Of a DNA stretch of 64,000 nt, positions 1 to 64,000 are shown one piece after another. The DNA lies in NCBI GenBank assembly GCA_016872835.1, contig VGYX01000002.1, positions 62,001 to 126,000 of the forward strand. The letters run 5' to 3'. Positions within the stretch are counted from its first letter, which is position 1. Every line of letters begins with the position of its first letter. Source of the stretch: Planctomycetota bacterium (GTDB taxonomy: Bacteria > Planctomycetota > Phycisphaerae > Phycisphaerales > SM1A02). Position numbers and translations under genes: made by a program. The notes under the pieces were generated by a model that did no database searches, was not told where the DNA came from, and saw nothing but the letters and a program-made list of their open reading frames with translations.

Positions 1-2
1 AG

Positions 3-878
3 AAGGCCTACGAGGAGTTCCGCCGGATCATCTACGAGGCCTTCGACCAGTTCGTGAACAACGAGCTTGTGATCAGCGAGGCCGAGTCCACCATTCCCGA
101 CGAGGCGAAGGAGGGCCTGCTGGCGTGGATGCGCGAACTGCAGGAGAAGGAGATCGCCAGCCGCGGCGGCACGCGCAGCGAGGCGGAACGCAGCATCGAG
201 GAGGAGTTCCCCGGCATGACGATCGAGGACTTCACCAAGCGCCAGAAGAACGAGGCGCTGGCGAACGACCTGATGCGTCGGCGCGTGCGCCCGCGCGCGA
301 TCGTGAGCTGGCGCGACATCGACCGTCTCTACATGCGCAACTACGAGGTCTACAACCCGCCGCTGATGCTGCGCGTGGGTCGCATCGCGGTGCCCAAGGC
401 GGATCAGGCGAAGGTGGACCAGGTGAAGGCGCTCTTCGCCGAGGGGAAGACCTTCGAGGAGGTCGCCGCGGCGATGAACGTGCCCAACGGCGGCCTGTGG
501 CGCGAGTTCAAGCTGGGCGCGCAGGGGGTGGACGGCATCCCCGACCTGGTGGAGGACCTGAAGGTGCGCATCAAGGGCCTGAAACAGGGCGCGATCGACG
601 GTCCGGTCGAGCAGCGCGCGCAGGTCTCGTGGATGACGCTGTTCGCGTCGAAGCAAGCCGTGGCCCGCAGCATCTTCGACCCGCGCCTGCAGCTGCAGTT
701 GCGCCGACAGCTGGAGGGCGAACGCTTCGCGATCGAGCAGAACCGGTACCTGAACGCGCTTCGCACGCGGTGGATCGCCGAGGACCTGCTGCAGATGCGC
801 GAGCGCCTCTTCAACTTCGCGCTGGATCGCTACTGGCCGGGCCGGCGCCCCGCGGCGTCGAACGCCCTTGGCACGTGA
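3..878 (+). CDS. SurA-like peptidyl-prolyl isomerase, 5' truncated
   Basis: The reading frame is already open at the left edge, so the start lies outside the window. The visible 291 residues begin with a helical stretch rich in Glu, Arg and Lys, like the N-terminal chaperone domain of SurA/PrsA proteins (conserved spacing of a FxxxL/ER region and an 'SWRDIDRLYMRNYE' segment where the family has s..ei..yY). A parvulin-like part follows ('MLRVGRIAVP' then 'GLWREFKLG'). I infer a periplasmic folding factor for outer-membrane proteins. No signal peptide can be seen because the N-terminus is missing. The last 49 bases overlap tail-to-tail with yraN on the other strand. The family call rests on overall pattern rather than a diagnostic motif. 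Confidence 0.6.
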   Translation, partial: KAYEEFRRIIYEAFDQFVNNELVISEAESTIPDEAKEGLLAWMRELQEKEIASRGGTRSEAERSIEEEFPGMTIEDFTKRQKNEALANDLMRRRVRPRAIVSWRDIDRLYMRNYEVYNPPLMLRVGRIAVPKADQAKVDQVKALFAEGKTFEEVAAAMNVPNGGLWREFKLGAQGVDGIPDLVEDLKVRIKGLKQGAIDGPVEQRAQVSWMTLFASKQAVARSIFDPRLQLQLRRQLEGERFAIEQNRYLNALRTRWIAEDLLQMRERLFNFALDRYWPGRRPAASNALGT

Positions 879-1240
879 CGCAGCGACTCCGGGCGCCCCT
901 CGGCGTCGAGGGTGACGGCGATCACGTCGAAACGGACGGCACGACGGCGCAGCCCGGGTCGACACAGCAGCATGCGTGCGGCGGTTTCCAGATGGAGTCG
1001 CTTGCGTCGATCCACCCTGAGCTCAGGCGCGTGACGGCCGCCGCGGCGCGCCTTCACTTCGGTGAGGACCAGCGATCCGTCGGCTGGATCCGTGGACACC
1101 ACATCGACCTCCAGATGGCCCAGCCGAAGGTTTCGCGCGAGCACGTGATGCCCCAATCGCTCCAGCAGCGACACCGCGGCCTGTTCAGCGGCGAGGCCTG
1201 CGGCGCGTCGACGGTCGGGCGTGGGGCCGCTTGCATGCAT
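830..1240 (-). CDS. yraN: YraN/UPF0102 family nuclease-fold protein
   Basis: This 136-residue protein has the compact layout of the UPF0102 (YraN) family: a GxxxE helix, 'LLERLGHHVLARN', then the endonuclease-like core with an Asp in 'LEVDVV' and a Glu-x-Lys in 'VLTEVKAR'. These match the D...ExK metal site of restriction-endonuclease folds. Its precise job in most bacteria is unknown; it is often placed in DNA repair or recombination. The C-terminal coding end overlaps the upstream isomerase gene by 49 bases in opposite orientation. The start is the first ATG after a -10-like hexamer (CACGAT) that ends six bases upstream; no Shine-Dalgarno is present. Length is typical for the family (about 120). 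Confidence 0.85.
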   Translation of the reverse strand: MHASGPTPDRRRAAGLAAEQAAVSLLERLGHHVLARNLRLGHLEVDVVSTDPADGSLVLTEVKARRGGRHAPELRVDRRKRLHLETAARMLLCRPGLRRRAVRFDVIAVTLDAEGRPESLRHVPRAFDAAGRRPGQ

Positions 1241-1246
1241 GCGGGC

Positions 1247-1252
1247 ATCGTG
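1247..1252 (-). promoter_or_regulatory. -10-like hexamer for yraN, leaderless spacing
   Basis: On the minus strand the hexamer reads CACGAT and ends six bases before the yraN ATG. It is one base off the TANNNT pattern seen before many other genes here. The position implies a leaderless or near-leaderless transcript. Confidence 0.4.
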
Positions 1253-1298
1253 GCGCGCCCGCGCGGGGTTCGAGTCACTTCATGCCCTTTTTCGCTGC

Positions 1299-1304
1299 TA
1301 ATCT
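1299..1304 (+). promoter_or_regulatory. -10 hexamer TAATCT for the amidotransferase gene
   Basis: TAATCT ends nine bases before the ATG at 1314, inside a locally AT-richer patch. The mRNA leader would be only a few bases long, and no Shine-Dalgarno lies between. Confidence 0.5.
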
Positions 1305-1313
1305 TCCGGACCT

Positions 1314-2057
1314 ATGGCCATCGTCATCTTCGAGCACTCGGCGGACTGCCCGGCGGACATCCTGATCGACTCGCTTCGCGCCTTCGGGCAGAAGCTGCGC
1401 GTGGTGAAGTTGCATGCGGGGCAGCAGGTTCCGGCGGATCTCGATGACGTGCACGGCGTGGTCAGCCTTGGCGGTCCGCAGACCTTGCATGAGATGAGCG
1501 CGCCGTGGATGCAGGCCGAGATGGGCCTGCTGCGCGACGCGCACGGCGCCGGCATTCCAGTGCTGGGCCTGTGCCTCGGAGCGCAGCTGCTGGCTGCGGC
1601 GCTTGGTGGCGAGACCGGGCGCATGGCCGCGCCCGAAGTCGGCTGGAAGGAGATCTCGCTGAGTCCGCATGGCCGCGAGGATGCGCTGTTCGCCGGGCAG
1701 CAATGGAAAGGCCCGCAGTTCTGCTGGCACTCGGATCACGTGTCGAAGCTGCCCGAGGGCGCCACGCTGCTTGCGAGCAGCGCCGGCTGCAAGGTGCAGG
1801 CCTTCGCGGTGGGGCTGCGCAGCTACGGCATCCAGTACCACCCCGAGTGGAGTGCCGCGACCGTTCGCCGCGAGATCGAGACGGGCGCGGCCTCGGTGAA
1901 GGCGGCGGGCGAGAGTGCGGAGGCGCTGCTGGCGGACACCCAGCGGCTTGGTGCGCAGAGTGAGCGTCTGGCGCGGCGCTTCTTCGATGCCGTGAGCACG
2001 CTGCTGATGCCCGCGGATCGCATCAACAAGGGCATCGCGAAGGACATGCATCACTGA
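1314..2057 (+). CDS. Class I glutamine amidotransferase-like protein
   Basis: The 247-residue protein is a stand-alone class I glutamine amidotransferase domain of the GMP-synthase-like type. The nucleophile elbow 'GLCLGAQ' places the catalytic Cys at about residue 87, and 'YHPEW' supplies His176 and Glu178, so the Cys-His-Glu triad is complete. Such proteins release ammonia from glutamine for a partner synthase, or cleave gamma-glutamyl compounds. No partner synthase is adjacent, so the substrate is unknown. The C-terminal 60 residues form an extra helical segment after the domain. It faces the convergent polX gene 46 bases away. The start is the ATG nine bases after a TAATCT hexamer. Confidence 0.85.
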   Translation: MAIVIFEHSADCPADILIDSLRAFGQKLRVVKLHAGQQVPADLDDVHGVVSLGGPQTLHEMSAPWMQAEMGLLRDAHGAGIPVLGLCLGAQLLAAALGGETGRMAAPEVGWKEISLSPHGREDALFAGQQWKGPQFCWHSDHVSKLPEGATLLASSAGCKVQAFAVGLRSYGIQYHPEWSAATVRREIETGAASVKAAGESAEALLADTQRLGAQSERLARRFFDAVSTLLMPADRINKGIAKDMHH

Positions 2058-2103
2058 GCGTCGAACCGCGGGAACGTTGCCGCCGGCCGAGCCGACGCAA
2101 GGC

Positions 2104-3852
2104 TCACCGCCCGCGTGACGTTCGCCACGCCTCGAACCGCTTCCAAGGCCAGGCGTTCACGCAGTGTTCGAGGGTCAGACTTCCGCGCCGCCCGGTGGTC
2201 ACGCCGAAGCGCAGCAGGTCGAAGTTGTCGAGGGCGTGCGCGTCGGTGTTGATGCTGATCAGGCAGCCCGCGGCCAGCGCCGCGTGCACCAGCTGATCGC
2301 GCAGATCGAGGCGCATGGGTTTGGCGTTGATCTCGAGCGCCACGCGGGCCTTCGAGGCCGCCGCGAACACCGCCTGCCAGTCGGGCTCCAGCCCTGGTCG
2401 CCCGCCGATGATGCGGCCGCTGGGGTGACCGATCACGCGAACGTGTGGGTTGGCGATGGCCGCCAGCAGTCGCTGCGTGGCCGCTTCCGAACTCTGCTTC
2501 AGCGCGGTGTGCGGGCTGGCCACCACCCAGTCGAGTTCGGCCAGCACATCGTCGGGATAGTCCAGATGACCGTCCGCCAGGATGTCCACCTCGCTGCCCG
2601 CCAGTGCATGGATGCCTCCCACGCGCTTGCCTGCGGCGCGCACGGCCTTGGCATGCTCGAGCAGTCGTTCCTCGGAGAGGCCGTTCGCCTGCGCGCTGCT
2701 GCGGCTGTGATCGGTGATCGCGATGCAGTCGAAGCCGCGACGCTTGGCCTCGCCGATGATCGACTCGATCGTCTCGAAGCCGTCGCTGGCGGTGGTGTGA
2801 CAGTGGAGTTCGCGGCGAATGTCGGTGACCTGAATCAGGCTCGCCGGCGCGGGCGCCAAGCCGTTCCGCGACTCGCGCAGTTCGGGCGGGATCCACGGCA
2901 GATCGAGCGCCTTGTAGATGGCTTCCTCGGTGGCGGCCGCCACGGGCTTCACGCCGCGCTCCTGCGGAGGCTCGGGCTGTCCGTCATCTGGGAAGAGGCC
3001 GTACTCGTTCAGGCGCTGGCGGCGCTCCTGCGCGCGTTCGCGCAGCAGCACGTTGTGCTCCTTGCTTCCGGTGAAGTAGAGGAGCGCGGCACCCCAGGCC
3101 GCGGGCTCGACGGCGCGGAGGTCCACTTGCAGGCCGCTCTGCAGGCGCACGCTCGACTTGGTGTCTCCGTGCGCGAGCACCTTCGCCACGTCCGGGCGGC
3201 TCACGAACGCGTCCATGACCGGCTTGGGTTTCGTGGTGGCCACCAGCAGATCGATGTCGCCGATCGTCTCCTTGCCGCGGCGCAGACTGCCCGCGAAGGC
3301 CGCTTCCTTCACGCCAGGCAGGGCGGCCAGCGCGGCCACCAGCGCCTCGGCGATTGGCAGCGCATCGCCCAGACGCGCGCGCGCGGCGGCGGTCTCCAGA
3401 AACGCGAGGTTCTCGCGGATGTTCTGGAGAGTCTTGGCGCCCATCCGCGGCAGTCCCTCCAGGGCGCCGGACTCGAGCTTCGCCTTCAGCGTGGCCAGAT
3501 CGGTCACGCCGCCCTGATCCCAAAGCAGCTTCACGGTCTTGGGGCCAAGGCCCGGCACGCGGAGCACGCCCATGAGCCCCTCGGGCAGTTTCGCGAGCAG
3601 TTCGGCGTGCTCGTGCATGCGCCCCGTGGTGGCGAACTCCACGATCTTGCGCGCACTGCTGGCGCCGATGCCGGCGATCGACTCGAGCGTCTTCACGTCG
3701 GTGCGAGCGAGCGCCGCGAGGTCCTCGGCCGCGTCCTCGGCCGTGCGGGCGACCTTGCGCAGCGCGTTCACGCGGAAGGCGTTCTCGCCCAGGAGCTCAA
3801 GGGCGTCGGCCATCTCGGCGAAGAGTCGGGCGATGTCCGCGTTGGCGCTCAC
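2104..3852 (-). CDS. polX: DNA polymerase X family protein (PolX) with PHP domain
   Basis: The 582-residue protein has the bacterial PolX order. First come helix-hairpin-helix motifs ('[13 protein letters not shown]', '[12 protein letters not shown]'). Next is the polymerase-beta nucleotidyltransferase core with '[17 protein letters not shown]', carrying the GS..RR...DxD metal site. A C-terminal PHP phosphoesterase domain begins at '[12 protein letters not shown]' and continues with 'CIAITDHS', giving the His-x-His and Asp-His metal ligands. The family fills short gaps in base-excision repair and has 3'-5' exonuclease activity from the PHP domain. I chose the GTG at 3852. The frame stays open another 31 codons upstream, but those would run into the tRNA-Arg gene. 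The resulting length matches known PolX proteins (about 570-580). Confidence 0.93.
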
Positions 3853-3912
3853 GGGCGACGAGTCTCCCAAAAAGGCGAGCCGCCGAGGGCCTCTCGGCGG
3901 CGTCGATCGAAG

Positions 3913-3986
3913 CGCGGCTGGCGGGACTCGAACCTGCAACCCCAAGCTTCGTAGGCTTGTGCTCTATCCAATTGAGCTACAGCCGC
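3913..3986 (-). tRNA. tRNA-Arg (anticodon ACG)
   Basis: On the minus strand a complete cloverleaf folds: a 7-bp acceptor stem GCGGCTG/CAGCCGC with discriminator G, a D-arm with AGCTCAATTGGATAGAGC, an anticodon stem CAAGC/GCTTG around loop CTACGAA (anticodon ACG), and a T-loop TTCGAGT. The T-stem has one A-C mismatch. CCA is not encoded. ACG is the form in which A34 is normally edited to inosine by TadA to read CGU, CGC and CGA. Confidence 0.95.
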
Positions 3987-3997
3987 GGGGGTCGGAA

Positions 3998-4003
3998 AGT
4001 GTA
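3998..4003 (-). promoter_or_regulatory. -10 hexamer TACACT for tRNA-Arg(ACG)
   Basis: TACACT on the minus strand ends eleven bases before the mature tRNA 5' end, a normal distance for a tRNA promoter with a short 5' leader removed by RNase P. I see no clear -35 box. Confidence 0.45.
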
Positions 4004-4016
4004 GCGAAAGCCCGGT

Positions 4017-5594
4017 TCAGCGGGAAGCGGCCTGAAGCGCGTCAGGCTGGGCGGCGGCGCCCATCTTCTGGGGCACACCCGCGGCCTTCTCGATCTGCGA
4101 AACCAGACGGTTCATGAAGAGCGGCAGCACGAGCACACCCACGCCGAACACCACGGCGGCAAGACGCGGCCCGGCGCTTGGAGTCTTCACCACGCCCTCG
4201 GCGGCGGCACCGCTCGGCGCCAAGATCGGCACGCCCGCCAGGCGAAGGTAGTACAGCACGCTCACCACGCTGTTCACCGCGGCGATCACGACGAGCGGCG
4301 TGTGCCCTGACTTCACGACCGCGATGAAGAGCACCAGCTTCGCCCAGAAGCCCAGGAAGGGCGGCATGCCCATCAGCGAGGCGCTTCCGACCGCAAGCCA
4401 GGTGGCCGCGCCGGGGTGACGGCGAGCCAGGCCCGCGAGGTCCTCGACCTTCTCGACCTCCTGCCCGTTGCGCTCGATGCCCGAGAGGGCGCCGAAGATC
4501 GCGTTGTTGTTCACGCCATAGGCCAGCAGGTAGAGGAGCAGGGCGGGCAGGCCGAGTTCCGGACCCGCCACGATCGCCATGAGCATGTACCCCGAGTGCG
4601 CGATGCTGCTGTAGGCCAGCATGCGCTTGGCGCTGCGCTGCAGCAGTGCGCCAACGTTGCCAAGGGTCATGGTGAGCACGGTCACCATCCAGAGCGTGGC
4701 TTGAAGGGCTGGCGGCAGGCCGTTGCCCGCGTTGGACATGCCGCCCCATCCGGCGGCGTCGACCACCAGCAGCAGCGCGCTGAAGCCTGCCATCTTGGGC
4801 AGGAACGACAGGAAGCCGGTCACCGGAGCTGCCGCACCCTCGTAGACGTCGGGGGCGTAGAAGTGCATCGGAGCCGCGGCCAGCTTGAAGCAGAGTGCGA
4901 TGGCCACGAGCAGCAGGCCGATCGTGCCGACCGCGTCGATGCCGCCCATCGCGGATTGCTGCGCGAGCGCGGCGCGAATCTCGGTGAGCTGCAGCGAGCC
5001 GGTGCTGCCATAGATCAGCGCGAAGCCGTACACCAGAATCGCGGTGCTGAGCGCGCCCAGGAAGAAATACTTCACGGCGGCCTCCTGCGCGCGGCGGGTG
5101 CCGCGGCTCATGGCCACCATGATGTAGGTCGGAAGGCTGGTGAGTTCGAGCGCCAGGAAGAGCCAGATCAGGTCGGGGCTGCCGGGGATCAGCAGGGCAC
5201 CGCAGATCGACAGCAGCATGAACGCGAAGAACTCGCCGCGCACCACGCGAATCGGATCGAAGGGCGCCACGCCACGCGCGACCGCTTCCTCGTAACGACG
5301 GTCCACCAGTCCGGCGGCCAGCGCGGCGCCACCCACGCCCATCAGCAGGATGAGTCCGCGCGCGAACGGACCCACGCCGGGCAACAGCAGTCCGGCCGTG
5401 GTCGATCCGCCCCAGCCCTTGGTGAGCGCCACCAGCGCGGCGATGAGCGTGAGGACCGACAGGAACGGCGTCGCGGCGCGGACGGAGCGCTTGGGGCTGA
5501 GCCCAGTCACGCTGACCACCACGCTTCCGCCGAAGACGATCATCTCGGGCACGAGCGAGCCGATACGCTCGGCGACGGTCACGGCAGCGCTCAT
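4017..5594 (-). CDS. nuoN: NADH-quinone oxidoreductase subunit N
   Basis: NuoN is one of the three antiporter-like subunits in the membrane arm of respiratory complex I. The 525-residue product has 13-14 predicted membrane segments. It shows the proton-channel motif region 'KYFFLGALSTAILVYGFALIYG' (in two parts: a conserved Lys in a broken helix and the Gly-rich turn). Further conserved Lys residues lie in the middle helices ('ALCFKLAAAPMHFYAPDVYEGA', again read as two pieces). Length is slightly above E. coli NuoN (485). The start ATG overlaps the nuoM stop in ATGA, which fixes both genes in one operon. It is the last gene of nuoJKLMN; the next feature downstream is tRNA-Arg. Confidence 0.96.
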   Translation of the reverse strand: MSAAVTVAERIGSLVPEMIVFGGSVVVSVTGLSPKRSVRAATPFLSVLTLIAALVALTKGWGGSTTAGLLLPGVGPFARGLILLMGVGGAALAAGLVDRRYEEAVARGVAPFDPIRVVRGEFFAFMLLSICGALLIPGSPDLIWLFLALELTSLPTYIMVAMSRGTRRAQEAAVKYFFLGALSTAILVYGFALIYGSTGSLQLTEIRAALAQQSAMGGIDAVGTIGLLLVAIALCFKLAAAPMHFYAPDVYEGAAAPVTGFLSFLPKMAGFSALLLVVDAAGWGGMSNAGNGLPPALQATLWMVTVLTMTLGNVGALLQRSAKRMLAYSSIAHSGYMLMAIVAGPELGLPALLLYLLAYGVNNNAIFGALSGIERNGQEVEKVEDLAGLARRHPGAATWLAVGSASLMGMPPFLGFWAKLVLFIAVVKSGHTPLVVIAAVNSVVSVLYYLRLAGVPILAPSGAAAEGVVKTPSAGPRLAAVVFGVGVLVLPLFMNRLVSQIEKAAGVPQKMGAAAQPDALQAASR

Positions 5595-7228
5595 CGCGAG
5601 ACCTCCTGGGCCTGCAGCGCGACCTTCGCGGGCGCGGTCTTGCCGTGCGCCGCGTTCCACGCGTTCACCTTCTCGGGGAAGGCCACCAGCGCGTTGGCCG
5701 CCGATGGTTCGGTGACATCCAGCATGATCTTCGGATAGACGCCGATGCCGAGGCAGGCCGCCGCGATCGGCACCAGGATCGCGATCTCGCGGAACGAGAG
5801 ATCGCGCGGAAGTCCCCCGTGGCCCTTGTCGCCGTGCGCGTGCTCGTGCGGGTCGTCGTGGGCACCGGGGACCTTCAACGGACCCCAGACGATCTTGCCC
5901 AGCAGGAGCAGCAGGTACATCGCGCCAAGGATCAGGCCCACGCCCGCCACGACGGCGAACCACGGACCCATCACGCCAGGATAGCCGGCGGGCTGGTCAT
6001 GCTCCGCGACGAACGTTCCCATGAGGCAGAGGAACTCGCCCACGAAGCCGTTCAGGCCGGGCAGGCCCACGCTCGCCAGCGTGAAGATCACCATGAAGGT
6101 CGACCAGATCGGCATGTGCCGCGCCAGGCCGCTCATCGCGTCCATTTCCTTGGTGTGGAAGCGCTCGTACATCATGCCGATGCAGAGGAAGAGCGCGCCG
6201 GTCGAGAGACCGTGGCACACCATGTACATCACTGAGCCCTGCATGCCGATCGGGTTGAAGGCGAAGAGGCCCATCACCACGAATCCCATGTGGCTCACGG
6301 AGGAGTAGGCGATCAGCTTCTTCGCGTCGGTCTGGACCCAGCAGACCATCGCGGTGACCAGGATCGCCAGCACGCCCAGCACGCCGAAGAACGTGGCGAG
6401 CTCCACCGCGCCGGCCGGCGCCATCGGCAGCGCGAGCCGGTACACGCCGTAGGTGCCGAGCTTCAGCAGCACGGCCGCCAGGATCACGCTGCCGCCGGTG
6501 GGCGCCTGGTCGTGCGCCAGAGGCAGCCACGTGTGCACGGGGAACACCGGCGTCTTGATCGCGAAGCCCGCCATGAGCCCGAGGAACACCCAGAACTGCT
6601 CGCGGTTGCTCAGCGACTCGCTGCCGAACTTGGTCAGGCCCGCGATGCTGAAGTCCCACGCGCCGCTCGCGTCGGCCGCCCGCGCCGCAACGTAGATCGC
6701 GGCGGCGAGCGTGAAGATGCTTCCCATGAAGGTGAAGATGAAGAACTTGATCGCGGCGGCGCGACGCTGCTGGCCGCCCCAGATCGAGATCAGGAAGTAC
6801 ATCGGCACCAGCGTGAACTCGTAGCCCACGAAGAACAGGATCAGGTCACGGCTCAGGAAGGCGAGCATCAGCGCCGCCTCGAGCAGCATGAACCAGCCGT
6901 AGTACTCGCGCTCGCGTTCGGTGACCGCCGTGAAGCTGCCCGCGAGCGTGAGCGGCATCATGAAGGTGGTCAGGAGCAGCAGCAGCATGTTCACGCTGTC
7001 GCCGCCAAGCAACATGTTCACGCCGAAGGCCTTCAGCGCGCCGCCCTCGTTGGTGTTCGGCCAGTAGTTGCCGGTTCGCCACTCGGGGAACTGCACCGCC
7101 ACCACCACGCTGAGCGCGAACACCGCGAGCGAGGCCACGAAGGCGGTCCACTTGGCCCAGCGGGCAGGGCCGAGGGCCGCCGCCGCAGCGCCGATCACTG
7201 GAAGCACGATCAGCCCGAGCGGATTCAC
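5591..7228 (-). CDS. nuoM: NADH-quinone oxidoreductase subunit M
   Basis: NuoM is the middle antiporter-like subunit of complex I. The 545-residue protein has about 14 membrane helices. It carries the signature 'FVGYEFTLVPMYFLI' with the key Glu of helix 5, 'KTPVFPVHTWLPLAHDQAPT', and 'KKLIAYSSVSHMGF' with its channel Lys. A His-rich loop ('DDPHEHAHGDKGHG') sits between the last helices. The GTG start is chosen because it overlaps the nuoL stop as GTGA, as at every other junction in this operon. The frame is open further upstream, but only through nuoL coding sequence. The gene ends in ATGA with nuoN. Confidence 0.96.
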   Translation of the reverse strand: MNPLGLIVLPVIGAAAAALGPARWAKWTAFVASLAVFALSVVVAVQFPEWRTGNYWPNTNEGGALKAFGVNMLLGGDSVNMLLLLLTTFMMPLTLAGSFTAVTEREREYYGWFMLLEAALMLAFLSRDLILFFVGYEFTLVPMYFLISIWGGQQRRAAAIKFFIFTFMGSIFTLAAAIYVAARAADASGAWDFSIAGLTKFGSESLSNREQFWVFLGLMAGFAIKTPVFPVHTWLPLAHDQAPTGGSVILAAVLLKLGTYGVYRLALPMAPAGAVELATFFGVLGVLAILVTAMVCWVQTDAKKLIAYSSVSHMGFVVMGLFAFNPIGMQGSVMYMVCHGLSTGALFLCIGMMYERFHTKEMDAMSGLARHMPIWSTFMVIFTLASVGLPGLNGFVGEFLCLMGTFVAEHDQPAGYPGVMGPWFAVVAGVGLILGAMYLLLLLGKIVWGPLKVPGAHDDPHEHAHGDKGHGGLPRDLSFREIAILVPIAAACLGIGVYPKIMLDVTEPSAANALVAFPEKVNAWNAAHGKTAPAKVALQAQEVSR

Positions 7229-9438
7229 GCGGCACCTCCCGTTGCGCCAAGCCACTTCCACGCGACCCAGGCCAGCACCAGCACCAGGCCGCCGGCCATC
7301 GTGCCCGCGTAGCCCTGCAGCGCGCCGTTGTACAGCGGCTGGAAGAGCCGTCCCATCGCGACCGGCACGCGACCAAGGCCGTTCACAAGCAGGCCGTCGA
7401 TGAAGTGGCGATCGAAGAAGTGCAGCAGATGGCTCGTGACCCACGCCGGCAGACGGAAGAGAGCGTGGTAGAGCTCATCCACGTACCACTTGTTCTCCAT
7501 CGAGGTGGGCAGCCACCTCGTGAGGCCGTTCGAGAGCAGGGCGGTGCGCAGGCGATCCGCCATGCGGCGGTCGAGCAGGTGGATCCACAGCGCGATCGCG
7601 ATGCCGCCCAGGCAGGCCCCGGTGCCGAACACCGTCACGAGCTTGTGTGGATCCATGCCAAAGGCGACGGGCTCGGTCACGTGGTCCACGCCGGCCGCAC
7701 GAACGGCGCTCGAGTTGGAGACCATCTCCTGCACCCAGTTCTGCTCGCCACGCAGCGCCTGGATGCCCGGCACGCCCGCAAGGATCGCGCCCGCGCAGAT
7801 CAGCAGCAGCACCGAATTGATCGCAAGGCGCGGCGCGTGCGGATGGAACGCGCCGCCGTGATCGTCATGGCCATGCGCGTCATCACCGTGCGCGGCGTGA
7901 CCGTGCGCATCGTGTGCAGGGTCGTCGTGGCCGTGATCCTCGTCGCCGGGGGCGTAGGCCACGGGACCCGCGCACACGCGGAACCACACGCGGAAGGTGT
8001 AGTAGGCCGTGAGCGCCGCAGTGCCCAAGCCGATCCATCCAAGCATCTGGAAGCGCGGGCTGCTCATCGCCTGCACCAGGATCAGGTCCTTCGAGAAGAA
8101 TCCGGCGCTGTAGGGGAACGCGGACAGCCAGAGGCATCCGATGAGCATCGTCCAGCTGACGATGCGGAAGCCCGGCACGCGGCGAAGTCCCGAGAGGTGA
8201 CGAAGGTCCAGCTGTCCGGCGAAGCCGTGCATCACCGCGCCGGCCGTCAGGAAGAGCAGCGCCTTGAAGAACGCGTGGGTGAACACGTGGTACGCGGCGC
8301 CGAAGGCCGTGCCCACGCCGAGCCCCATGAACATGTAGCCCAGCTGACTGATCGTGCTGTAGGCGAAGACGCGCTTGATGTCGTACTGCGCCATGCCGAT
8401 CGTGGCGGCAAGCAGCGCGGTGAGCGCGCCGATCCAGCCCACGGTGGCCATCGCGTCGGGGTGCAGCGAGAACAGCGGCTGCATGCGCGCGATCAGGTAC
8501 ACGCCCGCGGTCACCATGGTGGCCGCGTGGATGAGCGCGCTGACGGGCGTGGGGCCTTCCATGGCGTCGGGCAGCCAGGTGAAGAGCGGCAGCTGGGCGC
8601 TCTTGCCGAAGGCACCGAGCATCAGGCAGAATGGGATGAGCGAGCGATCCCAGCCACCCACGCCGCGCGCCGCGTCGTCGAAGGCCTGGAAGAGCGCACC
8701 GAACTCGACGGTGCCGTAGTTCACCCAGATCAGCCAGATGCCGACCGCCAGGCCGAGATCGCCCACGCGGTTCATGATGAAGGCCTTCTTGGCCGCGGCC
8801 ACCGCCGATGGCTTGCGGTAGTAGAACCCGATGAGCAGGTAGCTCGCCAGACCCACGCCTTCCCATCCGAAGTAGAGCAGCACCAGATTGTCGGCCATCA
8901 CCAGCGCGCTCATGGCCAGCAGGAACACGCTGACGCCGAAGAAGAATCGCGCGTAGCCGGGGCCGCGCTCGGCCTCCATGTATTCGCTGGCGTAGAGCGC
9001 GATCAGCGTGCCAAGACCGGTCACGAAGAGCATCCACAGCAGCGTGAGGCTGTCGATGTACAGGCTCACGTCGGCCTGGAAGCTCTTCCACGGGCCGCCA
9101 CCCCAGCCGAAATTCATCCAGTCCCACAGATGCACCGTGACGGGCGCGGCACCGGGGCCGCGCGCCAGATACAGCTTCAGCACCAGCGCGAAGGCCGAGC
9201 CGAGCGCCAGCACGGTGCAGATGGCCGGCAGCTTGTTCTTCACGCGGAATGCGGCGCAGAGCGCGCAGAGCACCGCGCTGATCGCCGGCAGCGCCAGCAC
9301 CCAACCCATCCACGCCAGCGAGGGATCCGCAGTCGCGGCCACGATCGGCGCGTCAGCAAGTGAAGCGTGCGCTGCATCACCGCCGCCTCCGGGCGCGAGC
9401 GTGAGGGAATGCGCAAGCATCGAAGCGGCGAACGTCAT
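7225..9438 (-). CDS. nuoL: NADH-quinone oxidoreductase subunit L
   Basis: NuoL is the distal antiporter-like subunit of complex I, with the long amphipathic helix that runs along the membrane arm. The 737-residue protein contains the family signatures 'FFGVSVFLLAMSALVMADNL', 'WEGVGLASYLLIGFYY', 'KSAQLPLFTWLPDAMEGPTPVSALIHAATMVTAGVYL' (read in parts) and 'KRVFAYSTISQLGYMFMG'. A striking His/Asp-rich segment of about 35 residues lies near residue 480 ('HDDPAHDAHGHAAHGDDAHG'), which could bind metal. An N-terminal extension of about 35 residues precedes the first conserved helix. The ATG overlaps the nuoK stop (ATGA), and the stop overlaps the nuoM start. Confidence 0.96.
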   Translation of the reverse strand: MTFAASMLAHSLTLAPGGGGDAAHASLADAPIVAATADPSLAWMGWVLALPAISAVLCALCAAFRVKNKLPAICTVLALGSAFALVLKLYLARGPGAAPVTVHLWDWMNFGWGGGPWKSFQADVSLYIDSLTLLWMLFVTGLGTLIALYASEYMEAERGPGYARFFFGVSVFLLAMSALVMADNLVLLYFGWEGVGLASYLLIGFYYRKPSAVAAAKKAFIMNRVGDLGLAVGIWLIWVNYGTVEFGALFQAFDDAARGVGGWDRSLIPFCLMLGAFGKSAQLPLFTWLPDAMEGPTPVSALIHAATMVTAGVYLIARMQPLFSLHPDAMATVGWIGALTALLAATIGMAQYDIKRVFAYSTISQLGYMFMGLGVGTAFGAAYHVFTHAFFKALLFLTAGAVMHGFAGQLDLRHLSGLRRVPGFRIVSWTMLIGCLWLSAFPYSAGFFSKDLILVQAMSSPRFQMLGWIGLGTAALTAYYTFRVWFRVCAGPVAYAPGDEDHGHDDPAHDAHGHAAHGDDAHGHDDHGGAFHPHAPRLAINSVLLLICAGAILAGVPGIQALRGEQNWVQEMVSNSSAVRAAGVDHVTEPVAFGMDPHKLVTVFGTGACLGGIAIALWIHLLDRRMADRLRTALLSNGLTRWLPTSMENKWYVDELYHALFRLPAWVTSHLLHFFDRHFIDGLLVNGLGRVPVAMGRLFQPLYNGALQGYAGTMAGGLVLVLAWVAWKWLGATGGAA

Positions 9439-9767
9439 TCGTGGAGTTCCTGCCAGGCTTCGGCGCTCAGGGTCTCGCGACGGCGATAGAGCAGGACCAC
9501 CAGGCCCAGCGCCAGCGCAGCCTCGGCGGCGGCCACGGTGAGAATGAAGATCACGAAGGTCTGGCCACCGGTGTCCTCGCGCATCCGACCGAACGCGATG
9601 AACGCGATGCTGGCCGCCTGCAGCATGAGTTCCGTGCACAGGAACATGAGGATCATGTTGCGGCGCACCAGGAAGCCAATGAGGCCGATGGTGAACAGCG
9701 CGGCGCTGAGCACCAGCGCCACGGTGACGCCCTGCGTGAGGCCTGCCTGTGCGAGCAGCGGCGTCAT
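9435..9767 (-). CDS. nuoK: NADH-quinone oxidoreductase subunit K
   Basis: This 110-residue protein has three membrane helices and the NuoK hallmarks: 'FTIGLIGFLVRRNMILMFLCTELML' (read as two parts) with the conserved membrane Glu in 'CTELML', and a second Glu in 'TVAAAEAALALGLVVLLYR'. These two glutamates form part of the proton path of complex I. Size is typical (100-110). The ATG at 9767 overlaps the nuoJ stop, and the stop overlaps the nuoL ATG. Confidence 0.97.
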   Translation of the reverse strand: MTPLLAQAGLTQGVTVALVLSAALFTIGLIGFLVRRNMILMFLCTELMLQAASIAFIAFGRMREDTGGQTFVIFILTVAAAEAALALGLVVLLYRRRETLSAEAWQELHE

Positions 9768-10654
9768 GCGCCACCTCGCTCATGTTCCGGAACGTCGAGC
9801 ACCATGCCACCCATGCCGGCGGCCTTGCGCCGCTCGTCCTCGCCAAGCTCGATCTGACGGCGCGCCAGCACGACGGCGCCGAACATGGCCATCAGCAGCA
9901 CCACGCCTGCGAGTTCCAGGCTGGCGGGATACTTCGCGACCAGATCCAGACCGACCATCTGCACGTTGCTCACGGCATCGGACGGGTTCGAGCCCTCGGG
10001 CAGGGCCACCGTCAGGCGCGGCATGGACTTGGCGGCTTCGGCCTTTCGCTCGGCCAGACGCGCCGTGGCGGCCGCGGCGTTCTCGCGAGCGAGTTCGGGG
10101 CCGCGCTCGATCGCGGAGCCAAGCGACGCCAGCAGGAAGAATCCGAGCAGCACCGCCACGAACGGTTCGCGGGGCACGCGGTCGTAGTCCTCGGCGCCGA
10201 TGTGGCCGATCTCGTCCTCCGGGCTCTGATGGGCCAGCATCAGCACGAACAGGTAGGTGATCAGGATCGCGCCGGCGTAGACGATGATCAGCGCGAAAGC
10301 GAGGAATTCCGCGTCCAGAACCAGGAACGTGGCTGCGGCCGCAAGCACCGTGAGGATGAAGTAGATCGCCGCGAACACGGGCCGCGGGTGGGTGACCACT
10401 CGCACGGCGCCGATCACGCCCACGGCCGCGAAGGCCATCATGAACGGGGTGGAGATCGATTGGTCGGCAGGACCCGCGAGTTTCAGGGATTCCGCCAGCA
10501 GAAGGCCGAAACCTGCAAGGCCGATCACGGCGCCCGCACGACGCATCGCGGCACGTCCGGGCCGCAGCACCATGAGCAATCCGGCTGCTCCGATGGCGGC
10601 CGCGATGTACCAAGGCATCAGCGGTGCGTTCATGAAGGTCGGGGTGGGGCTCAT
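9764..10654 (-). CDS. nuoJ: NADH-quinone oxidoreductase subunit J
   Basis: NuoJ is the first visible gene of the nuoJKLMN operon. The family core is clear: 'HPRPVFAAIYFILTVLAAAATFLVLDAEFLA' (in parts) and 'IVYAGAILITYLFVLML'. The product is 296 residues, well above the usual 170-200. About 70 extra residues with two added hydrophobic segments precede the core, and a soluble insert of roughly 60 residues lies before the last helix. I chose the ATG at 10654; an in-frame ATG seven codons later is also possible. Neither has a Shine-Dalgarno, and a TACCTT hexamer lies 20 bases upstream of the first. No nuoA-I genes are in the window, so complex I is encoded in at least two loci. Confidence 0.92.
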   Translation of the reverse strand: MSPTPTFMNAPLMPWYIAAAIGAAGLLMVLRPGRAAMRRAGAVIGLAGFGLLLAESLKLAGPADQSISTPFMMAFAAVGVIGAVRVVTHPRPVFAAIYFILTVLAAAATFLVLDAEFLAFALIIVYAGAILITYLFVLMLAHQSPEDEIGHIGAEDYDRVPREPFVAVLLGFFLLASLGSAIERGPELARENAAAATARLAERKAEAAKSMPRLTVALPEGSNPSDAVSNVQMVGLDLVAKYPASLELAGVVLLMAMFGAVVLARRQIELGEDERRKAAGMGGMVLDVPEHERGGA

Positions 10655-10773
10655 GCGGTGGCCGAGGAGCGGGGAAGGTATGCGCCTCATCTCCCGTCTG
10701 CAAGGCGATGCGTTCCACGAACGCGCCGCCACCACGGGTGGAGGTGGCGACCGCTCTCGGGGCCATCGGTCGG

Positions 10774-10779
10774 TACGCT
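10774..10779 (+). promoter_or_regulatory. -10 hexamer TACGCT for pgsA
   Basis: TACGCT ends seven bases before the pgsA ATG, with no Shine-Dalgarno in between. The same hexamer occurs at nearly the same distance before scpA, the dockerin hydrolase and the DUF3817 gene. Confidence 0.6.
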
Positions 10780-10786
10780 TTCCGAC

Positions 10787-11413
10787 ATGCCCGTGGCCTG
10801 GTGGCACGCTCTCCCGAACGCGATCACGTCGGTTCGATTCGTCCTTGCGGTGGGCTGCCTGTTCGCGCTGGCGCGCGCCGGTGCGTTGGAAGGTCCGGAG
10901 AGGGCGATGTTTGGAGCGTGGGGCATCAACGTCTTCATCGTTGCGGCGCTGACGGACATTCTGGATGGCTATCTGGCGCGCCGATGGAACGCGATCACGC
11001 CCTTCGGACGCGTGATGGATCCGTTCGTCGACAAGGTTCTTGTGCTCGGGGCCTTCGTGTTCCTTGCCTCGCCGGGTCTGGCGGGTGGCGAGGGGCGCGG
11101 CAGTGGCGTGGCGGCATGGATGGTGGTGGTGATCCTGGCGCGTGAACTGCTGGTCACCAGCCTGCGCGGCGTGCTGGAGGGCATGGGCAGGCCCTTCCCG
11201 GCGGACCGATTCGGCAAGGCGAAGATGCTGCTGCAGTGCGTGGCGGTGCCCTACGCGATCAATGAGGCGACGAACGGCTGGTACGAGCCGACCGCCAACG
11301 GCCATGCGATCGCCAACTGGTGGTTGTGGGCCGCGGTGATCGCCACCGCATTGAGCGGACTTCCCTCGCTGTTGCGGGCCACCACGCTGCTGAAGGCGCG
11401 GAGCGAGCGGTGA
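10787..11413 (+). CDS. pgsA: CDP-diacylglycerol--glycerol-3-phosphate 3-phosphatidyltransferase
   Basis: PgsA makes phosphatidylglycerol phosphate from CDP-diacylglycerol at the inner membrane. The 208-residue protein carries the complete CDP-alcohol phosphatidyltransferase motif DGxxARx8Gx3Dx3D starting at Asp60 ('DGYLARRW' then 'FGRVMDPFVDK'). Several hydrophobic helices surround it. Its stop overlaps the GTG start of pgpA (GTGA). The pair therefore encodes two successive steps to phosphatidylglycerol. The start is the ATG seven bases after a TACGCT hexamer; the 132 bases between this ATG and divergent nuoJ hold no other gene. Confidence 0.95.
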   Translation: MPVAWWHALPNAITSVRFVLAVGCLFALARAGALEGPERAMFGAWGINVFIVAALTDILDGYLARRWNAITPFGRVMDPFVDKVLVLGAFVFLASPGLAGGEGRGSGVAAWMVVVILARELLVTSLRGVLEGMGRPFPADRFGKAKMLLQCVAVPYAINEATNGWYEPTANGHAIANWWLWAAVIATALSGLPSLLRATTLLKARSER

Positions 11414-11997
11414 AGCCGCGCGTGTCGCCGAAGACGCTGCGTCACGCGATCGGCTTCGGTCCGTGGTTCAGCGTGACGGCTGGTGGTCTTGGTCACATGT
11501 GGCCGGCCAGCGGAACCTGGGGAAGTCTGCCGCCGGCGCTGCTGATGGTGGGATTGGCGTGGACGCCGGCCCCGGGTTGGGTGCACATGCTGCTGCAGGG
11601 TGCGCTTGCGGCGCTTGCCTCGATCGCGTGCGTGCGCGTGGGTGATCGCGTGGAGCAGGTTGTGGGCCGGAAGGATCCCGGTGTCGTCGTGATCGACGAG
11701 GTCGCCGGCATGGCGCTCACGCTGGCGCTCGCGCTGCTGGGGGTCGCGATCTCCAGCGGCGGCGTGCAACGACTGGCCGAGCCGGTGCCGGCGGATCTGC
11801 TGCTCGCTGTGGCGGCGGGTGGGTTCTTCTGGTTCCGCGTGATGGACGTGATCAAGCCACCACCCGCGCGACGCCTGCAGGCGGTGCCGGGCGGTCTCGG
11901 TGTGCTGATCGACGATCTGGTGGTGGCGCCGTACGCCGCACTCGCGCTGCTGCTGTCACTCGAGATCTTCGTGCGCACGCAGCCCTTGGGAAGCTGA
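11410..11997 (+). CDS. pgpA: Phosphatidylglycerophosphatase A
   Basis: PgpA removes the phosphate from phosphatidylglycerol phosphate to give phosphatidylglycerol. The 195-residue protein shows the family landmarks: 'GFGPWFSVTAGGLGHMWPASGTWGS' (in parts) near the N-terminus, 'DPGVVVIDEVAGMAL' with the acidic pair, and 'FRVMDVIKPPPARRLQ' followed by 'GLGVLIDDLVVAPYAA'. The GTG start overlaps the pgsA stop, which fits coupled translation of consecutive enzymes. It converges with the next gene, leaving only six bases between the two stops and no visible terminator hairpin. Confidence 0.95.
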   Translation: MKPRVSPKTLRHAIGFGPWFSVTAGGLGHMWPASGTWGSLPPALLMVGLAWTPAPGWVHMLLQGALAALASIACVRVGDRVEQVVGRKDPGVVVIDEVAGMALTLALALLGVAISSGGVQRLAEPVPADLLLAVAAGGFFWFRVMDVIKPPPARRLQAVPGGLGVLIDDLVVAPYAALALLLSLEIFVRTQPLGS

Positions 11998-12003
11998 CCC
12001 GCT

Positions 12004-12435
12004 TCAGTTCAGCGTGCCGGGGGCCGCGTCGGGCTTCGCGCGCTCTTCCTTGGGCGGGCGCGTGCGAAGCATGGCCGCGAACACGAACGCGCCGAGCACC
12101 GCGGAGATGCCAAGCAGGATCACCTGCGGGCTGCCGATGCCGTCGACCTGCAGGCGTTCCCAGCCGCGCCATGCGAGCGCGAGCGCACCGATCAGCGGGA
12201 TCACGAGTCCAAGATGGATCCCGATCATGCCGATCATGCGGTCCTTGCGGATCCAGAGCGCCATCACGCTGCATACGGCGAGCGCGCCCGAGAGGATCAG
12301 CGGCAGCGCCGCGTTCGCGAGGCCGCTCTTCTGCGGATCGGTGAATCGCCACGCGACCATCGCGGCACCCAGCAGGGCCACGGCATACACGAGGCCGATG
12401 AAGGTGAAGAGCCAGAGGCGCCAGCCGGACTTCAT
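12004..12435 (-). CDS. Small membrane protein of unknown function
   Basis: I do not recognise this 143-residue protein. It has four hydrophobic segments (about residues 8-28, 42-60, 70-90 and 103-122). A short charged C-terminal tail is rich in Lys, Glu and Pro. The overall charge pattern suggests an inner-membrane protein. It is transcribed on its own: the ATG follows a TAGGCT hexamer by six bases, and the gene upstream on the same strand has its own hexamer. No catalytic motif is visible. Confidence 0.75.
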   Translation of the reverse strand: MKSGWRLWLFTFIGLVYAVALLGAAMVAWRFTDPQKSGLANAALPLILSGALAVCSVMALWIRKDRMIGMIGIHLGLVIPLIGALALAWRGWERLQVDGIGSPQVILLGISAVLGAFVFAAMLRTRPPKEERAKPDAAPGTLN

Positions 12436-12441
12436 GCCCAG

Positions 12442-12447
12442 AGCCTA
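12442..12447 (-). promoter_or_regulatory. -10 hexamer TAGGCT for the small membrane protein
   Basis: On the minus strand TAGGCT ends six bases before the ATG at 12435, within the nine-base gap to the neighbouring stop codon and running into it. No Shine-Dalgarno is present. Confidence 0.55.
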
Positions 12448-12906
12448 CAGCGGTCGCTCGCTTCGCATGTCGACCTTCGCCTCAAGCACCGTGCGCAGGT
12501 TGCACAGGTACCAGCGCCAGCTCTCGGCGTCGTTGGCGGCGCTGATGAGCGCGTCGGCGTCCTCGGGGAAGGGGCCGTGGCGCTGGATCACCCGCGCGCC
12601 CGCCTCGACGTCCGGGGTGACGGTCCACTCGAGGGGAACGACCTCGTCGGTCACGCCCAGCGGCCAGCCCCAGGTCACGCTTCCGTCCGCGGAGAAATCA
12701 AGGATCGGCACCTCGAAGGCGCGTCGGAACTTCGCGTCAAACGCAAGCTTCATGCGGCCGCCCTTGCGCAGGTCCACCTCGGCCGCCAGCGTGAACCATC
12801 GCGTCAGGCCGACATCGGTGGTCAGGCACGCGAAGACCTCCTCGTGGCTGGCCGCGATGGTCTCCTTCAGCGTGACCCAGATGCCGTTCTCCTCGCGCTT
12901 GACCAT
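12445..12906 (-). CDS. SRPBCC (START/AHSA1-like) domain protein
   Basis: This 153-residue protein fits the SRPBCC/AHSA1 superfamily of small ligand-binding folds. It opens with 'VTLKETIAASHEEVFACLTT', the typical beta strand plus helix that seeds this fold, and has 'LTRWFTLAAEVDLRKGGRM', where the family has W....a....pG.f. A 'PLEWTVTPDVEAGARVIQRH' strand pair and a final helix follow. The ligand is unknown. The start is the ATG six bases after TAGTCT, and that hexamer shares its TAG with the stop codon of lysA. Confidence 0.8.
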   Translation of the reverse strand: MVKREENGIWVTLKETIAASHEEVFACLTTDVGLTRWFTLAAEVDLRKGGRMKLAFDAKFRRAFEVPILDFSADGSVTWGWPLGVTDEVVPLEWTVTPDVEAGARVIQRHGPFPEDADALISAANDAESWRWYLCNLRTVLEAKVDMRSERPL

Positions 12907-12912
12907 ACTTGA

Positions 12913-12918
12913 AGACTA
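12913..12918 (-). promoter_or_regulatory. -10 hexamer TAGTCT overlapping the lysA stop codon
   Basis: The minus-strand hexamer TAGTCT ends six bases before the ATG at 12906. Its first three bases are the TAG stop codon of lysA, so one triplet appears to serve both as stop and as the start of the -10 box. Confidence 0.55.
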
Positions 12919-14220
12919 GGCGAGGGCCTCGGGATCGGTCTCGTGTGCAAGCAGCTCGTCGAGCGACTCGCGGCGTCGGGCCAGCGCGGCGCGGTCTCCA
13001 TCCACGAGAACTTCCGCAGGCAGCGGCTGCGCGTTGTAGCGGCTCGCCATGCTCATGCCGTAGGCGCCGGCGGTGAACGTGGCCAGCAGGTCGCCCTCAC
13101 GGAGCGGTGGAAGCGAGCGGTCCAGCGCGAGGTAATCGCCCGTCTCGCAGAGCGGGCCGACCACGTCGCAGGGGGCAAGGCCCGCCAGTCCGGTCTCGAT
13201 CGCGCGGCGCGTCGGCACGAGTCCGTCGCGCGGCTCGGCCGGCCAGATGAAGTGGAACGCGTCGTAGTGACTTGGTCGAAGCAGCGCGTTCATGCCCGCG
13301 TCGCAGATCACGAAGGTCTTGGTGGCCTCGCGCTTCACACGGACCACGCGCAGCAGCAGCACACCGGCGTTGGCGGCAATGAAGCGCCCCGGTTCCAGCA
13401 GGAAGCGCACGCCCTGATCACGCAGCGGCAGCACGCGCGGCACAATCGCGTCGGCATAGGCCTGCGGCGAGGGAGACTGTCCGGTCTCGTAGTCCGCGCC
13501 GAAACCGCCGCCAAGATCCAGCACGCGGATCGCGTGTCCGCGACGACGCAGTCGTTCGATCAGCGCAAGCGCCACGTCGATGGCGGCTGCGTAACGGCTG
13601 GTGTCGAGCACGGGGGAGCCGATGTGCAGGTGCAGTCCCTCAAGCCGCGCGAAGCTGTGGTCGCGCAGGCGTTCAAAGAGTTCCTCGGCGCGCTCGACGC
13701 CCACGCCGAACTTGGTGGCCTTGGTGCCCGTGGTGGTGTGCCGATGCGTGCCGGCGTCGACATCGGGATTCACGCGCAGCGCCAGGCTGATGGGGCGGCG
13801 AAGCTCGGCGGCTACGCGCGCGACCAGCTCGAGCTCCTCGGCACTTTCCACGTTCAGGCAGCCGACGCCGATGGTGATCGCCTCCTCCAGCGACTCGCGC
13901 GTCTTGCCCACGCCGGCATACGCGATGCGGGAAGGCTCCACACCCGCCGCGAGCGCACGACGAAGTTCGCCGCGACTGACCACGTCCATGCCACAGCCCT
14001 CGACCGCGACCACGCGCAGCACCGACAGGTTGGGACAGCTCTTCACGCTGAAGCAGGGCAGCGGATCCAGCGGCGCGAACGCCGCGCGCAGCTTGCGTAC
14101 ATGATCTCGCAGCGTCGCGGCGCTATAGACGAAGGTGGGCGTGCCCGCGCGCTCGGCGATGGTCGACATGCGCACGCGCTCGGCGTGCAGGTGACCGTCG
14201 ATGAAGGCGAAGCCGTCCAT
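12916..14220 (-). CDS. lysA: Diaminopimelate decarboxylase
   Basis: LysA removes the D-centre carboxylate of meso-diaminopimelate to give L-lysine, using pyridoxal phosphate. The 434-residue product is of fold-type III. The PLP Lys is Lys60 in 'CFSVKSCPN'. Further signatures are 'HLHIGSP', the glycine-rich 'LDLGGGFG', 'LLEPGRFIAA', 'PLCETGDYLA' with the substrate-binding Cys-Glu, and 'GAYGMSMASRYN' near the C-terminus. The related ornithine and carboxynorspermidine decarboxylases share parts of these motifs, but the CETGD and GAYG pattern favours LysA. The ATG lies six bases after a CACACT hexamer. Confidence 0.92.
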   Translation of the reverse strand: MDGFAFIDGHLHAERVRMSTIAERAGTPTFVYSAATLRDHVRKLRAAFAPLDPLPCFSVKSCPNLSVLRVVAVEGCGMDVVSRGELRRALAAGVEPSRIAYAGVGKTRESLEEAITIGVGCLNVESAEELELVARVAAELRRPISLALRVNPDVDAGTHRHTTTGTKATKFGVGVERAEELFERLRDHSFARLEGLHLHIGSPVLDTSRYAAAIDVALALIERLRRRGHAIRVLDLGGGFGADYETGQSPSPQAYADAIVPRVLPLRDQGVRFLLEPGRFIAANAGVLLLRVVRVKREATKTFVICDAGMNALLRPSHYDAFHFIWPAEPRDGLVPTRRAIETGLAGLAPCDVVGPLCETGDYLALDRSLPPLREGDLLATFTAGAYGMSMASRYNAQPLPAEVLVDGDRAALARRRESLDELLAHETDPEALA

Positions 14221-14226
14221 GCGGAG

Positions 14227-14232
14227 AGTGTG
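14227..14232 (-). promoter_or_regulatory. -10-like hexamer CACACT for lysA
   Basis: CACACT on the minus strand ends six bases before the lysA ATG. It differs from TANNNT only in the first base. Confidence 0.4.
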
Positions 14233-14251
14233 GCAGATGCGCCGCGGGCCG

Positions 14252-15019
14252 TCATGCCGCAGGTGAGGGAGCGCTTGGCGGCGAGGCGGCGCGCGCGCCA
14301 CCCTTGGTGAGACCCTGCACGCTCACGCCGACCACCGTGAGCACCAGCGTGGACAGGCCCCATGCGCCCGGCGATGGTCCGGTGTCGCCAAGCGCGTGCC
14401 CAAGGCCCCACGCGATGAAGATGCTTCCGAGCAGGCTGGTCGCGGCGATCTCCGCGGCGCGAGGCACGAGCAGTCCAAGCAGGAACCCGATCAGCGCACA
14501 GGCGCTCGTGGTCGCGATCACCAGCGTGCGCTCGGGTGACTCAAGCGACTTCCAGAGCTGCTCGAGACTGCCGCGAACGGCTTCCGCCACGCTGGCGGTG
14601 TCCTCGTTGGCCGCCAGTTCGCGCGTGACTGTATCGGTGAGTTCCTGCGTGCGTGCCTGCATGGCGACGGTCGCGCGACGGCTCTCCTCGGCCAGGACGC
14701 CGCGATCCACGAGGGCCGTCGCGAGGATTGCGCCCAGCATCGCGGCGGCCACCGACACGCCCACCGCGAGCATGAGGCGATAGGCAAGGCGCGCGATCAC
14801 GAGTCCCGCCAGCGCGCCCGAGATCGCGCCGAGCACGGGAGGGAACCACGCGAGTCCAAGCAGGTTCGCGAGACCCGCGCCGGCCGGCACGCCGCCGGCG
14901 AATCCCATCAGCATCACGGCCTGGCGGGCGAAGCGGGCGCCGAACGCCCACAGCGCTCCTCCGAAGGCGACGGCGAGCGCGGGGCCGATCCAACTGGCTG
15001 TCAGCGCGGTGGACTCCAC
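14252..15019 (-). CDS. Multi-pass membrane protein of unknown function
   Basis: I do not recognise this 255-residue protein. Hydrophobic stretches at about residues 10-30, 32-60, 62-80 and 83-103 form an N-terminal bundle rich in Gly and Ala. A soluble helical segment of about 60 residues with many Glu and Arg follows, then two more hydrophobic stretches (about 165-190 and 195-235). The start is the GTG at 15019. It has an excellent Shine-Dalgarno (GGAGG, six bases upstream), which is unusual among the genes here that start transcription units. It is divergent from the DUF255 gene, 40 bases away. Confidence 0.75.
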   Translation of the reverse strand: MESTALTASWIGPALAVAFGGALWAFGARFARQAVMLMGFAGGVPAGAGLANLLGLAWFPPVLGAISGALAGLVIARLAYRLMLAVGVSVAAAMLGAILATALVDRGVLAEESRRATVAMQARTQELTDTVTRELAANEDTASVAEAVRGSLEQLWKSLESPERTLVIATTSACALIGFLLGLLVPRAAEIAATSLLGSIFIAWGLGHALGDTGPSPGAWGLSTLVLTVVGVSVQGLTKGGARAASPPSAPSPAA

Positions 15020-15041
15020 GCGTCCTCCATCGGTTCGGGGC

Positions 15042-15047
15042 TATCTT
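15042..15047 (+). promoter_or_regulatory. -10 hexamer TATCTT for the DUF255 protein gene
   Basis: TATCTT ends twelve bases before the ATG at 15060, allowing a leader of about five bases. No Shine-Dalgarno is visible. Confidence 0.45.
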
Positions 15048-15059
15048 CGGCGTTGAAAC

Positions 15060-17294
15060 ATGCCCTTCGAACCCGCGAATCGCCAGCGTAACCGCCTTGC
15101 AGGCGAGGGAAGCGCCTATCTGCGCCAGCATTCGGGCAATCCCGTGGACTGGTGGGCGTGGGGTCAGCAGGCCATCGACGAGGCGCGCCGCCGCGACGTG
15201 CCGTTGCTGGTGAGCGTGGGGTACAGCACCTGCCACTGGTGCCATGTGATGGAGCACGAGAGTTTCTCGAACGCGGCGATCGCGGCGGTGATGGACCGCC
15301 ACTGCGTCTGCGTGAAGGTCGATCGCGAGGCGCGGCCCGATCTCGACGCGGTGTGGATGACCGCGTGTCAGGTGTTCACCGCGGTCACCGAAGGTCGCCC
15401 AAGCGGCGGATGGCCGCTGCATGTCTTCCTGACGCCGGACACGCTCGAGCCATTCTTCGCAGGCACCTACTACCCGCCCGAGCCGGGGTTCGGCCGCATG
15501 GCGTTTCCGGATCTCGTGCAGCGCCTTGCGTTGGCCTGGAAGGATCGGCGCGACGAGGTGCGAAAGCAGGGGGCCGAGATCGCGCGGCTGGTGCGCGTGG
15601 AGATGGCGCTGTCCGAGGATCGTCGCCCGCTCGACGAGGCGCTGGAGGGTGCCGCGGCGCGGGCGCTGGTCGGCTTCCATGATCGCGTGCATGGCGGTTT
15701 CGGTGGCGCGCCAAAGTTCCCGCAACCGGCGCTGCTGCGATTCCTGCAGTCACGCACCGATGACGCCGCGGCTGCCGAGGTGGTGCATCGCTCGCTCGAG
15801 CGCATGGCGATGGGTGGCGTGCGTGATCAGCTCGATGGAGGCTTCCATCGGTACGCGGTCGACGCGTCCTGGACGGTACCGCACTTCGAAAAGATGCTGT
15901 ACGACCAGGGACAGCTGCTGACCGTGTGTGCGCGCGCGGCGAATCGCGACTCGTTTCTGGCGCGCGTGACGGGCGAGCTTGCGGACTTCCTGGTGGGCGT
16001 GATGCGCGAGCCGCATGGCGGATTCGTGGCGGCGCTCGATGCCGATGCGAACGGCCGCGAGGGCTCGGCGCATGTCTGGTACCCGGAGGAGGTCGAGGCG
16101 GCGCTCGTGAAGGGGGCGTGCTCCGAGCACCTCGCGATGGTCGTGCAGGCGTTCGGTCTGGAGAAGTCGGCGAACTTCCGGGACCCGCATCACCCCCACG
16201 AGCGCCCAAGCTGGGTGCTTGCGCTGCAGGATCGGCCCGAGACCCTGGCCGCGCGTGCCGGGTGCTTCGAGGGTCCTTGGTGGAATGCGTTCGACCGCGC
16301 GCGCGCGGCGATGCTGGCGGCGCGGGCGACGCGCCCGCAGCCGTTCCGCGACGACGCCGTGATCGCGGCGTGGAACGGCCTTGCGATCGAGGGACTCGCC
16401 GAGGCCTCGATCGCCCTGAAGCGGGACGATCTGCGCACGGCTGCGGAGCGCGCCGCGGCGTTCGTGCTGGGATCACTCCGGACGGCGGATGGCACGCTGG
16501 GTCGTTCGTGGCGCGCCGGTGTGGTGTCCGGCGCGGCCTATCTTGAGGATCACGCGTGCATGGCGCTTGGTCTGTTGTCGCTTCATCGCGCGGGTGGCGA
16601 CGGACGATGGCTTCGTGAGGCCGAGGCACTGCTGGACGCGACGGTCTCCCGCTTCTGGAGCGACGAGCACGGCTTCGTGGAGGCGCCTGCGGATGCGCTT
16701 GGTCGGATCGCGCCCGTGGGTGGCGTGGACGATGGCGCGATGCCGAGTGGTGCAGGTGCCGCGTGCGAGGCGCTCGCCATGTGCGCGGCGGCCAGCGGTG
16801 TCGCACGTTGGGCCGACCTTGCCATGCGTGCGCTCGAACGCGCAAGCGGGACGGTCGCCGCACGTCCGACGGGATCGCCGCACAGTCTGCTCGCGGCACG
16901 AACGCTGCGGGGCATGGTGTCTCCGCGCGTGCCAGGCGCGATCGATGCGGGGCCGGTGCAGGTCGAACTCGTGGCGCTCGATGGCATGGGCGAGCGCTTT
17001 GAACTGCGATGGCGCATCGCTTCAGGGCATCATGTGAACGCGCATGATCCGGGCACGTCGGGCCTCGTGGGGCTTGACGTGCAGCCGCGCGACGAGGGCG
17101 TTCGAGTCGAGGTGGCGTGGCCGGCGGGCGAGGCGCATGCCTCGGGCGTTCGGCTGCACACGGGCCAGGTCGCGGTGCCGGTGCGCGTCCTCGCGCCTCG
17201 GCCCACGCCGCGCCCGCTTCGGTTGACCGTGCGCTGGCAGTGCTGCACCGATCGCGAGTGCCTCGCGCCGCAGAGTCGGCAGCTCGAAGCCTGA
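15060..17294 (+). CDS. DUF255 thioredoxin-domain protein (YyaL/SPATA20-like) with DsbD-like tail
   Basis: The 744-residue protein begins with the DUF255 thioredoxin-like domain. The key segment '[16 protein letters not shown]' places a CxxC pair at Cys58 and Cys61. The central part has the alpha/alpha barrel typical of YyaL/SPATA20 proteins ('[10 protein letters not shown]', '[13 protein letters not shown]'). The last 115 residues or so look different. They resemble the immunoglobulin-like N-terminal domain of DsbD, ending in '[12 protein letters not shown]', where DsbD-type domains have Y.aCdd..ClPP. Family function is unclear; a thiol-redox role is inferred. Length is slightly longer than usual (about 680) because of that tail. 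It lies alone between a divergent membrane protein and the asparaginase gene. Confidence 0.88.
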
Positions 17295-17307
17295 TTGGGG
17301 ATTGGGA

Positions 17308-17313
17308 TACCCT
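17308..17313 (+). promoter_or_regulatory. -10 hexamer TACCCT for the asparaginase gene
   Basis: TACCCT ends nine bases before the ATG at 17323, within the 28-base gap after the preceding stop codon. Confidence 0.4.
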
Positions 17314-17322
17314 TCGCGGCCC

Positions 17323-17838
17323 ATGGCCCGCATCGCCCTCATCAGCACCGGCGGCACGATCGAGAAGACCTACGAGGAACTGGGTGGCACGCTCTCGAAC
17401 TGCGTGAGCGTGCTCGACGTGATGCTTGCCCAGCTTGAACTGCGTGGCATCGAGGGCGTCACGCGCGTGGCGTTGATGAACAAGGACAGCCTGGAGATGA
17501 CGCCGGAGGATCACGCGCGCATCGCCGAGGAGGTGCTGGTGCACAGCGCGAGTCATGCCGGCGTGGTGGTGGTGCACGGCACCGATCGGCTGGCCCACAG
17601 CGGGGAGGCCACGCTGGAGCGGCTTCGGCAGGCCGGCGGGCCTCGCGTGCCGGTGGTCTTCACGGGCGCCATGCGACCCTTCGAGCTGCGCCGAACCGAC
17701 GCCACCCAGAATCTCACCGAGGCGCTGCTGGCGGTGCAGATCCTGCCGCCGGGCGTGTACGTGAGCATGCACAATCGCGTGCTGGCCTTCCCGGGCGTGC
17801 GGAAGGATCCGGCCACGCTGACGTTTGTGAAGGATTGA
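17323..17838 (+). CDS. Single-domain asparaginase-like amidohydrolase
   Basis: The 171-residue protein is the N-terminal domain of the type I/II L-asparaginase fold on its own. The first threonine motif is 'LISTGGTIE' (Thr12), and the second is 'VVVHGTDRLAHSG' with Thr87 and Asp88. 'FTGAMRPFEL' and 'DATQNLTEAL' complete the active-site loop region. Full asparaginases are about 330 residues with a second domain that completes the site across the dimer. Here the frame ends cleanly after the first domain, so this is probably a natural short form rather than a truncated gene. A four-base gap separates it from the AbgT transporter, suggesting co-transcription and possibly an amide or gamma-glutamyl substrate. 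Confidence 0.85.
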   Translation: MARIALISTGGTIEKTYEELGGTLSNCVSVLDVMLAQLELRGIEGVTRVALMNKDSLEMTPEDHARIAEEVLVHSASHAGVVVVHGTDRLAHSGEATLERLRQAGGPRVPVVFTGAMRPFELRRTDATQNLTEALLAVQILPPGVYVSMHNRVLAFPGVRKDPATLTFVKD

Positions 17839-17841
17839 ACC

Positions 17842-19392
17842 ATGGAGCGTCCGGTCGTCCAGACTTCCGACACATCGCGCGGCGCGATCGCTCGCCTGCT
17901 GGGCATGGTCGAGCGCGGTGGCAATCGCCTGCCCGATCCCGCCACGCTGTTCGCGCTGCTCGGCGTGGCCGTGCTCGTGGCGAGCTGGATCGGCGCGAAA
18001 GCGGGTTGGTCGGTGGTGGATCCGCGCGACGCGTCGAAGACCATCGCAGTGCAGAACCTGCTGGATGCGCAGGGCGTTCGATGGATACTCACGAGCGCGC
18101 TGCGCAACTTCCTGGAGTTTCCGCCGCTCGCGATCGTGCTGGTGGCCATGCTCGGCATCGGGGTGGCGGAGCGCACGGGCCTCTTCGGCGCGCTGATCAA
18201 GCTGCTCGTGGCGATCACGCCCTCGAAGATGCTCACGCCCGCCCTCGTCTTCATCGGGGTGTGCTCGAACGTGGCATCCGATGCGGGCTATGTGGTGCTG
18301 CCGCCCCTGGCAGCCGGCATGTTCGCGATGGTGGGCCGCTCACCGCTCGTGGCGATCGCCGCGGTGACCTTCGGCGTGGCCGGGGGATTCAGCGCGAACC
18401 TGCTCGTCTCGAGCCTGGATCCACTGCTCTCCAGCCTGACCGAGGGTGCTGCGCGCACGCTTGATCCGCAGGCGGTGGTGCAGCCGACCTGCAACTACTG
18501 GTTCATGATGGCCTCGACGCCGTTCCTCACGCTGCTTGGCTGGTGGGTGACGGTGCGGGTGGTGGAGCCGCGCTTCGCGGCGACCGACGTGCAGGCGCAG
18601 ATCTCGGCGGGGGGTGCCCGGCAGGGCATCGCCGCGTTGGACGCGGGCGAGCGGCGCGGACTGCTCGCGGCGGTGATCGCGCTGGTGCTCACCGGTGCCG
18701 CATTCCTGCTCATGGCGTTGATTCCCGGTGGGCCGCTCACCGGGCAGGTGACGCGTCCGGGCACCACCAGTCAGGTGCCGGCGTGGAGTGAGGCGATCGT
18801 GCCGATGATCCTCGTGCTGTTTCTCGTGCCGGGCGTCGCGTTCGGCGTGGTGTCGGGCGAGATCCGCAGCGACCGATGTGTCGCGCGACGCATGGGCGCC
18901 GCCATGTCGGCGATGGGCACCTATCTGGTGCTGGCGTTCTTCGCGGGTCAGGCGATCGCGTGGTTCCGGCAGTCGAACCTGACGGGCGTGCTTGGGGTGA
19001 CGGGCGGCGAGGCGATCAAGGCGTTGGGCGTGGGGCAGGGCAGCATGGTCGCCGCGATCGTGCTGGTGGTCGCGACGCTGAACCTGTTCGTCTCGAGCGC
19101 GAGCGCGAAGTGGGCCTTTCTGGCGCCGATCCTCGTGCCGATGCTGGGCACCGCCGGCATGCCGGCGGATCTTGTGCAGTGCGCCTATCGAGTCGGGGAC
19201 TCCTGCACCAATCCGATCGCGCCCCTCAACAGCTATCTCGCGGTGATCCTGATCGCGATCCAGCGCTGGAAGCCCGATGCGGGGCTTGGCACGCTGATTT
19301 CGCTGCTCGTGCCCTATTCGCTGGCGGCACTGTTGGCCTGGGGCGCCTTCCTGGTGGCGTGGAACGCTCTTGGCATTCCGCTGGGCTTCTGA
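17842..19392 (+). CDS. AbgT family transporter
   Basis: The 516-residue membrane protein matches the AbgT family (p-aminobenzoyl-glutamate transporters, some of which export sulfonamides). It has about 12 hydrophobic segments. Family landmarks are 'GNRLPDPATLFALLG' near the N-terminus, 'SNVASDAGYVVLPPLAA', 'GGFSANLLVSSLDPLLS', 'SSASAKWAFLAPILVPM', and 'RVGDSCTNPIAPLNSYLAVIL' (in two parts). The substrate cannot be told from sequence. It starts three bases after the asparaginase stop, so the two probably form an operon. An amidase beside an amide-substrate transporter is suggestive but not proof of a shared substrate. Confidence 0.93.
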   Translation: MERPVVQTSDTSRGAIARLLGMVERGGNRLPDPATLFALLGVAVLVASWIGAKAGWSVVDPRDASKTIAVQNLLDAQGVRWILTSALRNFLEFPPLAIVLVAMLGIGVAERTGLFGALIKLLVAITPSKMLTPALVFIGVCSNVASDAGYVVLPPLAAGMFAMVGRSPLVAIAAVTFGVAGGFSANLLVSSLDPLLSSLTEGAARTLDPQAVVQPTCNYWFMMASTPFLTLLGWWVTVRVVEPRFAATDVQAQISAGGARQGIAALDAGERRGLLAAVIALVLTGAAFLLMALIPGGPLTGQVTRPGTTSQVPAWSEAIVPMILVLFLVPGVAFGVVSGEIRSDRCVARRMGAAMSAMGTYLVLAFFAGQAIAWFRQSNLTGVLGVTGGEAIKALGVGQGSMVAAIVLVVATLNLFVSSASAKWAFLAPILVPMLGTAGMPADLVQCAYRVGDSCTNPIAPLNSYLAVILIAIQRWKPDAGLGTLISLLVPYSLAALLAWGAFLVAWNALGIPLGF

Positions 19393-19439
19393 CATGCCAC
19401 GTTTGGCAGAATCCGGTTGGTCTGCACGGGATCACGGGT

Positions 19440-19445
19440 TACGCT
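19440..19445 (+). promoter_or_regulatory. -10 hexamer TACGCT for the dockerin hydrolase gene
   Basis: TACGCT ends six bases before the ATG at 19452. A TTGGTC element sits 17 bases upstream of the hexamer and could be a -35 box, one of the better -35/-10 pairs in the window. Confidence 0.55.
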
Positions 19446-19451
19446 GCAGTC

Positions 19452-20483
19452 ATGCGGCCCGTCGGACGCACGCTGGGGTTCCTGCTGGCCACGATCACGA
19501 GCGCGTGGTCGCAGGACTTCGCGCAGCCCGGGCCGTTCGTCGCGTCGCGGCGTGACTCGACCATGGTGCGCAGCGGCGGCTCCAGCTTCGTGGCCACGGT
19601 GCACTATCCCGCGACGGCGAGTGCCGTCGGATCGCCGTTCGATCCGGCCGCGGGCCCATGTCCGGTGATCGCCTTCGGGCATGGCTTCCTGAGCGCGGTC
19701 ACCCTGTACCAGTCCACGGCGAGTCATCTTGCATCGTGGGGCTTCGTGGTCGCCTTGCCGCAGACGCAGGGCGGACTGTTCCCAAGCCACGCGGCGTTGG
19801 CCGCCGACATGGTCTCGACGCTCGACTGGCTTGCGTCGCAGAGCGGCGTGAGCGGCTCGGTGTGGTCGGGCGCGATCGACGGAAGCCGCCGCGGCATGAT
19901 GGGTCACTCGATGGGCGCCGGATGCTCGATGCTGGCTGCGGCGAGCGATCCCCGCGTGCGCGCGATGGTGTCGATGGCGCCGGCCGAGACGAATCCCTCC
20001 TCCACGCAGGCCTGCGCGTCGATCCGTGCGGCGGTGCGGATGTTGGTCGGTTCGCAGGACGCGATCGTGGCGCCATCGACGGCGACCCCGATGTTCGACA
20101 ACCTGCTCGGCGACGGGCAACTGGTGTCGATCATTGGGGGATTCCACTGCGGCTTCATCGACAGTTCGTTCATCGGGTGCGACTCGGGATCCATCACCCG
20201 CACGCAGCAGTTGGCGATCGTGCGGCGCGAGGCGACCGAATTCCTGCTGGTGGAGCTGGCCGGCATGGAGGAACTCCGCTGCCAGGCGTGGGGTCAGCCT
20301 GGCGCAGGCACGGTGCGCGCGGAGCGACCGAGCGCCGACCTGGACGGCGATGGCACCGTAAGCGCGGCGGACCTTGCGGTGGTCCTGCTGAACTTCGGCG
20401 AGTGCGCGCGGGGCGATCTTGATGACAACGGCACGGTGGATGGCGGTGATGTGGCGCTGTTGCTGCTTGCGTTGACCGCGTGA
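19452..20483 (+). CDS. Secreted alpha/beta hydrolase (cutinase/PET-hydrolase-like) with C-terminal dockerin-type repeat
   Basis: The 343-residue protein has a short signal peptide (about residues 1-20). Its alpha/beta-hydrolase domain carries a plausible complete triad: Ser153 in 'MMGHSMGAGCS', Asp203 in 'VGSQDAIVAP' and His232 in 'GGFHCGFID'. 'VIAFGHGFLS' early in the domain would form the oxyanion region. The layout (GHSMG, then SQDxxV, then FHxxF) is that of the dienelactone hydrolase/cutinase clan, which includes polyester hydrolases and chlorophyllase-like enzymes. Residues 296-343 are two calcium-loop repeats of dockerin type I ('DLDGDGTVSAADLAVVLL' and 'DLDDNGTVDGGDVALLLL'). Dockerin-like tails are frequent on secreted planctomycete proteins. 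The substrate is unknown. It is a single-gene unit with its own promoter. Confidence 0.85.
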   Translation: MRPVGRTLGFLLATITSAWSQDFAQPGPFVASRRDSTMVRSGGSSFVATVHYPATASAVGSPFDPAAGPCPVIAFGHGFLSAVTLYQSTASHLASWGFVVALPQTQGGLFPSHAALAADMVSTLDWLASQSGVSGSVWSGAIDGSRRGMMGHSMGAGCSMLAAASDPRVRAMVSMAPAETNPSSTQACASIRAAVRMLVGSQDAIVAPSTATPMFDNLLGDGQLVSIIGGFHCGFIDSSFIGCDSGSITRTQQLAIVRREATEFLLVELAGMEELRCQAWGQPGAGTVRAERPSADLDGDGTVSAADLAVVLLNFGECARGDLDDNGTVDGGDVALLLLALTA

Positions 20484-20492
20484 TGGCCGCCG

Positions 20493-22286
20493 TCAGGCCT
20501 TGTCCCTGAGCACTCTGGCGAAGAACGGGCTCATGACCAGCGCCACCGCGCCGAGCACGAAACTTGCGATCACGAAGAGCAGGTAGTAGTCGGCTTGTCC
20601 ACCGAGACGACCGAGCCTGAACCACGGGAGGGCCGTCTTTCCCTGCTCGATCGAGCCGGTGATCGCGGCCAGTTCGCCACCGACCACGCCCGCCAGAAAG
20701 CTGCTGAGGAACCAGATGCCCATGAGCAGCGACATGAATCGCACGGGCGCCGCCTTGGTGACCCAGCCGAGCCCGGTGGGAGAGATGCACAGTTCGCCGA
20801 AGGTCTGCACCGTGTAGGTCGCCACGAGCCAGAACATGCTCACGCGGATCCCCGTGCTCGCCTCGCGCGCGCCGAGCACCATGAACAGGTAGCCCGCCGC
20901 GATCAGCATGAGCGCGAGTCCGATCTTGGTCGCCTGCTTGGGGCCGCGGCCGCGCAGGCCGAGGCGCGACCACATGCCCGCGAAGAGCGGTGCGAACATG
21001 ATCACGCATGCCGCGTTGATCGATTGGAACCAACTTGTCGGGACCTCCCATCCGAGCAGGACGCGATCGGTGTTGTCCTCGGCGAAGAGATTCAGGCTGC
21101 TGCCGGCCTGCTCGAACGCGACCCAGAAGACAGTGTTGAAGGCGATGAACGCGAGGATGCTTCCCACGGTGCCGCGGTCGCCGGGCGCCTGCATGGAGAT
21201 CAGCCACCCCACCATGAGCGCCACCGCCAGCGCGATGGTCGCGGGGATCGCCCACCTGCCCAAGGGGTCGGCCAACGCCGCTCCCACGCCGGCCTTCAGC
21301 GCCGCGAAGAAGCCGCCATGGAACAGCAGGCCCACCAGCCCCGCGAGCAGGACGCCGCCCGCAAGGAACCAGCCGGACTCGTGGCCTAGTCCAGCCGGCG
21401 GCAGTCCGATGCCCCGCAGGAACCGGTCGCGGTACTTCATGTAAGTGGCGAGTCCCAGCAGCATGCCCACGGCGGCGCTGCCGAATCCCCAGTGCCATCC
21501 GACCTGCTCGCCAAGCGTGCCGCACACGAACGCGCAGAGGAACGCGCCGAGGTTGATGCCCATGTAAAAGATCGTGAAGCCGCCGTCCCGGCGCGGGTCA
21601 TCGGGTCCATAGAGTTGACCCACCATCACGCTCACGCAGGGCTTGAAGTGACCGGTGCCGATCACGATGAGCGCCAAGCCGGTGATGAAGATCGACTGGC
21701 TCGAGAGCGCGGCGTCATCTCCTGAGAGGCCCGCAGCCGCGAGCGTGATGTGACCGAGCGCGATCAGCAGACCTCCCACGATCATCGAACGGTGCGTGCC
21801 GATGAATCGGTCCGCGACCAGTCCACCGAGGATCGGCAGCAGGTAGGCGAGTCCAGTGTACCAACCGTACAGGCTGCTGGCGCTCTCCTTGTTCCATCCG
21901 GGTCCCGGGTTGCCGGGCGAATCCACCTTCACGCCGCGGATCCCGGCCAATGGCATCATTCGATTCGAGGACCCGCCGTCGGGAGTCGCCACCTTCATCA
22001 TCAAGGTGGGCACCTTCTGGCCCGAGGTCTCATCGTCGTACACGCGCGCGACCACGCCCCTTTCCACCCCCTCCGAAGTCGTCACCTCGACCTCGCTGCT
22101 GGTGGCGAATTCGGCGACCGTTCCATCGGGAAGCTTGACCGAGTACGCACCCGCGATCAGGTACAGGACCAGCAGGGCACGCATGCCGTAGTAGCTGAAC
22201 CGCTCCCACATCTCGACCACGAACAGCAGGAAGAGCCCGGGGGGCTGCGCAAGCTTCACGCCGTCGGTGCCGGAGGTGTTTCCCAT
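20493..22286 (-). CDS. POT/PTR family proton-coupled peptide transporter
   Basis: The 597-residue protein is a major-facilitator of the POT/PTR2 family. The proton-coupling motif ExxERFxYY is intact at residues 25-33 ('EMWERFSYYG'). Other landmarks are 'YTGLAYLLPILGGLVADRFIG' (in parts), 'GTGHFKPCVSVMVGQLY' and 'SPTGLGWVTKAAPVRF', the last being where the family has eliE..fs.tspeG. It has 14 hydrophobic segments. An unusual soluble insert of about 90-100 residues sits between the first and second membrane helices. It is rich in Glu, Val and Thr and predicted to form beta strands outside the membrane. Such an insert is also known in some related bacteria. Substrates are probably di- and tripeptides. 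Confidence 0.92.
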   Translation of the reverse strand: MGNTSGTDGVKLAQPPGLFLLFVVEMWERFSYYGMRALLVLYLIAGAYSVKLPDGTVAEFATSSEVEVTTSEGVERGVVARVYDDETSGQKVPTLMMKVATPDGGSSNRMMPLAGIRGVKVDSPGNPGPGWNKESASSLYGWYTGLAYLLPILGGLVADRFIGTHRSMIVGGLLIALGHITLAAAGLSGDDAALSSQSIFITGLALIVIGTGHFKPCVSVMVGQLYGPDDPRRDGGFTIFYMGINLGAFLCAFVCGTLGEQVGWHWGFGSAAVGMLLGLATYMKYRDRFLRGIGLPPAGLGHESGWFLAGGVLLAGLVGLLFHGGFFAALKAGVGAALADPLGRWAIPATIALAVALMVGWLISMQAPGDRGTVGSILAFIAFNTVFWVAFEQAGSSLNLFAEDNTDRVLLGWEVPTSWFQSINAACVIMFAPLFAGMWSRLGLRGRGPKQATKIGLALMLIAAGYLFMVLGAREASTGIRVSMFWLVATYTVQTFGELCISPTGLGWVTKAAPVRFMSLLMGIWFLSSFLAGVVGGELAAITGSIEQGKTALPWFRLGRLGGQADYYLLFVIASFVLGAVALVMSPFFARVLRDKA

Positions 22287-22293
22287 GGGGCCG

Positions 22294-22299
22294 ACGATA
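22294..22299 (-). promoter_or_regulatory. -10 hexamer TATCGT for the POT transporter
   Basis: TATCGT on the minus strand ends seven bases before the ATG at 22286. Its divergent partner for the Nudix gene lies 21 bases further on. Confidence 0.5.
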
Positions 22300-22320
22300 T
22301 CGCAATCGCGCGAGATCGGA

Positions 22321-22326
22321 CAGAAT
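22321..22326 (+). promoter_or_regulatory. -10-like hexamer CAGAAT for the Nudix gene
   Basis: CAGAAT ends six bases before the GTG at 22333. It differs from TANNNT only at the first base and helps decide in favour of the GTG over more upstream starts. Confidence 0.4.
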
Positions 22327-22332
22327 GCTCCC

Positions 22333-22983
22333 GTGGAGACCGACCGCCTGATCCCGCTGCGTCGCCCTCCGCGGCTGCTCGTGGAACCTGGCCGATGGGT
22401 CCCGCCGGGCGTCGATCTTGACGCCGTCGAACGCGCCTTCGAGTCCGCGCGTCACGACAACCCGCACCTGCACGACGGCGCGATCTGGCATGTGCTGTCG
22501 CATTCACGCGATGGGCACGGTGGCGTCACGCTGCACGTGATGGAGGCTGCCTACAGGTTCCAGGCCGTCGCGCGTCGCGAGCATCCGGATCGACCCGGGC
22601 CCGCGAGACCTCTGGGCGTGAAGTGCGTGGCGCGTGCCGCGGGCGGCTGGCTCATGGGCCGCCGCGCGCCCAGCAGTCTCACCTACGCCGGCGCGTGGGA
22701 GTTTCTGGGCGGGGGCGCGCTGGTGGTCGGCGAGGATCCAAGCGCCGCGGCGCGTCGCGAACTGCGCGAGGAGGCTGGCGTGTCAGGCGTGCCTGTGCCG
22801 ATCGCGCTGCTGTTCGACGCGCAGGTCGGCACCTGGGACATCGTGCACCAGGTGGAACTCGGCGCGATTCGCCTGGACGATCCCCGCTCGTGGGAGCACA
22901 CCGAAGTCGCGGTCGAGCCGATGCCCGGCACGCGTGCGCCACGCTCCCATGCGACGGATCTGCTGCTGCCCTTGACGGCGTGA
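22333..22983 (+). CDS. Nudix hydrolase
   Basis: The 216-residue protein contains a perfect Nudix box Gx5Ex7REUxEExGU (from 'GALVVGEDPS' to 'RRELREEAGV'), the Mg-binding catalytic signature for hydrolysis of nucleoside diphosphates linked to another group. It lies at about residues 130-152. About 90 N-terminal residues before the Nudix fold are not part of the usual domain; they contain 'DNPHLHDGAIWHVLSH'. That opening, with His-rich turns, resembles the N-terminal region of some Nudix proteins that act on coenzymes, but the substrate cannot be assigned. The GTG start is supported by the hexamer six bases upstream and avoids overlap with the divergent transporter gene. Confidence 0.88.
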   Translation: METDRLIPLRRPPRLLVEPGRWVPPGVDLDAVERAFESARHDNPHLHDGAIWHVLSHSRDGHGGVTLHVMEAAYRFQAVARREHPDRPGPARPLGVKCVARAAGGWLMGRRAPSSLTYAGAWEFLGGGALVVGEDPSAAARRELREEAGVSGVPVPIALLFDAQVGTWDIVHQVELGAIRLDDPRSWEHTEVAVEPMPGTRAPRSHATDLLLPLTA

Positions 22984-22986
22984 ATC

Positions 22987-23613
22987 TCAGCGCGCGCTGG
23001 CCACGGCATGGGGGCTCGGCGCCGGCGCCTGCACCCAACGCACCGATCCCAGCGCGTTCGTGACCGCTTGGCTCGCCACGCGTCGGATCGCGAGCGCCTT
23101 GGCGTCGTCCTGATTGGCCTGAACGGTGCCGAGCATCTCAGCCGGGCTGAGCAGGTCGACGAAATTCTTCGTGCGCGCGATCAGCGACAGGTTGCTGCCC
23201 GTGAGCAGGAGTCCCATGTCGCCGTCCTCGGCGGTGCCGCGCAGCCACGCGAAGCCGCCTCCGCCATACACGCCCACCTCACCTTCGGCGAACACCACGA
23301 GCCGGATCGACACGTTGGTGGTCGTGGGCTCGATCGGCGTCATGCCGGGCTTCGGCTCCCACAGCACCTGGATGTTGACCACCTGGCCGTTCAGCTTGCC
23401 ACCCGTCGCGAGTTCCTCCAGCGGGATGTCCGTCGCGTAGTAGCTCACCTGCGCCGCCTCGATCGTGTACCACGCCTCGGTTGGTGCGGTGGTGATCTTC
23501 ACGGGCTCGTCGGTAAGGCCCGACGTCGTCAGTTCGGTGCTGGTCCACGGCCACTGCACGTTGTAGCAGCCGGCGCACAGCAGCGTGCACATGCACAGCA
23601 GCAGGCGCGTCAT
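22987..23613 (-). CDS. Predicted lipoprotein of unknown function
   Basis: The 208-residue product starts with a lipoprotein signal peptide: a short hydrophobic run, then the lipobox 'LLCAGC', so the mature protein would begin at about Cys16 with a lipid anchor. The mature part is beta-rich with no known catalytic motif. It ends in a helical segment rich in Ala and Val. I do not recognise the family. The ATG overlaps the stop of the amidohydrolase-like gene (ATGA), making it the third gene of a ubiE operon. It converges with the Nudix gene, with three bases between the stops. Confidence 0.8.
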   Translation of the reverse strand: MTRLLLCMCTLLCAGCYNVQWPWTSTELTTSGLTDEPVKITTAPTEAWYTIEAAQVSYYATDIPLEELATGGKLNGQVVNIQVLWEPKPGMTPIEPTTTNVSIRLVVFAEGEVGVYGGGGFAWLRGTAEDGDMGLLLTGSNLSLIARTKNFVDLLSPAEMLGTVQANQDDAKALAIRRVASQAVTNALGSVRWVQAPAPSPHAVASAR

Positions 23614-24485
23614 GCCGCCGCCCCCACGCCCGAACTCAGCCGAGGTCCGCGCGTGCCCAAGGCGGCGAAGCAGTCGCGCTCGACCAGACCCCGCAGTTCG
23701 CGTGTCGGAATGCGCGGCCCCTGCATGGGCGCGTACGCGTTCACGCGCAGCACCGTCTCGGCGGCCGCCGCCGGTTCCGCGAACGGAAACGCGCTTCCCA
23801 GCAGCACGCGATCGAGCACGCCCAGAGCCCACGCGTCGCGCAGTGCCCCGTAGAGACGCCACGGCGTGGGCACCAGCGTGCTGGTCTCGGCGAACAGGTT
23901 GGGATGCCGGCTGAGCATGGCCAGACACTCGTCGACCCACGGCCATCCGAGTCCGCCGATCAGGATGCGCAACTTCGGGAACGCACGCGCAGGCTCGTCC
24001 CATGCCAGCGGCCGCGCGAACTCGATCGGACCTGCGCCGACCTTCGTGCCCAGCGGCGCGGAGATCACGGGAAGGCCGCGTCGCTGACACAAGTCCCAGA
24101 GTTCCATCGCGTGCGGATGCGTGGGATGCACGGCCTGCGCCGCCGGCGCCACGCACACGCCGCGCAGACCGAGGGCGATCGCCTGCTCAAGCTCGTCGCG
24201 CCACGTCGCGCTCATCGGGTCGATGCCCGCGAAACCTCCCAGACGGATCGGATCGCGGGTGACGGCGTCGGCGACCTCGCGTGCGTCCACATGCAAGCCC
24301 ATCGCGTCGGCGCGCAGCCCGCACACGATCGCGGCGGTCATCGGCTGCACGGCCTCGGCAAGTTGGTCGAAGCTGCCGTCAAGACGCGTCCAAGGACCGA
24401 GCGCGTCCGCCGCGAAGCGGCCCGAGAGCGCCGGGCCGAGACGCTCGGGGTGAGTCCACGCATAGGTCAGGGCGTCGAAGGGCAT
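23610..24485 (-). CDS. Amidohydrolase-2-like TIM-barrel protein, metal ligands apparently lost
   Basis: The 291-residue protein has the overall pattern of the amidohydrolase-2 family (2-pyrone-4,6-dicarboxylate lactonase-like), with 'EQAIALGLRGVCVAP', 'LWDLCQRRGLPVIS', 'FPKLRILIGGLG', 'NLFAETS' and 'VLDRVLLGSAFPF'. The usual metal and catalytic residues are missing or changed. There is no N-terminal His-x-His, the strand that usually carries a catalytic His reads 'PVISAPLGT', and the Asp of GSDxP is Ala in 'LLGSAFPF'. It may therefore bind a ligand rather than hydrolyse one, or use another mechanism. It sits 13 bases after ubiE, and its stop overlaps the lipoprotein start. Confidence 0.7.
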   Translation of the reverse strand: MPFDALTYAWTHPERLGPALSGRFAADALGPWTRLDGSFDQLAEAVQPMTAAIVCGLRADAMGLHVDAREVADAVTRDPIRLGGFAGIDPMSATWRDELEQAIALGLRGVCVAPAAQAVHPTHPHAMELWDLCQRRGLPVISAPLGTKVGAGPIEFARPLAWDEPARAFPKLRILIGGLGWPWVDECLAMLSRHPNLFAETSTLVPTPWRLYGALRDAWALGVLDRVLLGSAFPFAEPAAAAETVLRVNAYAPMQGPRIPTRELRGLVERDCFAALGTRGPRLSSGVGAAA

Positions 24486-24497
24486 CCGCGGCGAGCG

Positions 24498-24503
24498 ATC
24501 ATA
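24498..24503 (-). promoter_or_regulatory. Possible internal -10 hexamer TATGAT overlapping the ubiE stop
   Basis: TATGAT on the minus strand ends twelve bases before the ATG at 24485 and contains the TGA stop of ubiE. It could give the downstream two genes their own promoter inside the operon. Confidence 0.4.
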
Positions 24504-25296
24504 CGGAACCGCGCACGGCCGTCGTGATGGCGCAGGTGCCGAAGGTCAGGTGGGAAGTTCGCACCTCCATGAAGCCGGCTGCGGAGGCCGCTGCGGCGAC
24601 GCCCTTGGGGCTGAGGAAGGTGTCCACGCTCCGGGGCAGGTAGCGATAGGCGCCGCTTCGATCGCGCGCAATCAGCGTTGCGGTGAGAGGCATGATCTGT
24701 TCCGTGTAAAGGCGGTGGGCCCAACGCGCGGGTGCCCAGGACGGCAGGCCGAACTCAAGCACCGCCAAGACGCCGCCTGGCCGAAGCACGCGGTGAAACT
24801 CGCGCATCGCGGCACCGGTGTCGCCCACGTTGCGCAGTCCGAACGCGATGGTGAGCGCGTCGCAGGAGGCGCCAGCCTGTTCCAGTCGCGTCGCGTCGCC
24901 ATGCAGATAGGTCGGGGCATTCTGGAGTCGGCGGTCCGAGGCCTTCGCGCGAGCGATGTCCAGCATCGCCGGGGTGAAGTCGACGCCCGTGACCGACGCG
25001 CCACGCGCCGCGAAGGCCTCGCTCAGGTCGCCTGTTCCGCACGCGACGTCGAGCACGCGAACGCCAGCCAAATCGACGCGGCCCATGCGCTGCATCACCT
25101 CGCGCACCGTGCGGCGCCGCCACGCCTGGTCCAGTCCGAAGGAGTGCAGGCGATTGTTCAGGTCGTAACTGCGCGCGATCGCCGAGAACATCTCCCGCAC
25201 GCGTCGGGCCTTCTCCGGATCCTGATGCGGATTCGCGGCAAGCCGCTCGTCGCTCCACGCAGTTTCGGTGGTCTTGGGCGCGGCAGGCTCGGCCAT
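24499..25296 (-). CDS. ubiE: Ubiquinone/menaquinone C-methyltransferase UbiE/MenG
   Basis: The 265-residue SAM-dependent methyltransferase methylates the ring of demethylmenaquinone (or the ubiquinone precursor) in quinone synthesis. Family signatures are 'FSAIARSYDLNNRLHSFGLDQAWRR' (in parts), the SAM motif 'VLDVACGTGDLSEAF', 'GVDFTPAMLDIAR', 'AFGLRNVGDTGAAMREFHRVL' (in parts) and 'YRYLPRSVDTF'. Whether this organism uses menaquinone or ubiquinone cannot be decided from the window; no other quinone genes are present. The product would supply complex I, whose membrane arm is encoded nearby. The ATG follows a TACCAT hexamer by six bases. Confidence 0.95.
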   Translation of the reverse strand: MAEPAAPKTTETAWSDERLAANPHQDPEKARRVREMFSAIARSYDLNNRLHSFGLDQAWRRRTVREVMQRMGRVDLAGVRVLDVACGTGDLSEAFAARGASVTGVDFTPAMLDIARAKASDRRLQNAPTYLHGDATRLEQAGASCDALTIAFGLRNVGDTGAAMREFHRVLRPGGVLAVLEFGLPSWAPARWAHRLYTEQIMPLTATLIARDRSGAYRYLPRSVDTFLSPKGVAAAASAAGFMEVRTSHLTFGTCAITTAVRGSV

Positions 25297-25302
25297 GGGG
25301 CG

Positions 25303-25308
25303 ATGGTA
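25303..25308 (-). promoter_or_regulatory. -10 hexamer TACCAT for ubiE
   Basis: TACCAT on the minus strand ends six bases before the ubiE ATG; no Shine-Dalgarno is present, so a leaderless mRNA is likely. Confidence 0.55.
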
Positions 25309-25346
25309 GGGCGCTCAGGTGTCGCATAACACCGAAGTTTCCTTCC

Positions 25347-25352
25347 GATAAC
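25347..25352 (+). promoter_or_regulatory. Possible -10 GATAAC for the B12-fold protein gene
   Basis: GATAAC matches four of six positions of TATAAT and would start transcription at about 25358-25360, which is where the 5' strand of the closing helix of the leader RNA begins. I see no convincing -35 box. Confidence 0.35.
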
Positions 25353-25357
25353 AGAAA

Positions 25358-25476
25358 GTGTCTGCCCGTTGGCAGGGTCACCTCGGAAGCGCCGAAACAA
25401 AGCGCGCCGCGAGGAACGCGGCCCAGCAACCCAAGGCCGCCTGCGATGGAGTCGCACGGGTGCCTGAACGAGACAC
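25358..25476 (+). ncRNA. Candidate structured 5' leader (possible riboswitch) of the B12-fold protein gene
   Basis: This leader can fold into an ordered multibranch structure. A closing helix pairs GTGTCT (25358-25363) with AGACAC (25471-25476). Inside it are a CTGCC/GGCAG hairpin (25362-25375) and CCTCG/CGAGG (25381-25385 with 25410-25414), which encloses GCGC/GCGC. Next come a perfect GCGGCC/GGCCGC hairpin (25418-25423 with 25435-25440) and a TGCGA/TCGCA hairpin (25442-25456). The loop of the fourth helix carries GCAACCC, and its ACCC can pair with GGGT at 25458-25461 as a pseudoknot. The closing strand abuts GGAAC just before the ATG at 25488, so folding could control translation. GCAACC and GGTGCC recall SAM-riboswitch cores, but the arrangement does not match a class I know. 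Hairpins are common in GC-rich DNA, so this needs covariation support. Confidence 0.45.
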
Positions 25477-25487
25477 GGAACACCGCC

Positions 25488-26198
25488 ATGAACGCCACCC
25501 GCTTCGAAACGACCGTCGAAACCATGCTCCCCTCGCTTCTGTCGGGCGACCGCGCCGCCGTGCGCACGCTCGTGGCTCGCGCCCTTGGCTCGGGCATCTC
25601 CGCCGAGGACTTCACCGAGCAGGTCGCCTGGCCGATCCACGAGGCGCTTCACAAGCTGAACCGACACGACCAGATCGAGCGCATCAGCTTCAACTACGCC
25701 ACGCGACTGCTTCGTCAGGTGGTGGATCAGATGCAGCTCGCCTACGTGCGCAGCGAGCGCAACGGCAAGCGCGTCGCGCTGTTCTGCGGCAGCGGCGAGA
25801 ACGAGGATCTTGGAGGACAGATGGCCGCCGATCTGCTCGAGGCCGCCGGCTTCGCCGTGCAGTTCGCGGGTGGCGGCGTCGCCGGCGACGAGATCCTGGA
25901 GGAGACGAGCCGTCGCAAGCCCGACTTCCTCGTGCTGTTCGCCAGCAGCGCCAGCGACGCGCCGGGCATTCGTGCCGTGGTGGACCAGATCCGCGAGATC
26001 CGCGCCACGCCGGACATGGAGATCGCGGTCGGTGGGGGCGTCTTCAACCGGGCCGATGGGCTTGCCGAGAGCATCGGCGTCTCCCGCAGCGCGCGCACGC
26101 CGATGGACCTGGTTCGCACGCTGCAGGCTCCGGCGCACGCCACGGCGCAGGCCAAGCCGGCCACCGAACGCCCTGCGCGCATGCGCGCGGTGGCCTGA
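25488..26198 (+). CDS. Cobalamin-binding-fold protein with altered His motif
   Basis: The 236-residue protein has a helical cap like the B12-binding-2 domain (residues about 10-85: 'LLSGDRAAVRTLVARAL', 'WPIHEALHKLNRHDQIE'). A Rossmann-like B12-binding domain follows (about 95-215: 'KRVALFCGSGENEDLGGQM', 'FAVQFAGGGVAGDEILEE', 'EIAVGGGVFNRADG'). In corrinoid proteins the lower ligand comes from DxHxxG. Here the aligned positions read NEDLGG, so the His is Asp and the first Asp is Asn. It may bind cobalamin base-on, another ligand, or none. I chose the ATG at 25488. An in-frame ATG at 25446 lies inside the folded leader and gives residues outside the domain. The ECF sigma gene follows 63 bases downstream. 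Confidence 0.75.
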   Translation: MNATRFETTVETMLPSLLSGDRAAVRTLVARALGSGISAEDFTEQVAWPIHEALHKLNRHDQIERISFNYATRLLRQVVDQMQLAYVRSERNGKRVALFCGSGENEDLGGQMAADLLEAAGFAVQFAGGGVAGDEILEETSRRKPDFLVLFASSASDAPGIRAVVDQIREIRATPDMEIAVGGGVFNRADGLAESIGVSRSARTPMDLVRTLQAPAHATAQAKPATERPARMRAVA

Positions 26199-26249
26199 AA
26201 ACCAGACGATCGACGGCTGGATTCGCGAAACCGGCAGGGCCATCACGGG

Positions 26250-26255
26250 TACGAT
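26250..26255 (+). promoter_or_regulatory. -10 hexamer TACGAT for the ECF sigma operon
   Basis: TACGAT ends six bases before the sigma-factor ATG at 26262; no Shine-Dalgarno is present. Confidence 0.55.
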
Positions 26256-26261
26256 TCCCGG

Positions 26262-26855
26262 ATGGCCCTGCCGAGTCGCGAGGTGGAGCAACGGCTGCTG
26301 CGCCGCGCACGACGCGGGGACGCGGCCGCCATGGAATCGCTGGTCGGGATCTTCCAGGGGCCACTGCAGGCCTTCCTGCAAAGGCTGTGCGGAAGCCCCG
26401 AGTTGGCCGAGGACCTGGCCCAGGAAACCTTCGTGCGCGTGCTGGGGAACCTCCATCGCTTCGACGATCGGTTCCGCTTCAGCACATGGCTGTACACGAT
26501 CGCCCGCCGGCTCTGGATGAACCACCTCAACAAGCATCGCCCGGTGCCCGACAGCGAGCATGTCGAGAGCCGCGGGGGACGTGACGAGTTGCCCGGGGTG
26601 CTGGCGGCACGTCAGGAGCAACGCACGCGACTTCGCAGGCTTCTGGATCGCGCGTTTGACGTGCTGTCCGGTCCACAGCGCGAGATGGTGCTTCTCTTCC
26701 ATCAGCAGGGCTGGGGTGTCGGCGAGATCGCCCGACAGTCGAACCTGCCCGAAGGGACCGTGAAGAGCCATCTGTTCCGCGCACGGCGCCGCATGCTGGA
26801 GCTGATCCGCCGTGACGCCGTGGACAGTGCGTTGGCCGAGGAGGTGCTGCGATGA
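26262..26855 (+). CDS. ECF-type RNA polymerase sigma factor
   Basis: The 197-residue protein is an extracytoplasmic-function sigma factor. Region 2 includes 'AEDLAQETFVRVLGNLHRFDDRFRFSTWLYTIARRLWMNHL' (in parts), which binds core enzyme and melts the -10. Region 4 has 'LSGPQREMVLLFHQQGWGVGEIARQSNLPEGTVKSHLFRARR' (in parts), with the helix-turn-helix that reads the -35. A linker of about 30 residues rich in Arg and Gly separates them. Its operon partners overlap (ATGA) and include a small membrane protein that may be its anti-sigma factor. The target promoters are unknown. Confidence 0.93.
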   Translation: MALPSREVEQRLLRRARRGDAAAMESLVGIFQGPLQAFLQRLCGSPELAEDLAQETFVRVLGNLHRFDDRFRFSTWLYTIARRLWMNHLNKHRPVPDSEHVESRGGRDELPGVLAARQEQRTRLRRLLDRAFDVLSGPQREMVLLFHQQGWGVGEIARQSNLPEGTVKSHLFRARRRMLELIRRDAVDSALAEEVLR

Positions 26856-27208
26856 GCCGCGAGGAGCAGCGCTTGGACCGGCTCATGGGTCTGCTTGCGA
26901 GCGAGCGGAGCGATGCGCGTGACCTTCGCGCGGGCGTGATGGCCCGGCTTGCACGTGGCGGCACCTTCATCCGTCGCGCGCGCTGGATGCGTCGCATCGC
27001 GCTGGCGGTGTCGTTGGTTGTCTGCGTGTGGCTGGGCGTCGACGCGATCCGGGCGCGCGAGTTGCGCACCGATCTTGGCGAGGTGGGCCGTCGCGGCGCC
27101 GAGTGGATCGTCCCGGAGTCGCACCCGGGCCGCGTGGTGCCGGTGCGTCACGCCCCCGCGCAGACGCGTCAGGTCCGCGAGGCGATCGCGCCGTGGGGGA
27201 AGACGTGA
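26852..27208 (+). CDS. Small single-pass membrane protein, candidate anti-sigma factor
   Basis: The 118-residue protein has a charged cytoplasmic N-terminus of about 45 residues, one membrane helix (about residues 48-66, 'IALAVSLVVCVWLGVDAI') and a basic periplasmic tail. Position directly after an ECF sigma gene, with ATGA overlap, is the classic place for an anti-sigma factor. However, there is no HxxxCxxC zinc motif, and the cytoplasmic part is short. The role is inference from context. Its stop overlaps the next ATG (TGATG). Confidence 0.7.
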   Translation: MSREEQRLDRLMGLLASERSDARDLRAGVMARLARGGTFIRRARWMRRIALAVSLVVCVWLGVDAIRARELRTDLGEVGRRGAEWIVPESHPGRVVPVRHAPAQTRQVREAIAPWGKT

Positions 27209-28719
27209 TGGGCTTCGCCACGCTGCTGCTGTCGGTGGTCATGGTGGCTGGCGCCGCGCCGCCGTTGGCTGCCGCACGCATGGCGCCGCCGGATGTGCAT
27301 GCGGTGATCCAGGTGCGCGGAGGTCTCGCGGGAAAGTCCGCGGGCATGCGGACGCTTGGCGCGGGGCTTCGATCGCTGGTCGAGTCGATCGGTGCGGGTG
27401 AGCGATGGGGCGCCGCCGCGCGACTGGCGGAACTGTCGCCCGAGGCGCTGTTGCAGCGTTGCGCCGGCCGCGACGCGTCGCTGGTGGTGCGCGCGGGCTG
27501 CGGCGGCAATGGAGGTGGCTGGGTGCTCGCGCTGGAGATGGAGGGTCGCGAGGCATGCGACCTCCTGAAGTCGGTGGGCGCGCGCATGAGCGGCGGCGGA
27601 CGCTTCGAAGTGCCGCAACTCGGCGTGGTGGGCAGGGTGAGCGGCGATTGGCTGCTGATCAGCGATCGAGCCGAGAATCCACTGCTGCGCGACATGTTGC
27701 GCATCGCCAGCGAGGCGGAAGCCCCCAACTTCGCGCAGACCCTCCCGCAGGGCTGGGATCAGGACGACGCGAGCGCCGTCACGGTGGCGCTTCGCCATGA
27801 CCGGATGACGCAGGGCGTGTCCGTGTGGAGCATCCGTGACGAAGGTCCGCGCGTGCGTGTGCAGATGCGAGCGTCGCTGCAGGATCGGCCATTCGGTGTG
27901 CTGCAGGATGAGGTGGTGCCCATCGTGGATCCCGAAGCGCTTCCCGAGGAGACGATCGCGTGCTGGATGCAGGCGATGCCTGTACGGCTGGTGCCCAAGG
28001 TCTGGTGCGCCGATGGTGCCGAGCGTAACGCGGTCGCGGCCGTCGATCGGACGCGTGGTGCGCGGATGGCGGTGCTGATCGGGCCGCGAAGCGACGGCGA
28101 GGGTGCGTTCGCCGCCGCGGTCGCCGTGGAATTGTGTGACGCGCAGGCCGGCACCCGGGCCCACGACGCGATGCTGGATCAGGCCGCGGCCGCGCTGGCG
28201 CGACTGGATGGCCGACCCTTGCCTGGCCAGATCGACCGGACGCGACTGCCGATCGAGGCCGTGCGTCACTGCGATGAGCGCGGCATGGCCGAAACGACGT
28301 TCGGTGCCTTCGAGTGCCTTGGCACGTCGGAATTGCACGCCCGTACGGTGCCCACCGTCGGCGGTGGTTGGCGCGTCTACGCATCGGATGTCGCGTGGCT
28401 GGATCGAGTCGTCTCGGTGATCGAGGACCAGCCCGCGGCGAAGCCGGTGCAGGAGATGGCACGCTGGACGCGGACAGGTTGCGCGGATGGCGGCGCGCTG
28501 GCCGCCGGCCTGGATCGATGGGCGCGCGAGCGATCGCGTCACGGCGGCTGCGCGAAGACGCTGGAGGTGCTCGCGGGTGTGGTGCGGAATGCGGGGCGCG
28601 TGACATGGCGCATGCAGGAGCCCGCGCCCGGCGTGTATCAGGCCGAGATCGAGCTGCTTCCGATGGACGCGTCCGCCTTCGATGGATCCGCGATCGCCGA
28701 AGCGGGCCCGAGGCCGTGA
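27208..28719 (+). CDS. Predicted secreted protein of unknown function
   Basis: The 503-residue protein starts with a signal peptide ('MGFATLLLSVVMVAGAAPPLAAA', read in parts) and has no other membrane segment. The mature part alternates strands and helices and includes 'GDWLLISDRAENPLLRDMLR' (in parts), a pattern seen in large secreted planctomycete proteins of DUF3352-like type, but I cannot assign a family. Several Cys residues occur in pairs (for example 'RAGCGGNGGG' and 'RTGCADGG'), which would allow disulfides outside the cytoplasm. It overlaps the preceding gene (TGATG) and tilS (GTGA), so it belongs to the sigma operon and may report on envelope state. Confidence 0.75.
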   Translation: MGFATLLLSVVMVAGAAPPLAAARMAPPDVHAVIQVRGGLAGKSAGMRTLGAGLRSLVESIGAGERWGAAARLAELSPEALLQRCAGRDASLVVRAGCGGNGGGWVLALEMEGREACDLLKSVGARMSGGGRFEVPQLGVVGRVSGDWLLISDRAENPLLRDMLRIASEAEAPNFAQTLPQGWDQDDASAVTVALRHDRMTQGVSVWSIRDEGPRVRVQMRASLQDRPFGVLQDEVVPIVDPEALPEETIACWMQAMPVRLVPKVWCADGAERNAVAAVDRTRGARMAVLIGPRSDGEGAFAAAVAVELCDAQAGTRAHDAMLDQAAAALARLDGRPLPGQIDRTRLPIEAVRHCDERGMAETTFGAFECLGTSELHARTVPTVGGGWRVYASDVAWLDRVVSVIEDQPAAKPVQEMARWTRTGCADGGALAAGLDRWARERSRHGGCAKTLEVLAGVVRNAGRVTWRMQEPAPGVYQAEIELLPMDASAFDGSAIAEAGPRP

Positions 28720-29699
28720 CGACGCTGCAGGCGACCTTTCCGGATCGCGCCGGCGCCCTTCGCGCGGCGTCGAGAAGCCCGTTGGCGCGGGAAGTGCATC
28801 GCGCGCTCGAGGCGGTCCCGCGCGGGGAACGTGTGGTCGTGGCCGTCAGCGGCGGGGCGGATTCCACGGCGCTTGCGGTGCTTGCCGTCGCGGTCGCGCC
28901 CCGTGGGGCCTGGACCGTGCGACTGGCGACCGTGGACCACGGGCTGCGCGAATCGAGTGCGGGTGATGCCGACGCCGTCGAGTCGCTGGCGCAGTGGCTT
29001 GGCGTGCGATGTGATCGAAGGCGCGTGCGTGTGCAGCCCGGTGCAAGACTCGCCGCGCGGGCGCGCGCCGCCCGCTACGGCGCGTTGGTGACGGCGGCCA
29101 ACGACGCCGGCGCCTCCACGATTCTCTTTGCCCACCATGCCGAGGATCAGTTGGAGACCCTGCTCATGCGACTCGTTCGCGGGGCGGGGCCGGCGGCCGT
29201 CGGAGGCATGCCGATGCGACGGACGCTTGCCCCCGGACTTTCGCTGCTGCGTCCGCTGCTGGAGCGCTCGCGGGCCGAATGTCGCGCGCTGCTGGAGCGG
29301 CTGGGCGTGCCGTGGCGCGAGGACCCGACGAACGCCGATCGAGCCCGCGTACGAGGCCGTCTTCGGCACGACGTTCTTCCGGTGCTGGAGGCGTTGCGGC
29401 CCGGCGCGGCCGTTCGCGCGAGCCGTGCGGCCCGGCGCGTGCGCGGTGCCGCGTCGGTGCTGAAGTCGCGGGCCCGGCGTCTGCTGCAAGGTGTCGGTCC
29501 ATGGGATCGCTCCGCGCTGCGTCGGGCTCCGCGCGAAGTCCTGGCCCAGGCGTTGCGCATGCGTCTGCCGCTTGTGTCCGAAGCCTCGCTGGAGCGCATG
29601 GTCGCGGCGATCCGCTCCACCGAAGTGGAGCCACGTCGCTTCCAGTCGCGCGGCGAGGTGCTTTGGGTGCGTGCGCGTGAAGTCCGGCTGGAGCGCTAG
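28716..29699 (+). CDS. tilS: tRNA(Ile)-lysidine synthetase TilS
   Basis: TilS attaches lysine to C34 of tRNA-Ile(CAU), turning it into an AUA reader. The 327-residue protein has the N-type ATP pyrophosphatase P-loop 'AVSGGADSTAL' (Ser45 to Thr51). Further family motifs are 'LATVDHGLRESSAGDA', 'ARAARYGALV', 'FAHHAEDQLETLLMRLVRGAG' (in parts) and 'PWREDPTNAD'. The C-terminal domain is short compared with E. coli TilS (432 residues) and is closer to the compact forms. The GTG start overlaps the stop of the secreted protein gene. Having an essential tRNA-modification gene at the end of an ECF sigma operon is unusual. Confidence 0.93.
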   Translation: MTTLQATFPDRAGALRAASRSPLAREVHRALEAVPRGERVVVAVSGGADSTALAVLAVAVAPRGAWTVRLATVDHGLRESSAGDADAVESLAQWLGVRCDRRRVRVQPGARLAARARAARYGALVTAANDAGASTILFAHHAEDQLETLLMRLVRGAGPAAVGGMPMRRTLAPGLSLLRPLLERSRAECRALLERLGVPWREDPTNADRARVRGRLRHDVLPVLEALRPGAAVRASRAARRVRGAASVLKSRARRLLQGVGPWDRSALRRAPREVLAQALRMRLPLVSEASLERMVAAIRSTEVEPRRFQSRGEVLWVRAREVRLER

Positions 29700-30778
29700 C
29701 GGAAGGCGAGCAGCGCCTCGACGCGCTCGGGGTCCTCGGCCTCGGTGCCCGAAAGAACGCCCTTCACGACGCCATCCTGCAGCGACAGCAGCACCGGCGT
29801 GCCGATGACCCAGTCCGGGCCCTTCGGAAGGGTGCGAAGCTGGCACTCCGAGCAGGGGTTCGGCAGGCTCGCGGCGGGATCGGCGTCGGGCACCGACACC
29901 AGCAGCGTGGGCAACGGGACCTTGGGCGAGAAGTGCCGATCCAGGACGGCGTGGCAATGCTCGCAGTCCTCGCGGAAGAACATCACGATCCAGCGGCCCT
30001 TCTCAAGGTCCGACGGAATCGGCCCGCTGATCAGCACGGCCACGGGCTGGTCGCGAAGGCGCGTGCCGACCCATTGCTCGAACTGCGGCAGGTAGTAGGG
30101 CTGCAGAGCGGCGGGAGCGGAGGGCCAAGCCAGCGTGGAGGCCGCGGATGCCCCGGCCGGTGGCTGCGTGGTGGTCGGTGGTGCGGCAGGAGTTTCGGGA
30201 ACGATGGGGGTGCTTGACCGCGCCGGCGCCGGGGGTGCGACCGGAGCCGTGGCGATCGTCGACTTCGGGGGCACGCCAAAGGCGACCGCCGTTCCCATCG
30301 CGGCCAGCGCGATGCAGCCTCCCACGCTTCCGCGCGTCACGACCGGCTTCATCCAGAGGCACAGACCAAGCAGGATCGCGTCACCCACCAGAACCGCCCA
30401 TGGCGGCGGACCCTTGCTGCCGAAGCAGCCGCAGCTCGCTTCGCCGCGGGCGACCACGGTGAGCAGGATCAGCACGAAGAGCGAGAGCAGGGGGATCGCG
30501 ATGCGTCGGCTGAGCGCCGGCAGCGTGATCATCGCGGCGGCAAGCGCGAACTCGCCGGACACGATCACGCGCAACGCGACATCCAGGAACGCCGCGAAGT
30601 CCGCCTCGCTGCCGCGTCCCATCGCGTTGGCGACGCCCTTCAGCGCGTCGCGCACGGGCGAGGGAAGCAGCATCGGGCTGCGCTCCTGCAACTTGATCGC
30701 CGCCCCCGTCAGCAGCCATGCCGGCACGACGAGTCGAACCAGCAGCGATCCGACCCACGTCCCTTGTCGCTCGCTCAT
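29696..30778 (-). CDS. MauE/DoxX-like membrane domain fused to a thioredoxin-like domain
   Basis: The 360-residue protein has two parts. Residues 1-170 are a membrane domain with four to five helices and the sequence 'GEASCGCFGSKG' (Cys116, Cys118), the Cys pattern of MauE-type redox membrane proteins. A Pro/Thr/Ala-rich linker (about 178-215) leads to a soluble thioredoxin-like domain with 'VMFFREDCEHCHAVLD' (CxxC at Cys272 and Cys275) and a further Cys pair 'NPCSECQL'. The layout suggests electrons pass through the membrane to a periplasmic thiol protein. The ATG overlaps the gmhA-like stop (ATGA), and its stop overlaps tilS tail-to-tail by four bases. Confidence 0.82.
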   Translation of the reverse strand: MSERQGTWVGSLLVRLVVPAWLLTGAAIKLQERSPMLLPSPVRDALKGVANAMGRGSEADFAAFLDVALRVIVSGEFALAAAMITLPALSRRIAIPLLSLFVLILLTVVARGEASCGCFGSKGPPPWAVLVGDAILLGLCLWMKPVVTRGSVGGCIALAAMGTAVAFGVPPKSTIATAPVAPPAPARSSTPIVPETPAAPPTTTQPPAGASAASTLAWPSAPAALQPYYLPQFEQWVGTRLRDQPVAVLISGPIPSDLEKGRWIVMFFREDCEHCHAVLDRHFSPKVPLPTLLVSVPDADPAASLPNPCSECQLRTLPKGPDWVIGTPVLLSLQDGVVKGVLSGTEAEDPERVEALLAFR

Positions 30779-31359
30779 GCCTTGACTCCGGCGGCGAACC
30801 GCGCCTCGCAGGCCTCGCACAGGATGTGCAGGATCATCTGATGGGCTTCCTGCACGCCTGCGCCATCGACGCCATGCACCACGATCGCGTGGTCGCACAG
30901 CGGCAGGCAGGCGCCGCCCTCGCCGCCCAGAAGTCCGAGCGTGGTGATGCCTCGCTCGCGTGCCACGTGCAGCGCGCGGACCAGGTTCGCGCTCTTGCCA
31001 CTGGTGGAGAAGACGACGAGCAGGTCGCCCGCGCGACCCAGCGCCTCGATCTGGCGGGCGAAGACATGATCGAAACCGAAGTCATTGGCGATGCAGGTCA
31101 GAGCGGTCGGGTCCGCGCACAGCGACAGGCCACGGAGCGCAGGCCGGTTCGTCCGGTAGCGCCCTGAGAGCTCCTCGGCCAGATGCAGCGCCTCGGCCGC
31201 CGAGCCGCCATTGCCGCAGGTCAGCACCGTGCCGCCATGCTCCAGCGTCTGGACAAGCAGGCGGCAGGCGTTCGCCACGCGCTCGCGCTGCGAGCCCAGA
31301 GCCTCCACGGCGCGCGCCGCCGTCCGCAATCGATCCTGCATGACATGGTCGATATCCAT
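30775..31359 (-). CDS. gmhA: Phosphoheptose isomerase-like SIS-domain protein
   Basis: The 194-residue protein is a SIS-domain isomerase of the GmhA type, which converts sedoheptulose 7-phosphate to D-glycero-D-manno-heptose 7-phosphate for lipopolysaccharide core. Signatures are 'LTCGNGGSAAEALHLAEELSGRY' (in parts), 'IANDFGFDHVFARQIEALGRAGD' (in parts) and 'FSTSGKSANLVRAL', with the Ser/Thr phosphate-binding loops. DiaA, a DnaA regulator, is a close relative, but the Glu in 'AEALHLAEE' and the NGGSA loop favour GmhA. The ATG follows a TACGAT hexamer by seven bases. Together with kdsD in this window it points to an LPS-type envelope. Confidence 0.85.
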   Translation of the reverse strand: MDIDHVMQDRLRTAARAVEALGSQRERVANACRLLVQTLEHGGTVLTCGNGGSAAEALHLAEELSGRYRTNRPALRGLSLCADPTALTCIANDFGFDHVFARQIEALGRAGDLLVVFSTSGKSANLVRALHVARERGITTLGLLGGEGGACLPLCDHAIVVHGVDGAGVQEAHQMILHILCEACEARFAAGVKA

Positions 31360-31366
31360 GCCGCGA

Positions 31367-31372
31367 ATCGTA
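31367..31372 (-). promoter_or_regulatory. -10 hexamer TACGAT for the gmhA-like operon
   Basis: TACGAT on the minus strand ends seven bases before the ATG at 31359; no Shine-Dalgarno is visible. Confidence 0.55.
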
Positions 31373-31443
31373 TCGGTCCATCGGTCCGCAGGCCATTCGC
31401 GGATACTCGGCCACGCATCCGAGGCGCGCACGGCGGCGAAGCC

Positions 31444-33102
31444 ATGGTCATGCCACGAAAGGTCCATGCATCCGCCCCGACGCAAGCGCGCGCATGGGTG
31501 TTCGTGGCGCCCGATCAGTTGCACCGAACTCTTGGTGCGATGCGTGACGCGGATCCGGCCTCGCATGGCGTGGTGCTGGTCGAGAGCCGGGAGTGGCTCT
31601 CTCGAAGACCGTACCACCGCATGCGTGTGGCGGCCATCTTGCTGGCGCAGCGCAGTTTCGCCGCCGAGTGCGTGCGCGAGGGATTTGAGGTGCGAACGCT
31701 GCAGGGTGAGGCGGCGATGGTGGACTTGCTCGGCGACTTTTCCGCGAAACATGGCTCGCTGTCCGCGACCGAATGGGCTGAACGGGACATGCGGGCGGAG
31801 TTCGCGCCGCTGGTCGCAGCGGGTTCGCTGCACGTCCGTCCCCATGACGGCTGGCTGACGCATCGCGAGGACTTCGCCGGTTGCAGGCGGGGCAAGCAGT
31901 GGTCGATGGACAGCTTCTACCGGGCCTATCGAACGCGCACGGGACTGCTCATGGACAAGGCGGGCGAGCCACTTGGCGGCCGACTCAGCTTCGACACCGA
32001 GAATCGCAAGAGCTGGTCTGGCAAGCCCTCGGCGCCCGAGCCGCCACGTTTCAAGATGACGCCCTTGCGAAGCGAGGTTCAGCAGGAGATCGAGAGCCGC
32101 TACGCCGCCCACCCCGGGGAACTTGATCTTGCGGCCATTCCCGCGACGCTTGCCGAGTGCGAGTCGCTCTGGACCTGGGCGAAGAAGGCGTGTCTTCCGC
32201 ACTTCGGGCCGTACGAGGATGCGATGAGCCTCTCGAGCCGCGGCCTGTTTCACACGCGCATGAGCCCGCTGATGAACCTGCAGCGCTATCAGGCGCGACA
32301 GGTGGTGAAGGACGTGCTTGCGATGGATCTTCCGATCGAGTCCAAGGAGGGTTTCATCCGTCAGATCGTCGGTTGGCGCGAGTTCGTGCGTTGGGTGCAT
32401 CTGGAGACGGATGGATTTCGTGACGCGTGGTCAAGTGCGACGTCGCCAGGTGACGGGGGCTATGCACGCTGGAGCGGCCGGCCGTGGAAGCCTGCGGGCC
32501 CCGCGCCTGCCGGCGTCGATGGCGGTGCGCAGCCACGCGCGCTTGGGTCCATTGCGCCGGTGCCGCCCGCTTTCTGGGGGGCGCCGAGCGGTCTTCGCTG
32601 CCTCGACGAGGTCGTCGCGTCGGTCTGGCGGGAGGGGTGGAGTCATCACATCACGCGGCTGATGGTCCTTGGCAATCTCGCCACGCTGCTTGACATCGAT
32701 GCGCGCGATCTGGCTGACTGGTTCTGGATCGCCTACATGGACGCGTGGGACTGGGTGGTCGAGCCGAACGTGCTCGCGATGGCCACCTACGGCGCGGGTG
32801 GCGTGATGACCACGAAGCCCTATGTGGCGGGTGCCGCCTACATCGATCGAATGAGCGACTACTGCTCCGGCTGCGCCTTCAAGCCGGGGGGCGACTGTCC
32901 TGTGACGCCGCTGTACTGGGCGTTTCTGGAGCGTCACGAGCCGTCGTTGAAGTCGAATCCGCGCCTGAAGCTTCCGCTGGCGTCGATGCGAAAGCGGCCG
33001 GAAGCGCGCCGGACTCGTGATCAGGCGACGTTCGTGCATGTGCGCGAGGTGCTGGCCCATGGCAAGCCGATCGTGCCCGCCGACGTCCTCCCGCTGGGGT
33101 AG
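31444..33102 (+). CDS. FeS-BCP type photolyase/cryptochrome (PhrB-like, prokaryotic (6-4) photolyase)
   Basis: The 552-residue protein belongs to the iron-sulfur bacterial cryptochrome/photolyase family, which repairs pyrimidine (6-4) photoproducts with light. It begins with a Rossmann domain ('AWVFVAPDQL...GVVLVESREW' pattern) that binds a ribolumazine-type antenna in known members. It then has an all-helical FAD domain ('MSPLMNLQRYQARQVV', 'GFIRQIVGWREFVRWVH', 'MDAWDWVVEPNVLAMATYGAGG', read in parts). Four cysteines fit the [4Fe-4S] site: Cys386 in 'LRCLDEV', Cys474 and Cys477 in 'YCSGCAF', and Cys485 in 'GGDCP'. The start may be 31444 or the second ATG at 31450; neither has a Shine-Dalgarno. 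It leads a cluster with an SDR gene and a classical photolyase. Confidence 0.9.
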   Translation: MVMPRKVHASAPTQARAWVFVAPDQLHRTLGAMRDADPASHGVVLVESREWLSRRPYHRMRVAAILLAQRSFAAECVREGFEVRTLQGEAAMVDLLGDFSAKHGSLSATEWAERDMRAEFAPLVAAGSLHVRPHDGWLTHREDFAGCRRGKQWSMDSFYRAYRTRTGLLMDKAGEPLGGRLSFDTENRKSWSGKPSAPEPPRFKMTPLRSEVQQEIESRYAAHPGELDLAAIPATLAECESLWTWAKKACLPHFGPYEDAMSLSSRGLFHTRMSPLMNLQRYQARQVVKDVLAMDLPIESKEGFIRQIVGWREFVRWVHLETDGFRDAWSSATSPGDGGYARWSGRPWKPAGPAPAGVDGGAQPRALGSIAPVPPAFWGAPSGLRCLDEVVASVWREGWSHHITRLMVLGNLATLLDIDARDLADWFWIAYMDAWDWVVEPNVLAMATYGAGGVMTTKPYVAGAAYIDRMSDYCSGCAFKPGGDCPVTPLYWAFLERHEPSLKSNPRLKLPLASMRKRPEARRTRDQATFVHVREVLAHGKPIVPADVLPLG

Positions 33103-33105
33103 CGT
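33100..33105 (+). promoter_or_regulatory. -10 hexamer TAGCGT overlapping the photolyase stop codon
   Basis: TAGCGT ends seven bases before the ATG at 33113. Its first three bases are the TAG stop codon of the upstream photolyase gene, the same arrangement as at lysA. Confidence 0.5.
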
Positions 33106-33112
33106 TCGATCC

Positions 33113-34495
33113 ATGCCCGTCCTGACCCGAACCAGCCTGATGCCAGCGCCCGTGGATCGACTCGCCGCATGGCACTTCCATGCGGGCGCGCTTGACCGCC
33201 TCCTGCCGCCGTGGCAGCGCGTGCGGGTGGAGAGCGCGAGCGGAGGCATCGCGGATGGAAGCACGGTCACGCTTCGGATCCGCCAGGGTCCGCTCACGAT
33301 CCGCTGGCTTGCGCGACATGAGCGCGTTGAACCCGGGCGATCGTTCGTCGATCGACAGGTGAAGGGGCCGTTCGCGGCGTGGGTGCACGAGCACCGTTTC
33401 CTGCCGCATGACGCGTCTCGCAGCGCGTTGGAGGACCATGTCACGTGGCGCGCGCCGGGCGGCAAGGTGGGTGCGCTGCTTGGGAATCGGCTGCTCGAAA
33501 AGGATCTCGATCGCATGTTCGCATGGCGACACCGACGCACGGCGAGCGACCTTCGCCGGCATCAGGAGTATTCGACGTCGGATGCGTTGCGCGTTGCGGT
33601 GAGCGGCGCAAGCGGACTCGTGGGTCGGCAGCTCTGCGCCTTTCTCTCGACTGGCGGGCATCAGGTCCGTCGGATCGTTCGAGGACATCCAAGTGCCGAG
33701 CGGCTGGACGTCGCTTGGGACACGCGAAGCGGCGTGGTCGACCTGCACATGCTGGATGGCGTGGATGCGGTGGTGCATCTGGCCGGCGAGAACATCGCCG
33801 ACGGTCGATGGAGCGCCCAGCGCAAGAACGCGATCCGTGACAGCCGAGTCGAGGGAACCCGTCAGATCGCCGAGGCGCTCGCGGCTCTCCCACACAAGCC
33901 CAAGGTGCTGATCGCGGCCAGCGCCATCGGCTTCTACGGTTCACGCGGTCCCGAACCGCTTGACGAGAGCAGCGCCGCGGGGCGTGGCTTCCTGCCCGAG
34001 ATCTGCATGGCCTGGGAAGAGGCGACGCGGCCCGCGGAAATGGCCGGCATTCGCGTGGTGCACCTTCGCATCGGACTGGTGATGGCGGGTGCGGGAGGTG
34101 TCCTGGCGAAGCTTCGCACGCCGTTTTCGCTGGGTCTTGGTGGTCCCGTCGGAAGTGGCCGTCAGGGCATGAGCTGGATCTCGCTCGACGATCTGATCGG
34201 AGCGGTGATGCACTGCATGCGCGACGAGTCGCTGCAGGGACCGGTGAACGCGGTGGCGCCGGATCCACGCTCCAATGCGGAGTTCGGTCGGGCCCTCGGG
34301 CGGGTGATGCGTCGGCCCGCGTTCGCGCCGCTTCCAGCCGCGGTGGTCAGCATGCTCTTTGGCGAGATGGGACGTGAACTGCTGCTGCGCGGCGCCTTTG
34401 TGCAGCCGAAGCGGCTGATCGAGCGGGGATTCCGCTTCGAGCACCCGCGTCTGGAGCAGGCGCTCGCGTTCGAACTCGGAAAGGTGGAGGACTGA
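33113..34495 (+). CDS. SRPBCC domain fused to a TIGR01777-type NAD-dependent epimerase
   Basis: The 460-residue protein joins two domains. Residues 1-155 form an SRPBCC-like ligand-binding fold ('FHAGALDRLLPPWQRVRV', 'GPFAAWVHEHRFLPHD', 'NRLLEKDLDRMFAWRHRRT'). The rest is an SDR epimerase of the TIGR01777/YfcH group: the Rossmann motif 'VAVSGASGLVGRQL', then 'VVHLAGENIADGRWS', 'KVLIAASAIGFYG' with the catalytic Tyr, and 'MSWISLDDLIGAVMH'. The biological substrate of this group is not known. The stop codon touches the ATG of the class I photolyase gene (TGAATG), and a (6-4) photolyase precedes it. Together the three suggest a light-repair unit. Confidence 0.88.
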   Translation: MPVLTRTSLMPAPVDRLAAWHFHAGALDRLLPPWQRVRVESASGGIADGSTVTLRIRQGPLTIRWLARHERVEPGRSFVDRQVKGPFAAWVHEHRFLPHDASRSALEDHVTWRAPGGKVGALLGNRLLEKDLDRMFAWRHRRTASDLRRHQEYSTSDALRVAVSGASGLVGRQLCAFLSTGGHQVRRIVRGHPSAERLDVAWDTRSGVVDLHMLDGVDAVVHLAGENIADGRWSAQRKNAIRDSRVEGTRQIAEALAALPHKPKVLIAASAIGFYGSRGPEPLDESSAAGRGFLPEICMAWEEATRPAEMAGIRVVHLRIGLVMAGAGGVLAKLRTPFSLGLGGPVGSGRQGMSWISLDDLIGAVMHCMRDESLQGPVNAVAPDPRSNAEFGRALGRVMRRPAFAPLPAAVVSMLFGEMGRELLLRGAFVQPKRLIERGFRFEHPRLEQALAFELGKVED

Positions 34496-35923
34496 ATGGC
34501 CGGGACGGTCGTCTGGTTTCGCAACGACCTTCGGTTGGATGACCAGCCGGCGGTCGCGTTCGCAGGCGCCGCAGGCGAGCCTGTCGTGCCCGTGTTCTGC
34601 TGGCACCCAGAGGGGGCGGGACGGTGGGCACCGGGAGGAGCCGGCCGGTGGTGGCTGGACCGTTCGTTGCGATCACTGGAGGCCTCGCTGGCCGCGGTCG
34701 GTTCGCGTCTGGTGATCCGTGCGCAGGACCCCGCAGTCGCGCTGATCGAGATCGCGAAGGCGACGGGTGCCACGTCGATCGCCCTCGGACGGCGCTTCGA
34801 GCCGTGGGCCGTCGCGGAGCAGGAACGCGTGGAGCAGGCATGCCGCGCGGCGGGCATCTCGACGCATGTCTTTCTTGGCAGCCTGATGTTCGATCCGGCC
34901 GAGATCCGCACGGGCAGTGGCGTTCCCTACAAGGTGTTCAGCCCCTTTTGGCGGAATTGTCTGGCACGCGAGGTGCCAGCGAAACCGAAGTCCGCGCCGA
35001 AGGCGCTGGCCGCGCCCGCATCGTGGCCCTCAGGCGTGACGGTGGACGCACTTGGATTGAAGCCGCGCATCGCGTGGGACGCGGGTCTGGCGAAAACGTG
35101 GACGCCCGGTGAGGCCGGTGGCGCCAAGCGCGCGAAGGTGTTTCTGGACGGACCGATCGGCGGATACGCCCAAGGGCGTGACGTGCCCGGTCAGGTGGGC
35201 ACGAGCATGCTCAGCCCGCATCTGGCGTGGGGCGAGGTATCACCGCGCCGGCTGTGGCATGCGGTGGAGACGCGGATGGAGGGCAAGGACAAGTCGTTTC
35301 GCATGCATGCGGACAAGTTCCGGGCGGAACTCGGATGGAGGGAGTTCGGTTGGCATGTGCTCGCGAACTTCCCGCGCACCGCCGAGGATCCGCTGCGGCC
35401 CGAGTTCCGCAATTTCCCCTGGCAGGAAAGTGCGCGGAACCTGCAGGCGTGGCAGAAGGGGCGGACGGGCTATCCGCTCATCGATGCTGGCATGCGTCAA
35501 CTCTTGCACACAGGGTGGATGCACAACCGCGTGCGCATGAGCGTGAGCAGCTTCCTCGTGAAGCACCTGCGGCAGCACTGGCTGCATGGCGCGGACTGGT
35601 TCTGGGACACGCTGGTGGACGCCGACCTTGCAAGCAACACGCTGGGCTGGCAGTGGAGCGCGGGATGCGGCGCCGACGCCGCGCCCTACTTCCGCATCTT
35701 CAATCCCACGCTGCAGGGCGAGAAGTTCGACGGCGACGGCGCGTACGTCACGCACTGGGTTCCGGAGCTCGCGAAGCTGCCGACCGACATGGTGCACCGT
35801 CCGTGGGAGATGCCGATGGCCGCGCCGGCCTATCCGGCGCCGATCGTGGATCATGCACAGGCGCGCGAGGCGGCGCTGGCGGCGCTGAAGGCGTGCAACG
35901 CGAAGGCCGGACCGGTGGAGTGA
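34496..35923 (+). CDS. phrA: Class I deoxyribodipyrimidine photo-lyase (CPD photolyase)
   Basis: The 475-residue flavoprotein repairs cyclobutane pyrimidine dimers with blue light. The N-terminal antenna domain starts 'TVVWFRNDLRLDDQPAV'. The FAD domain shows 'GTSMLSPHLAWGEVSPR', 'ELGWREFGWHVL' and 'WQKGRTGYPLIDAGMRQL', the last with the substrate-side Trp. It also shows 'WMHNRVRMSVSSFLVKHL' with the FAD-contacting Asn, and 'DADLASNTLGWQWSAGCG' with the electron-transfer Trp. These match E. coli PhrA-type enzymes. It starts directly after the SDR-fusion stop codon, so the two are almost certainly co-translated. It converges with the MFS gene, leaving three bases. Confidence 0.96.
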   Translation: MAGTVVWFRNDLRLDDQPAVAFAGAAGEPVVPVFCWHPEGAGRWAPGGAGRWWLDRSLRSLEASLAAVGSRLVIRAQDPAVALIEIAKATGATSIALGRRFEPWAVAEQERVEQACRAAGISTHVFLGSLMFDPAEIRTGSGVPYKVFSPFWRNCLAREVPAKPKSAPKALAAPASWPSGVTVDALGLKPRIAWDAGLAKTWTPGEAGGAKRAKVFLDGPIGGYAQGRDVPGQVGTSMLSPHLAWGEVSPRRLWHAVETRMEGKDKSFRMHADKFRAELGWREFGWHVLANFPRTAEDPLRPEFRNFPWQESARNLQAWQKGRTGYPLIDAGMRQLLHTGWMHNRVRMSVSSFLVKHLRQHWLHGADWFWDTLVDADLASNTLGWQWSAGCGADAAPYFRIFNPTLQGEKFDGDGAYVTHWVPELAKLPTDMVHRPWEMPMAAPAYPAPIVDHAQAREAALAALKACNAKAGPVE

Positions 35924-35926
35924 CGC

Positions 35927-37216
35927 TCAGCGGGCGACGGCGGATCGCCGCCACCGCAGCCACTCGCGCGCGGCGAGCGTCGATGCCACCGCGGCGAGCG
36001 CCAGCACGAGCCCGCGCGCGCCGAATTCGCCCGCGAGCGACATGCCGACCAGGCTCGCGATCGGTCCGCTGATGTACCCCACGCCGATGAGCGCCTCGAA
36101 ATGGCCGCCGGCGTCGACCTCGGCGTGTCCCACGCTCATCGCGTAATACAGGCTGGCGTAGTAGAGGACCGCGTGGCCCGCACCGAATGCCGCGAGCGCC
36201 ATCATCAGCGCCGGCACGGTGCCTGCTCCCATCGCAAGCAGGAATCCACCGGCCATCAGTGCGCCGCCCACGGCGAGCGTCGACCAGCGGCCGTGCCAGA
36301 AGGCCAGTCGCCACATCGCCAGCATGGCCAGCACGCGCACGGCATGCCAGGTGCTCGAGACGGGCGTCTGCCACTCGGGTGCGATGCCGATGTTGCCCGT
36401 GATGTAGGGCAGCATCGGTCCGATCGTGCCGATGAGCAGGTAGCTGGTCGGAAGCAGCGCGCGACTTGCGGATCGAAGCGGGCGATACACCGGTGGCACG
36501 GCTGGAGGCAGGCCGTCCTCCAGATGCGGGGGCGGGCTGGCCGGAAACCACGGCAGACACACGATCGCGAGCGCGCACACGGGACCGATCGCCACGATCG
36601 CGATGCGCGAGTAGTCCGTCGCGAACACCGGTCCCATGAGCACCAGTCCCGCGGCGGTGGCGGTGGTCCACACGATGTTGAACACGCCGACGGCGGATCG
36701 CAGCGCGTGGCCATGGCGACCTGACGAGAGGTAGCTCTCCACGATCGGCCACATCATCGCGCTTGCGGCGCTCACGCCCAAGGCCGTGGCGATCAGGGCC
36801 GCCACGGATCCGGTGAGCGTGAGCAGGCACATGGCCAGCGTGAACACCAGGATTCCGCCAAGCACGGTGCGCGGCGCCGCGACGGCGCCCAGTCGTTTCA
36901 GCAGGTTTCCACTGCCGAACGCGACGACCGCGTAGACCGCGGACTCCGCGACGGCCAGCCACATGTTCTCGCTCTTGGTGAAGTGGAAGTCATGCTCCGC
37001 CACGAAGGGCAGTCCCGTCCAGAGTGAGCCTGTGCCAAGGGAGCAGAGGAACGACAGCACCATCAGCGCGGGCAGTGACGCGGGACGTGCCGCGGTGAAG
37101 GTGGATTCGCCGTGCGCGTCGAACTCGCGGGTGACCTGTCCCCTCGCGGCGAGCGCGTCGAGTTCGCGCGCGAGTTCCTGGATCGTGGGCGGCTGGGCCT
37201 GGTCGTCGCGCGGCAT
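35927..37216 (-). CDS. Major facilitator superfamily protein
   Basis: The 429-residue protein has a soluble N-terminal segment of about 45 residues with many Gln, Glu and Asp. About 11-12 hydrophobic segments in the MFS pattern follow. These include 'SLWTGLPFVAEHDF' after the first helix, 'GSGNLLKRLGAVAAPRTVL' at the loop between helices 2 and 3 (the usual MFS G-rich basic loop), and 'MMWPIVESYLSSG'. A long central loop lies between helices 6 and 7. The substrate is unknown. I chose the ATG at 37216 because a TATGCT hexamer ends ten bases before it; an ATG five codons upstream overlaps that hexamer. Confidence 0.82.
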   Translation of the reverse strand: MPRDDQAQPPTIQELARELDALAARGQVTREFDAHGESTFTAARPASLPALMVLSFLCSLGTGSLWTGLPFVAEHDFHFTKSENMWLAVAESAVYAVVAFGSGNLLKRLGAVAAPRTVLGGILVFTLAMCLLTLTGSVAALIATALGVSAASAMMWPIVESYLSSGRHGHALRSAVGVFNIVWTTATAAGLVLMGPVFATDYSRIAIVAIGPVCALAIVCLPWFPASPPPHLEDGLPPAVPPVYRPLRSASRALLPTSYLLIGTIGPMLPYITGNIGIAPEWQTPVSSTWHAVRVLAMLAMWRLAFWHGRWSTLAVGGALMAGGFLLAMGAGTVPALMMALAAFGAGHAVLYYASLYYAMSVGHAEVDAGGHFEALIGVGYISGPIASLVGMSLAGEFGARGLVLALAAVASTLAAREWLRWRRSAVAR

Positions 37217-37226
37217 GAAGGGGGCG

Positions 37227-37232
37227 AGCATA
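37227..37232 (-). promoter_or_regulatory. -10 hexamer TATGCT for the MFS gene
   Basis: TATGCT on the minus strand ends ten bases before the ATG at 37216. It contains the alternative ATG at 37231, which argues for the shorter start. Confidence 0.4.
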
Positions 37233-37295
37233 AGCAGCCGCTGCGTCGCGGTGCGCTTGGGGCTGCAAGTGGCTGGGAACGACCTCCGACCCTCG

Positions 37296-37592
37296 TTATC
37301 GGCGAAGGACCCAGCGCTCGAAGGGCCAGGTCGTGAACGGGGGGATCGCCGCAAGCAAGCCGATCACAAGCACCCACAGCGGCTTTCGAAGATGCACCAT
37401 CGCCTCGATGGTGAACACCACATAGAGCACGAACAGCACGCCGTGCACGGGGCCCATGATCTGCACGCCGATCGGATTCTTCACCACGACGTACTTGAAC
37501 AGCATGCCAAGCAGGAGCCCGGCCCACGACCATGCCTCGGCGATCGCCATCAGGCGGAACCGTCCGACCGGTGTGAGAAGCCACGCGCGCAT
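37296..37592 (-). CDS. DUF3817 family small membrane protein
   Basis: The 98-residue integral membrane protein matches the DUF3817 family: 'GRFRLMAIAEAWSWAGLLLGMLFKY' (in parts) at the first helix, 'GPVHGVLFVLYVVF' with the conserved Gly-x-x-His at the second, and 'PPFTTWPFERW' at the C-terminus. Function is unknown; relatives are found next to varied transport and nucleotide genes. It is a single-gene unit, with TACGCT six bases before the ATG, between the MFS gene and tRNA-Arg(CCG). Confidence 0.9.
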   Translation of the reverse strand: MRAWLLTPVGRFRLMAIAEAWSWAGLLLGMLFKYVVVKNPIGVQIMGPVHGVLFVLYVVFTIEAMVHLRKPLWVLVIGLLAAIPPFTTWPFERWVLRR

Positions 37593-37598
37593 GGGCGA

Positions 37599-37604
37599 AG
37601 CGTA
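37599..37604 (-). promoter_or_regulatory. -10 hexamer TACGCT for the DUF3817 gene
   Basis: TACGCT on the minus strand ends six bases before the ATG at 37592, with no Shine-Dalgarno. Confidence 0.55.
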
Positions 37605-37644
37605 GGAGGTCGCGTCGCGCGTGGGAACGCATTCCGCGTGCTGC

Positions 37645-37650
37645 TAGACT
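37645..37650 (+). promoter_or_regulatory. -10 hexamer TAGACT for tRNA-Arg(CCG)
   Basis: TAGACT ends thirteen bases before the tRNA 5' end, a normal promoter distance for a tRNA with a short leader. A clear -35 box is not visible. Confidence 0.5.
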
Positions 37651-37663
37651 CCGCCTCTCGCTC

Positions 37664-37736
37664 GTCCTCGTAGCTCAATGGATAGAGCGCTGCCCTCCGA
37701 AGGCAGAGGTTGCGCGTTCGAGTCGCGCCGAGGACG
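37664..37736 (+). tRNA. tRNA-Arg (anticodon CCG)
   Basis: The cloverleaf is complete. The acceptor stem is GTCCTCG/CGAGGAC with discriminator G, the D-arm holds AGCTCAATGGATAGAGC, the anticodon stem is CTGCC/GGCAG around loop CTCCGAA (anticodon CCG), and the T-stem is GCGCG/CGCGC with loop TTCGAGT. CCA is not encoded. It reads CGG, which the ACG tRNA at 3913-3986 cannot read. Confidence 0.96.
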
Positions 37737-37786
37737 CTTCGCCCCGGTCCCCAGTGGCCGGGGCGTTTCGCTTCCGGGGCTCGCGC

Positions 37787-37792
37787 TAGCCT
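37787..37792 (+). promoter_or_regulatory. -10 hexamer TAGCCT for the mazG-like gene
   Basis: TAGCCT ends seven bases before the ATG at 37800, in the short gap after the tRNA gene; no Shine-Dalgarno is visible. Confidence 0.5.
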
Positions 37793-37799
37793 GCGCGTC

Positions 37800-38087
37800 A
37801 TGCGCATCGCCGAGTTCCAGCAGCACATCCGTGACCGCTACTTCGCCAGCGACAACGCCCGTGGCGCCGCAGGCACGTTCCTGTGGTTCACCGAGGAGGT
37901 GGGGGAGCTGGCGCATGCGCTGGGCAACGCGGCGCGCGGCAAGCCCGATCCTGCCAATCTGCGCGAGGAGTTCGCCGACGTGTTGGCGTGGCTCACCACG
38001 CTCGCCAACATCAGCGGCGTGGACCTGGAGCAGGCGATCCGCGAGAAGTACATGGGCAGTGACGGCGGTCCGAAGGGCGAGAAGTGA
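37800..38087 (+). CDS. MazG-like nucleotide pyrophosphohydrolase
   Basis: The 95-residue protein is a minimal all-alpha NTP pyrophosphohydrolase of the MazG/RS21-C6 type. The metal-binding acidic residues are in 'FLWFTEEVGELAHALGN' (ExxE) and 'LREEFADVLAWLTTLAN' (ExxD), the usual EEx2E...Ex2D layout. Such enzymes clear non-standard or excess nucleoside triphosphates. The compact size matches stand-alone MazG-like proteins of about 100 residues. It overlaps the HIT-like gene by four bases (GTGA), and the pair may act on related nucleotides. Confidence 0.9.
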   Translation: MRIAEFQQHIRDRYFASDNARGAAGTFLWFTEEVGELAHALGNAARGKPDPANLREEFADVLAWLTTLANISGVDLEQAIREKYMGSDGGPKGEK

Positions 38088-38491
38088 GCGCGCGGGTCGA
38101 TCTGCCCGGTGGTTGGTTCCTGAAGCCGCACGCGGCGCCGTGTCCGGTGGCGGGCTGGTGCGTGCTGGAATTGGCACGACCATGCCCAACGCTGGATGCA
38201 CTCACCCTGGACGAGAGTCGGATGATGGGTGAACACATCCATCGGGTGAGCGCGGCCATCCGCGCCGTCACCGGATGCCAGCGCGTGTATCTGCTCGCCT
38301 TCGCCGAGGCGCATCGGCAGGTGCACCTGCATCTGGTCCCGCGGCATGAGTCCGACGAGGCGACGAAGGCATGGGCACTTGCGGATCTCTACCGTGCGGT
38401 GGCCGAGGGCTCGCGACCGCCCGCCAGCGTGCAGGACAGCGAAAGGGCCTTCGCCGCGATCACGACGAAGGCCCTGATGGCTCGATCCTGA
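38084..38491 (+). CDS. HIT-like nucleotide-binding protein
   Basis: The 135-residue protein resembles the HIT superfamily of nucleotide hydrolases and transferases. The segment 'RQVHLHLVPRH' matches HxHxHxx except that the first His is Gln. The His normally used as nucleophile would be the middle one of HLHLV. The upstream region 'GWCVLELARPCPTLDALT' resembles the first strands of the HIT fold. Members act on AppppA or AMP-linked compounds, but the substrate cannot be assigned here. The GTG start overlaps the mazG stop. It converges with tsf 12 bases away, with no strong hairpin between. Confidence 0.72.
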   Translation: MSARVDLPGGWFLKPHAAPCPVAGWCVLELARPCPTLDALTLDESRMMGEHIHRVSAAIRAVTGCQRVYLLAFAEAHRQVHLHLVPRHESDEATKAWALADLYRAVAEGSRPPASVQDSERAFAAITTKALMARS

Positions 38492-38503
38492 TTCCGGCGA
38501 CGC

Positions 38504-39304
38504 TCAGGCGCCGACCGTCATGCGCACGAACTTCAGGATGCGCACGCCCGCGGGCAGCACTTCCTTCACGCGCTTCTTGTCGTCGCGCACGTAGGGCTGG
38601 CCGAGCAGGGTGACTTCCTCAAGGAACTTGCGCAGCTTGCCTTCGGCCATCTTGGCCGCGATCTGCTCGGGCTTGCCGGTGGCCTTCGCCTCGGCCTCGG
38701 CCTCGGCGCGCTTCTGCGACAGCGTGTCCGCGGACACGCCGCTCTCGTCGACCGCCAGCGGGGTGGGCACGCTTGCGGCGATGTGCTGGCAGATGCCCAC
38801 GGCCAGCGCGTCCGGCATGGTGCCCTCGTACTGCAGCAGCACGCCCAGACGGCCGTCATGGTGCACGTACTTGGCGAAGTTGCCACCCTGCAGGCAGACG
38901 CCGCGACCCAGCGAGACGTTCTCGCCGGTCTTGATTCGGATCTCGTCGATGCGCGCGGTGATCGGCGCGGTCGCCTTCACCTCGCCTGACTGCTCGCAGG
39001 CGAGCTTGCACACGGCCGAGGCCATCGCGCGGAACTCGTCGTTCTTGGCGGTGAAGTCGGTCTCGGCACGCAGCTCGCAGATGCTCGCGCGACCGCTCTC
39101 GATGCACACGGAAATGCAGCCCTGTCCGGCGGCACGATCGGTGCGCGTGTCCATCTTGCCCTTGAGCTTCTCGCGAAGCCAGGCCTCGGCCTTGGCCATG
39201 TCGCCGCCGTTCTGGGCGAGGGCCTCCTTGCAGTCCATCATGCCGAGGCCGGTGCGCTGACGCAGGGCCATCACGTCCTTCGGGTTCACTTGCACGGTGG
39301 TCAT
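38504..39304 (-). CDS. tsf: Translation elongation factor Ts
   Basis: EF-Ts reloads EF-Tu with GTP during translation. The 266-residue protein has the family start 'VMALRQRTGLGMMDCKEAL' with the N-terminal UBA-like helices, and the core 'CELRAETDFTAKNDEF' that contacts EF-Tu (TDFV in E. coli, here TDFT). It then has 'GRLGVLLQYEG' and 'VTLLGQPYVRDDKK' near the end. It has a good Shine-Dalgarno (AAGGAG, eight bases before ATG) and lies 57 bases after rpsB, the normal rpsB-tsf order. It is on the short side of the family (E. coli 283). Confidence 0.97.
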   Translation of the reverse strand: MTTVQVNPKDVMALRQRTGLGMMDCKEALAQNGGDMAKAEAWLREKLKGKMDTRTDRAAGQGCISVCIESGRASICELRAETDFTAKNDEFRAMASAVCKLACEQSGEVKATAPITARIDEIRIKTGENVSLGRGVCLQGGNFAKYVHHDGRLGVLLQYEGTMPDALAVGICQHIAASVPTPLAVDESGVSADTLSQKRAEAEAEAKATGKPEQIAAKMAEGKLRKFLEEVTLLGQPYVRDDKKRVKEVLPAGVRILKFVRMTVGA

Positions 39305-39361
39305 GCGATGTCTCCTTGCAGGTGCGGGGGTGCCGAACCGACGGCGAGCCCGCAGGCTGGA

Positions 39362-40228
39362 TCAGGCGTTCTCGACGGGAGCGGTCTCGGCGCGCTGGGC
39401 CGAACCGATGTCGCTGTCCTCGGCGCGTCCGCGGGCGCGGAACTGGCTGCGGCTGCTGCGACGGCGGCCGGCGGGAGCGGTCTCCGCGGCGGCGTCGCCT
39501 CGCATGCCTTCGCCTTCACGATCGCCGCTGGTGGCGGCGCTTTCGGAGCGCTGCGAACGGCCCTCGGCCACCGCCACGCACAACTCACGCACCACGATGT
39601 CGATCGCGCGCATGCTGTCGTCGTTGCCGGGGATCGGGATGTCCGCGAGTTCCGGGTTGCCGTCGGTGTCGATCAGGCAGATGGTCGGAATGCCGAGATT
39701 GCGGGCCTCGCGAAGCGCGTTCACCTCGCGGCCGGTGTCGATCGCCACCAGAGCACCCGGCAGCTTGGTCATGCCGCGGATGCCGTTGAGGTTGCGGAAG
39801 ATCTTCTTCTGCTCGCGGGTGAGCTGGCTCTCCATCTTCTTGGAGTAGTTGCGGATCTCGCCCGACTGCTGCAGCGACTCCAGCTCCTCGAGACGGCGCA
39901 GGCGGTCACGGATCGTGCGGAAGTTGGTCAGCGTGCCGCCGAGCCAGCGCTCGGTCACGTACGGCATCTTCGCCTCGCCGCAGCGAGCCTCGATCGAGCC
40001 GCGCGCCTGGCGCTTGGTGCCGACGAAGCAGACGTCCTTGCCCTCGGCCACGAGCTTCTGGATGAAGCGCTTGGCCAGCAGGAGGCCCTTGATGGTCTCG
40101 CGCACGTCGATCACATGGACCTGGTTACGCGTGGTGTGGATGTACGGAGCCATGCGGGGGTTCCAGTTGCTCCGGCGCTGGCCGAAGTGGATGCCCGACT
40201 CCACGAGTTCCTTGGCGAGTGACGACAT
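39362..40228 (-). CDS. rpsB: 30S ribosomal protein S2
   Basis: S2 binds the head-body junction of the small ribosomal subunit and holds S1 in many bacteria. The 288-residue protein has 'LVESGIHFGQRRSNWNPRMAPYI' (in parts), 'FVGTKRQARGSIEARC', 'VTERWLGGTLTNFRTI', 'ALVAIDTGREVNALREA' and 'IPTICLIDTDGNPE'. An extra C-terminal tail of about 45 residues rich in Arg, Ser, Gly and Glu extends beyond the normal end. An AAAGGA Shine-Dalgarno precedes the ATG by eight bases. The leader from the probable promoter at 40415-40443 is about 180 bases long and contains a strong hairpin at 40347-40375. Confidence 0.97.
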   Translation of the reverse strand: MSSLAKELVESGIHFGQRRSNWNPRMAPYIHTTRNQVHVIDVRETIKGLLLAKRFIQKLVAEGKDVCFVGTKRQARGSIEARCGEAKMPYVTERWLGGTLTNFRTIRDRLRRLEELESLQQSGEIRNYSKKMESQLTREQKKIFRNLNGIRGMTKLPGALVAIDTGREVNALREARNLGIPTICLIDTDGNPELADIPIPGNDDSMRAIDIVVRELCVAVAEGRSQRSESAATSGDREGEGMRGDAAAETAPAGRRRSSRSQFRARGRAEDSDIGSAQRAETAPVENA

Positions 40229-40346
40229 CAGAGGGATCCTTTCGTCTCTTCATCAGCAGCGACACCGGCGGAGGTCGACCGTGGATCGGGCCGCGACAGG
40301 GCGCTTGGTCTTGGGGTGGGTTCGCCACGTGGTGAGACCCGAGTAC

Positions 40347-40375
40347 CGCCCTCCGTCCACGGCGCGTGGAGGGCG
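40347..40375 (-). promoter_or_regulatory. Hairpin in the rpsB leader
   Basis: CGCCCTCC (40347-40354) pairs with GGAGGGCG (40368-40375), with an inner CCAC/GTGG pairing. It lies in the probable rpsB 5' leader. Autogenous S2 leader structures are known in several bacterial groups; whether this is one needs covariation evidence. Confidence 0.4.
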
Positions 40376-40414
40376 TCGGCCGGTTGACACAGGGTCGAGC
40401 CGGGCGAATCGGCG

Positions 40415-40443
40415 AGTCTAGCCGGTGCCGGCGTGGGCAGCAA
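40415..40443 (-). promoter_or_regulatory. Sigma-70-type promoter for rpsB-tsf
   Basis: On the minus strand TTGCTG and TAGACT are separated by exactly 17 bases. This is the best-spaced -35/-10 pair found here, and it would give rpsB a leader of about 180 bases. It contrasts with the leaderless hexamers of most other genes. Confidence 0.55.
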
Positions 40444-40462
40444 TGGGTCGCGCCGCCTTTAG

Positions 40463-40468
40463 TAGCAT
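40463..40468 (+). promoter_or_regulatory. Possible -10 hexamer TAGCAT for the phosphomannomutase gene
   Basis: TAGCAT lies 38 bases before the ATG at 40507, so transcription would start just before or within the palindrome at 40476-40491. No good -35 box is visible. Confidence 0.35.
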
Positions 40469-40475
40469 CGCCGAA

Positions 40476-40491
40476 ACCCCGAATTCGGGGT
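40476..40491 (+). promoter_or_regulatory. 16-bp perfect palindrome upstream of the phosphomannomutase gene
   Basis: ACCCCGAATTCGGGGT is a perfect inverted repeat centred 23 bases before the ATG and 8 bases after a TAGCAT hexamer. Its position at the expected transcription start suits a dimeric repressor operator or a hairpin in the mRNA leader. No regulator gene is adjacent. Confidence 0.45.
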
Positions 40492-40506
40492 GTGGAGCCC
40501 GATTCC

Positions 40507-41907
40507 ATGCTTGCGAAAGTCTTCAAGGCCTACGACGTCCGCGCCACCTATCCGAAGCCGCTGAACGAGAAGCTGGCGTGGCAGATCGGCTACGGCACCG
40601 CTGAACTGCTGCTGGGCGAGGCGCGCGCCGCAGGCCACGACGATCCGATGAGCCGCCACATCGCGGTCGGGCGCGACATGCGCAAGAGCAGCCCCGCGCT
40701 CAGCGATGCGCTGATGCAGGGCATGCAGGACTTCGGTGCCGACGTGCTCGACCTTGGACTCGTCGACACACCCTTCGTGTATTTCGCGATCAACCATCTT
40801 GGATGCGCCGGTGGCGTGCAGGTGACAGCGAGCCACAATCCCGCCGAGTACAACGGCTTCAAGATCAGCCGCGCCAAGGCGAAGCCGGTCGGGCAGGACT
40901 CGGGTCTGACCGAGATCCAGCGGCTCGCGGCGCTGGTGGAACGCGAGAAGCTCGATCCGCGCGGCGGTCATCGCGAGGCACGCGACTTGTCGAAGCCCTA
41001 TCGCGAGCATCTGCTTCGACGGCTCGATCCGCGCCTGCTGGACGGTTCGCGCACGCTGAAGGTGGTGATCGACGCCAGCAACGGCATGGCGGGAACGATG
41101 GTGCCGAAGGTCTTCGACGGTGTGAAGGGACTGAAGATCGAGCGCATCAACTTCGACAACTCGACCGGTGAATTCGTGCATGAGCCGAATCCGCTCGTGG
41201 AGGCAAACCTGTCGCAGGTGCGCGCCGGCGTCGTGAAGGCCAAGGCTGACTTTGGCGTGTGCTTCGACGGCGACGCGGATCGATGCATGGTGGTCGACGA
41301 GCACGGCGAGCCCGTGGGCTGCGACCTGCTGCTGGCCGCGATGGTGGGGAGTTCCCTGAAGGCGCGCCCCGGCGCGAGCGTGGTCTACGACCTGCGCTCG
41401 AGCCGCGCGGTGCCCGAGGCGATCCGCGCGGCCGGCGGCGTGCCCGTGGAAAGCCGCGTGGGGCATGTGTTCATGAAGGCGAAGCTTGCCGAGGCCGACG
41501 CGCCGATCGGCGGCGAGCTCAGCGGCCACTTCTACTTCCAGGACATGTTCAACACCGACAGCGGCGCGCGCGCCTTCGTGGCGGCGCTGAACACGCTGGT
41601 CGAGGCCGGGGGCAAGCCGCTGAGCGCGCTCGTGAAGCCGTATCGCCGGTTCGCGCAGAGCGGCGAGATCAACTTCGAGAACGAGGACAAACTGGGTGCG
41701 CTGAAGGCGCTTCGCAAGGCCTGGCCGAAGGCGAAGGCGCATGAGCTCGACGGCCTGAGTCTGGATGCCGGCGACTGGTGGTGCAACGTGCGCATGAGCA
41801 ACACCGAGCCGCTGCTGCGCCTGAATCTGGAGAGCGCCAGTGCCGCGACGACCGCGCGCATGGTGGAGACGCTGAGCCCGATCCTCGGCAAGCGGGTGGC
41901 GCACTGA
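40507..41907 (+). CDS. Phosphomannomutase/phosphoglucomutase
   Basis: The 466-residue alpha-D-phosphohexomutase interconverts mannose or glucose 6- and 1-phosphates for polysaccharide and LPS precursors. All four active-site motifs are present: the phosphoserine loop 'GVQVTASHNPAEYNGF' (Ser109), the metal loop 'VCFDGDADRCMVVD', the sugar-binding loop 'GGELSGHFYF' (GEMSG type, here GELSG), and the phosphate site 'VRMSNTEPLLRLNLE'. The GELSGH form fits bifunctional PMM/PGM enzymes such as AlgC. It is followed 16 bases later by the membrane ATPase gene on the same strand. Confidence 0.94.
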   Translation: MLAKVFKAYDVRATYPKPLNEKLAWQIGYGTAELLLGEARAAGHDDPMSRHIAVGRDMRKSSPALSDALMQGMQDFGADVLDLGLVDTPFVYFAINHLGCAGGVQVTASHNPAEYNGFKISRAKAKPVGQDSGLTEIQRLAALVEREKLDPRGGHREARDLSKPYREHLLRRLDPRLLDGSRTLKVVIDASNGMAGTMVPKVFDGVKGLKIERINFDNSTGEFVHEPNPLVEANLSQVRAGVVKAKADFGVCFDGDADRCMVVDEHGEPVGCDLLLAAMVGSSLKARPGASVVYDLRSSRAVPEAIRAAGGVPVESRVGHVFMKAKLAEADAPIGGELSGHFYFQDMFNTDSGARAFVAALNTLVEAGGKPLSALVKPYRRFAQSGEINFENEDKLGALKALRKAWPKAKAHELDGLSLDAGDWWCNVRMSNTEPLLRLNLESASAATTARMVETLSPILGKRVAH

Positions 41908-41923
41908 TGCGTGGGGCGTCGCG

Positions 41924-43393
41924 ATGAACGCCGAGGAATTCCTGGAGCGTCATGGCCTTGCCGTGAACCCGTTCGCGGCCGAGGACGCGGTGCAGGACGC
42001 CGTTCTTGGGCGTGCCACCGAGGCGTGGCGGCATCCGGACTTCGCCAAGATCCTGGGGGATCCCGCGCATCCCTCGCCCACGGTCGTGTTTGGCGAGCGG
42101 GGCTCGGGCAAGACCGCGCTGCGCCTGCAGATGGAGCGTGCGCTCGAGACATGGAACCGGGAGCACAAGAGTGACCGCGTGCTCGTGGTGGATCACGACG
42201 ACTTCGACGGCATGCTGCACGCGATCGCGAGGCACGACGGCCTGCGCGAGCCGGGGCAGGCGCTCGAGGGCCTTCGGCTGGCGGATCACGTCGACGCGAT
42301 CCTGCACGGCGTGCTGCCGCGGCTGGTGGATCAGGTCCTCGACCAGCCCGGAGCGGATCTGCTTCGCGCTTCGGGTCTGCGTCGCACGCTGCGTGGTGCG
42401 CCGGTGTCGGTGCGTCGCGATCTGCTGATCCTGCAGGCGATCTACGACCATCCCTCGGCCGCGGTGCGCCGCACGCGGCGGACGCGAAGCGCGATGCGAC
42501 TCGGAGGCTCCAGCGGAGCCACGCTTGCGGGAGTCTGGACACTGCTGCTGCTCGGACTCGCCGCGGTCACGGGGCTTCTTGGGGCAGGTCATCCACCGAA
42601 GTACTCGTTTCTGGCGCCCGCGGCGCTGTTCGCGTTTGGCGGGTTGCTGACGGCATGGGCGTGGCTGCTGCGCAAGGCGCGGGTGTCGCGCGCGTCGCGC
42701 CGGCTCTCGCGCTCCATCCGCGTGCTGCAGCGCGAGCTGTCAAGCTGGCGCGGATCGTTGCATCTGCTGCCGCTGGAGATCCTCGACACCTCGCTTCCGC
42801 AGGATCGTGGCGAGGATCTTCGCTTCGCCATGCTGGATCGGTTGACGCGCGTGCTGCACTGTGTCGGCTACGGAGCGATCACGCTCCTGATCGACCGCGT
42901 GGACGAGCCCGCGTGCGTGGCGGGGGATCCTGGGCGCATGCGCAATCTCGTGTGGCCGCTGCTCTCCAGCCGCTTCCTGCAGCAGCCGGGCCTGGCGGTG
43001 AAGCTGCTGCTGCCGCGTGAGCTGGGCGAGGTGGCCGCCCGCGAGGACAGCACGTTCCATCGCGGCGCGCGGCTGGACAAGCAGAACCTCATCGAGCGCC
43101 TGCAGTGGACTGGGGCGATGCTCGCCGAACTGTGCGATGCACGACTGGCAGTGGCGGCCCGCTCGGGCAGCAAGCCGATCCGTGTGGAGGATCTCTTCGA
43201 TCCATCCGTCGGCCGTGCGCGCCTGTCCGAGGCGCTTGAGCGCGAGGGCACGCCACGCCGCGCCTGCCGTCTGATCTACGCGGCGATCCAGGAGCATCTC
43301 GCGCACACAAACGCGGGAGAACACCGCGTCAGCACGGGTGCGTTGGAGTGGGTGCGCCGCAAGGCGCAGGAGTCGGGCTGGAACGCGAGTTGA
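41924..43393 (+). CDS. Membrane-anchored P-loop ATPase with N-terminal NPF motif, function unknown
   Basis: The 489-residue protein has the opening 'RHGLAVNPFAAEDA' (NPF at 15-17). This is like the start of ExeA/TniB-type AAA ATPases. The Walker A motif is 'FGERGSGKTAL' (Gly57-Thr64), and a Walker B-like 'ITLLIDRVDE' lies near residue 325. Between the two motifs are two hydrophobic helices (about 200-220 and 226-246) joined by a short loop, which would anchor the ATPase core in the membrane. The basic stretch 'AVRRTRRTRSAMR' just before them supports a cytoplasmic orientation. I do not recognise the family. KAP-type membrane ATPases share the idea of membrane helices inside a P-loop domain. 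It lies 16 bases after the phosphohexomutase gene. Confidence 0.75.
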   Translation: MNAEEFLERHGLAVNPFAAEDAVQDAVLGRATEAWRHPDFAKILGDPAHPSPTVVFGERGSGKTALRLQMERALETWNREHKSDRVLVVDHDDFDGMLHAIARHDGLREPGQALEGLRLADHVDAILHGVLPRLVDQVLDQPGADLLRASGLRRTLRGAPVSVRRDLLILQAIYDHPSAAVRRTRRTRSAMRLGGSSGATLAGVWTLLLLGLAAVTGLLGAGHPPKYSFLAPAALFAFGGLLTAWAWLLRKARVSRASRRLSRSIRVLQRELSSWRGSLHLLPLEILDTSLPQDRGEDLRFAMLDRLTRVLHCVGYGAITLLIDRVDEPACVAGDPGRMRNLVWPLLSSRFLQQPGLAVKLLLPRELGEVAAREDSTFHRGARLDKQNLIERLQWTGAMLAELCDARLAVAARSGSKPIRVEDLFDPSVGRARLSEALEREGTPRRACRLIYAAIQEHLAHTNAGEHRVSTGALEWVRRKAQESGWNAS

Positions 43394-43401
43394 AGTCCGC
43401 G

Positions 43402-43578
43402 TCAGGGCTTCGAGGCGTTCGGATCCGCGCCTTCCTGCACGCCCTTCTCGGCGCCACCACCGACTTCGATGGGCTTGACGTTGGTCTTGTCCTTCACGGT
43501 CATGGGCTTCTTGCCGTCGCCGCAGGCGGCGAGGGTCAGCGCGGCGAGACAGGCGGCGACGATGGCGATTCGGTTCAT
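43402..43578 (-). CDS. Very small predicted lipoprotein
   Basis: The 58-residue product has a clear lipoprotein signal ('MNRIAIVAACLAALTLAACG'), with the lipobox LAAC at about residues 16-19. The mature part is a short, charged, probably disordered peptide of about 39 residues with many Lys, Asp and Gly. The start is certain: a strong Shine-Dalgarno AAGGAGA lies nine bases upstream. Function is unknown. It has its own probable promoter and a hairpin in its leader. Confidence 0.75.
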   Translation of the reverse strand: MNRIAIVAACLAALTLAACGDGKKPMTVKDKTNVKPIEVGGGAEKGVQEGADPNASKP

Positions 43579-43590
43579 CGGGTTCTCCTT

Positions 43591-43608
43591 GGCGGCGGTT
43601 GGGCCGCC
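43591..43608 (-). promoter_or_regulatory. Leader hairpin before the small lipoprotein gene
   Basis: GGCGGC and GCCGCC form a perfect 6-bp stem with a six-base loop, ending just before the Shine-Dalgarno on the minus strand. It could modulate access to the ribosome-binding site or act as a weak end for the upstream phosphoesterase mRNA. Confidence 0.35.
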
Positions 43609-43613
43609 CTCAC

Positions 43614-43643
43614 ATTGAATCCGTTGCAGGGGTGTTCCGTCAA
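43614..43643 (-). promoter_or_regulatory. Possible promoter for the small lipoprotein gene
   Basis: On the minus strand TTGACG and TTCAAT are 18 bases apart. The -35 element contains the TGA stop codon of the upstream phosphoesterase gene. Confidence 0.4.
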
Positions 43644-45475
43644 GGCGTGGGGATCGTGCGCAACGCAGCGGGCGCTTCGGTCGGCGCGAGCCAACGCCAC
43701 TGCGTGTGATAAGTGTTGTCGTTGTCGGCGACCCCCACATTCAGACTGGAGGGTGGTCCTGCGGGGACGGGAATTCGGAGTTCGGCCCACCAGCCACCGC
43801 CTGGCAACGAGCCGGATGTCACCTGCGGCGCCCGAGCCGACGCGCTCGCGGAAACCTCGGGCGTGAAAGGCTCAGCGATCGCCCATCCATCCCCCTCGGC
43901 GTCCGTCCAGATCACCTTCACCGCGTCGGCGCCCGGGTCGCGGACGCGACGATCGCCCCTGGCCCTGTCGCCGGGCGCGGACTTCGCGGACACGGAATCG
44001 GCCACCTCGGTGCGAACCACCAGCGTCTTGGTGGTGGCATCGTGCGTGATGCGGACGATCGGATCCGCCTCCAGCGTGTCGTAGGGCGAGGGTGACCAGG
44101 CATGCATGGGCCACGCGGAGCCGTCGGCGGTGAGCGTTCGCCGCACGGCGGGACGGAGCCACTGATAGACAGGAACCACACGGCCCTTGCTGTCGGTGAA
44201 GCGTTCGCGCACCACGATGGTGGGCGGGGCGACCGGGCCTTGGGCGCGCGGCCAGTGCCACTTCATCGGAACGGACACGCTGCCGCGCGCAGGCACCGTG
44301 AAGAGCGCGGGCACGGGATCGAGCCGGTAGTCGGTCTTGGCATCCACCGTGAACGGATTGAACGCGTCGATCGCGGTGCGACTCATGAACAGTTCGCCGT
44401 CGACGGGCCACGCCTCGGGCTCGGTCCAGAGGCGGCAGTCCACCTCGATCGGTCGATCAAGCGGATTCGTGACCTGCAGCGTGATCTCGCCGGAAAGCGG
44501 CGCGCTTGCCTCGGCGGGATCTGGCAGCGTGCCCTGCAGCTTCAGGGAGCCGGGCCTCTCGCGCAGCGCGTACACCCGGTCCTGATCCTCGCGCACCACG
44601 AAGTCCGCAGGCAGCGTCAGTCCCACGGGCTGATGGAAGAGTTCAAGCGTGCCGTCCGGCTCCAGTTGCACGAAGGAGAGATGCTGCAGTTGGCCCGCCA
44701 GCGGGTGCTGGTCGATGCTGCCGCCGCAGGTGCCGACGATCACGTACTGCACGCCGTCGCGTGCGCCGTCGTGCTGCATGCTGTGGAAATGTCCCGCGAT
44801 CACGGCGTCCACGCCCGCCTCCACCAGCGCCGGATGCACGCGCTCGAACCACTTCACGCTTTCGGTGCGCCAGAGCGGCCTGTGCATCAGCAGCAGGATC
44901 GGCTTGCCACGCGCTTTCGCGCGCTCCAGGCAGTTCTTCAGCCAGCCGATCTGCGCGTCGGAGAGCTTCACGCCACCGTCGCCGAAGCTCTCGTCACTGA
45001 AGAGCGCGATCACGCTGGCGCCGTCCAGTTCGGCCATGTACTTCAGCGGACCGAATGTGCGCAGATAGCGGTCGCCGAAGGCCGAGTCGCCCGCCACACG
45101 CGAGCCCGAGAGCACGTCGTGATTGCCCGCCACCGGGAAGAGCGGGGCGTCGAGAGCGCTCGTGATCGACTTCCACTGGTTCGCCTGCCGATCCCATTCC
45201 GCCTCGTCGCGCGTGTAGCCCTGGATCATGTCGCCCACGGTGAAGACCGCGTCGGGGCGGATGCGGTTCAGGTCGCGCACCGCGGCCTCCAGATAGGGAA
45301 GACCCCAGTCACGACCAGTGGTGCGGTCGGGCAGGATCGCGATGCGGAAGGTGCGATCCGGTGATCCAAGCATCGTGACCTGCTCGTCGATCGCGGCTGG
45401 CCCCTCGCGCACGAACGGCGGTGGCGTGGCGGCGGCGAGGGCGAGTGTCGAGAGAAGCAGGGAGCGCAGGAGCAT
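43640..45475 (-). CDS. Secreted metallophosphoesterase
   Basis: The 611-residue protein has a signal peptide (about residues 1-16) and a calcineurin-like phosphoesterase domain. Its metal motifs are 'AVFTVGDMIQGY' (GDxx), 'LFPVAGNHDVLSG' (GNHD), 'ILLLMHRPL' and 'VIAGHFHSM' (GHxH). The first motif, usually DxH, reads 'ILPDRTTGRDWG', so the His ligand is replaced. The C-terminal 300 residues are beta-rich, and the last part resembles a CBM9-like domain that binds sugars ('WWAELRIPVPAG'). The substrate is unknown. A 6-bp hairpin (45478-45493) lies two bases before the ATG, and no Shine-Dalgarno is visible. Confidence 0.88.
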   Translation of the reverse strand: MLLRSLLLSTLALAAATPPPFVREGPAAIDEQVTMLGSPDRTFRIAILPDRTTGRDWGLPYLEAAVRDLNRIRPDAVFTVGDMIQGYTRDEAEWDRQANQWKSITSALDAPLFPVAGNHDVLSGSRVAGDSAFGDRYLRTFGPLKYMAELDGASVIALFSDESFGDGGVKLSDAQIGWLKNCLERAKARGKPILLLMHRPLWRTESVKWFERVHPALVEAGVDAVIAGHFHSMQHDGARDGVQYVIVGTCGGSIDQHPLAGQLQHLSFVQLEPDGTLELFHQPVGLTLPADFVVREDQDRVYALRERPGSLKLQGTLPDPAEASAPLSGEITLQVTNPLDRPIEVDCRLWTEPEAWPVDGELFMSRTAIDAFNPFTVDAKTDYRLDPVPALFTVPARGSVSVPMKWHWPRAQGPVAPPTIVVRERFTDSKGRVVPVYQWLRPAVRRTLTADGSAWPMHAWSPSPYDTLEADPIVRITHDATTKTLVVRTEVADSVSAKSAPGDRARGDRRVRDPGADAVKVIWTDAEGDGWAIAEPFTPEVSASASARAPQVTSGSLPGGGWWAELRIPVPAGPPSSLNVGVADNDNTYHTQWRWLAPTEAPAALRTIPTP

Positions 45476-45513
45476 GTGCGTGGCTTACCACGCGGAGAGT
45501 CCACATGTGAAAA

Positions 45514-45541
45514 CCCCGCCGATGTAAAGAAATCGGCGGGG
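45514..45541 (-). terminator. Rho-independent terminator
   Basis: A perfect 10-bp stem CCCCGCCGAT/ATCGGCGGGG with an eight-base loop is followed on the minus strand by TTTTC. This fits an intrinsic terminator that ends the DUF971 transcript, whose stop codon lies 130 bases upstream, and insulates the phosphoesterase gene. The plus strand lacks a T-run, so it acts in one direction. Confidence 0.8.
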
Positions 45542-45672
45542 CGGAGGGGAGAAAGATGCTTGGTTGGCCACCCACATGGGCGGTACACCGATATCGGCCC
45601 CGGCGGCGCACAATCGTGAATGTTTGGTGTGAGAGGCGTTCCGTCGCAGTGCGGAGCGCTTCGCGCAATGTT
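45542..45672 (-). other. Untranslated stretch between the DUF971 stop and the terminator
   Basis: This 131-base stretch is transcribed from the minus strand if the DUF971 mRNA runs to the terminator at 45514-45541. It contains no convincing gene. It is somewhat richer in T and A than the surroundings and could be a long 3' UTR or the body of a small RNA, but I see no promoter. Confidence 0.4.
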
Positions 45673-46050
45673 TCAACTGCCCAAGGGAGTTGGACTTGTG
45701 CCATCCGGTGCGGAGGGCGCAGAGGTCGCCAGTTCGCGCAGCAGCTGCCATCCGTACAGCCCCGTGTCGTGGCCGTCGTTGAAGCGGATGCGTACCGCGT
45801 AGTTGCCGACCAGCTCGGCAGTGGTGGCGGCAAGAGGTCCAGCGCCAGCATGACGCGGCGAAAGCACGTGGAGCGGGTTCTTCGCCATCGCCTCGCGTTC
45901 GGCGCGTGCCTCGGCGCTTGGACTCATCCTCCGCAGCAGCGCGATCGACAGGAAAGCCACGGTGCCGTCATGAAACGTGACGTGCAAGCCACGCTGCCGA
46001 TCCAGATGGAGGGCGCGCGGCGCAGGCTCGGATGCGTCGAAATGATCCAC
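45673..46050 (-). CDS. DUF971 (gamma-butyrobetaine hydroxylase N-terminal-like) protein
   Basis: The 125-residue protein matches DUF971, the small zinc-binding domain also found at the N-terminus of gamma-butyrobetaine hydroxylase: 'ALHLDRQRGLHVTFHDGTVAFLSIALLRRMSP' (in parts) and 'VGNYAVRIRFNDGHDTGLYGWQLLREL' (in parts). In many bacteria it sits near iron-sulfur carrier genes. The usual Cys residues near RxxCxCA are not visible; the corresponding region carries 'LRRMSPSAEARA'. The GTG at 46050 is the start because a TACGAT hexamer ends six bases before it. It is divergent from pyrF, with 35 bases between the two start codons. Confidence 0.82.
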   Translation of the reverse strand: MDHFDASEPAPRALHLDRQRGLHVTFHDGTVAFLSIALLRRMSPSAEARAEREAMAKNPLHVLSPRHAGAGPLAATTAELVGNYAVRIRFNDGHDTGLYGWQLLRELATSAPSAPDGTSPTPLGS

Positions 46051-46056
46051 GGGGCG

Positions 46057-46062
46057 ATCGTA
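46057..46062 (-). promoter_or_regulatory. -10 hexamer TACGAT for the DUF971 gene
   Basis: TACGAT on the minus strand ends six bases before the GTG at 46050. The pyrF hexamer begins ten bases beyond it on the other strand. Confidence 0.55.
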
Positions 46063-46072
46063 GCGGCCTCGG

Positions 46073-46078
46073 TAGGAT
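46073..46078 (+). promoter_or_regulatory. -10 hexamer TAGGAT for pyrF
   Basis: TAGGAT ends seven bases before the pyrF ATG. The -35 region would lie over the promoter and start of the DUF971 gene. Confidence 0.55.
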
Positions 46079-46085
46079 TTCGCGC

Positions 46086-46946
46086 ATGAAGCCTCCTGGA
46101 CATCCGGGCGACGCGCTGCGCTGGTGGGTTCGCGCGCGAGGTGGTCCCGCATGCATCGGCATCGACCCGGTGCTCGAGAAGCTTCCATCGGCCGTGAAGG
46201 GTGTGACGCCGATCGCACGCATCGAGGCATGGTGCATGGCGCTGCTTGACGCCGTCGAGCCGCATGCGGCCGCGGTCAAGTTTCAGTCGGCGTGCTTCGA
46301 ACGCCACGGAAGCGCGGGGGTCGCGGCACTGGAGCGTTGCCTGCACGCGGCGCGCGGTCGCTTTCTGGTGATCCTGGACTGGAAGCGTGGCGACATCGGC
46401 GTCAGCAGCGAGCACTATGCGGCGGCGGCGAACGGTCCGTTGGCGTGTGACTTCGTCACGGCGAGTCCTTACCTGGGCGCGGACGGTTTCGATCCGTTTC
46501 TCAAGCTCGGGCTCGGGGTCTTCGGGCTTGTGCGAACCAGCAACGCGTCGGGCGACGTGGTGCAATCGCCGGTGATGGCCGCAGGGGGCACCGTGGCCGA
46601 GATGGTCGGCGCGTTCACCTCGGCGCAGGGCGAGGCATGGCGAGGCGAGTCCGGATGGAGTGCGCTCGGCGGCGTGGTGGGCGCGACGAAGGCCGCCGAC
46701 GCGGCTCGTCTTCGCGCGCAGATGCCGCACACCCCGTTCCTGGTGCCGGGGTTCGGTGCGCAGGGTGGCGGATTGGACGACGTGCTGGCGTGCTTCGACG
46801 CACGGGGCGAGGGCGCGCTGGTCACGGCCAGTCGCTCGGTGATCTACGCGTCAGGGCCGGGGGCATGGACCGACGCGGTGCGCGTCGCGGCGCGTGACTT
46901 GTGCGAGCAGCTCGCTGGGGCGCTCGCGTCTCGAGTCCCGGCGTGA
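46086..46946 (+). CDS. pyrF: Orotidine 5'-phosphate decarboxylase, type 2
   Basis: PyrF makes UMP from OMP in the last step of pyrimidine synthesis. The 286-residue protein is the longer, type 2 form (about 270-290 residues). The catalytic loop is 'VILDWKRGDIGVSS' (DxKRxDI). Other landmarks are 'ACIGIDPVLEKLP', 'AVKFQSACFERHG', 'FVTASPYLGADGF', 'VFGLVRTSN' and 'FLVPGFGAQGG'. It starts a run of seven genes on the plus strand with overlaps or short gaps to 55131. The stop overlaps the GTG of the next gene (GTGA). Confidence 0.93.
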   Translation: MKPPGHPGDALRWWVRARGGPACIGIDPVLEKLPSAVKGVTPIARIEAWCMALLDAVEPHAAAVKFQSACFERHGSAGVAALERCLHAARGRFLVILDWKRGDIGVSSEHYAAAANGPLACDFVTASPYLGADGFDPFLKLGLGVFGLVRTSNASGDVVQSPVMAAGGTVAEMVGAFTSAQGEAWRGESGWSALGGVVGATKAADAARLRAQMPHTPFLVPGFGAQGGGLDDVLACFDARGEGALVTASRSVIYASGPGAWTDAVRVAARDLCEQLAGALASRVPA

Positions 46947-48484
46947 GACGACTGACCCCGTACGCGTTGGCGCTGCTTGCGCTGATCGCGCTTCCGTTTC
47001 TCGTTCGTGGCGGTGCATCGCATCGCGCGGCCGTCGAATCCGGTCCCGAAGTGATCGTGATCACGCCAAGCACCGAGCAGATCCGTGACGAGCTGGGCGA
47101 GGCGTTTGCCCTGTGGCACGAGCGCCGCTTCGGCACGCGCGCGCGCGTGATCTGGAGCGCGCCCGGTGGCGCCGTGGAGATCCGCCGATTGCTCACCAGT
47201 GCATGGGAGGCACGGTTGCGTCAGGGCCTGCCCGTGGGAGGTGATGCCGACGTGCTGCTGGGCGGCGGCAGCTACGAGTTCGAGACCCTGAAGCGGCCGG
47301 TCGAGGTGCGCGTGGGCGGCCAGACGCGCACCGCGAGCGTGCTGGAGCCGGTCGTGCTTCCGGCCGACGTGCTGGCCGCGTGTTATCCGCAGCCGGACCT
47401 CGCGGGGCAACGACTCTACGACGCCGACGGATGGTGGTACGGCGTGGCGCTCTCGACCTTTGGAATCGTGTGGAACGCCCCGGTCCTGGATCGGCTTGGG
47501 GTTCCGCCACCCACGCGATGGGCCGATGTCTCCGACGCTCGGCTGCTGGGATGGTTCACCATGGTGGATCTGTCGCAGTCCGGCAGCGTGCTGGCCGCCT
47601 TCGACAACATCGTGCAGCGCGTGGGCTGGCGGAGGGGGATCGCGATTCTTCGCCGGGCTGCGGCGAACGCGCGCACCTTCGCGCCCAGCGGAACGCGTGG
47701 ACCGCTCGATGTCGCATCCGGCGATGCGGCCATGGCGGTCGCGATCGACTTCTACGCGCGCGTCGAAGCGCAGGTGGTGGCCGCAGCCGGTCACGGTGAC
47801 CGCGTACGTTTCACGGTGCCTGCGAATGAGAGCGCCATGGATCCCGATCCAGTGGCCATGCTTCGCAACCCGCCCCATCCCGAGATGGCGCGACGCTTCA
47901 TCACGTTCTGCTTGACTCCAGACGCGCAGCGGCTCTGGCAATTCGCGGTGGGAAGCGTGGGTGGCCCGCGATGGTGGGCGCTTCACCGCATGCCGATCAT
48001 GCGCGCGCTCTATGAGCAGGAGGCGGATCGTTTCGTCGATCCCGTGAATCCGTTCCGGGACGCGAGTGCGCCATCACATCGTGCGGCGGGCAGCCGCGCG
48101 GTGCTCCTCGCGCTGTTCGGTGCGATGGCGATGGAGTCGCAGGAGGCGTTGCGCGCCGCGTGGCGGGTGATCGTGTCGCATCCGGCCTATCCGCGGGAGC
48201 GAGGCGGACTGGTGATGGCCGCCGACGTGCAGGATGCGGCGCTGCAGGCGATGTTGGAGCGGTTCGACGCGTTGCCCATGGTCCCGTCGCCGCAAGGCAC
48301 GCTGAATGTGGGCGATCCCGCTTCCCTTGAGTCGATCGAGCGCGGATGGATCCGGGGGGGCTGGTCGGGCGAAGCCCTGTGGAACCCGCAGGATCGACCG
48401 GCGGAGGCGTTGCGGGCGCTCTGGCTCCCGTTCTTCGAGGACAACTACGACGCGATCGTCAACCGCTCGACCCCACACCCATGA
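46943..48484 (+). CDS. Extracellular solute-binding protein (ABC-type, iron(III)-transport-like)
   Basis: The 513-residue protein has an N-terminal hydrophobic segment ('YALALLALIALPFLV') that may be a signal peptide or anchor. A periplasmic binding-protein fold follows, of the family that includes FbpA/thiamine-type proteins: 'VIVITPSTEQIRDELGEAFALW' (in parts), 'GGDADVLLGGGSYEFE', 'GVALSTFGIVWN', 'WADVSDARLLGWFTMVD', 'FITFCLTPDAQRLW'. No permease or ATPase gene is adjacent. The ligand is unknown. About 180 C-terminal residues form an extra helical region not usual for the family. It overlaps pyrF at the start and cinA at the end (ATGA). Confidence 0.82.
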   Translation: MRRLTPYALALLALIALPFLVRGGASHRAAVESGPEVIVITPSTEQIRDELGEAFALWHERRFGTRARVIWSAPGGAVEIRRLLTSAWEARLRQGLPVGGDADVLLGGGSYEFETLKRPVEVRVGGQTRTASVLEPVVLPADVLAACYPQPDLAGQRLYDADGWWYGVALSTFGIVWNAPVLDRLGVPPPTRWADVSDARLLGWFTMVDLSQSGSVLAAFDNIVQRVGWRRGIAILRRAAANARTFAPSGTRGPLDVASGDAAMAVAIDFYARVEAQVVAAAGHGDRVRFTVPANESAMDPDPVAMLRNPPHPEMARRFITFCLTPDAQRLWQFAVGSVGGPRWWALHRMPIMRALYEQEADRFVDPVNPFRDASAPSHRAAGSRAVLLALFGAMAMESQEALRAAWRVIVSHPAYPRERGGLVMAADVQDAALQAMLERFDALPMVPSPQGTLNVGDPASLESIERGWIRGGWSGEALWNPQDRPAEALRALWLPFFEDNYDAIVNRSTPHP

Positions 48485-49752
48485 AAGCAGCCATCCTCTC
48501 CATCGGAGACGAACTCACGCTCGGCCAGACGCAGGACACCAATTCGCGCTGGCTCGCCGGGCGCCTTGCGGATCGAGGTGTTCGTTGCGTGGAGTTCCGG
48601 ATCGTTCCCGACGAACTTTCGGCGCAGGCACGGGCGCTGCGCGCCCTGGCGGACGCGGCGGAGATCGTGCTGGTCACTGGCGGCCTCGGTCCCACCGACG
48701 ACGACCTGACGCGTGACGCCTTGCGTGAGGCGATCGGCGACGGTGCGCCACTGGTGCTCGACCAGCCATCGCTCGCCGCGCTGGATCGATGGTTCAAGGA
48801 CCGTGGCCGCGCGATGCCGGAGATCAACAAGCGGCAAGCCATGCGACCCACCACGGCGGAGTGCCTGACCAACGATGCGGGCACCGCGCCAGGCCTTCGC
48901 GCAAAGGTCGGCAAGGCGATCGTCGTGTGTCTGCCGGGGCCACCACGCGAGATGGAGCCGATGTACGCGCGCTTCGTGGAGCCGTTGCTGCCGCGACTGG
49001 AGATGTCGACCGGCGTGGTGCATTCGTTCGGGCAGGGGGAGAGCTTTCTCGCCGAGCGCCTCGGTGACCGCATGCACCGTGACCGAAATCCGCTCGTGGG
49101 CACCACGGCGAGCGGCAGCGTGGTCTCCGCGCGCGTCCGCGGCACGGGCGCGCAGGCTTCGGTGCAGGCGATCGATCAGGAACTCGCCGAGATCGAGCGG
49201 ATCTGGCGGCCCTACGCCTTCGCGCGCGGCGCGGTCACGCTTGCGGGTTCACTGGGCCAGGCGCTGCAGGCTCGCGGCCTCACCATGGCGCTGGCGGAGA
49301 GTTGCACGGGAGGTCTCGCGGGATCGCTGGTGACGGCGGAGAGCGGCTCGAGCGCGTGGTTCCGTGGTGGCGTGATGAGCTATGCCAACGAGGCCAAGCG
49401 CGACCTCTGTGGCGTGGCGCAGTCCACGCTGGACGCGCACGGCGCCGTGAGCGCGCCGGTCGCGCTGGAACTTGCGCGTGGCGCGTGCGTGGCGCTGCAG
49501 GCGGATTGGGCGGCTTCGATCACGGGTGTCGCGGGTCCAGGCGGTGGCAGCGACGCCAAGCCGGTGGGCAGCGTCTTCATCGGGGTCGTCGGGCCGAGCT
49601 TCGAGGCGGTTCGTCGCTTCCGCTATCCGGGTGAGCGTGCCATCGTGCGCGACCGTGCGGCGAAGTCCGCACTGGCCCTGCTGCGCCTGGCGATCGCGGA
49701 TCGTGATCACTTCACCGCACCCTTCATCTGGGAAGTGAAGGATCATGCCTGA
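48481..49752 (+). CDS. cinA: CinA family nicotinamide-nucleotide amidohydrolase
   Basis: The 423-residue protein has the two CinA domains. The first, residues 1-170, is MoCF-like ('ILSIGDELTLGQTQDTNSRWLA', in parts; 'VTGGLGPTDDDLTRDAL'; 'CLPGPPREMEPMY'). The second, after about residue 260, is the PncC amidase ('ALAESCTGGLAGSLVT', 'WFRGGVMSYANEAKRDL', 'ITGVAGPGGGSDAKPVGSVFIG', in parts). The enzyme converts nicotinamide mononucleotide to nicotinate mononucleotide, and the N-terminal part can cleave ADP-ribose in relatives. It overlaps the genes on both sides (ATGA before, eight bases with folK after). Confidence 0.95.
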   Translation: MKAAILSIGDELTLGQTQDTNSRWLAGRLADRGVRCVEFRIVPDELSAQARALRALADAAEIVLVTGGLGPTDDDLTRDALREAIGDGAPLVLDQPSLAALDRWFKDRGRAMPEINKRQAMRPTTAECLTNDAGTAPGLRAKVGKAIVVCLPGPPREMEPMYARFVEPLLPRLEMSTGVVHSFGQGESFLAERLGDRMHRDRNPLVGTTASGSVVSARVRGTGAQASVQAIDQELAEIERIWRPYAFARGAVTLAGSLGQALQARGLTMALAESCTGGLAGSLVTAESGSSAWFRGGVMSYANEAKRDLCGVAQSTLDAHGAVSAPVALELARGACVALQADWAASITGVAGPGGGSDAKPVGSVFIGVVGPSFEAVRRFRYPGERAIVRDRAAKSALALLRLAIADRDHFTAPFIWEVKDHA

Positions 49753-50260
49753 CGCGCGTACGCATCGCGTGGCCATCGCGCTGGGATCGAATCAGGGTGA
49801 TCGTCTGGCGCGGCTGCGTGAGGCGGTCGAGGCGATCGAGACGAGTGGTTTGCTGGTCGCCATGCGCGTGAGCGGCGCGTACGAGACGCCGCCGGAGAAG
49901 CCGGACGATGGCGGAGCCTTCCTGAACGCGGTGGTGTCGGGGGATTCACGTGCCACGCCGCGGGATCTCCTGCAGGGCCTCCTGTCCATCGAATCACGAC
50001 TCGGACGCGTGCGCGCGTCGGGGGTGCAGGGTGGCCCGCGGACGATCGATCTGGACCTTGTGTTGCATGGCGCAAGCGTGGTTGACGAGCCGGGCCTTCA
50101 CGTCCCGCATCCGCGCTTCGCTTGCCGCGCCTTCGTGCTGGTTCCGCTTGCGGAGATCGAGCCCGAGTTTCTTGAGCCGCGCTCTGGAAGGCGGATACAC
50201 TCTCTCGTCGCCGCGCTGGCGCCAGCCTCGCTACCCCGAGTGGGCTCACTGCGGAAGTGA
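49745..50260 (+). CDS. folK: 2-amino-4-hydroxy-6-hydroxymethyldihydropteridine pyrophosphokinase
   Basis: FolK (HPPK) transfers pyrophosphate from ATP to the pterin in folate synthesis. The 171-residue protein shows the family signature 'ALGSNQGDR', then 'VSGAYETPPEKPDDGGAFLNAV' (in parts), 'LLSIESRLGRVRAS', 'GPRTIDLDLVLHGASVVDEPGLHVPHPRF' (in parts, with the metal-binding DLD). It overlaps the cinA stop by eight bases. The last helices of the usual 160-residue fold are present, so it is complete. A TACACT hexamer inside its 3' end (50196-50201) may be a promoter for the next gene. Confidence 0.95.
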   Translation: MPDARTHRVAIALGSNQGDRLARLREAVEAIETSGLLVAMRVSGAYETPPEKPDDGGAFLNAVVSGDSRATPRDLLQGLLSIESRLGRVRASGVQGGPRTIDLDLVLHGASVVDEPGLHVPHPRFACRAFVLVPLAEIEPEFLEPRSGRRIHSLVAALAPASLPRVGSLRK

Positions 50261-50319
50261 CCCAGGGTGGGCGAGGAGGCGCACCGACGGCGATCCGGCG
50301 ATTCCGCCTCGGAGAACGC

Positions 50320-51615
50320 ATGCGCATCCTTCCCTCGCTCGTCAGCCTGCTGCTCGCCTCCAGTGCCGCGCTTGCGCAAGGTGACCCGGCCACCGCGCCC
50401 TCGATGCCAGGGGCAGGTGGGCTCGAGATGCCGGCGATGCCGATGACCGAGCCGCTGAGCAAGAACTGGACGGCCGAGGAGACCTCACCTGAAGCCGCGG
50501 CGAAGGGTTCGGCAGCTCTGACGAAGCTCGTCTCGGGCTACACCACGCCCGCCGCGATCGAGGACAAGGTCGAGATCATCATGTCCGTTCCGGGCGGCGA
50601 CCAGAAGCAGGAGCTTGGCATCGCCTTCGGCCCCGACGGCACGGCGCGCCTCACGGCTCCTGGCGTGACGGTCACGCGCATCGGCGACGACCTGTTTTTC
50701 GAGCCCGGTGAAGTGAAGGGTAAGTACCTGAAGATCACGCGCAAGGGCTCGCTCGAGGACGCGATCAGCGAGGCGTTCGGCTCGGCGGCGCTCCCGCTGC
50801 CCGAGATCCAGCTGCGCGGCGGCAAGGCCGCCGAGGCACCGGCGGCTCTCGGTTCGATGTTCGTCGCGGAGCCCAAGGTCGTCGGCTTCCGTGCCGGCGC
50901 CAACGGCGGTTCGGATGTGGTCCTGCTGAAGGGCGAGGGTGGCGGCGAGATCGAGGCCTCGATCCACCCGACGAACGGGCGTCTGGTCATCGTGAAGTAC
51001 CTCGCGGTGCCCCCGGGCGCGCCAGAGGGCTTCAGCATTCCCATCACGCTGAACGTGACGAGCACGTCGTTCGACAAGGACCTTCCCTCGCCGATCGCCT
51101 TCGATCCCGCTGGCCGCAAGGCCGTGAGCTCGATGGACAAGCTCCAGGTCAGTCTGGACACCGGCAGCGCCGCGCCGACTTTCAAGCTGAAGGACACCGA
51201 CGGCACCGAGGTGGATCTGGAGGCCCTGAAGGGCAGCGTGGTCGTGATCGACTTCTGGGCGACCTGGTGCGGCCCCTGCATGAAGGGCCTGCCGAAGGTC
51301 GACGAGTTCGCCAAGTGGGCGAAGGAAGGCGGCAAGGCCGTCAAGGTGTTCGGCGTGAACACCATGGAGCAGGAAGAGGGCGACGAGCGCGTGAAGAAGA
51401 TCGGCGAGTTCTGGAAGAAGAAGGGCTTCGCCTTCGCCACGCTGATCGACGCCGACAACAAGGTCAGCGGCGCCTATGGCGTGCAGGGGATTCCCTTCAC
51501 GGTCGTGATCGATCCTGCCGGCAACGTGGCGGACGTGCACATGGGCCTCTCGCCCTCGCTGGTCGAGGACCTGAAGAAGGCCACCGAGGCCGCGCTGGCC
51601 GCGAAGAAGGGCTGA
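50320..51615 (+). CDS. Secreted TlpA-like thioredoxin-domain protein with N-terminal lipoprotein-carrier-like domain
   Basis: The 431-residue protein has a signal peptide (about residues 1-20). A Met/Pro-rich segment follows, then a beta-rich domain (about 60-270) similar to the LolA/DUF2092 lipid-carrier fold. A C-terminal TlpA/ResA thioredoxin domain ends it, with 'VVIDFWATWCGPCMKGLP' (Cys317 and Cys320), 'KVFGVNTMEQEEG' and 'GIPFTVVIDPAGNV' with the cis-Pro. It probably reduces or exchanges disulfides outside the cytoplasm, perhaps on cytochromes. A Shine-Dalgarno GGAG lies six bases before the ATG. It is part of the pyrF-to-response-regulator run. Confidence 0.9.
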   Translation: MRILPSLVSLLLASSAALAQGDPATAPSMPGAGGLEMPAMPMTEPLSKNWTAEETSPEAAAKGSAALTKLVSGYTTPAAIEDKVEIIMSVPGGDQKQELGIAFGPDGTARLTAPGVTVTRIGDDLFFEPGEVKGKYLKITRKGSLEDAISEAFGSAALPLPEIQLRGGKAAEAPAALGSMFVAEPKVVGFRAGANGGSDVVLLKGEGGGEIEASIHPTNGRLVIVKYLAVPPGAPEGFSIPITLNVTSTSFDKDLPSPIAFDPAGRKAVSSMDKLQVSLDTGSAAPTFKLKDTDGTEVDLEALKGSVVVIDFWATWCGPCMKGLPKVDEFAKWAKEGGKAVKVFGVNTMEQEEGDERVKKIGEFWKKKGFAFATLIDADNKVSGAYGVQGIPFTVVIDPAGNVADVHMGLSPSLVEDLKKATEAALAAKKG

Positions 51616-51643
51616 CGCGCCGCTGGCGCAGGGAACACCCACG

Positions 51644-54600
51644 ATGGCGCAGCAGGCCATGGAGGGCTCGACGCGCATGAAACTGGAGGTGCTGTCGCAT
51701 TCCGACGCCGAACGCATGCGCGTGGCGGACGGGTTGCGCGCGCTTGGCGTGGGCGAGGTGCGCTTCGACCGGCACGACCGGATGCTTTATGCGACCGATG
51801 CGAGCATCTATCAGGTCGAGCCGATCGGCGTGGTCGTGCCGTGGTCCACGGATCGCGTTCCCGACTTGATGCGGTTCTGCGCGTCGCACCAGTTGCCGGT
51901 GCTCCCGCGGGGTGGAGGTACCAGTCTGGCTGGACAGTGCGTGAACTTCGCGGTGATGGTCGACTTTGGCGCCCACTGCAGGGCGATCCTGGAGATCGAC
52001 GCGCAGGCGCGCACGGCACGCGTGGAGCCGGGCGTCACGCTGGACCAGTTGAACGCGGCGCTTGCGACGAAGGGGCTCTTCTTCGGTCCCGATGTGGCCA
52101 CGAGCGGATTCGCCACGCTTGGGGGCATGATCGGCAACAACTCGGCGGGCGCGCGCAGCATCTTGTACGGTCGGACCGTCGAGAACCTGCTGGCGCTGGA
52201 CGTGGTGATGCCGGACGGAACGCCCTTGCACCTGTGCGAAGGTTCCTGCGAGCGCGATCCGCGCCAGCGCGCCATGGCGGATCGGCTTGCCGCGATCGTG
52301 CTGCCGCTGCGTGAGGAGATCCGCCGTCGCATTCCCGCGATCAAGCGCCACGTGGACGGCTACAACGTGGACCTGCTGCTGGATCAGCTGGATCGCTGCA
52401 CGCCCGGCACGTTCGATCGCGTGAATCTCGCCACGCTGGTCTGCGGCAGTGAGGGCACGCTGGCCATGGTCACCGCCGCCACGCTGAAGCTGGTGCCGAA
52501 GCCCGCTTGCACCGGTCTGGCGATCCTTGGATTCGAGAGCGTGCCCGCGGCGCTGGCCCCGCTGATGCAGATGATCGCCTGCGGGCCGAGCGCGGTGGAA
52601 CTGGTCGACGACGTGGTGATCGAGACGGCGCTGGCGAACACCGAATACCGGCGCTATGTCGAGGTGCTTCCGAAGCCGACGGGCGGGCGGCTGGGCTCGG
52701 TCATGTACGTGGAGTTCCAGGGCGACTCTATGGAAGCCGTGCGCGCAGGCTTCGATCGGCTTGCCGCGGCGCTTCCGGGCGTTCCCATGCAGCGCCACGA
52801 GGACCCGAGGACGCTCGCGAACGCGTGGAAACTGCGCAAGGCCGGCGAGCCGCTGCTGCATGGCGTGCCGGGCGAGCGCAAGCCCATGACCTTCGTCGAG
52901 GACACGGCGGTCGATCCGGTGAAGCTGGCCGCGTTCGTGGACGGCTTCCGTGCGATCGTGGAGCGGCACGGCACGAAGGCCGCCTACTACGCCCACGCGA
53001 GCGTCGGGTGCCTGCACATCCGCCCGCTGGTGCAGATCCACGACGCAGCCGGTCGCGCCGAGATGGTGTCGATCGCGAAGGAGGTCGCGGATCTGGTGTC
53101 GAAGTTCGGCGGCGCGCTGAGCGGCGAGCACGGTGACGGCCGCGTGCGAAGTCCGCTGCTCTCGCGCGTGTTGGGCCCCGTGCTCTGTGAGGCGTTCCGA
53201 AAGGTGAAGGCGGTCTTCGATCCGCAGGGGCGCATGAACCCGGGCAACCTGGTCGACACCGACCGGCCCGAGGCGATCGTGGAGAAGTTGCGCGTGCGTC
53301 CGAGCGACGCCGACGTGTCGGTGCCGGACGTTCGCACCTTCTTCGAATACGACCGCGAGCATGGCTTTGACCACGCCGTCGAGGCGTGCAACGGCGCGGG
53401 CCTGTGCCGTCGCGTGCAGCCGGGTGGCACGATGTGCCCGAGCTATCGCGCCACGCTGGACGAGCGTCACGCCACGCGTGGCCGGGGCAACGCGCTGCGT
53501 CTGGCGATCACCGGGCAGTTCAGTGACGGTGCGCCCGACTGGCGCGATCCGCAGACGCAGGCCACGCTCGACCTCTGTCTCTCCTGCAAGGCGTGCAAGA
53601 GCGAGTGTCCCAGCAACGTCGACATCTCGAAGCTGAAGGCGGAGTTCGCGGCGCAAGGTTTCGCCAAGGCTGGGCGGGTGCCGTGGCGAACGCGCATGGT
53701 GGGGCGCGTGCGTCGAACGCAGCGGCTTGGCTCCGCGCTCTGGCCCATCGCGAACGCGCTGCTGGCAGTGCCGCCGCTTCGGCGGGTGCTGAACTCGATG
53801 CTGGGGTTCCACCGTGATCGCGACCTGCCGCGATTCGGCCCCGCGGTCGATCGCTGGCTGCGACGGCGCGGCTCGAAGTCCGGCGAAGGCGCGCCGACCG
53901 TGCTGCTCTTCCCGGATTGCTTCGCGACCTACGGCGAGACCGATCTGGGACGGCTCGCGGTGGAGCTGCTCGAAGCCTTCGGGTACCGCGTGGTGATGCC
54001 CGACGTGGGCTGCTGCGGGCGCACGCTGTTGAGTGTGGGCATGCTCGCCGAGGCCTCGAGCACCGTCTCCGCCACCGCGACGGTCGTGATGGAAACGATG
54101 CGACGCGAGAACGCGGTTGCGCTGCTGGGCCTTGAGCCGTCGTGCGTGAGCGCGATCAAGGACGACTGGATCGACCTGAAGGGAGCGGGGGATCGTCAGG
54201 CCCTTCGGGCGCTGGCGCAGCGCACGTTCCTGGTCGAGGAGTTCCTGGATCGCGAATGGGATCGCCATCCGACGCGCCCGCAGGTGCCCGCGCCTCCGGC
54301 GGAGCCCGTGATCCTGCATGGGCATTGCCACCAGAAGGCGCTCTGGGGCGTCGAGACGAGCGCGGGTCTGCTGCGCAGGCTCGTCGGCGATCGCCTGCAC
54401 GTGCTCGACTCGGGATGTTGCGGTCTGGCTGGCTCGTTCGGCTACGCGACGCACCGCCACGAGCTGTCCCTGCGCATCGGCGAGCTGTCGGTGTTCCCGC
54501 CGATCCGCGCGCAACCTGACGCCGCCGTGGCAGCGCCGGGCACGAGTTGCCGCCACCAGATTCATCACGCCACCGGCGCCGAGGCGATGCACCCCGTCGC

Positions 54601-54655
54601 GCTGGCCGCGCGCCTGCTGCTGACGCCGACCGGCGCTAGCATGCGCCGCGCATGA
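51644..54655 (+). CDS. FAD-linked oxidase fused to Fe-S domain (YdiJ-like 2-hydroxyacid dehydrogenase)
   Basis: The 1003-residue protein joins a GlcD-type FAD domain with a GlcF-type iron-sulfur domain. The first half has 'VLPRGGGTSLAGQCVN', 'VEPGVTLDQLNAAL', 'GGMIGNNSAGARSILYG' and 'HASVGCLHIRPL', the FAD and substrate site. The second half has 'DLCLSCKACKSECPSNVD' with a 4Fe-4S ligand set and two CCG-type segments ('VGCCGRTLLS', 'SGCCGLAGSFGY'). YdiJ-type enzymes oxidise D-2-hydroxy acids (D-lactate or D-2-hydroxyglutarate) and pass electrons to quinone. The start is 51644; Met12 of that frame is an alternative. The stop overlaps the response regulator (ATGA). Confidence 0.92.
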   Translation: MAQQAMEGSTRMKLEVLSHSDAERMRVADGLRALGVGEVRFDRHDRMLYATDASIYQVEPIGVVVPWSTDRVPDLMRFCASHQLPVLPRGGGTSLAGQCVNFAVMVDFGAHCRAILEIDAQARTARVEPGVTLDQLNAALATKGLFFGPDVATSGFATLGGMIGNNSAGARSILYGRTVENLLALDVVMPDGTPLHLCEGSCERDPRQRAMADRLAAIVLPLREEIRRRIPAIKRHVDGYNVDLLLDQLDRCTPGTFDRVNLATLVCGSEGTLAMVTAATLKLVPKPACTGLAILGFESVPAALAPLMQMIACGPSAVELVDDVVIETALANTEYRRYVEVLPKPTGGRLGSVMYVEFQGDSMEAVRAGFDRLAAALPGVPMQRHEDPRTLANAWKLRKAGEPLLHGVPGERKPMTFVEDTAVDPVKLAAFVDGFRAIVERHGTKAAYYAHASVGCLHIRPLVQIHDAAGRAEMVSIAKEVADLVSKFGGALSGEHGDGRVRSPLLSRVLGPVLCEAFRKVKAVFDPQGRMNPGNLVDTDRPEAIVEKLRVRPSDADVSVPDVRTFFEYDREHGFDHAVEACNGAGLCRRVQPGGTMCPSYRATLDERHATRGRGNALRLAITGQFSDGAPDWRDPQTQATLDLCLSCKACKSECPSNVDISKLKAEFAAQGFAKAGRVPWRTRMVGRVRRTQRLGSALWPIANALLAVPPLRRVLNSMLGFHRDRDLPRFGPAVDRWLRRRGSKSGEGAPTVLLFPDCFATYGETDLGRLAVELLEAFGYRVVMPDVGCCGRTLLSVGMLAEASSTVSATATVVMETMRRENAVALLGLEPSCVSAIKDDWIDLKGAGDRQALRALAQRTFLVEEFLDREWDRHPTRPQVPAPPAEPVILHGHCHQKALWGVETSAGLLRRLVGDRLHVLDSGCCGLAGSFGYATHRHELSLRIGELSVFPPIRAQPDAAVAAPGTSCRHQIHHATGAEAMHPVALAARLLLTPTGASMRRA

Positions 54656-55131
54656 GCGAGCGACGCGACATCACCGAGCCTCTCGACGCGGATCTGGACG
54701 AGACCGACCTGACGAGCGCCACGCTGCTGCTGGTCGACGACAACCAGCAGAACCTGGAGCTCATGCAGGTCTGGCTCGAGCCGCTTGGCTGCACGCTGCA
54801 GATCGCTCGGGACGGTGCGGAGGCCCTTGAGGTGGCCGCGCGCCACGTGCCCGACCTCGTGCTGCTGGACGTGATGATGCCTCGCATGAGCGGTTTCGAG
54901 GCGTGCCGCCGCCTGAAGGACGCGAGCGCAACGCGTGACACGGTGATCATCATGGTCACGGCCCTGAACGAGGTCGGTGACTTCGAGCGTGCCGTGGAGT
55001 GCGGCTGCGACGACTTCCTGACCAAGCCCGTGAACAAGCTGGAGCTCACGACCCGTGTGAAGAGCCTGCTGCGGGTCCGGCTGCTGAAGCGCAAGGTCGA
55101 CGCGCTGCTGCGCGAGCGTCGCCAGGGCTGA
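54652..55131 (+). CDS. Single-domain response regulator
   Basis: The 159-residue protein is a receiver domain with the phosphoacceptor Asp in 'DLVLLDVMMPRMSGFE', the acidic pair in 'LLLVDDNQQN', the switch Thr in 'IIMVTALNE' and the conserved Lys in 'FLTKPVNKLEL'. An acidic N-terminal segment of about 22 residues precedes the domain, and a basic C-terminal helix of about 20 residues ('LLKRKVDALLRERRQG') follows. There is no DNA-binding output domain and no sensor kinase nearby. It is the last gene of the long pyrF run; a hairpin at 55157-55187 follows. Confidence 0.92.
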   Translation: MSERRDITEPLDADLDETDLTSATLLLVDDNQQNLELMQVWLEPLGCTLQIARDGAEALEVAARHVPDLVLLDVMMPRMSGFEACRRLKDASATRDTVIIMVTALNEVGDFERAVECGCDDFLTKPVNKLELTTRVKSLLRVRLLKRKVDALLRERRQG

Positions 55132-55156
55132 TCGGGATCGACTTCCAAAACGAAAG

Positions 55157-55187
55157 CCGGGCTCCGCGTGCCTCGTGCGGAGCCCGG
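55157..55187 (-). terminator. Terminator hairpin between converging genes
   Basis: A perfect 11-bp stem CCGGGCTCCGC/GCGGAGCCCGG encloses a nine-base loop. On the minus strand it is followed by CTTTCGTTTT, a moderate T-run, so it can end transcription of the 67-residue gene. It may also serve the response regulator on the plus strand, where no T-run follows. Confidence 0.65.
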
Positions 55188-55221
55188 GACTTCGTCGGTC
55201 GTGAGACGGCGGCCGCGGGGG

Positions 55222-55425
55222 TCAGGCCGCGGACCGCCGCCACACGACAGCGGCTGTGTCGCCGGGGCGCCGCCAGCGGCTGTCTCGGCCGCGCGGCTCC
55301 AGCGTGACTTGCAGATGGTCCAGGTAACGGCGCAGCGCGTGCCAGTCGAATCCCTGAAGGAAGTTCCGCTCCGCTGCGGGATTGATGCGCTGGATGGCGT
55401 CGATCATCTGGTCCTTGGTCTGCAT
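55222..55425 (-). CDS. Small protein of unknown function (67 residues)
   Basis: The 67-residue product has a strong Shine-Dalgarno (AGGAG, seven bases before ATG) and its own downstream terminator, so it is very probably a real gene. The sequence is a helical, amphipathic first half ('MIDAIQRINPAAERNFLQGF', 'ALRRYLDHLQVTL') and a basic second half rich in Arg and Trp ('SRWRRPGDTAAVVWRRS'). It has no signal peptide and no Cys. I do not recognise a named family. The gene stands alone between two convergent and tandem units; 149 bases upstream hold no other gene. Confidence 0.78.
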   Translation of the reverse strand: MQTKDQMIDAIQRINPAAERNFLQGFDWHALRRYLDHLQVTLEPRGRDSRWRRPGDTAAVVWRRSAA

Positions 55426-55574
55426 GGGTGAGCTCCTAGGTTCGTGTGCTGCGCGTCGCCAGATGGAGCATCGGATCGAAAACCCTGCAAGCGCGAGTCG
55501 ATAATTCAAGCGGACCTTGCGAGGTTGGGGGTGGCAACAAGTTGTAGTGGAAGGGCGGCCGCGCCCCACAACAC

Positions 55575-55922
55575 TCAGTTTCGGGGCCGAAACGCCAGCC
55601 GTGCGGAATTCACATCCGGGAACAGCTCGAAGATGGTGTCGAGCCGCGTGAGATGCAGCGCCTGCGCCACCAGACCCTGCAGTCCGGCCAGTCGAACCTG
55701 CGCACCGCGCGCCTTCATGGCGCCGTGCAGTCGAAGCAGCGTGCCAAGTCCGGCGCTCGAGATCACGGCAAGCTTCGAGCAGTCCACGATGATCGCGCGC
55801 GCACCCGCGTCGACATGCCGGCCCACGTCGTCGATGAGCTGGTTCGCGGTGTCGCGATCCAGTCCGCCGTCGGCCGTCACGATCAGCAGTTCACCGTCGC
55901 GTTCCTGGACGAACGTCTGCAT
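55575..55922 (-). CDS. STAS-domain anti-sigma factor antagonist-like protein
   Basis: The 115-residue protein is a single STAS domain like SpoIIAA/RsbV. The conserved segment 'AIIVDCSKLAVISSAGLGTLLRL' (in parts) has the phosphorylatable Ser in 'VISSAGLG'. The N-terminal strand 'ELLIVTADGGLDRDTANQL' is also typical. Such proteins bind anti-sigma factors or other switch kinases in a phosphorylation-dependent way. No anti-sigma kinase is next to it. It begins three bases after the kdsD stop on the same strand and is probably co-transcribed. Confidence 0.9.
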   Translation of the reverse strand: MQTFVQERDGELLIVTADGGLDRDTANQLIDDVGRHVDAGARAIIVDCSKLAVISSAGLGTLLRLHGAMKARGAQVRLAGLQGLVAQALHLTRLDTIFELFPDVNSARLAFRPRN

Positions 55923-55925
55923 GGC

Positions 55926-56939
55926 TCAGTCGCGCACGACCTTCAGGGCGATCAGATCCTGCACGTCCAGCAGGCCGAGCGGCTTGCCGTCCGCGTCGAC
56001 CACGGGCAGTTCGTCCACGCGAAGCTCGCGCACCATGCGGACCGCGTCGCGCACCAGCGCATCGCTGGGCAGCGTGCGCGGATGGGTGGTCATGCACGCC
56101 AACACGGGAGCGCCCAGCGCCTCCGCGCCACGGGCGTTCACCAGCCGGCGCACATCGGCGTCGGTCAGCAGGCCCGCGAGGCGGCCCTGCGCGTCCACCA
56201 CCATGAGCGCGCCGGCACGTCGGCCCTCGCCCGCCGCGCGAAGCGCCTCGGCCAGCGACCCGGTCGCGGGCACGCAGGGAAGGTTTCGGCCCACGCGGAA
56301 CCGCACGACCTCCAGAATGGGTCGCAGCCCCGCACCCAGCAGTCCGCCGGGGTGCATGCGGTGGAAATCGTCGGCCTTGAAGTCGCGGCGCCGGGCCAGA
56401 GCCAACGCCAACGCGTCGCCGGCGGCCAGCATGGAGGTGGTGCTGGCGGTCGGGGCGAGATTCAGCGGGCACGCCTCCTCGATGTCGCCCAGAGCCACAT
56501 GGCAATCGCAGGCCTGCGCCAGGCTGGTTCGATCGCTCTTGGAGATGCCGATCCGCGCCACGCCATCAGCCTTCAGCAGGCTGGCCAGCGCCAGCACCTC
56601 CTCGGTCTCGCCGCCATAGCTCAGCAGAAGGGTCGTGTCGCCGCGACGGATGCGCCCAAGATCGCCGTGCACCGCCTCGGCGGGATGCAAGAACAGGCTG
56701 GGCTGGCCCAGACTCGCGAACGTGGCGCTCACCTTGGCGCCGACCAGTCCCGACTTGCCCATGCCGCTGACCACGAGGGAGCCCTTGCATCGCTCCAGCA
56801 GATCCAGCGCCGCGCCGAACGCGCGCGCCTCGGTGCCGCCCGCACTCACGCGTTGCGCCAGTCGCTGCACCGCGCCCGCCTCGGCGGCGAGCGCGTCGGC
56901 GATGAAGCGGGCCTCCAACTCGGTGGCCGACGTCGTCAT
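55926..56939 (-). CDS. kdsD: Arabinose-5-phosphate isomerase (KdsD/KpsF)
   Basis: KdsD makes D-arabinose 5-phosphate, the precursor of Kdo in lipopolysaccharide. The 337-residue protein has the order SIS domain then two CBS domains. SIS: 'VVSGMGKSGLVGAKVSATFASLG' (in parts), 'PAEAVHGDLGRI', 'LLLSYGGETEEVL', 'NLAPTASTTSMLAAGDALAL' (in parts), and 'FHRMHPGGLLG'. The CBS pair spans about 205-335. The SIS loop reads YGGET where relatives have SGGET or SGET. Start: the ATG seven bases after TATCAT. It is divergent from scpA by 48 bases. Confidence 0.94.
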   Translation of the reverse strand: MTTSATELEARFIADALAAEAGAVQRLAQRVSAGGTEARAFGAALDLLERCKGSLVVSGMGKSGLVGAKVSATFASLGQPSLFLHPAEAVHGDLGRIRRGDTTLLLSYGGETEEVLALASLLKADGVARIGISKSDRTSLAQACDCHVALGDIEEACPLNLAPTASTTSMLAAGDALALALARRRDFKADDFHRMHPGGLLGAGLRPILEVVRFRVGRNLPCVPATGSLAEALRAAGEGRRAGALMVVDAQGRLAGLLTDADVRRLVNARGAEALGAPVLACMTTHPRTLPSDALVRDAVRMVRELRVDELPVVDADGKPLGLLDVQDLIALKVVRD

Positions 56940-56946
56940 GCGCGAA

Positions 56947-56952
56947 ATGATA
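56947..56952 (-). promoter_or_regulatory. -10 hexamer TATCAT for kdsD
   Basis: TATCAT on the minus strand ends seven bases before the kdsD ATG; no Shine-Dalgarno is visible. Confidence 0.55.
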
Positions 56953-56975
56953 GCGGAGAACACGCGGTTTCCTGC

Positions 56976-56981
56976 TACGCT
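56976..56981 (+). promoter_or_regulatory. -10 hexamer TACGCT for scpA
   Basis: TACGCT ends six bases before the scpA ATG and lies 23 bases from the divergent kdsD hexamer. Confidence 0.55.
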
Positions 56982-56987
56982 TCGCTC

Positions 56988-57809
56988 ATGGCCGTCGGCG
57001 ACGATTATCAGGTGAGACTCTCCGCCTTCGAGGGGCCGCTGGACCTGCTGCTGTTCCTCATTCGCCGCGCCGAGGTGGACATTCACGACATTCCGATCGC
57101 GCAGATCACGAACCAGTATCTGGAGACGATCCGCGGCGCGCGCGACTTGGATGTGGAGCAGGCCGGCGAGTTCCTGGTGATGGCCGCGACGCTGGTCGAG
57201 ATCAAGAGCCGGATGCTCGCGCCGGTGCCCGAGGGGGTGGACGCGACCGATCCGCTCGCCCCGAGCGATGCTGGCGAGGACCCACGACGCGACCTTGTGC
57301 GTCAGCTGCTTGCCTACCAGCGCTTCCGGAGCGCGGCGGACGGACTGGAGCAATTGCGGTCCGAATATGCGCGCCGCTGGCCGGCGAGCGGCCACGCCGA
57401 TGCGCCGACCGAGGAGGGTCAGGCGCGGGAATGGACGCCCGAGGATCTGGATTTCGGTGACGTGCACGTGCTGGACCTGCTGGAGGCGTTTGAGCGCCTG
57501 AGCGCCGCGGTGGACTTCACGCGTCTGGGCGATCATCAGGTCACCTGGGACGACACGCCGATCGGCCTGCATCAGGACGACCTCGTCGATCGCCTTGCGC
57601 GCAGCGACGGCCGGCGCATGACGCTGCAAAGCGTGTTTGAGGGACGCTCCCGACTGGATCGCATCGGTCTGTTCCTTGCGCTGCTCGAGCTCGCGCGTGA
57701 GCAGCGCGTGCGTGTGCGTCAGGATCGTGCCGAGGAGGCCATCGAGATCGAACTGCGCGACGTGTCGGGGGTCACCAATGCGGACGCCACCGCGTCGACG
57801 GCGTCGTGA
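56988..57809 (+). CDS. scpA: Segregation and condensation protein A
   Basis: ScpA is the kleisin of the bacterial SMC complex, which folds and segregates the chromosome. The 273-residue protein has the typical N-terminus 'VRLSAFEGPLDLLLFLIRRAEVDIHDIPIAQIT' (in parts), then 'EFLVMAATLVEIKSRMLAP'. A variable, Glu- and Asp-rich middle follows, with a winged-helix C-terminal part ('FLALLELAREQRVRVRQD'). The scpB and smc genes are not in the window, which is less common than the scpA-scpB pair. Start: the ATG six bases after TACGCT. Confidence 0.95.
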   Translation: MAVGDDYQVRLSAFEGPLDLLLFLIRRAEVDIHDIPIAQITNQYLETIRGARDLDVEQAGEFLVMAATLVEIKSRMLAPVPEGVDATDPLAPSDAGEDPRRDLVRQLLAYQRFRSAADGLEQLRSEYARRWPASGHADAPTEEGQAREWTPEDLDFGDVHVLDLLEAFERLSAAVDFTRLGDHQVTWDDTPIGLHQDDLVDRLARSDGRRMTLQSVFEGRSRLDRIGLFLALLELAREQRVRVRQDRAEEAIEIELRDVSGVTNADATASTAS

Positions 57810-57863
57810 CCGACCGGGTGCCACGACATGACGGATGAGGCTGGGGGGATTGCGCGACGCGGT

Positions 57864-59369
57864 TCATCCGCCGCCGAGCGCTGGGCGCTGCGGCTGCAAC
57901 GAACGTTCCGGCAACTTCCCGTAGGTGCGAGCGATCGCCTTGGCGACGGCCTCCTGAAGCTGCTTGGCCTTGCCGACCCCATCACCCTCATAACTGTTGC
58001 AGATCACGCTGAACGTGGGTTGGTGGCCGTTCGTGCAATCGACCACGCCGCTGAGCGCGCAGACACCGTCGATGTAGCCCGTCTTGCAGCGCACCGTCGC
58101 CAGATTCGGGTCGAGGTCGCGGAAGCGCTTCTGCACGGTTCCGGAGGTGCCGCCCACGGCGAGACTCGCCAGGAATGGGCGCGCAACGGCCGAGTCACGC
58201 GTGAGATGGCTGATCCATCCGGTCATCAGGCTGGCGGTCACGCGGTTCTCGCGCGAGAGACCGCTTCCGTCGGCGGCGTTCAGGCCCGCCGTGCCGCCCA
58301 CGCGTCCGCTCACGAGCCGCTCCAGCGCCTCGCAGCCGTTCGTCCAGCTTCCTGGCGCGTCCGAGACCTGCCGCCCGACGCGCTTGAGCAGGCACTCGGC
58401 GTAGAGGTTCTGGCTGTCCACGTTGCAGCGTCGAACGATCGCCTCGATCGGCGTGCGGATCACGGGACCGATCGGTGAGCCGGTCGACGGGGGCTCCTCC
58501 GCCGCGATCACGCGCACGGTTCCCACGGCGACGCCCGCCGTGCGCAACCGCTCCGCAAGCAGCTTGCCGAAGAAGTCGGGCGGCGCGTCGATCGACACGC
58601 TCACGGGGGCCTTCAGGGCCTGGCGAAGGAAGCCGCGCACCGTGAAGCTGTTCACGTCGGCTTCGCGGGCAATCCAAAGACCGTCGTCGCGGGTCTTGCC
58701 CGGTGTGGTGGCGTTGCGAATGGGCACGAAGGTGCACGCCGGCTCGATCCGCGTGATCTCGGCGCCGCGGGGACTCGGCACGGCCCAGAAGTCCAGATGG
58801 TTGGCGTGGAAGTTCAGGCCGCTCACCTCGGCGCAATAGGGCTCGTGCAACTGGTCGACCGGCCAGTCGACATGGCAGTTGCTGCGATCAAAGACCCGGT
58901 CATCGACCACCAGTTCACGCACCGAAGTCATGCCCGCCTCACGCACCGCGTCGGTCCAGAGCGCAAGCAGCGCGTCGATCGTCATGCCCTGACACTTCTG
59001 GCCCTGCGCGTCCGTGTAGGTCATGCTCGACAGCACTTCGGGATCGCCGAACGACGGATCACCGTCGCCCACCACGGTCAGGCGATCTCCGCTGCGCAGC
59101 AGGCGCGTCTCGAAGTTGAAGTGCGGGCCCAACAGCACCAGCGCGGTGCCCGAGGTCAGCAATTTCTGGTTGCTTGCGGGCATGACCGGCTGGTCACCCT
59201 TGATGTTCACGACCTCGTTGCCGTCGCTGTCACGCACGCTGATGGCCACCACGCCCTTGCGGGGCCCCATCGCCTTCATGAGACCCGCGATCTCGTCCTT
59301 CAGGGCCCCCGCGTGGGCCCCTGAGTGCGACAGCAGGACAACGGCGAGGGTCAGGGCGCTGCGAAGCAT
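57864..59369 (-). CDS. dacB: D-alanyl-D-alanine carboxypeptidase/endopeptidase (PBP4, DacB family)
   Basis: DacB trims or cuts peptidoglycan cross-links in the periplasm. The 501-residue protein has a signal peptide (about residues 1-20) and the serine penicillin-recognising triad: SxxK 'MPASNQKLLTS' (Ser66, Lys69), the SxN-region 'ADGSGLSRENRVTA', and KTG 'VRCKTGYIDGV'. The large insertion between the first two motifs is typical of class C PBP4. I chose the ATG at 59369 because a TACAGT hexamer ends ten bases before it; a GTG four codons upstream overlaps the hexamer. Despite the same orientation as yhiN (gap 39 bases), it seems to have its own promoter. Confidence 0.93.
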   Translation of the reverse strand: MLRSALTLAVVLLSHSGAHAGALKDEIAGLMKAMGPRKGVVAISVRDSDGNEVVNIKGDQPVMPASNQKLLTSGTALVLLGPHFNFETRLLRSGDRLTVVGDGDPSFGDPEVLSSMTYTDAQGQKCQGMTIDALLALWTDAVREAGMTSVRELVVDDRVFDRSNCHVDWPVDQLHEPYCAEVSGLNFHANHLDFWAVPSPRGAEITRIEPACTFVPIRNATTPGKTRDDGLWIAREADVNSFTVRGFLRQALKAPVSVSIDAPPDFFGKLLAERLRTAGVAVGTVRVIAAEEPPSTGSPIGPVIRTPIEAIVRRCNVDSQNLYAECLLKRVGRQVSDAPGSWTNGCEALERLVSGRVGGTAGLNAADGSGLSRENRVTASLMTGWISHLTRDSAVARPFLASLAVGGTSGTVQKRFRDLDPNLATVRCKTGYIDGVCALSGVVDCTNGHQPTFSVICNSYEGDGVGKAKQLQEAVAKAIARTYGKLPERSLQPQRPALGGG

Positions 59370-59379
59370 GGGATGCCGC

Positions 59380-59385
59380 ACTGTA
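59380..59385 (-). promoter_or_regulatory. -10 hexamer TACAGT for dacB
   Basis: TACAGT on the minus strand ends ten bases before the dacB ATG, in the gap after the yhiN stop codon. Confidence 0.4.
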
Positions 59386-59408
59386 TCGACCGCGCCCGCG
59401 GTGCTGGC

Positions 59409-60659
59409 TCAACTTTCCAGCAGGGCTTCGGCGGCGGATCGGCCAGCCACGTCGCCACTGGCCCAGGCCCACTGGAAGTTGAAGCCGCCGATGCGACCGT
59501 CCACGTCCAGCATCTCGCCGACCAGGTGCAGTCCGGGGCGAAGCCGGCTCTCGAGCGTCTCCAGCCGAACTTCGGTCAGGGGCACGCCGCCGGCGGTGGT
59601 CTCGGCATAGGTGAAGCCGCGGTCGCCCGTCACAGGCAGGTCCAGCGCGACCAGGTTGCGAACAAGGTCGCGGCGGCGCTCCTTCGGGAGTTGCTGGGGC
59701 GTGGTCTCGGGGGTGATGGCCGATGCCTGCAGCACCGCCCGCGCCATGCGTTCGGGCAACCGTTCGCGCAGTCGTGAGAGCAGGCTGCGGCCGGTGGCGT
59801 CCAGAATCCACCGGTCCGCCGTGGAGAGGTCGAGATCCGGCACGAGGCTCGCCTCCAGTCGCGCCTCGGGCTCCACGGCATGCTGCAGTGTCCAATGCCG
59901 CGAGATGTCCAGCGCGACCGGGCCCGAAAGGCCGAAGTGCGTGCACAGCAGCGAGCCCTCGAAGCGCGCAAGCCGCTTGCCGGCCGGATCCGTCACGCGA
60001 AGTTCGGCCGGCAGCGCCAGTCCGCTCAATTCGCGCAGCCAGTGCCCCTCCTGAAGCAGCAAGGGAACCAGGGAGGGCACCACGCGCTCGGTCAGGGTGT
60101 GTCCCAGCGAGATGGCCATGTCGAGACCCGCGCCATCGGAACCGCTCTTGGGAAGACTTCGCCCGCCGGTCGCCAGCACCACGCGACGCGCCTGCAGGGT
60201 TCCGGCGTCGGAGCGGATGCGGAAACCGCCATCTGCGCACGTATCGACCGCGTGCACGCGATCCGGATGTCGGATCTCCACGCCCGCGTCCGCGGCGGCC
60301 TTCAGGAGCGCCTGCAGCACCGTGCGTGCGTTGTCGGAGACTGGGAAGAGCTTGCCGGTCTCCTCGCGCTTCAGTTCCACGCCGAGCTGAGCGAAGAACT
60401 CGATCGTCTGCGCCACGGTGAACCTCGACAGCACGCGCCGGATCGCGGCGGGGGTCGCCCCCGCGTAGTCGCGTTCGTGCACGGCATGGTGCGTGACGTT
60501 GCATCGCCCGCCGCCGGCCACAAGGATCTTGGCGCCAAGCGTGCGCGCGCCGTCCAAGGCGATCACGCCGCGCAGACCGGCTCGACCCGCCGCGATCGCG
60601 GTCATCAGGCCCGCGGCGCCGGCGCCGACCACCACAAGCGAGTGAGGCGATTCAGTCAC
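59409..60659 (-). CDS. HI0933/YhiN family flavoprotein
   Basis: The 416-residue protein is an NAD(P)/FAD-dependent oxidoreductase of the HI0933 (YhiN) family. The Rossmann motif is 'VVVGAGAAGLMTAIAAG', then 'GAKILVAGGGRCNVTH', which is diagnostic, 'VVLATGGRSLPKSGSDG' and 'LTERVVPSLVPL'. The C-terminal 'GRIGGFNFQWAWASGDVAG' closes the FAD site. The reaction of this family is not well defined. The GTG start overlaps the FeoB-associated protein gene by eight bases, so it is co-transcribed with the iron-uptake genes. Confidence 0.93.
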   Translation of the reverse strand: MTESPHSLVVVGAGAAGLMTAIAAGRAGLRGVIALDGARTLGAKILVAGGGRCNVTHHAVHERDYAGATPAAIRRVLSRFTVAQTIEFFAQLGVELKREETGKLFPVSDNARTVLQALLKAAADAGVEIRHPDRVHAVDTCADGGFRIRSDAGTLQARRVVLATGGRSLPKSGSDGAGLDMAISLGHTLTERVVPSLVPLLLQEGHWLRELSGLALPAELRVTDPAGKRLARFEGSLLCTHFGLSGPVALDISRHWTLQHAVEPEARLEASLVPDLDLSTADRWILDATGRSLLSRLRERLPERMARAVLQASAITPETTPQQLPKERRRDLVRNLVALDLPVTGDRGFTYAETTAGGVPLTEVRLETLESRLRPGLHLVGEMLDVDGRIGGFNFQWAWASGDVAGRSAAEALLES

Positions 60660-60858
60660 GGCGCGCCTGAGCCGAGCCCGGAGCCTCGCCTTCGATGGTC
60701 AGCGTGGCGCGCTTGGGCTTGGGAGGCGCACCGTCGGCCGGGCAACTCTTGCACGGTGCGCCGCCGCCACGTGCGGGCAGGAGCGGGCGGATGACGAAGA
60801 ACGCCGCGGCGAGTGCCGCGAGCGAGACAGCCCAGAATTGCCAGTCGTTCCAGGGCAT
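60652..60858 (-). CDS. FeoB-associated Cys-rich membrane protein
   Basis: The 68-residue protein has one N-terminal membrane helix (about residues 9-26) and then 'GGGAPCKSCPADG' with two Cys. This is the layout of the small FeoB-associated Cys-rich proteins that accompany FeoB in many bacteria, and the position fits: its ATG overlaps the feoB stop (TGATG). It probably sits at the inner membrane beside FeoB; its exact role is unknown. It has fewer Cys than many relatives. Confidence 0.82.
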   Translation of the reverse strand: MPWNDWQFWAVSLAALAAAFFVIRPLLPARGGGAPCKSCPADGAPPKPKRATLTIEGEAPGSAQARRD

Positions 60859-62876
60859 CAGGTGACTCCAAGCGCAAGAAGGGTATGCCGGATCGCGAAT
60901 GCCATCGCCCACGCGAGGCCGCTCATCCAGACAAGTTGCAGCAGCGGCCACTTCCACGAACCGGTCTCGCGTCGCACCAGCGCCAGCGTGGGCAGACACT
61001 GCATCGCGAGCGTGAAGAACGCGAGCAGGGCCGCCGCCGTGGGCACATCCAGCAGCGGGCGGCCATCGAGCCGGCGTCCGCGCGCGATGCGCTCGATCAT
61101 GCGTGCCTCGTCCGCTTCGTCCTGCGTGCCCTGCAGCACGCTCAGGGTGCTCACAAACACCTCTCGCGCCAGGAAACTGGTGAGCGTGGCGACGGTGAGC
61201 TGATGGTCGAAGCCGAGCGGTGCGAACGCCGGCTCGGCCACGCGCCCGATCCTTCCCGCGAAGCTTCCCAGTTGCTGGGCCTGCGCCAGCTCGCTTTCAG
61301 CCTGCACCTGCATGGCCGCGCCCTGCGCGATGGCTTCGAGCGTACGGCCCTCTCGCAGGCGCGCGGCCTCGGCGAAACGTGCCTCGAGTTCGGCGCTCGG
61401 CTTCGCGGTCGGGTAGGCGCTGAGCCACCACATCACCACGCAGATCGCCAGGATCATGGTGCCCGCGTTCGAAAGGAACAGTCGTGCGCGATCCCATGTC
61501 ACCCAGAGCGCCGTGCGCACGCTCGGGCGGCGATAGGGCGGGAGTTCCAGCATCATCGGGCGGGCGGGGCCGCGCAGGATCGTTCGCCGAGCCAGCAGCG
61601 CGCTCAGCAGGCCGGCGATCGCGCCGGTGGCGTAGCAGCCGATGAACGCGACGCCCGCCAGCCACGGGTGGCCCGCGAACAGCAGCGAGATCAGCAGCAC
61701 GTACACCGGCAGGCGTGCGGTACAGCTCATGAAGGGTGCCACCAGGATCGTGGCCAGGCGATCCTTGGGATCCGGGATCAGGCGCGTGCTCAGGATGCCG
61801 GGCAGCGCGCAGGCATGGCTCGAGAGCAACGGCACGAAGGCCTGGCCCGGTAGGCCGAAGCGACGCATGAAGCGGTCGGCCGCGAATGCCGCGCGGGCCA
61901 GGTACCCGCTGTCCTCAAGCAGACTGAGCATGAAGAAGAGCAGCGCGATCTGCGGGAGGAACACGACCGTGCCCGCCACGCCACCCACCACGCCATCGAC
62001 CAGTAACGCGCGCAGTGGCCCCTCGGGCAGCCACGCCTGCACCCAGCCGCCGAGATGCTGAAAGACCAAGTCGATCCCGTCCATCGGGAAGCGTGCCAGC
62101 CAAAAGATGCTGGCGAAGAGCACCGCCATCACCATGATGAAGACCGCGCCGCCCGAGACCGGGTGGGTCAGCGCGGCGTCCACGCGGTCGGTCAGGCGCT
62201 CGGCGCTGACGGCGCGTTGGCCGCCCACGCTGTCACGCACGCAGTCGCTGCACCACGCCGCCACGCGCACATCATCGTCCAGCGTCGGCAGGTGGGCCAG
62301 GCGCGTCACGTGCGCGGGAGCGTCGAGCCCGGCGCGCGCCGCCTCGGCGGCGCGGCGTGCAAGCTGCTCCACCCCCTCGCCGGTCCGGCCACTGGTCACC
62401 TCGACCGCGCAGCCCAGTCGGGCGGCAAGTTTCGCGGCGTCCACGCTCAGTCCCTTGCGACGCGCCTCGTCGGCAAGCGTGACCGCCACCACGCAGGGCA
62501 CCTTCCGACGCAGCGCCTGGAGAACGAAGCGCAGCGAGCGCGCCAGATTCGTGGCGTCGGCGACGGCGATCACGACATCCGGCGCGCACTGGCCGATGCG
62601 TCCCTCGATGCAGTCACGACACAATCGACTTTCAGGCAGTTCCAGGTGCAGGCCATAGGTCCCGGGCAGATCCATCAGCTCCAGTTCCACGCCCCCGATC
62701 GAGACCGTGCCGACGCGACTTTCCACGGTGGTGCCCGGCAGGTTGCCCGTACGTGCGCGCACGCCACAGAGGCGGTTGAACAGCGTGGTCTTGCCCGTGT
62801 TGGGCTGACCCAGCAGCGCGGCGCGAACGACCTTCGGGGTCGCCGTGGCCAAGGGAGTGGTGGGCGTGGCGCTCAC
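60858..62876 (-). CDS. feoB: Ferrous iron transport protein B
   Basis: FeoB imports Fe2+ across the inner membrane. The 672-residue protein has an N-terminal GTPase domain: G1 'LLGQPNTGKTTLFN' (Gly23-Thr30), G3 'LMDLPGTYGL', and a G4 region reading 'VVAVTLADEARRKG' where the usual form is NMxD, so the Asn is Thr. After a four-helix spacer come two Gate regions of the membrane domain with 'LPGILSTRLIPDPKDRLATILVAPFMSCTARLPVY' (in parts, with the Cys of the pore) and 'FLAREVFVSTLSVL'. FeoA is not in the window. The GTG start lies 16 bases after the upstream stop. Confidence 0.95.
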   Translation of the reverse strand: MSATPTTPLATATPKVVRAALLGQPNTGKTTLFNRLCGVRARTGNLPGTTVESRVGTVSIGGVELELMDLPGTYGLHLELPESRLCRDCIEGRIGQCAPDVVIAVADATNLARSLRFVLQALRRKVPCVVAVTLADEARRKGLSVDAAKLAARLGCAVEVTSGRTGEGVEQLARRAAEAARAGLDAPAHVTRLAHLPTLDDDVRVAAWCSDCVRDSVGGQRAVSAERLTDRVDAALTHPVSGGAVFIMVMAVLFASIFWLARFPMDGIDLVFQHLGGWVQAWLPEGPLRALLVDGVVGGVAGTVVFLPQIALLFFMLSLLEDSGYLARAAFAADRFMRRFGLPGQAFVPLLSSHACALPGILSTRLIPDPKDRLATILVAPFMSCTARLPVYVLLISLLFAGHPWLAGVAFIGCYATGAIAGLLSALLARRTILRGPARPMMLELPPYRRPSVRTALWVTWDRARLFLSNAGTMILAICVVMWWLSAYPTAKPSAELEARFAEAARLREGRTLEAIAQGAAMQVQAESELAQAQQLGSFAGRIGRVAEPAFAPLGFDHQLTVATLTSFLAREVFVSTLSVLQGTQDEADEARMIERIARGRRLDGRPLLDVPTAAALLAFFTLAMQCLPTLALVRRETGSWKWPLLQLVWMSGLAWAMAFAIRHTLLALGVT

Positions 62877-62892
62877 CAGCGGTACCGCGCGC

Positions 62893-63942
62893 TCAGCGGG
62901 TCCTTGCCAGCGAGCGACGGCTTTCCGCGCGGCTCGCCTGGATGATCCGGTCCGCGGCCTTCGGATGGGCCTTGCACTCAAGCAGCGCCGAGAACATCAG
63001 CGGCGCCACGATGGTCGCGTCGCTCTCGACCACGAACATCGGCGTGCGCTCGGTGAGCTTGTCCCAGGTGATCTTCTCGTTGGGCGTGGCACCCGAGTAG
63101 CTGCCGTAGCTGGTGGTGCTGTCCGAGATCTGGCAGAACCACGCCCAGGGCTTCACCGGCTCCTGCAGGTCGTACTTGATGCTCGGCACCACGCAGATCG
63201 GGAAGTCGCCGGCGATGCCGCCGCCGATCTGGAAGAAGCCGATGCCGCGACCTGTGGAGAGGCGCTTGTAATCGTCGTAGAACTGCGCCATGTACTCGAT
63301 GCCGCTCTTCACGATGCCGGCGCCGCAGTCGCCGTACTTCACATGCGAGGCGAAGATGTTGCCGAAGGTGCTGTCCTCGTGGCCCGGCACCACGATCGGC
63401 AGTTTCGCCTTCGCGGCCTCGAGCAGCCAGCACTCGCGCGGATCGCCCTCGAACTTCGAGCGCGGCAGCTTGCGCACCAGGTCGTAGAAGTACTCGTGCC
63501 AGAAGCGCCGATCGCCGTCGCGGCTCGCCTTCTTCCACATGGGCACCAGGATCTTCTCGACCGCGCGGAAGGCGTCGTCCTCGGGAATGCTGGTGTCGGT
63601 CACGCGCCGCATGCGCTGCTTCAGGATGCGCGTGTCGTCCTTCTTGGTGAAGTAGCGGTACTCGGGGAAGTCCTTGTAGCTGTCGTGCGCGACGAGCCGG
63701 AAGAGCGACTCCTCCAGGTTGGCGCCGGTGACGCTGAGACCGTGCACGAGGCCCGCACGGATCGCGGGCGCAAGGGTGATGCCCAGCTGCGCGCTGCTCA
63801 TCGCACCGGCCATCGCCAGATACATGCGGCCGCCGCCCTTCACGTGGTCCCAGTAGCTGAACGTCGCGTCGCGTGTGGCACGCGCGTTGAAGTTGCGGTA
63901 GTTGCGGGCGATGAATTCGAGGACGGGGAGCTTGGAAGCCAT
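62893..63942 (-). CDS. Deoxyhypusine synthase-like protein (bacterial homospermidine synthase type)
   Basis: The 349-residue protein is homologous to eukaryotic and archaeal deoxyhypusine synthase. Landmarks are 'GGRMYLAMAGAMSSAQLGI' (NAD-binding), 'VTGANLEESLFRL', 'IVVPGHEDSTFGNIF', 'GGGIAGDFPICVVP', 'SDSTTSYGSYSGATPNEK', and the catalytic Lys295 in 'ITWDKLTERT'. Bacteria have no eIF5A, so such proteins are thought to act on polyamines, usually making homospermidine from putrescine or spermidine. It begins a run with feoB, the FeoB-associated gene and yhiN. The ATG follows a TAGATT hexamer by twelve bases. Confidence 0.92.
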   Translation of the reverse strand: MASKLPVLEFIARNYRNFNARATRDATFSYWDHVKGGGRMYLAMAGAMSSAQLGITLAPAIRAGLVHGLSVTGANLEESLFRLVAHDSYKDFPEYRYFTKKDDTRILKQRMRRVTDTSIPEDDAFRAVEKILVPMWKKASRDGDRRFWHEYFYDLVRKLPRSKFEGDPRECWLLEAAKAKLPIVVPGHEDSTFGNIFASHVKYGDCGAGIVKSGIEYMAQFYDDYKRLSTGRGIGFFQIGGGIAGDFPICVVPSIKYDLQEPVKPWAWFCQISDSTTSYGSYSGATPNEKITWDKLTERTPMFVVESDATIVAPLMFSALLECKAHPKAADRIIQASRAESRRSLARTR

Positions 63943-63954
63943 GGTGGGCCCTTG

Positions 63955-63960
63955 AATCTA
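63955..63960 (-). promoter_or_regulatory. -10 hexamer TAGATT for the deoxyhypusine-synthase-like operon
   Basis: TAGATT on the minus strand ends twelve bases before the ATG at 63942. It would start the transcript that also covers feoB and yhiN. Confidence 0.45.
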
Positions 63961-64000
63961 CCGCGCCCGGGAAGGTTCAGCGCAGTCGGTCGACGTGCGC

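Follow-up and report, generated by a model that had tools for sequence, protein, structure and literature searches.

We lean towards reading the leader of a B12-fold protein gene, at positions 25358-25487 of the window (the whole stretch of 64,000 nucleotides of planctomycete DNA that was analyzed), as a translational control region of the CsrA (RsmA) type. Judged from its sequence, a landing site for CsrA, a widespread bacterial regulator, appears more likely than a new metabolite-sensing riboswitch. Indeed, GGA recurs in hairpin loops of the related leaders with a strand-specific excess, fliW and csrA are adjacent in the genome, and the loops are nearly absent from nine relatives without the canonical genes. 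Two GGA hairpins, a GGA at the ribosome-binding site and an adjacent fliW-csrA pair would together make up the anatomy of a CsrA-repressed leader, described in PMC7652899 as GGA in hairpin loops and at the Shine-Dalgarno site, with FliW as CsrA antagonist in Bacillus subtilis. In the proposed mechanism, a promoter at about 25367-25399 would drive the gene under the control of a regulator binding TTCCGATA (25343-25350), and the 5' UTR (about 25403-25487) would expose two GGA in hairpin loops and one more at the ribosome-binding site. Translation would be blocked by a CsrA dimer spanning a hairpin site and the ribosome-binding GGA, and FliW, by binding CsrA, would release the mRNA; the transcription start, the binding of CsrA, the direction of repression and the link to FliW are all what we infer here. 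A wider and more tentative proposal would extend FliW-CsrA control of the B12-fold protein, mostly histidine-less, to Phycisphaerales and their kin as a whole, the stems turning over, the GGA loops being kept and the operator being helically phased.

As the first-pass annotation stated, the leader directly precedes the ATG at 25488 of the B12-fold gene (25488-26198, plus strand). The encoded protein of 236 amino acids matches PF02310 with an E-value of 9.4e-11 (42 bits against a cut-off of 32.1), and an alignment of 30 sequences was made. Matches to the gene are present in 146 of 151 relatives, and 149 leaders, seven of which belong to extra gene copies, were collected from 142 of these 146 genomes, G003, G042, G045 and G055 (weak or partial matches) being those left aside. 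The best 80 of 312 named relatives are mostly Phycisphaerales, Phycisphaerae or Planctomycetota. Among solved structures, phmmer retrieved the photocobilins 8j2w, 8j2x and 8j2y and the corrinoid proteins 3ezx and 1y80 (E 1.6e-4 to 1.1e-3); the B12 Rossmann domain is common to all of them and to the window protein, and the likeness to 8j2w/8j2x extends to the N-terminal part (query 11-231). The predicted structure of the protein alone reached a mean pLDDT of 53, too poor for a fold search. Photocobilins, identified as such from PMC10979010, are described there with a conserved His axial ligand, whereas the DxHxxG motif reads ENEDLG in the window protein and the cobalt-binding histidine is missing in 29 of the 30 aligned sequences, the window's included and L021 excepted. 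His-on cobalamin binding of the usual type by the window protein is therefore doubtful, and a cobalamin link of the leader is weakened for the same reason. In L021 (genome G106, from another family of the order), the motif is ERHDLG and the histidine is kept; some such lineages may still be able to bind cobalamin. An ECF-type sigma factor gene lies downstream of the B12-fold gene (26262-26855), and tblastn found ECF-type sigma-like genes at 19 of the 80 named relatives' loci, mostly just downstream of the B12-fold gene.

The riboswitch put forward in the first-pass annotation, a metabolite sensor with closing helix and pseudoknot, is highly improbable. Its case starts from the window sequence, in which the helices can be drawn and ACCC is complementary to GGGT. 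GTGTCT (25358-25363, plus strand) can pair with AGACAC (25471-25476, plus strand), which adjoins the ribosome-binding GGA, but among the 14 genus leaders this closing helix is complete in the window only: the 13 others hold 1-4 of 6 pairs in the same columns, and 41.0% of cells are paired over 13 distinct rows, four of the six pairs showing some change on both sides. Similarly, the GGGT strand of the pseudoknot, looked for by eye, is not found at the corresponding alignment positions in the 13 genus relatives, so that neither element is kept in close relatives whose gene is intact, an outcome that the first-pass annotation had named as refuting its reading. Other strands close to these places look complementary by eye in a few of the relatives, where some long-range pairing may be possible. 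The internal helices do appear as hairpins in the minimum-energy fold, yet in stability the leader does not surpass shuffled sequences (-50.2 against a mean of -49.1; z -0.26), 70 of 200 of which equal or exceed it, and the same comparison for the probable 5' UTR (25403-25487) gave z -0.47, with 66 of 200 shuffles at least as stable. The three helices scored on the genus alignment, taken jointly, do exceed column shuffles, with 67.3% of cells paired against 62.2% (0/500). At gathering scores, Rfam recognized two tRNAs only in the whole 64-kb window, leaving the leader unmatched, and no family matched around the leader up to E=10. The strings GCAACC and GGTGCC do occur in the leader, as in SAM-I, SAM-IV and TPP riboswitches, and at the aligned places of the 13 genus relatives GGTGCC is found in 0/13, GCAACC in 3/13 and GCAAC in 11/13. 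A transcript starting after GATAAC, a start allowed by the two-box search described below, would contain the closing helix and thereby favor the riboswitch; the protein without a cobalt-binding histidine speaks against it. With closing helix and pseudoknot not conserved and Rfam without a match, this reading was set aside, which would remove one candidate for a new riboswitch class. Of the earlier proposal, the regulatory nature of the leader and its conserved RNA hairpin are supported, whereas an aptamer closed by GTGTCT/AGACAC is not.

A helix pairing TGG with CCGA, predicted by RNAalifold from the genus alignment, was likewise rejected and read as a pair of promoter boxes, because both strings are invariant and stand at a fixed spacing, a constant 19 nt in the 14 genus leaders, with unconserved sequence between them. 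When only one sequence is read, promoter boxes at fixed spacing could thus pass for a paired helix. The boxes in question are a possible -35-like box CGTTGGCA (25367-25374, plus strand), in which TGG is invariant (14/14) and which weakly matches the family form TTSTCCAG, and a possible -10-like box CCGAAACA (25392-25399, plus strand), in which CCGA is invariant (14/14) and whose family form is TCGATGA/CCGATRA. Since the boxes keep their spacing and nothing is conserved between them, the first half of 25358-25487 appears to behave like promoter DNA. From the position of the -10-like box, the transcription start would fall at 25403-25406 (plus strand); the RNA thus probably starts near 25403, past the 5' strand of the closing helix, which would lie upstream of the transcript. 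Expectation-maximisation over 43 genera of the family returned TTSTCCAG-N17-(T/C)CGATRA, with a posterior of 0.81 for the gap of 17, and the two-box search scored 106 against -55 to -69 in four mononucleotide-shuffled sets (30 restarts for the real set, 12 for the shuffled ones).

In the window itself, the best two-box site is TGTCGCAT-N17-CCGATAAC, i.e., the box holding GATAAC, which lies where the first-pass annotation located it as a probable -10. This is evidence against the promoter CGTTGGCA-N17-CCGAAACA (P2), itself a weak match to the family consensus, and TTCCGATA could alternatively serve this gene as its -10. A promoter composed of GTCGCATAAC...TTCCGATA (P1) is accordingly possible, and it was chosen by the two-box search on the window sequence; against it, and in favor of an operator, stand the phasing of the corresponding box in other genera and a likely divergent promoter of menG. 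Indeed, the menG/ubiE gene (24499-25296) diverges from the B12-fold gene, and GTCGCATAAC (25321-25330, minus strand) reads GTTATGCGAC on the minus strand, by eye the likely -10 of menG/ubiE, so that the likely promoter of that gene adjoins the TTCCGATA box. The GTTATGCGAC box is kept in the genus and, by eye, has a weaker form in other genera with a divergent menG.

The operator-like box TTCCGATA (25343-25350, plus strand) lies 48 nt upstream of the second promoter box (box 2) in the window and its genus, and TCCGATA is invariant in 14/14 genus leaders. Within the family, 23 of the 43 genera have the pattern TCCGRTA, compared with 1.0 in shuffles. Distances were counted with the wider pattern TCCG[AG][TG]A: 19 genera combine a TCCGRTA-like box with a good box 2, and the former precedes the latter by 58-61 nt in 14 of them and by 39, 49, 50, 69 or 71 nt in the remaining five, the 39-nt distance being that of a genus mate (L007), which also has a CCGATGG box at 48 (by eye). 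Further genera with a good box 2 have no TCCGRTA-like box upstream, and in three genera of other families TCCGRTA coincides with box 2 itself. Among new leaders, the operator-like box stands at 59 nt in six whose box 2 is good, scoring over 5; where box 2 is weaker, it stands at 59, 60, 60 and 61 nt, with 43, 49 and 99 nt as further distances. These distances suggest that the TTCCGATA-type box would be an operator whose distance from the promoter changes by steps of about 10 bp, one helical turn. Inverted TAYCGGA boxes are enriched in the other families of this order, where 12 of 41 genera have them and shuffles give 1.5.

FliA (sigma-28), whose -10 consensus is GCCGATAA, was considered as the sigma factor of the promoter, since the -10 resembles this sequence and a FliA-type factor is present; the candidate was dropped because such factors match in 118 of 118 nearly complete relatives and thus discriminate nothing. 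A promoter regulon was also rejected, as the strict pattern gave 14 matches in 13 of 91 genomes, six of the matches being the same leaders by position.

Downstream of the promoter boxes, the 5' UTR contains GGA in two hairpin loops, which would both lie within the transcript. Hairpin 1, GCCGCG(AGGAA)CGCGGC (25406-25422, plus strand), offers candidate CsrA site 1 (GGA at 25413-25415). It keeps 5-6 of its 6 pairs and the loop GGA in 14/14 genus leaders, with 96.2% of cells paired. Of the 13 distinct rows, 12 close the loop with a G-C, A-U or G-U pair and one has a mismatch there, and covariation support is modest because four of the six pairs never vary. Hairpin 2, TGCGAT(GGA)GTCGCA (25442-25456, plus strand), offers candidate CsrA site 2 (GGA at 25448-25450) and is restricted to part of the genus: it has a GGA loop in the window, L003-L006 and L077, whereas L007-L015 have at this place a 3-bp hairpin with a loop ATGAG or AAGAG and without GGA; 63.5% of the cells of hairpin 2 are paired as aligned. 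Candidate CsrA site 3 is the GGA (25477-25479, plus strand) of ACACGGAAC, the probable ribosome-binding site, 8 nt before the ATG. A good Shine-Dalgarno sequence usually includes GGA, and this third site is therefore weak evidence for CsrA. Over the 64 kb, both strands included, two GGA hairpins with stems of at least 6 pairs stand within 12-60 nt of each other at 8 places.

A leader regulated by CsrA is of a known kind, and it is the unusual target that would be new here. According to PMC7652899, the CsrA-repressed leaders of the Escherichia coli glgC type combine in their 5' UTR an upstream hairpin-loop GGA with a GGA at the ribosome-binding site, two sites that in the glgC model are bridged by a CsrA dimer, and this arrangement is common to the leader studied here. 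On the contrary, the present stems are longer and GC-rich, the flanks of the GGA do not clearly follow ANGGAN, the target is a B12-fold protein and the host is an uncultured planctomycete. The length of the stems argues against CsrA, as ligands selected by SELEX mostly have four or fewer contiguous pairs (PMC7652899).

GGA loops were then counted across the collected leaders with a stem of at least 5 pairs and a loop of 3-8; shuffle means were drawn from 20 replicates and trinucleotide tables from 10. In the leaders of genomes scored as having csrA, GGA ranks first of the 64 loop trinucleotides, and 83 of 131 leaders have a GGA loop against 36.4 (sd 5.6) in shuffles and 31 on the antisense strand, which leaves 48 of 131 without such a loop under this criterion. 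With one leader per genus, the count is 49 of 79 against 23.0 (sd 4.2) shuffled and 17 antisense, the csrA-less set being for this count one of ten genomes, G058 included. Similarly, 33 further leaders, new to the first set, taken from 80 named loci and selected irrespective of csrA status, yielded 22 GGA loops against 8.05 (sd 2.2) shuffled and 7 antisense; GGA ranks there third of 64, behind TGG and GTG. As a control, recA leaders have GGA loops in 11 of 30, against 13 or 9 antisense and 5.95 or 5.75 shuffled (sd 2.3-2.5), the paired values corresponding to the nearest and the farthest start choice; in genomes with canonical csrA only, the count is 7 of 25, against 11 or 7 antisense and about 5 shuffled. 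Leaders of recA thus exceed shuffles yet without strand preference and, since they do so on both strands alike, shuffles are a lenient baseline and the antisense strand a fairer one. By this fairer measure, the B12-fold leaders carry about three times as many GGA loops on the sense as on the antisense strand. Their stem sequences vary from genus to genus while the loop GGA stays, as selection on the loop rather than on the stem sequence would predict. In some genera, the extra gene copies (L166-L169) have near-palindromic GGA hairpins, e.g., GTCGGA(GGA)TCCGAC.

These counts bear on the possibility that the conserved signal resides in DNA only, promoter and operator being maintained and the hairpins being incidental in a GC-rich leader. 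Boxes at fixed spacing, a phased operator-like box, an overall fold no better than shuffled and the excess of GGA loops over shuffles in recA leaders would all agree with it. Nevertheless, we consider it quite improbable, as the GGA-loop excess is strand-specific, the loops lie downstream of the promoter boxes in many genera, and hairpin 1 is kept throughout the genus with paired changes at one position.

A GGA binder other than CsrA, either another RNA-binding protein or the ribosome itself (an SD-like GGAG serving as standby or decoy), is a better placed alternative, albeit still an unlikely one. The flanks of the loop GGA do not clearly follow the ANGGAN ideal: over 73 sites, the A typical of CsrA upstream is weak (27% one base before, 30% two before), and G follows in 45%, in a manner that recalls a Shine-Dalgarno sequence. 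On the other side, the loop trinucleotides GAT and AGG are enriched as well as GAG, the recA leaders are devoid of a strand-specific excess, and genomes that lack fliW-csrA rarely have the loops. CsrA remains our preferred reading of the loops, with a probability only a little above even.

The genome encodes FliW (C5:52891-53244) and an adjacent CsrA (C5:53302; MLVLSR, VHRKEI), and flhA and a FliA-type sigma factor are present in the same genome. Among the 151 relatives, csrA is found at any score in 148, fliW in 130 and flhA in 129. A GGA loop, and a weak one, is present in one of the nine relatives without canonical csrA, fliW and flhA, compared with 78 of 125 first copies (Fisher p 0.0035), and by genus within the family in 1 of 5 against 27 of 38 (p 0.043), p-values that are descriptive as the strict set of nine (G016, G020, G032, G056, G057, G062, G068, G083 and G087) was chosen after the GGA-loop results had been seen. 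Three other genomes were left out of this set: G061 (65% complete), whose assembly is without all three genes but which has GGA loops, because its genus mate G019 has csrA, fliW and flhA; G042, without all three and with a weak B12-fold match; and G060 (55% complete), with no B12-fold match. A broader csrA-less class, which includes incomplete genomes and genomes whose congeners carry csrA, comprises 18 leaders, 9 with a GGA loop. The nine strict genomes are few and related, and all carry a second, divergent CsrA-like protein; on the menG tree they need 3 changes (2-4 in bootstraps), and the well-supported branches allow one. The GGA-loop result is mixed in genera with csrA but no FlhA.

The adjacent fliW and csrA genes, here accompanied by flhA and a FliA-type sigma factor, are common to this genome and to the FliW-CsrA-hag system of Bacillus subtilis (PMC7652899, PMC6529632). 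The putative target differs, since it is not flagellin, and a search of the whole genome with Flagellin_N (PF00669) gave no match despite the presence of FlhA, the FliA-type sigma factor, FliW and CsrA. Among the papers retrieved by searches of PubMed Central, a collection without most subscription papers, none describes in its title or abstract opening a CsrA target in planctomycetes or a CsrA-controlled B12-fold leader. If our reading is true, the leader would provide a testable candidate for a CsrA target in planctomycetes and would connect the FliW-CsrA switch with a B12-fold protein that is conserved but of unknown function; under the wider proposal, the target would be one outside flagellin and conserved over an order.

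Six relatives (G043, G074, G049, G077, G051 and G079) have kept FliW and canonical CsrA and have no FlhA match, as if the pair served a non-flagellar use in them. Similarly, the FliA/WhiG-type sigma factor (G000:C4:125424 in the genome of the window) scores over the cut-off in the nine relatives without FlhA, FliW and canonical CsrA, which suggests a role of this factor outside motility.
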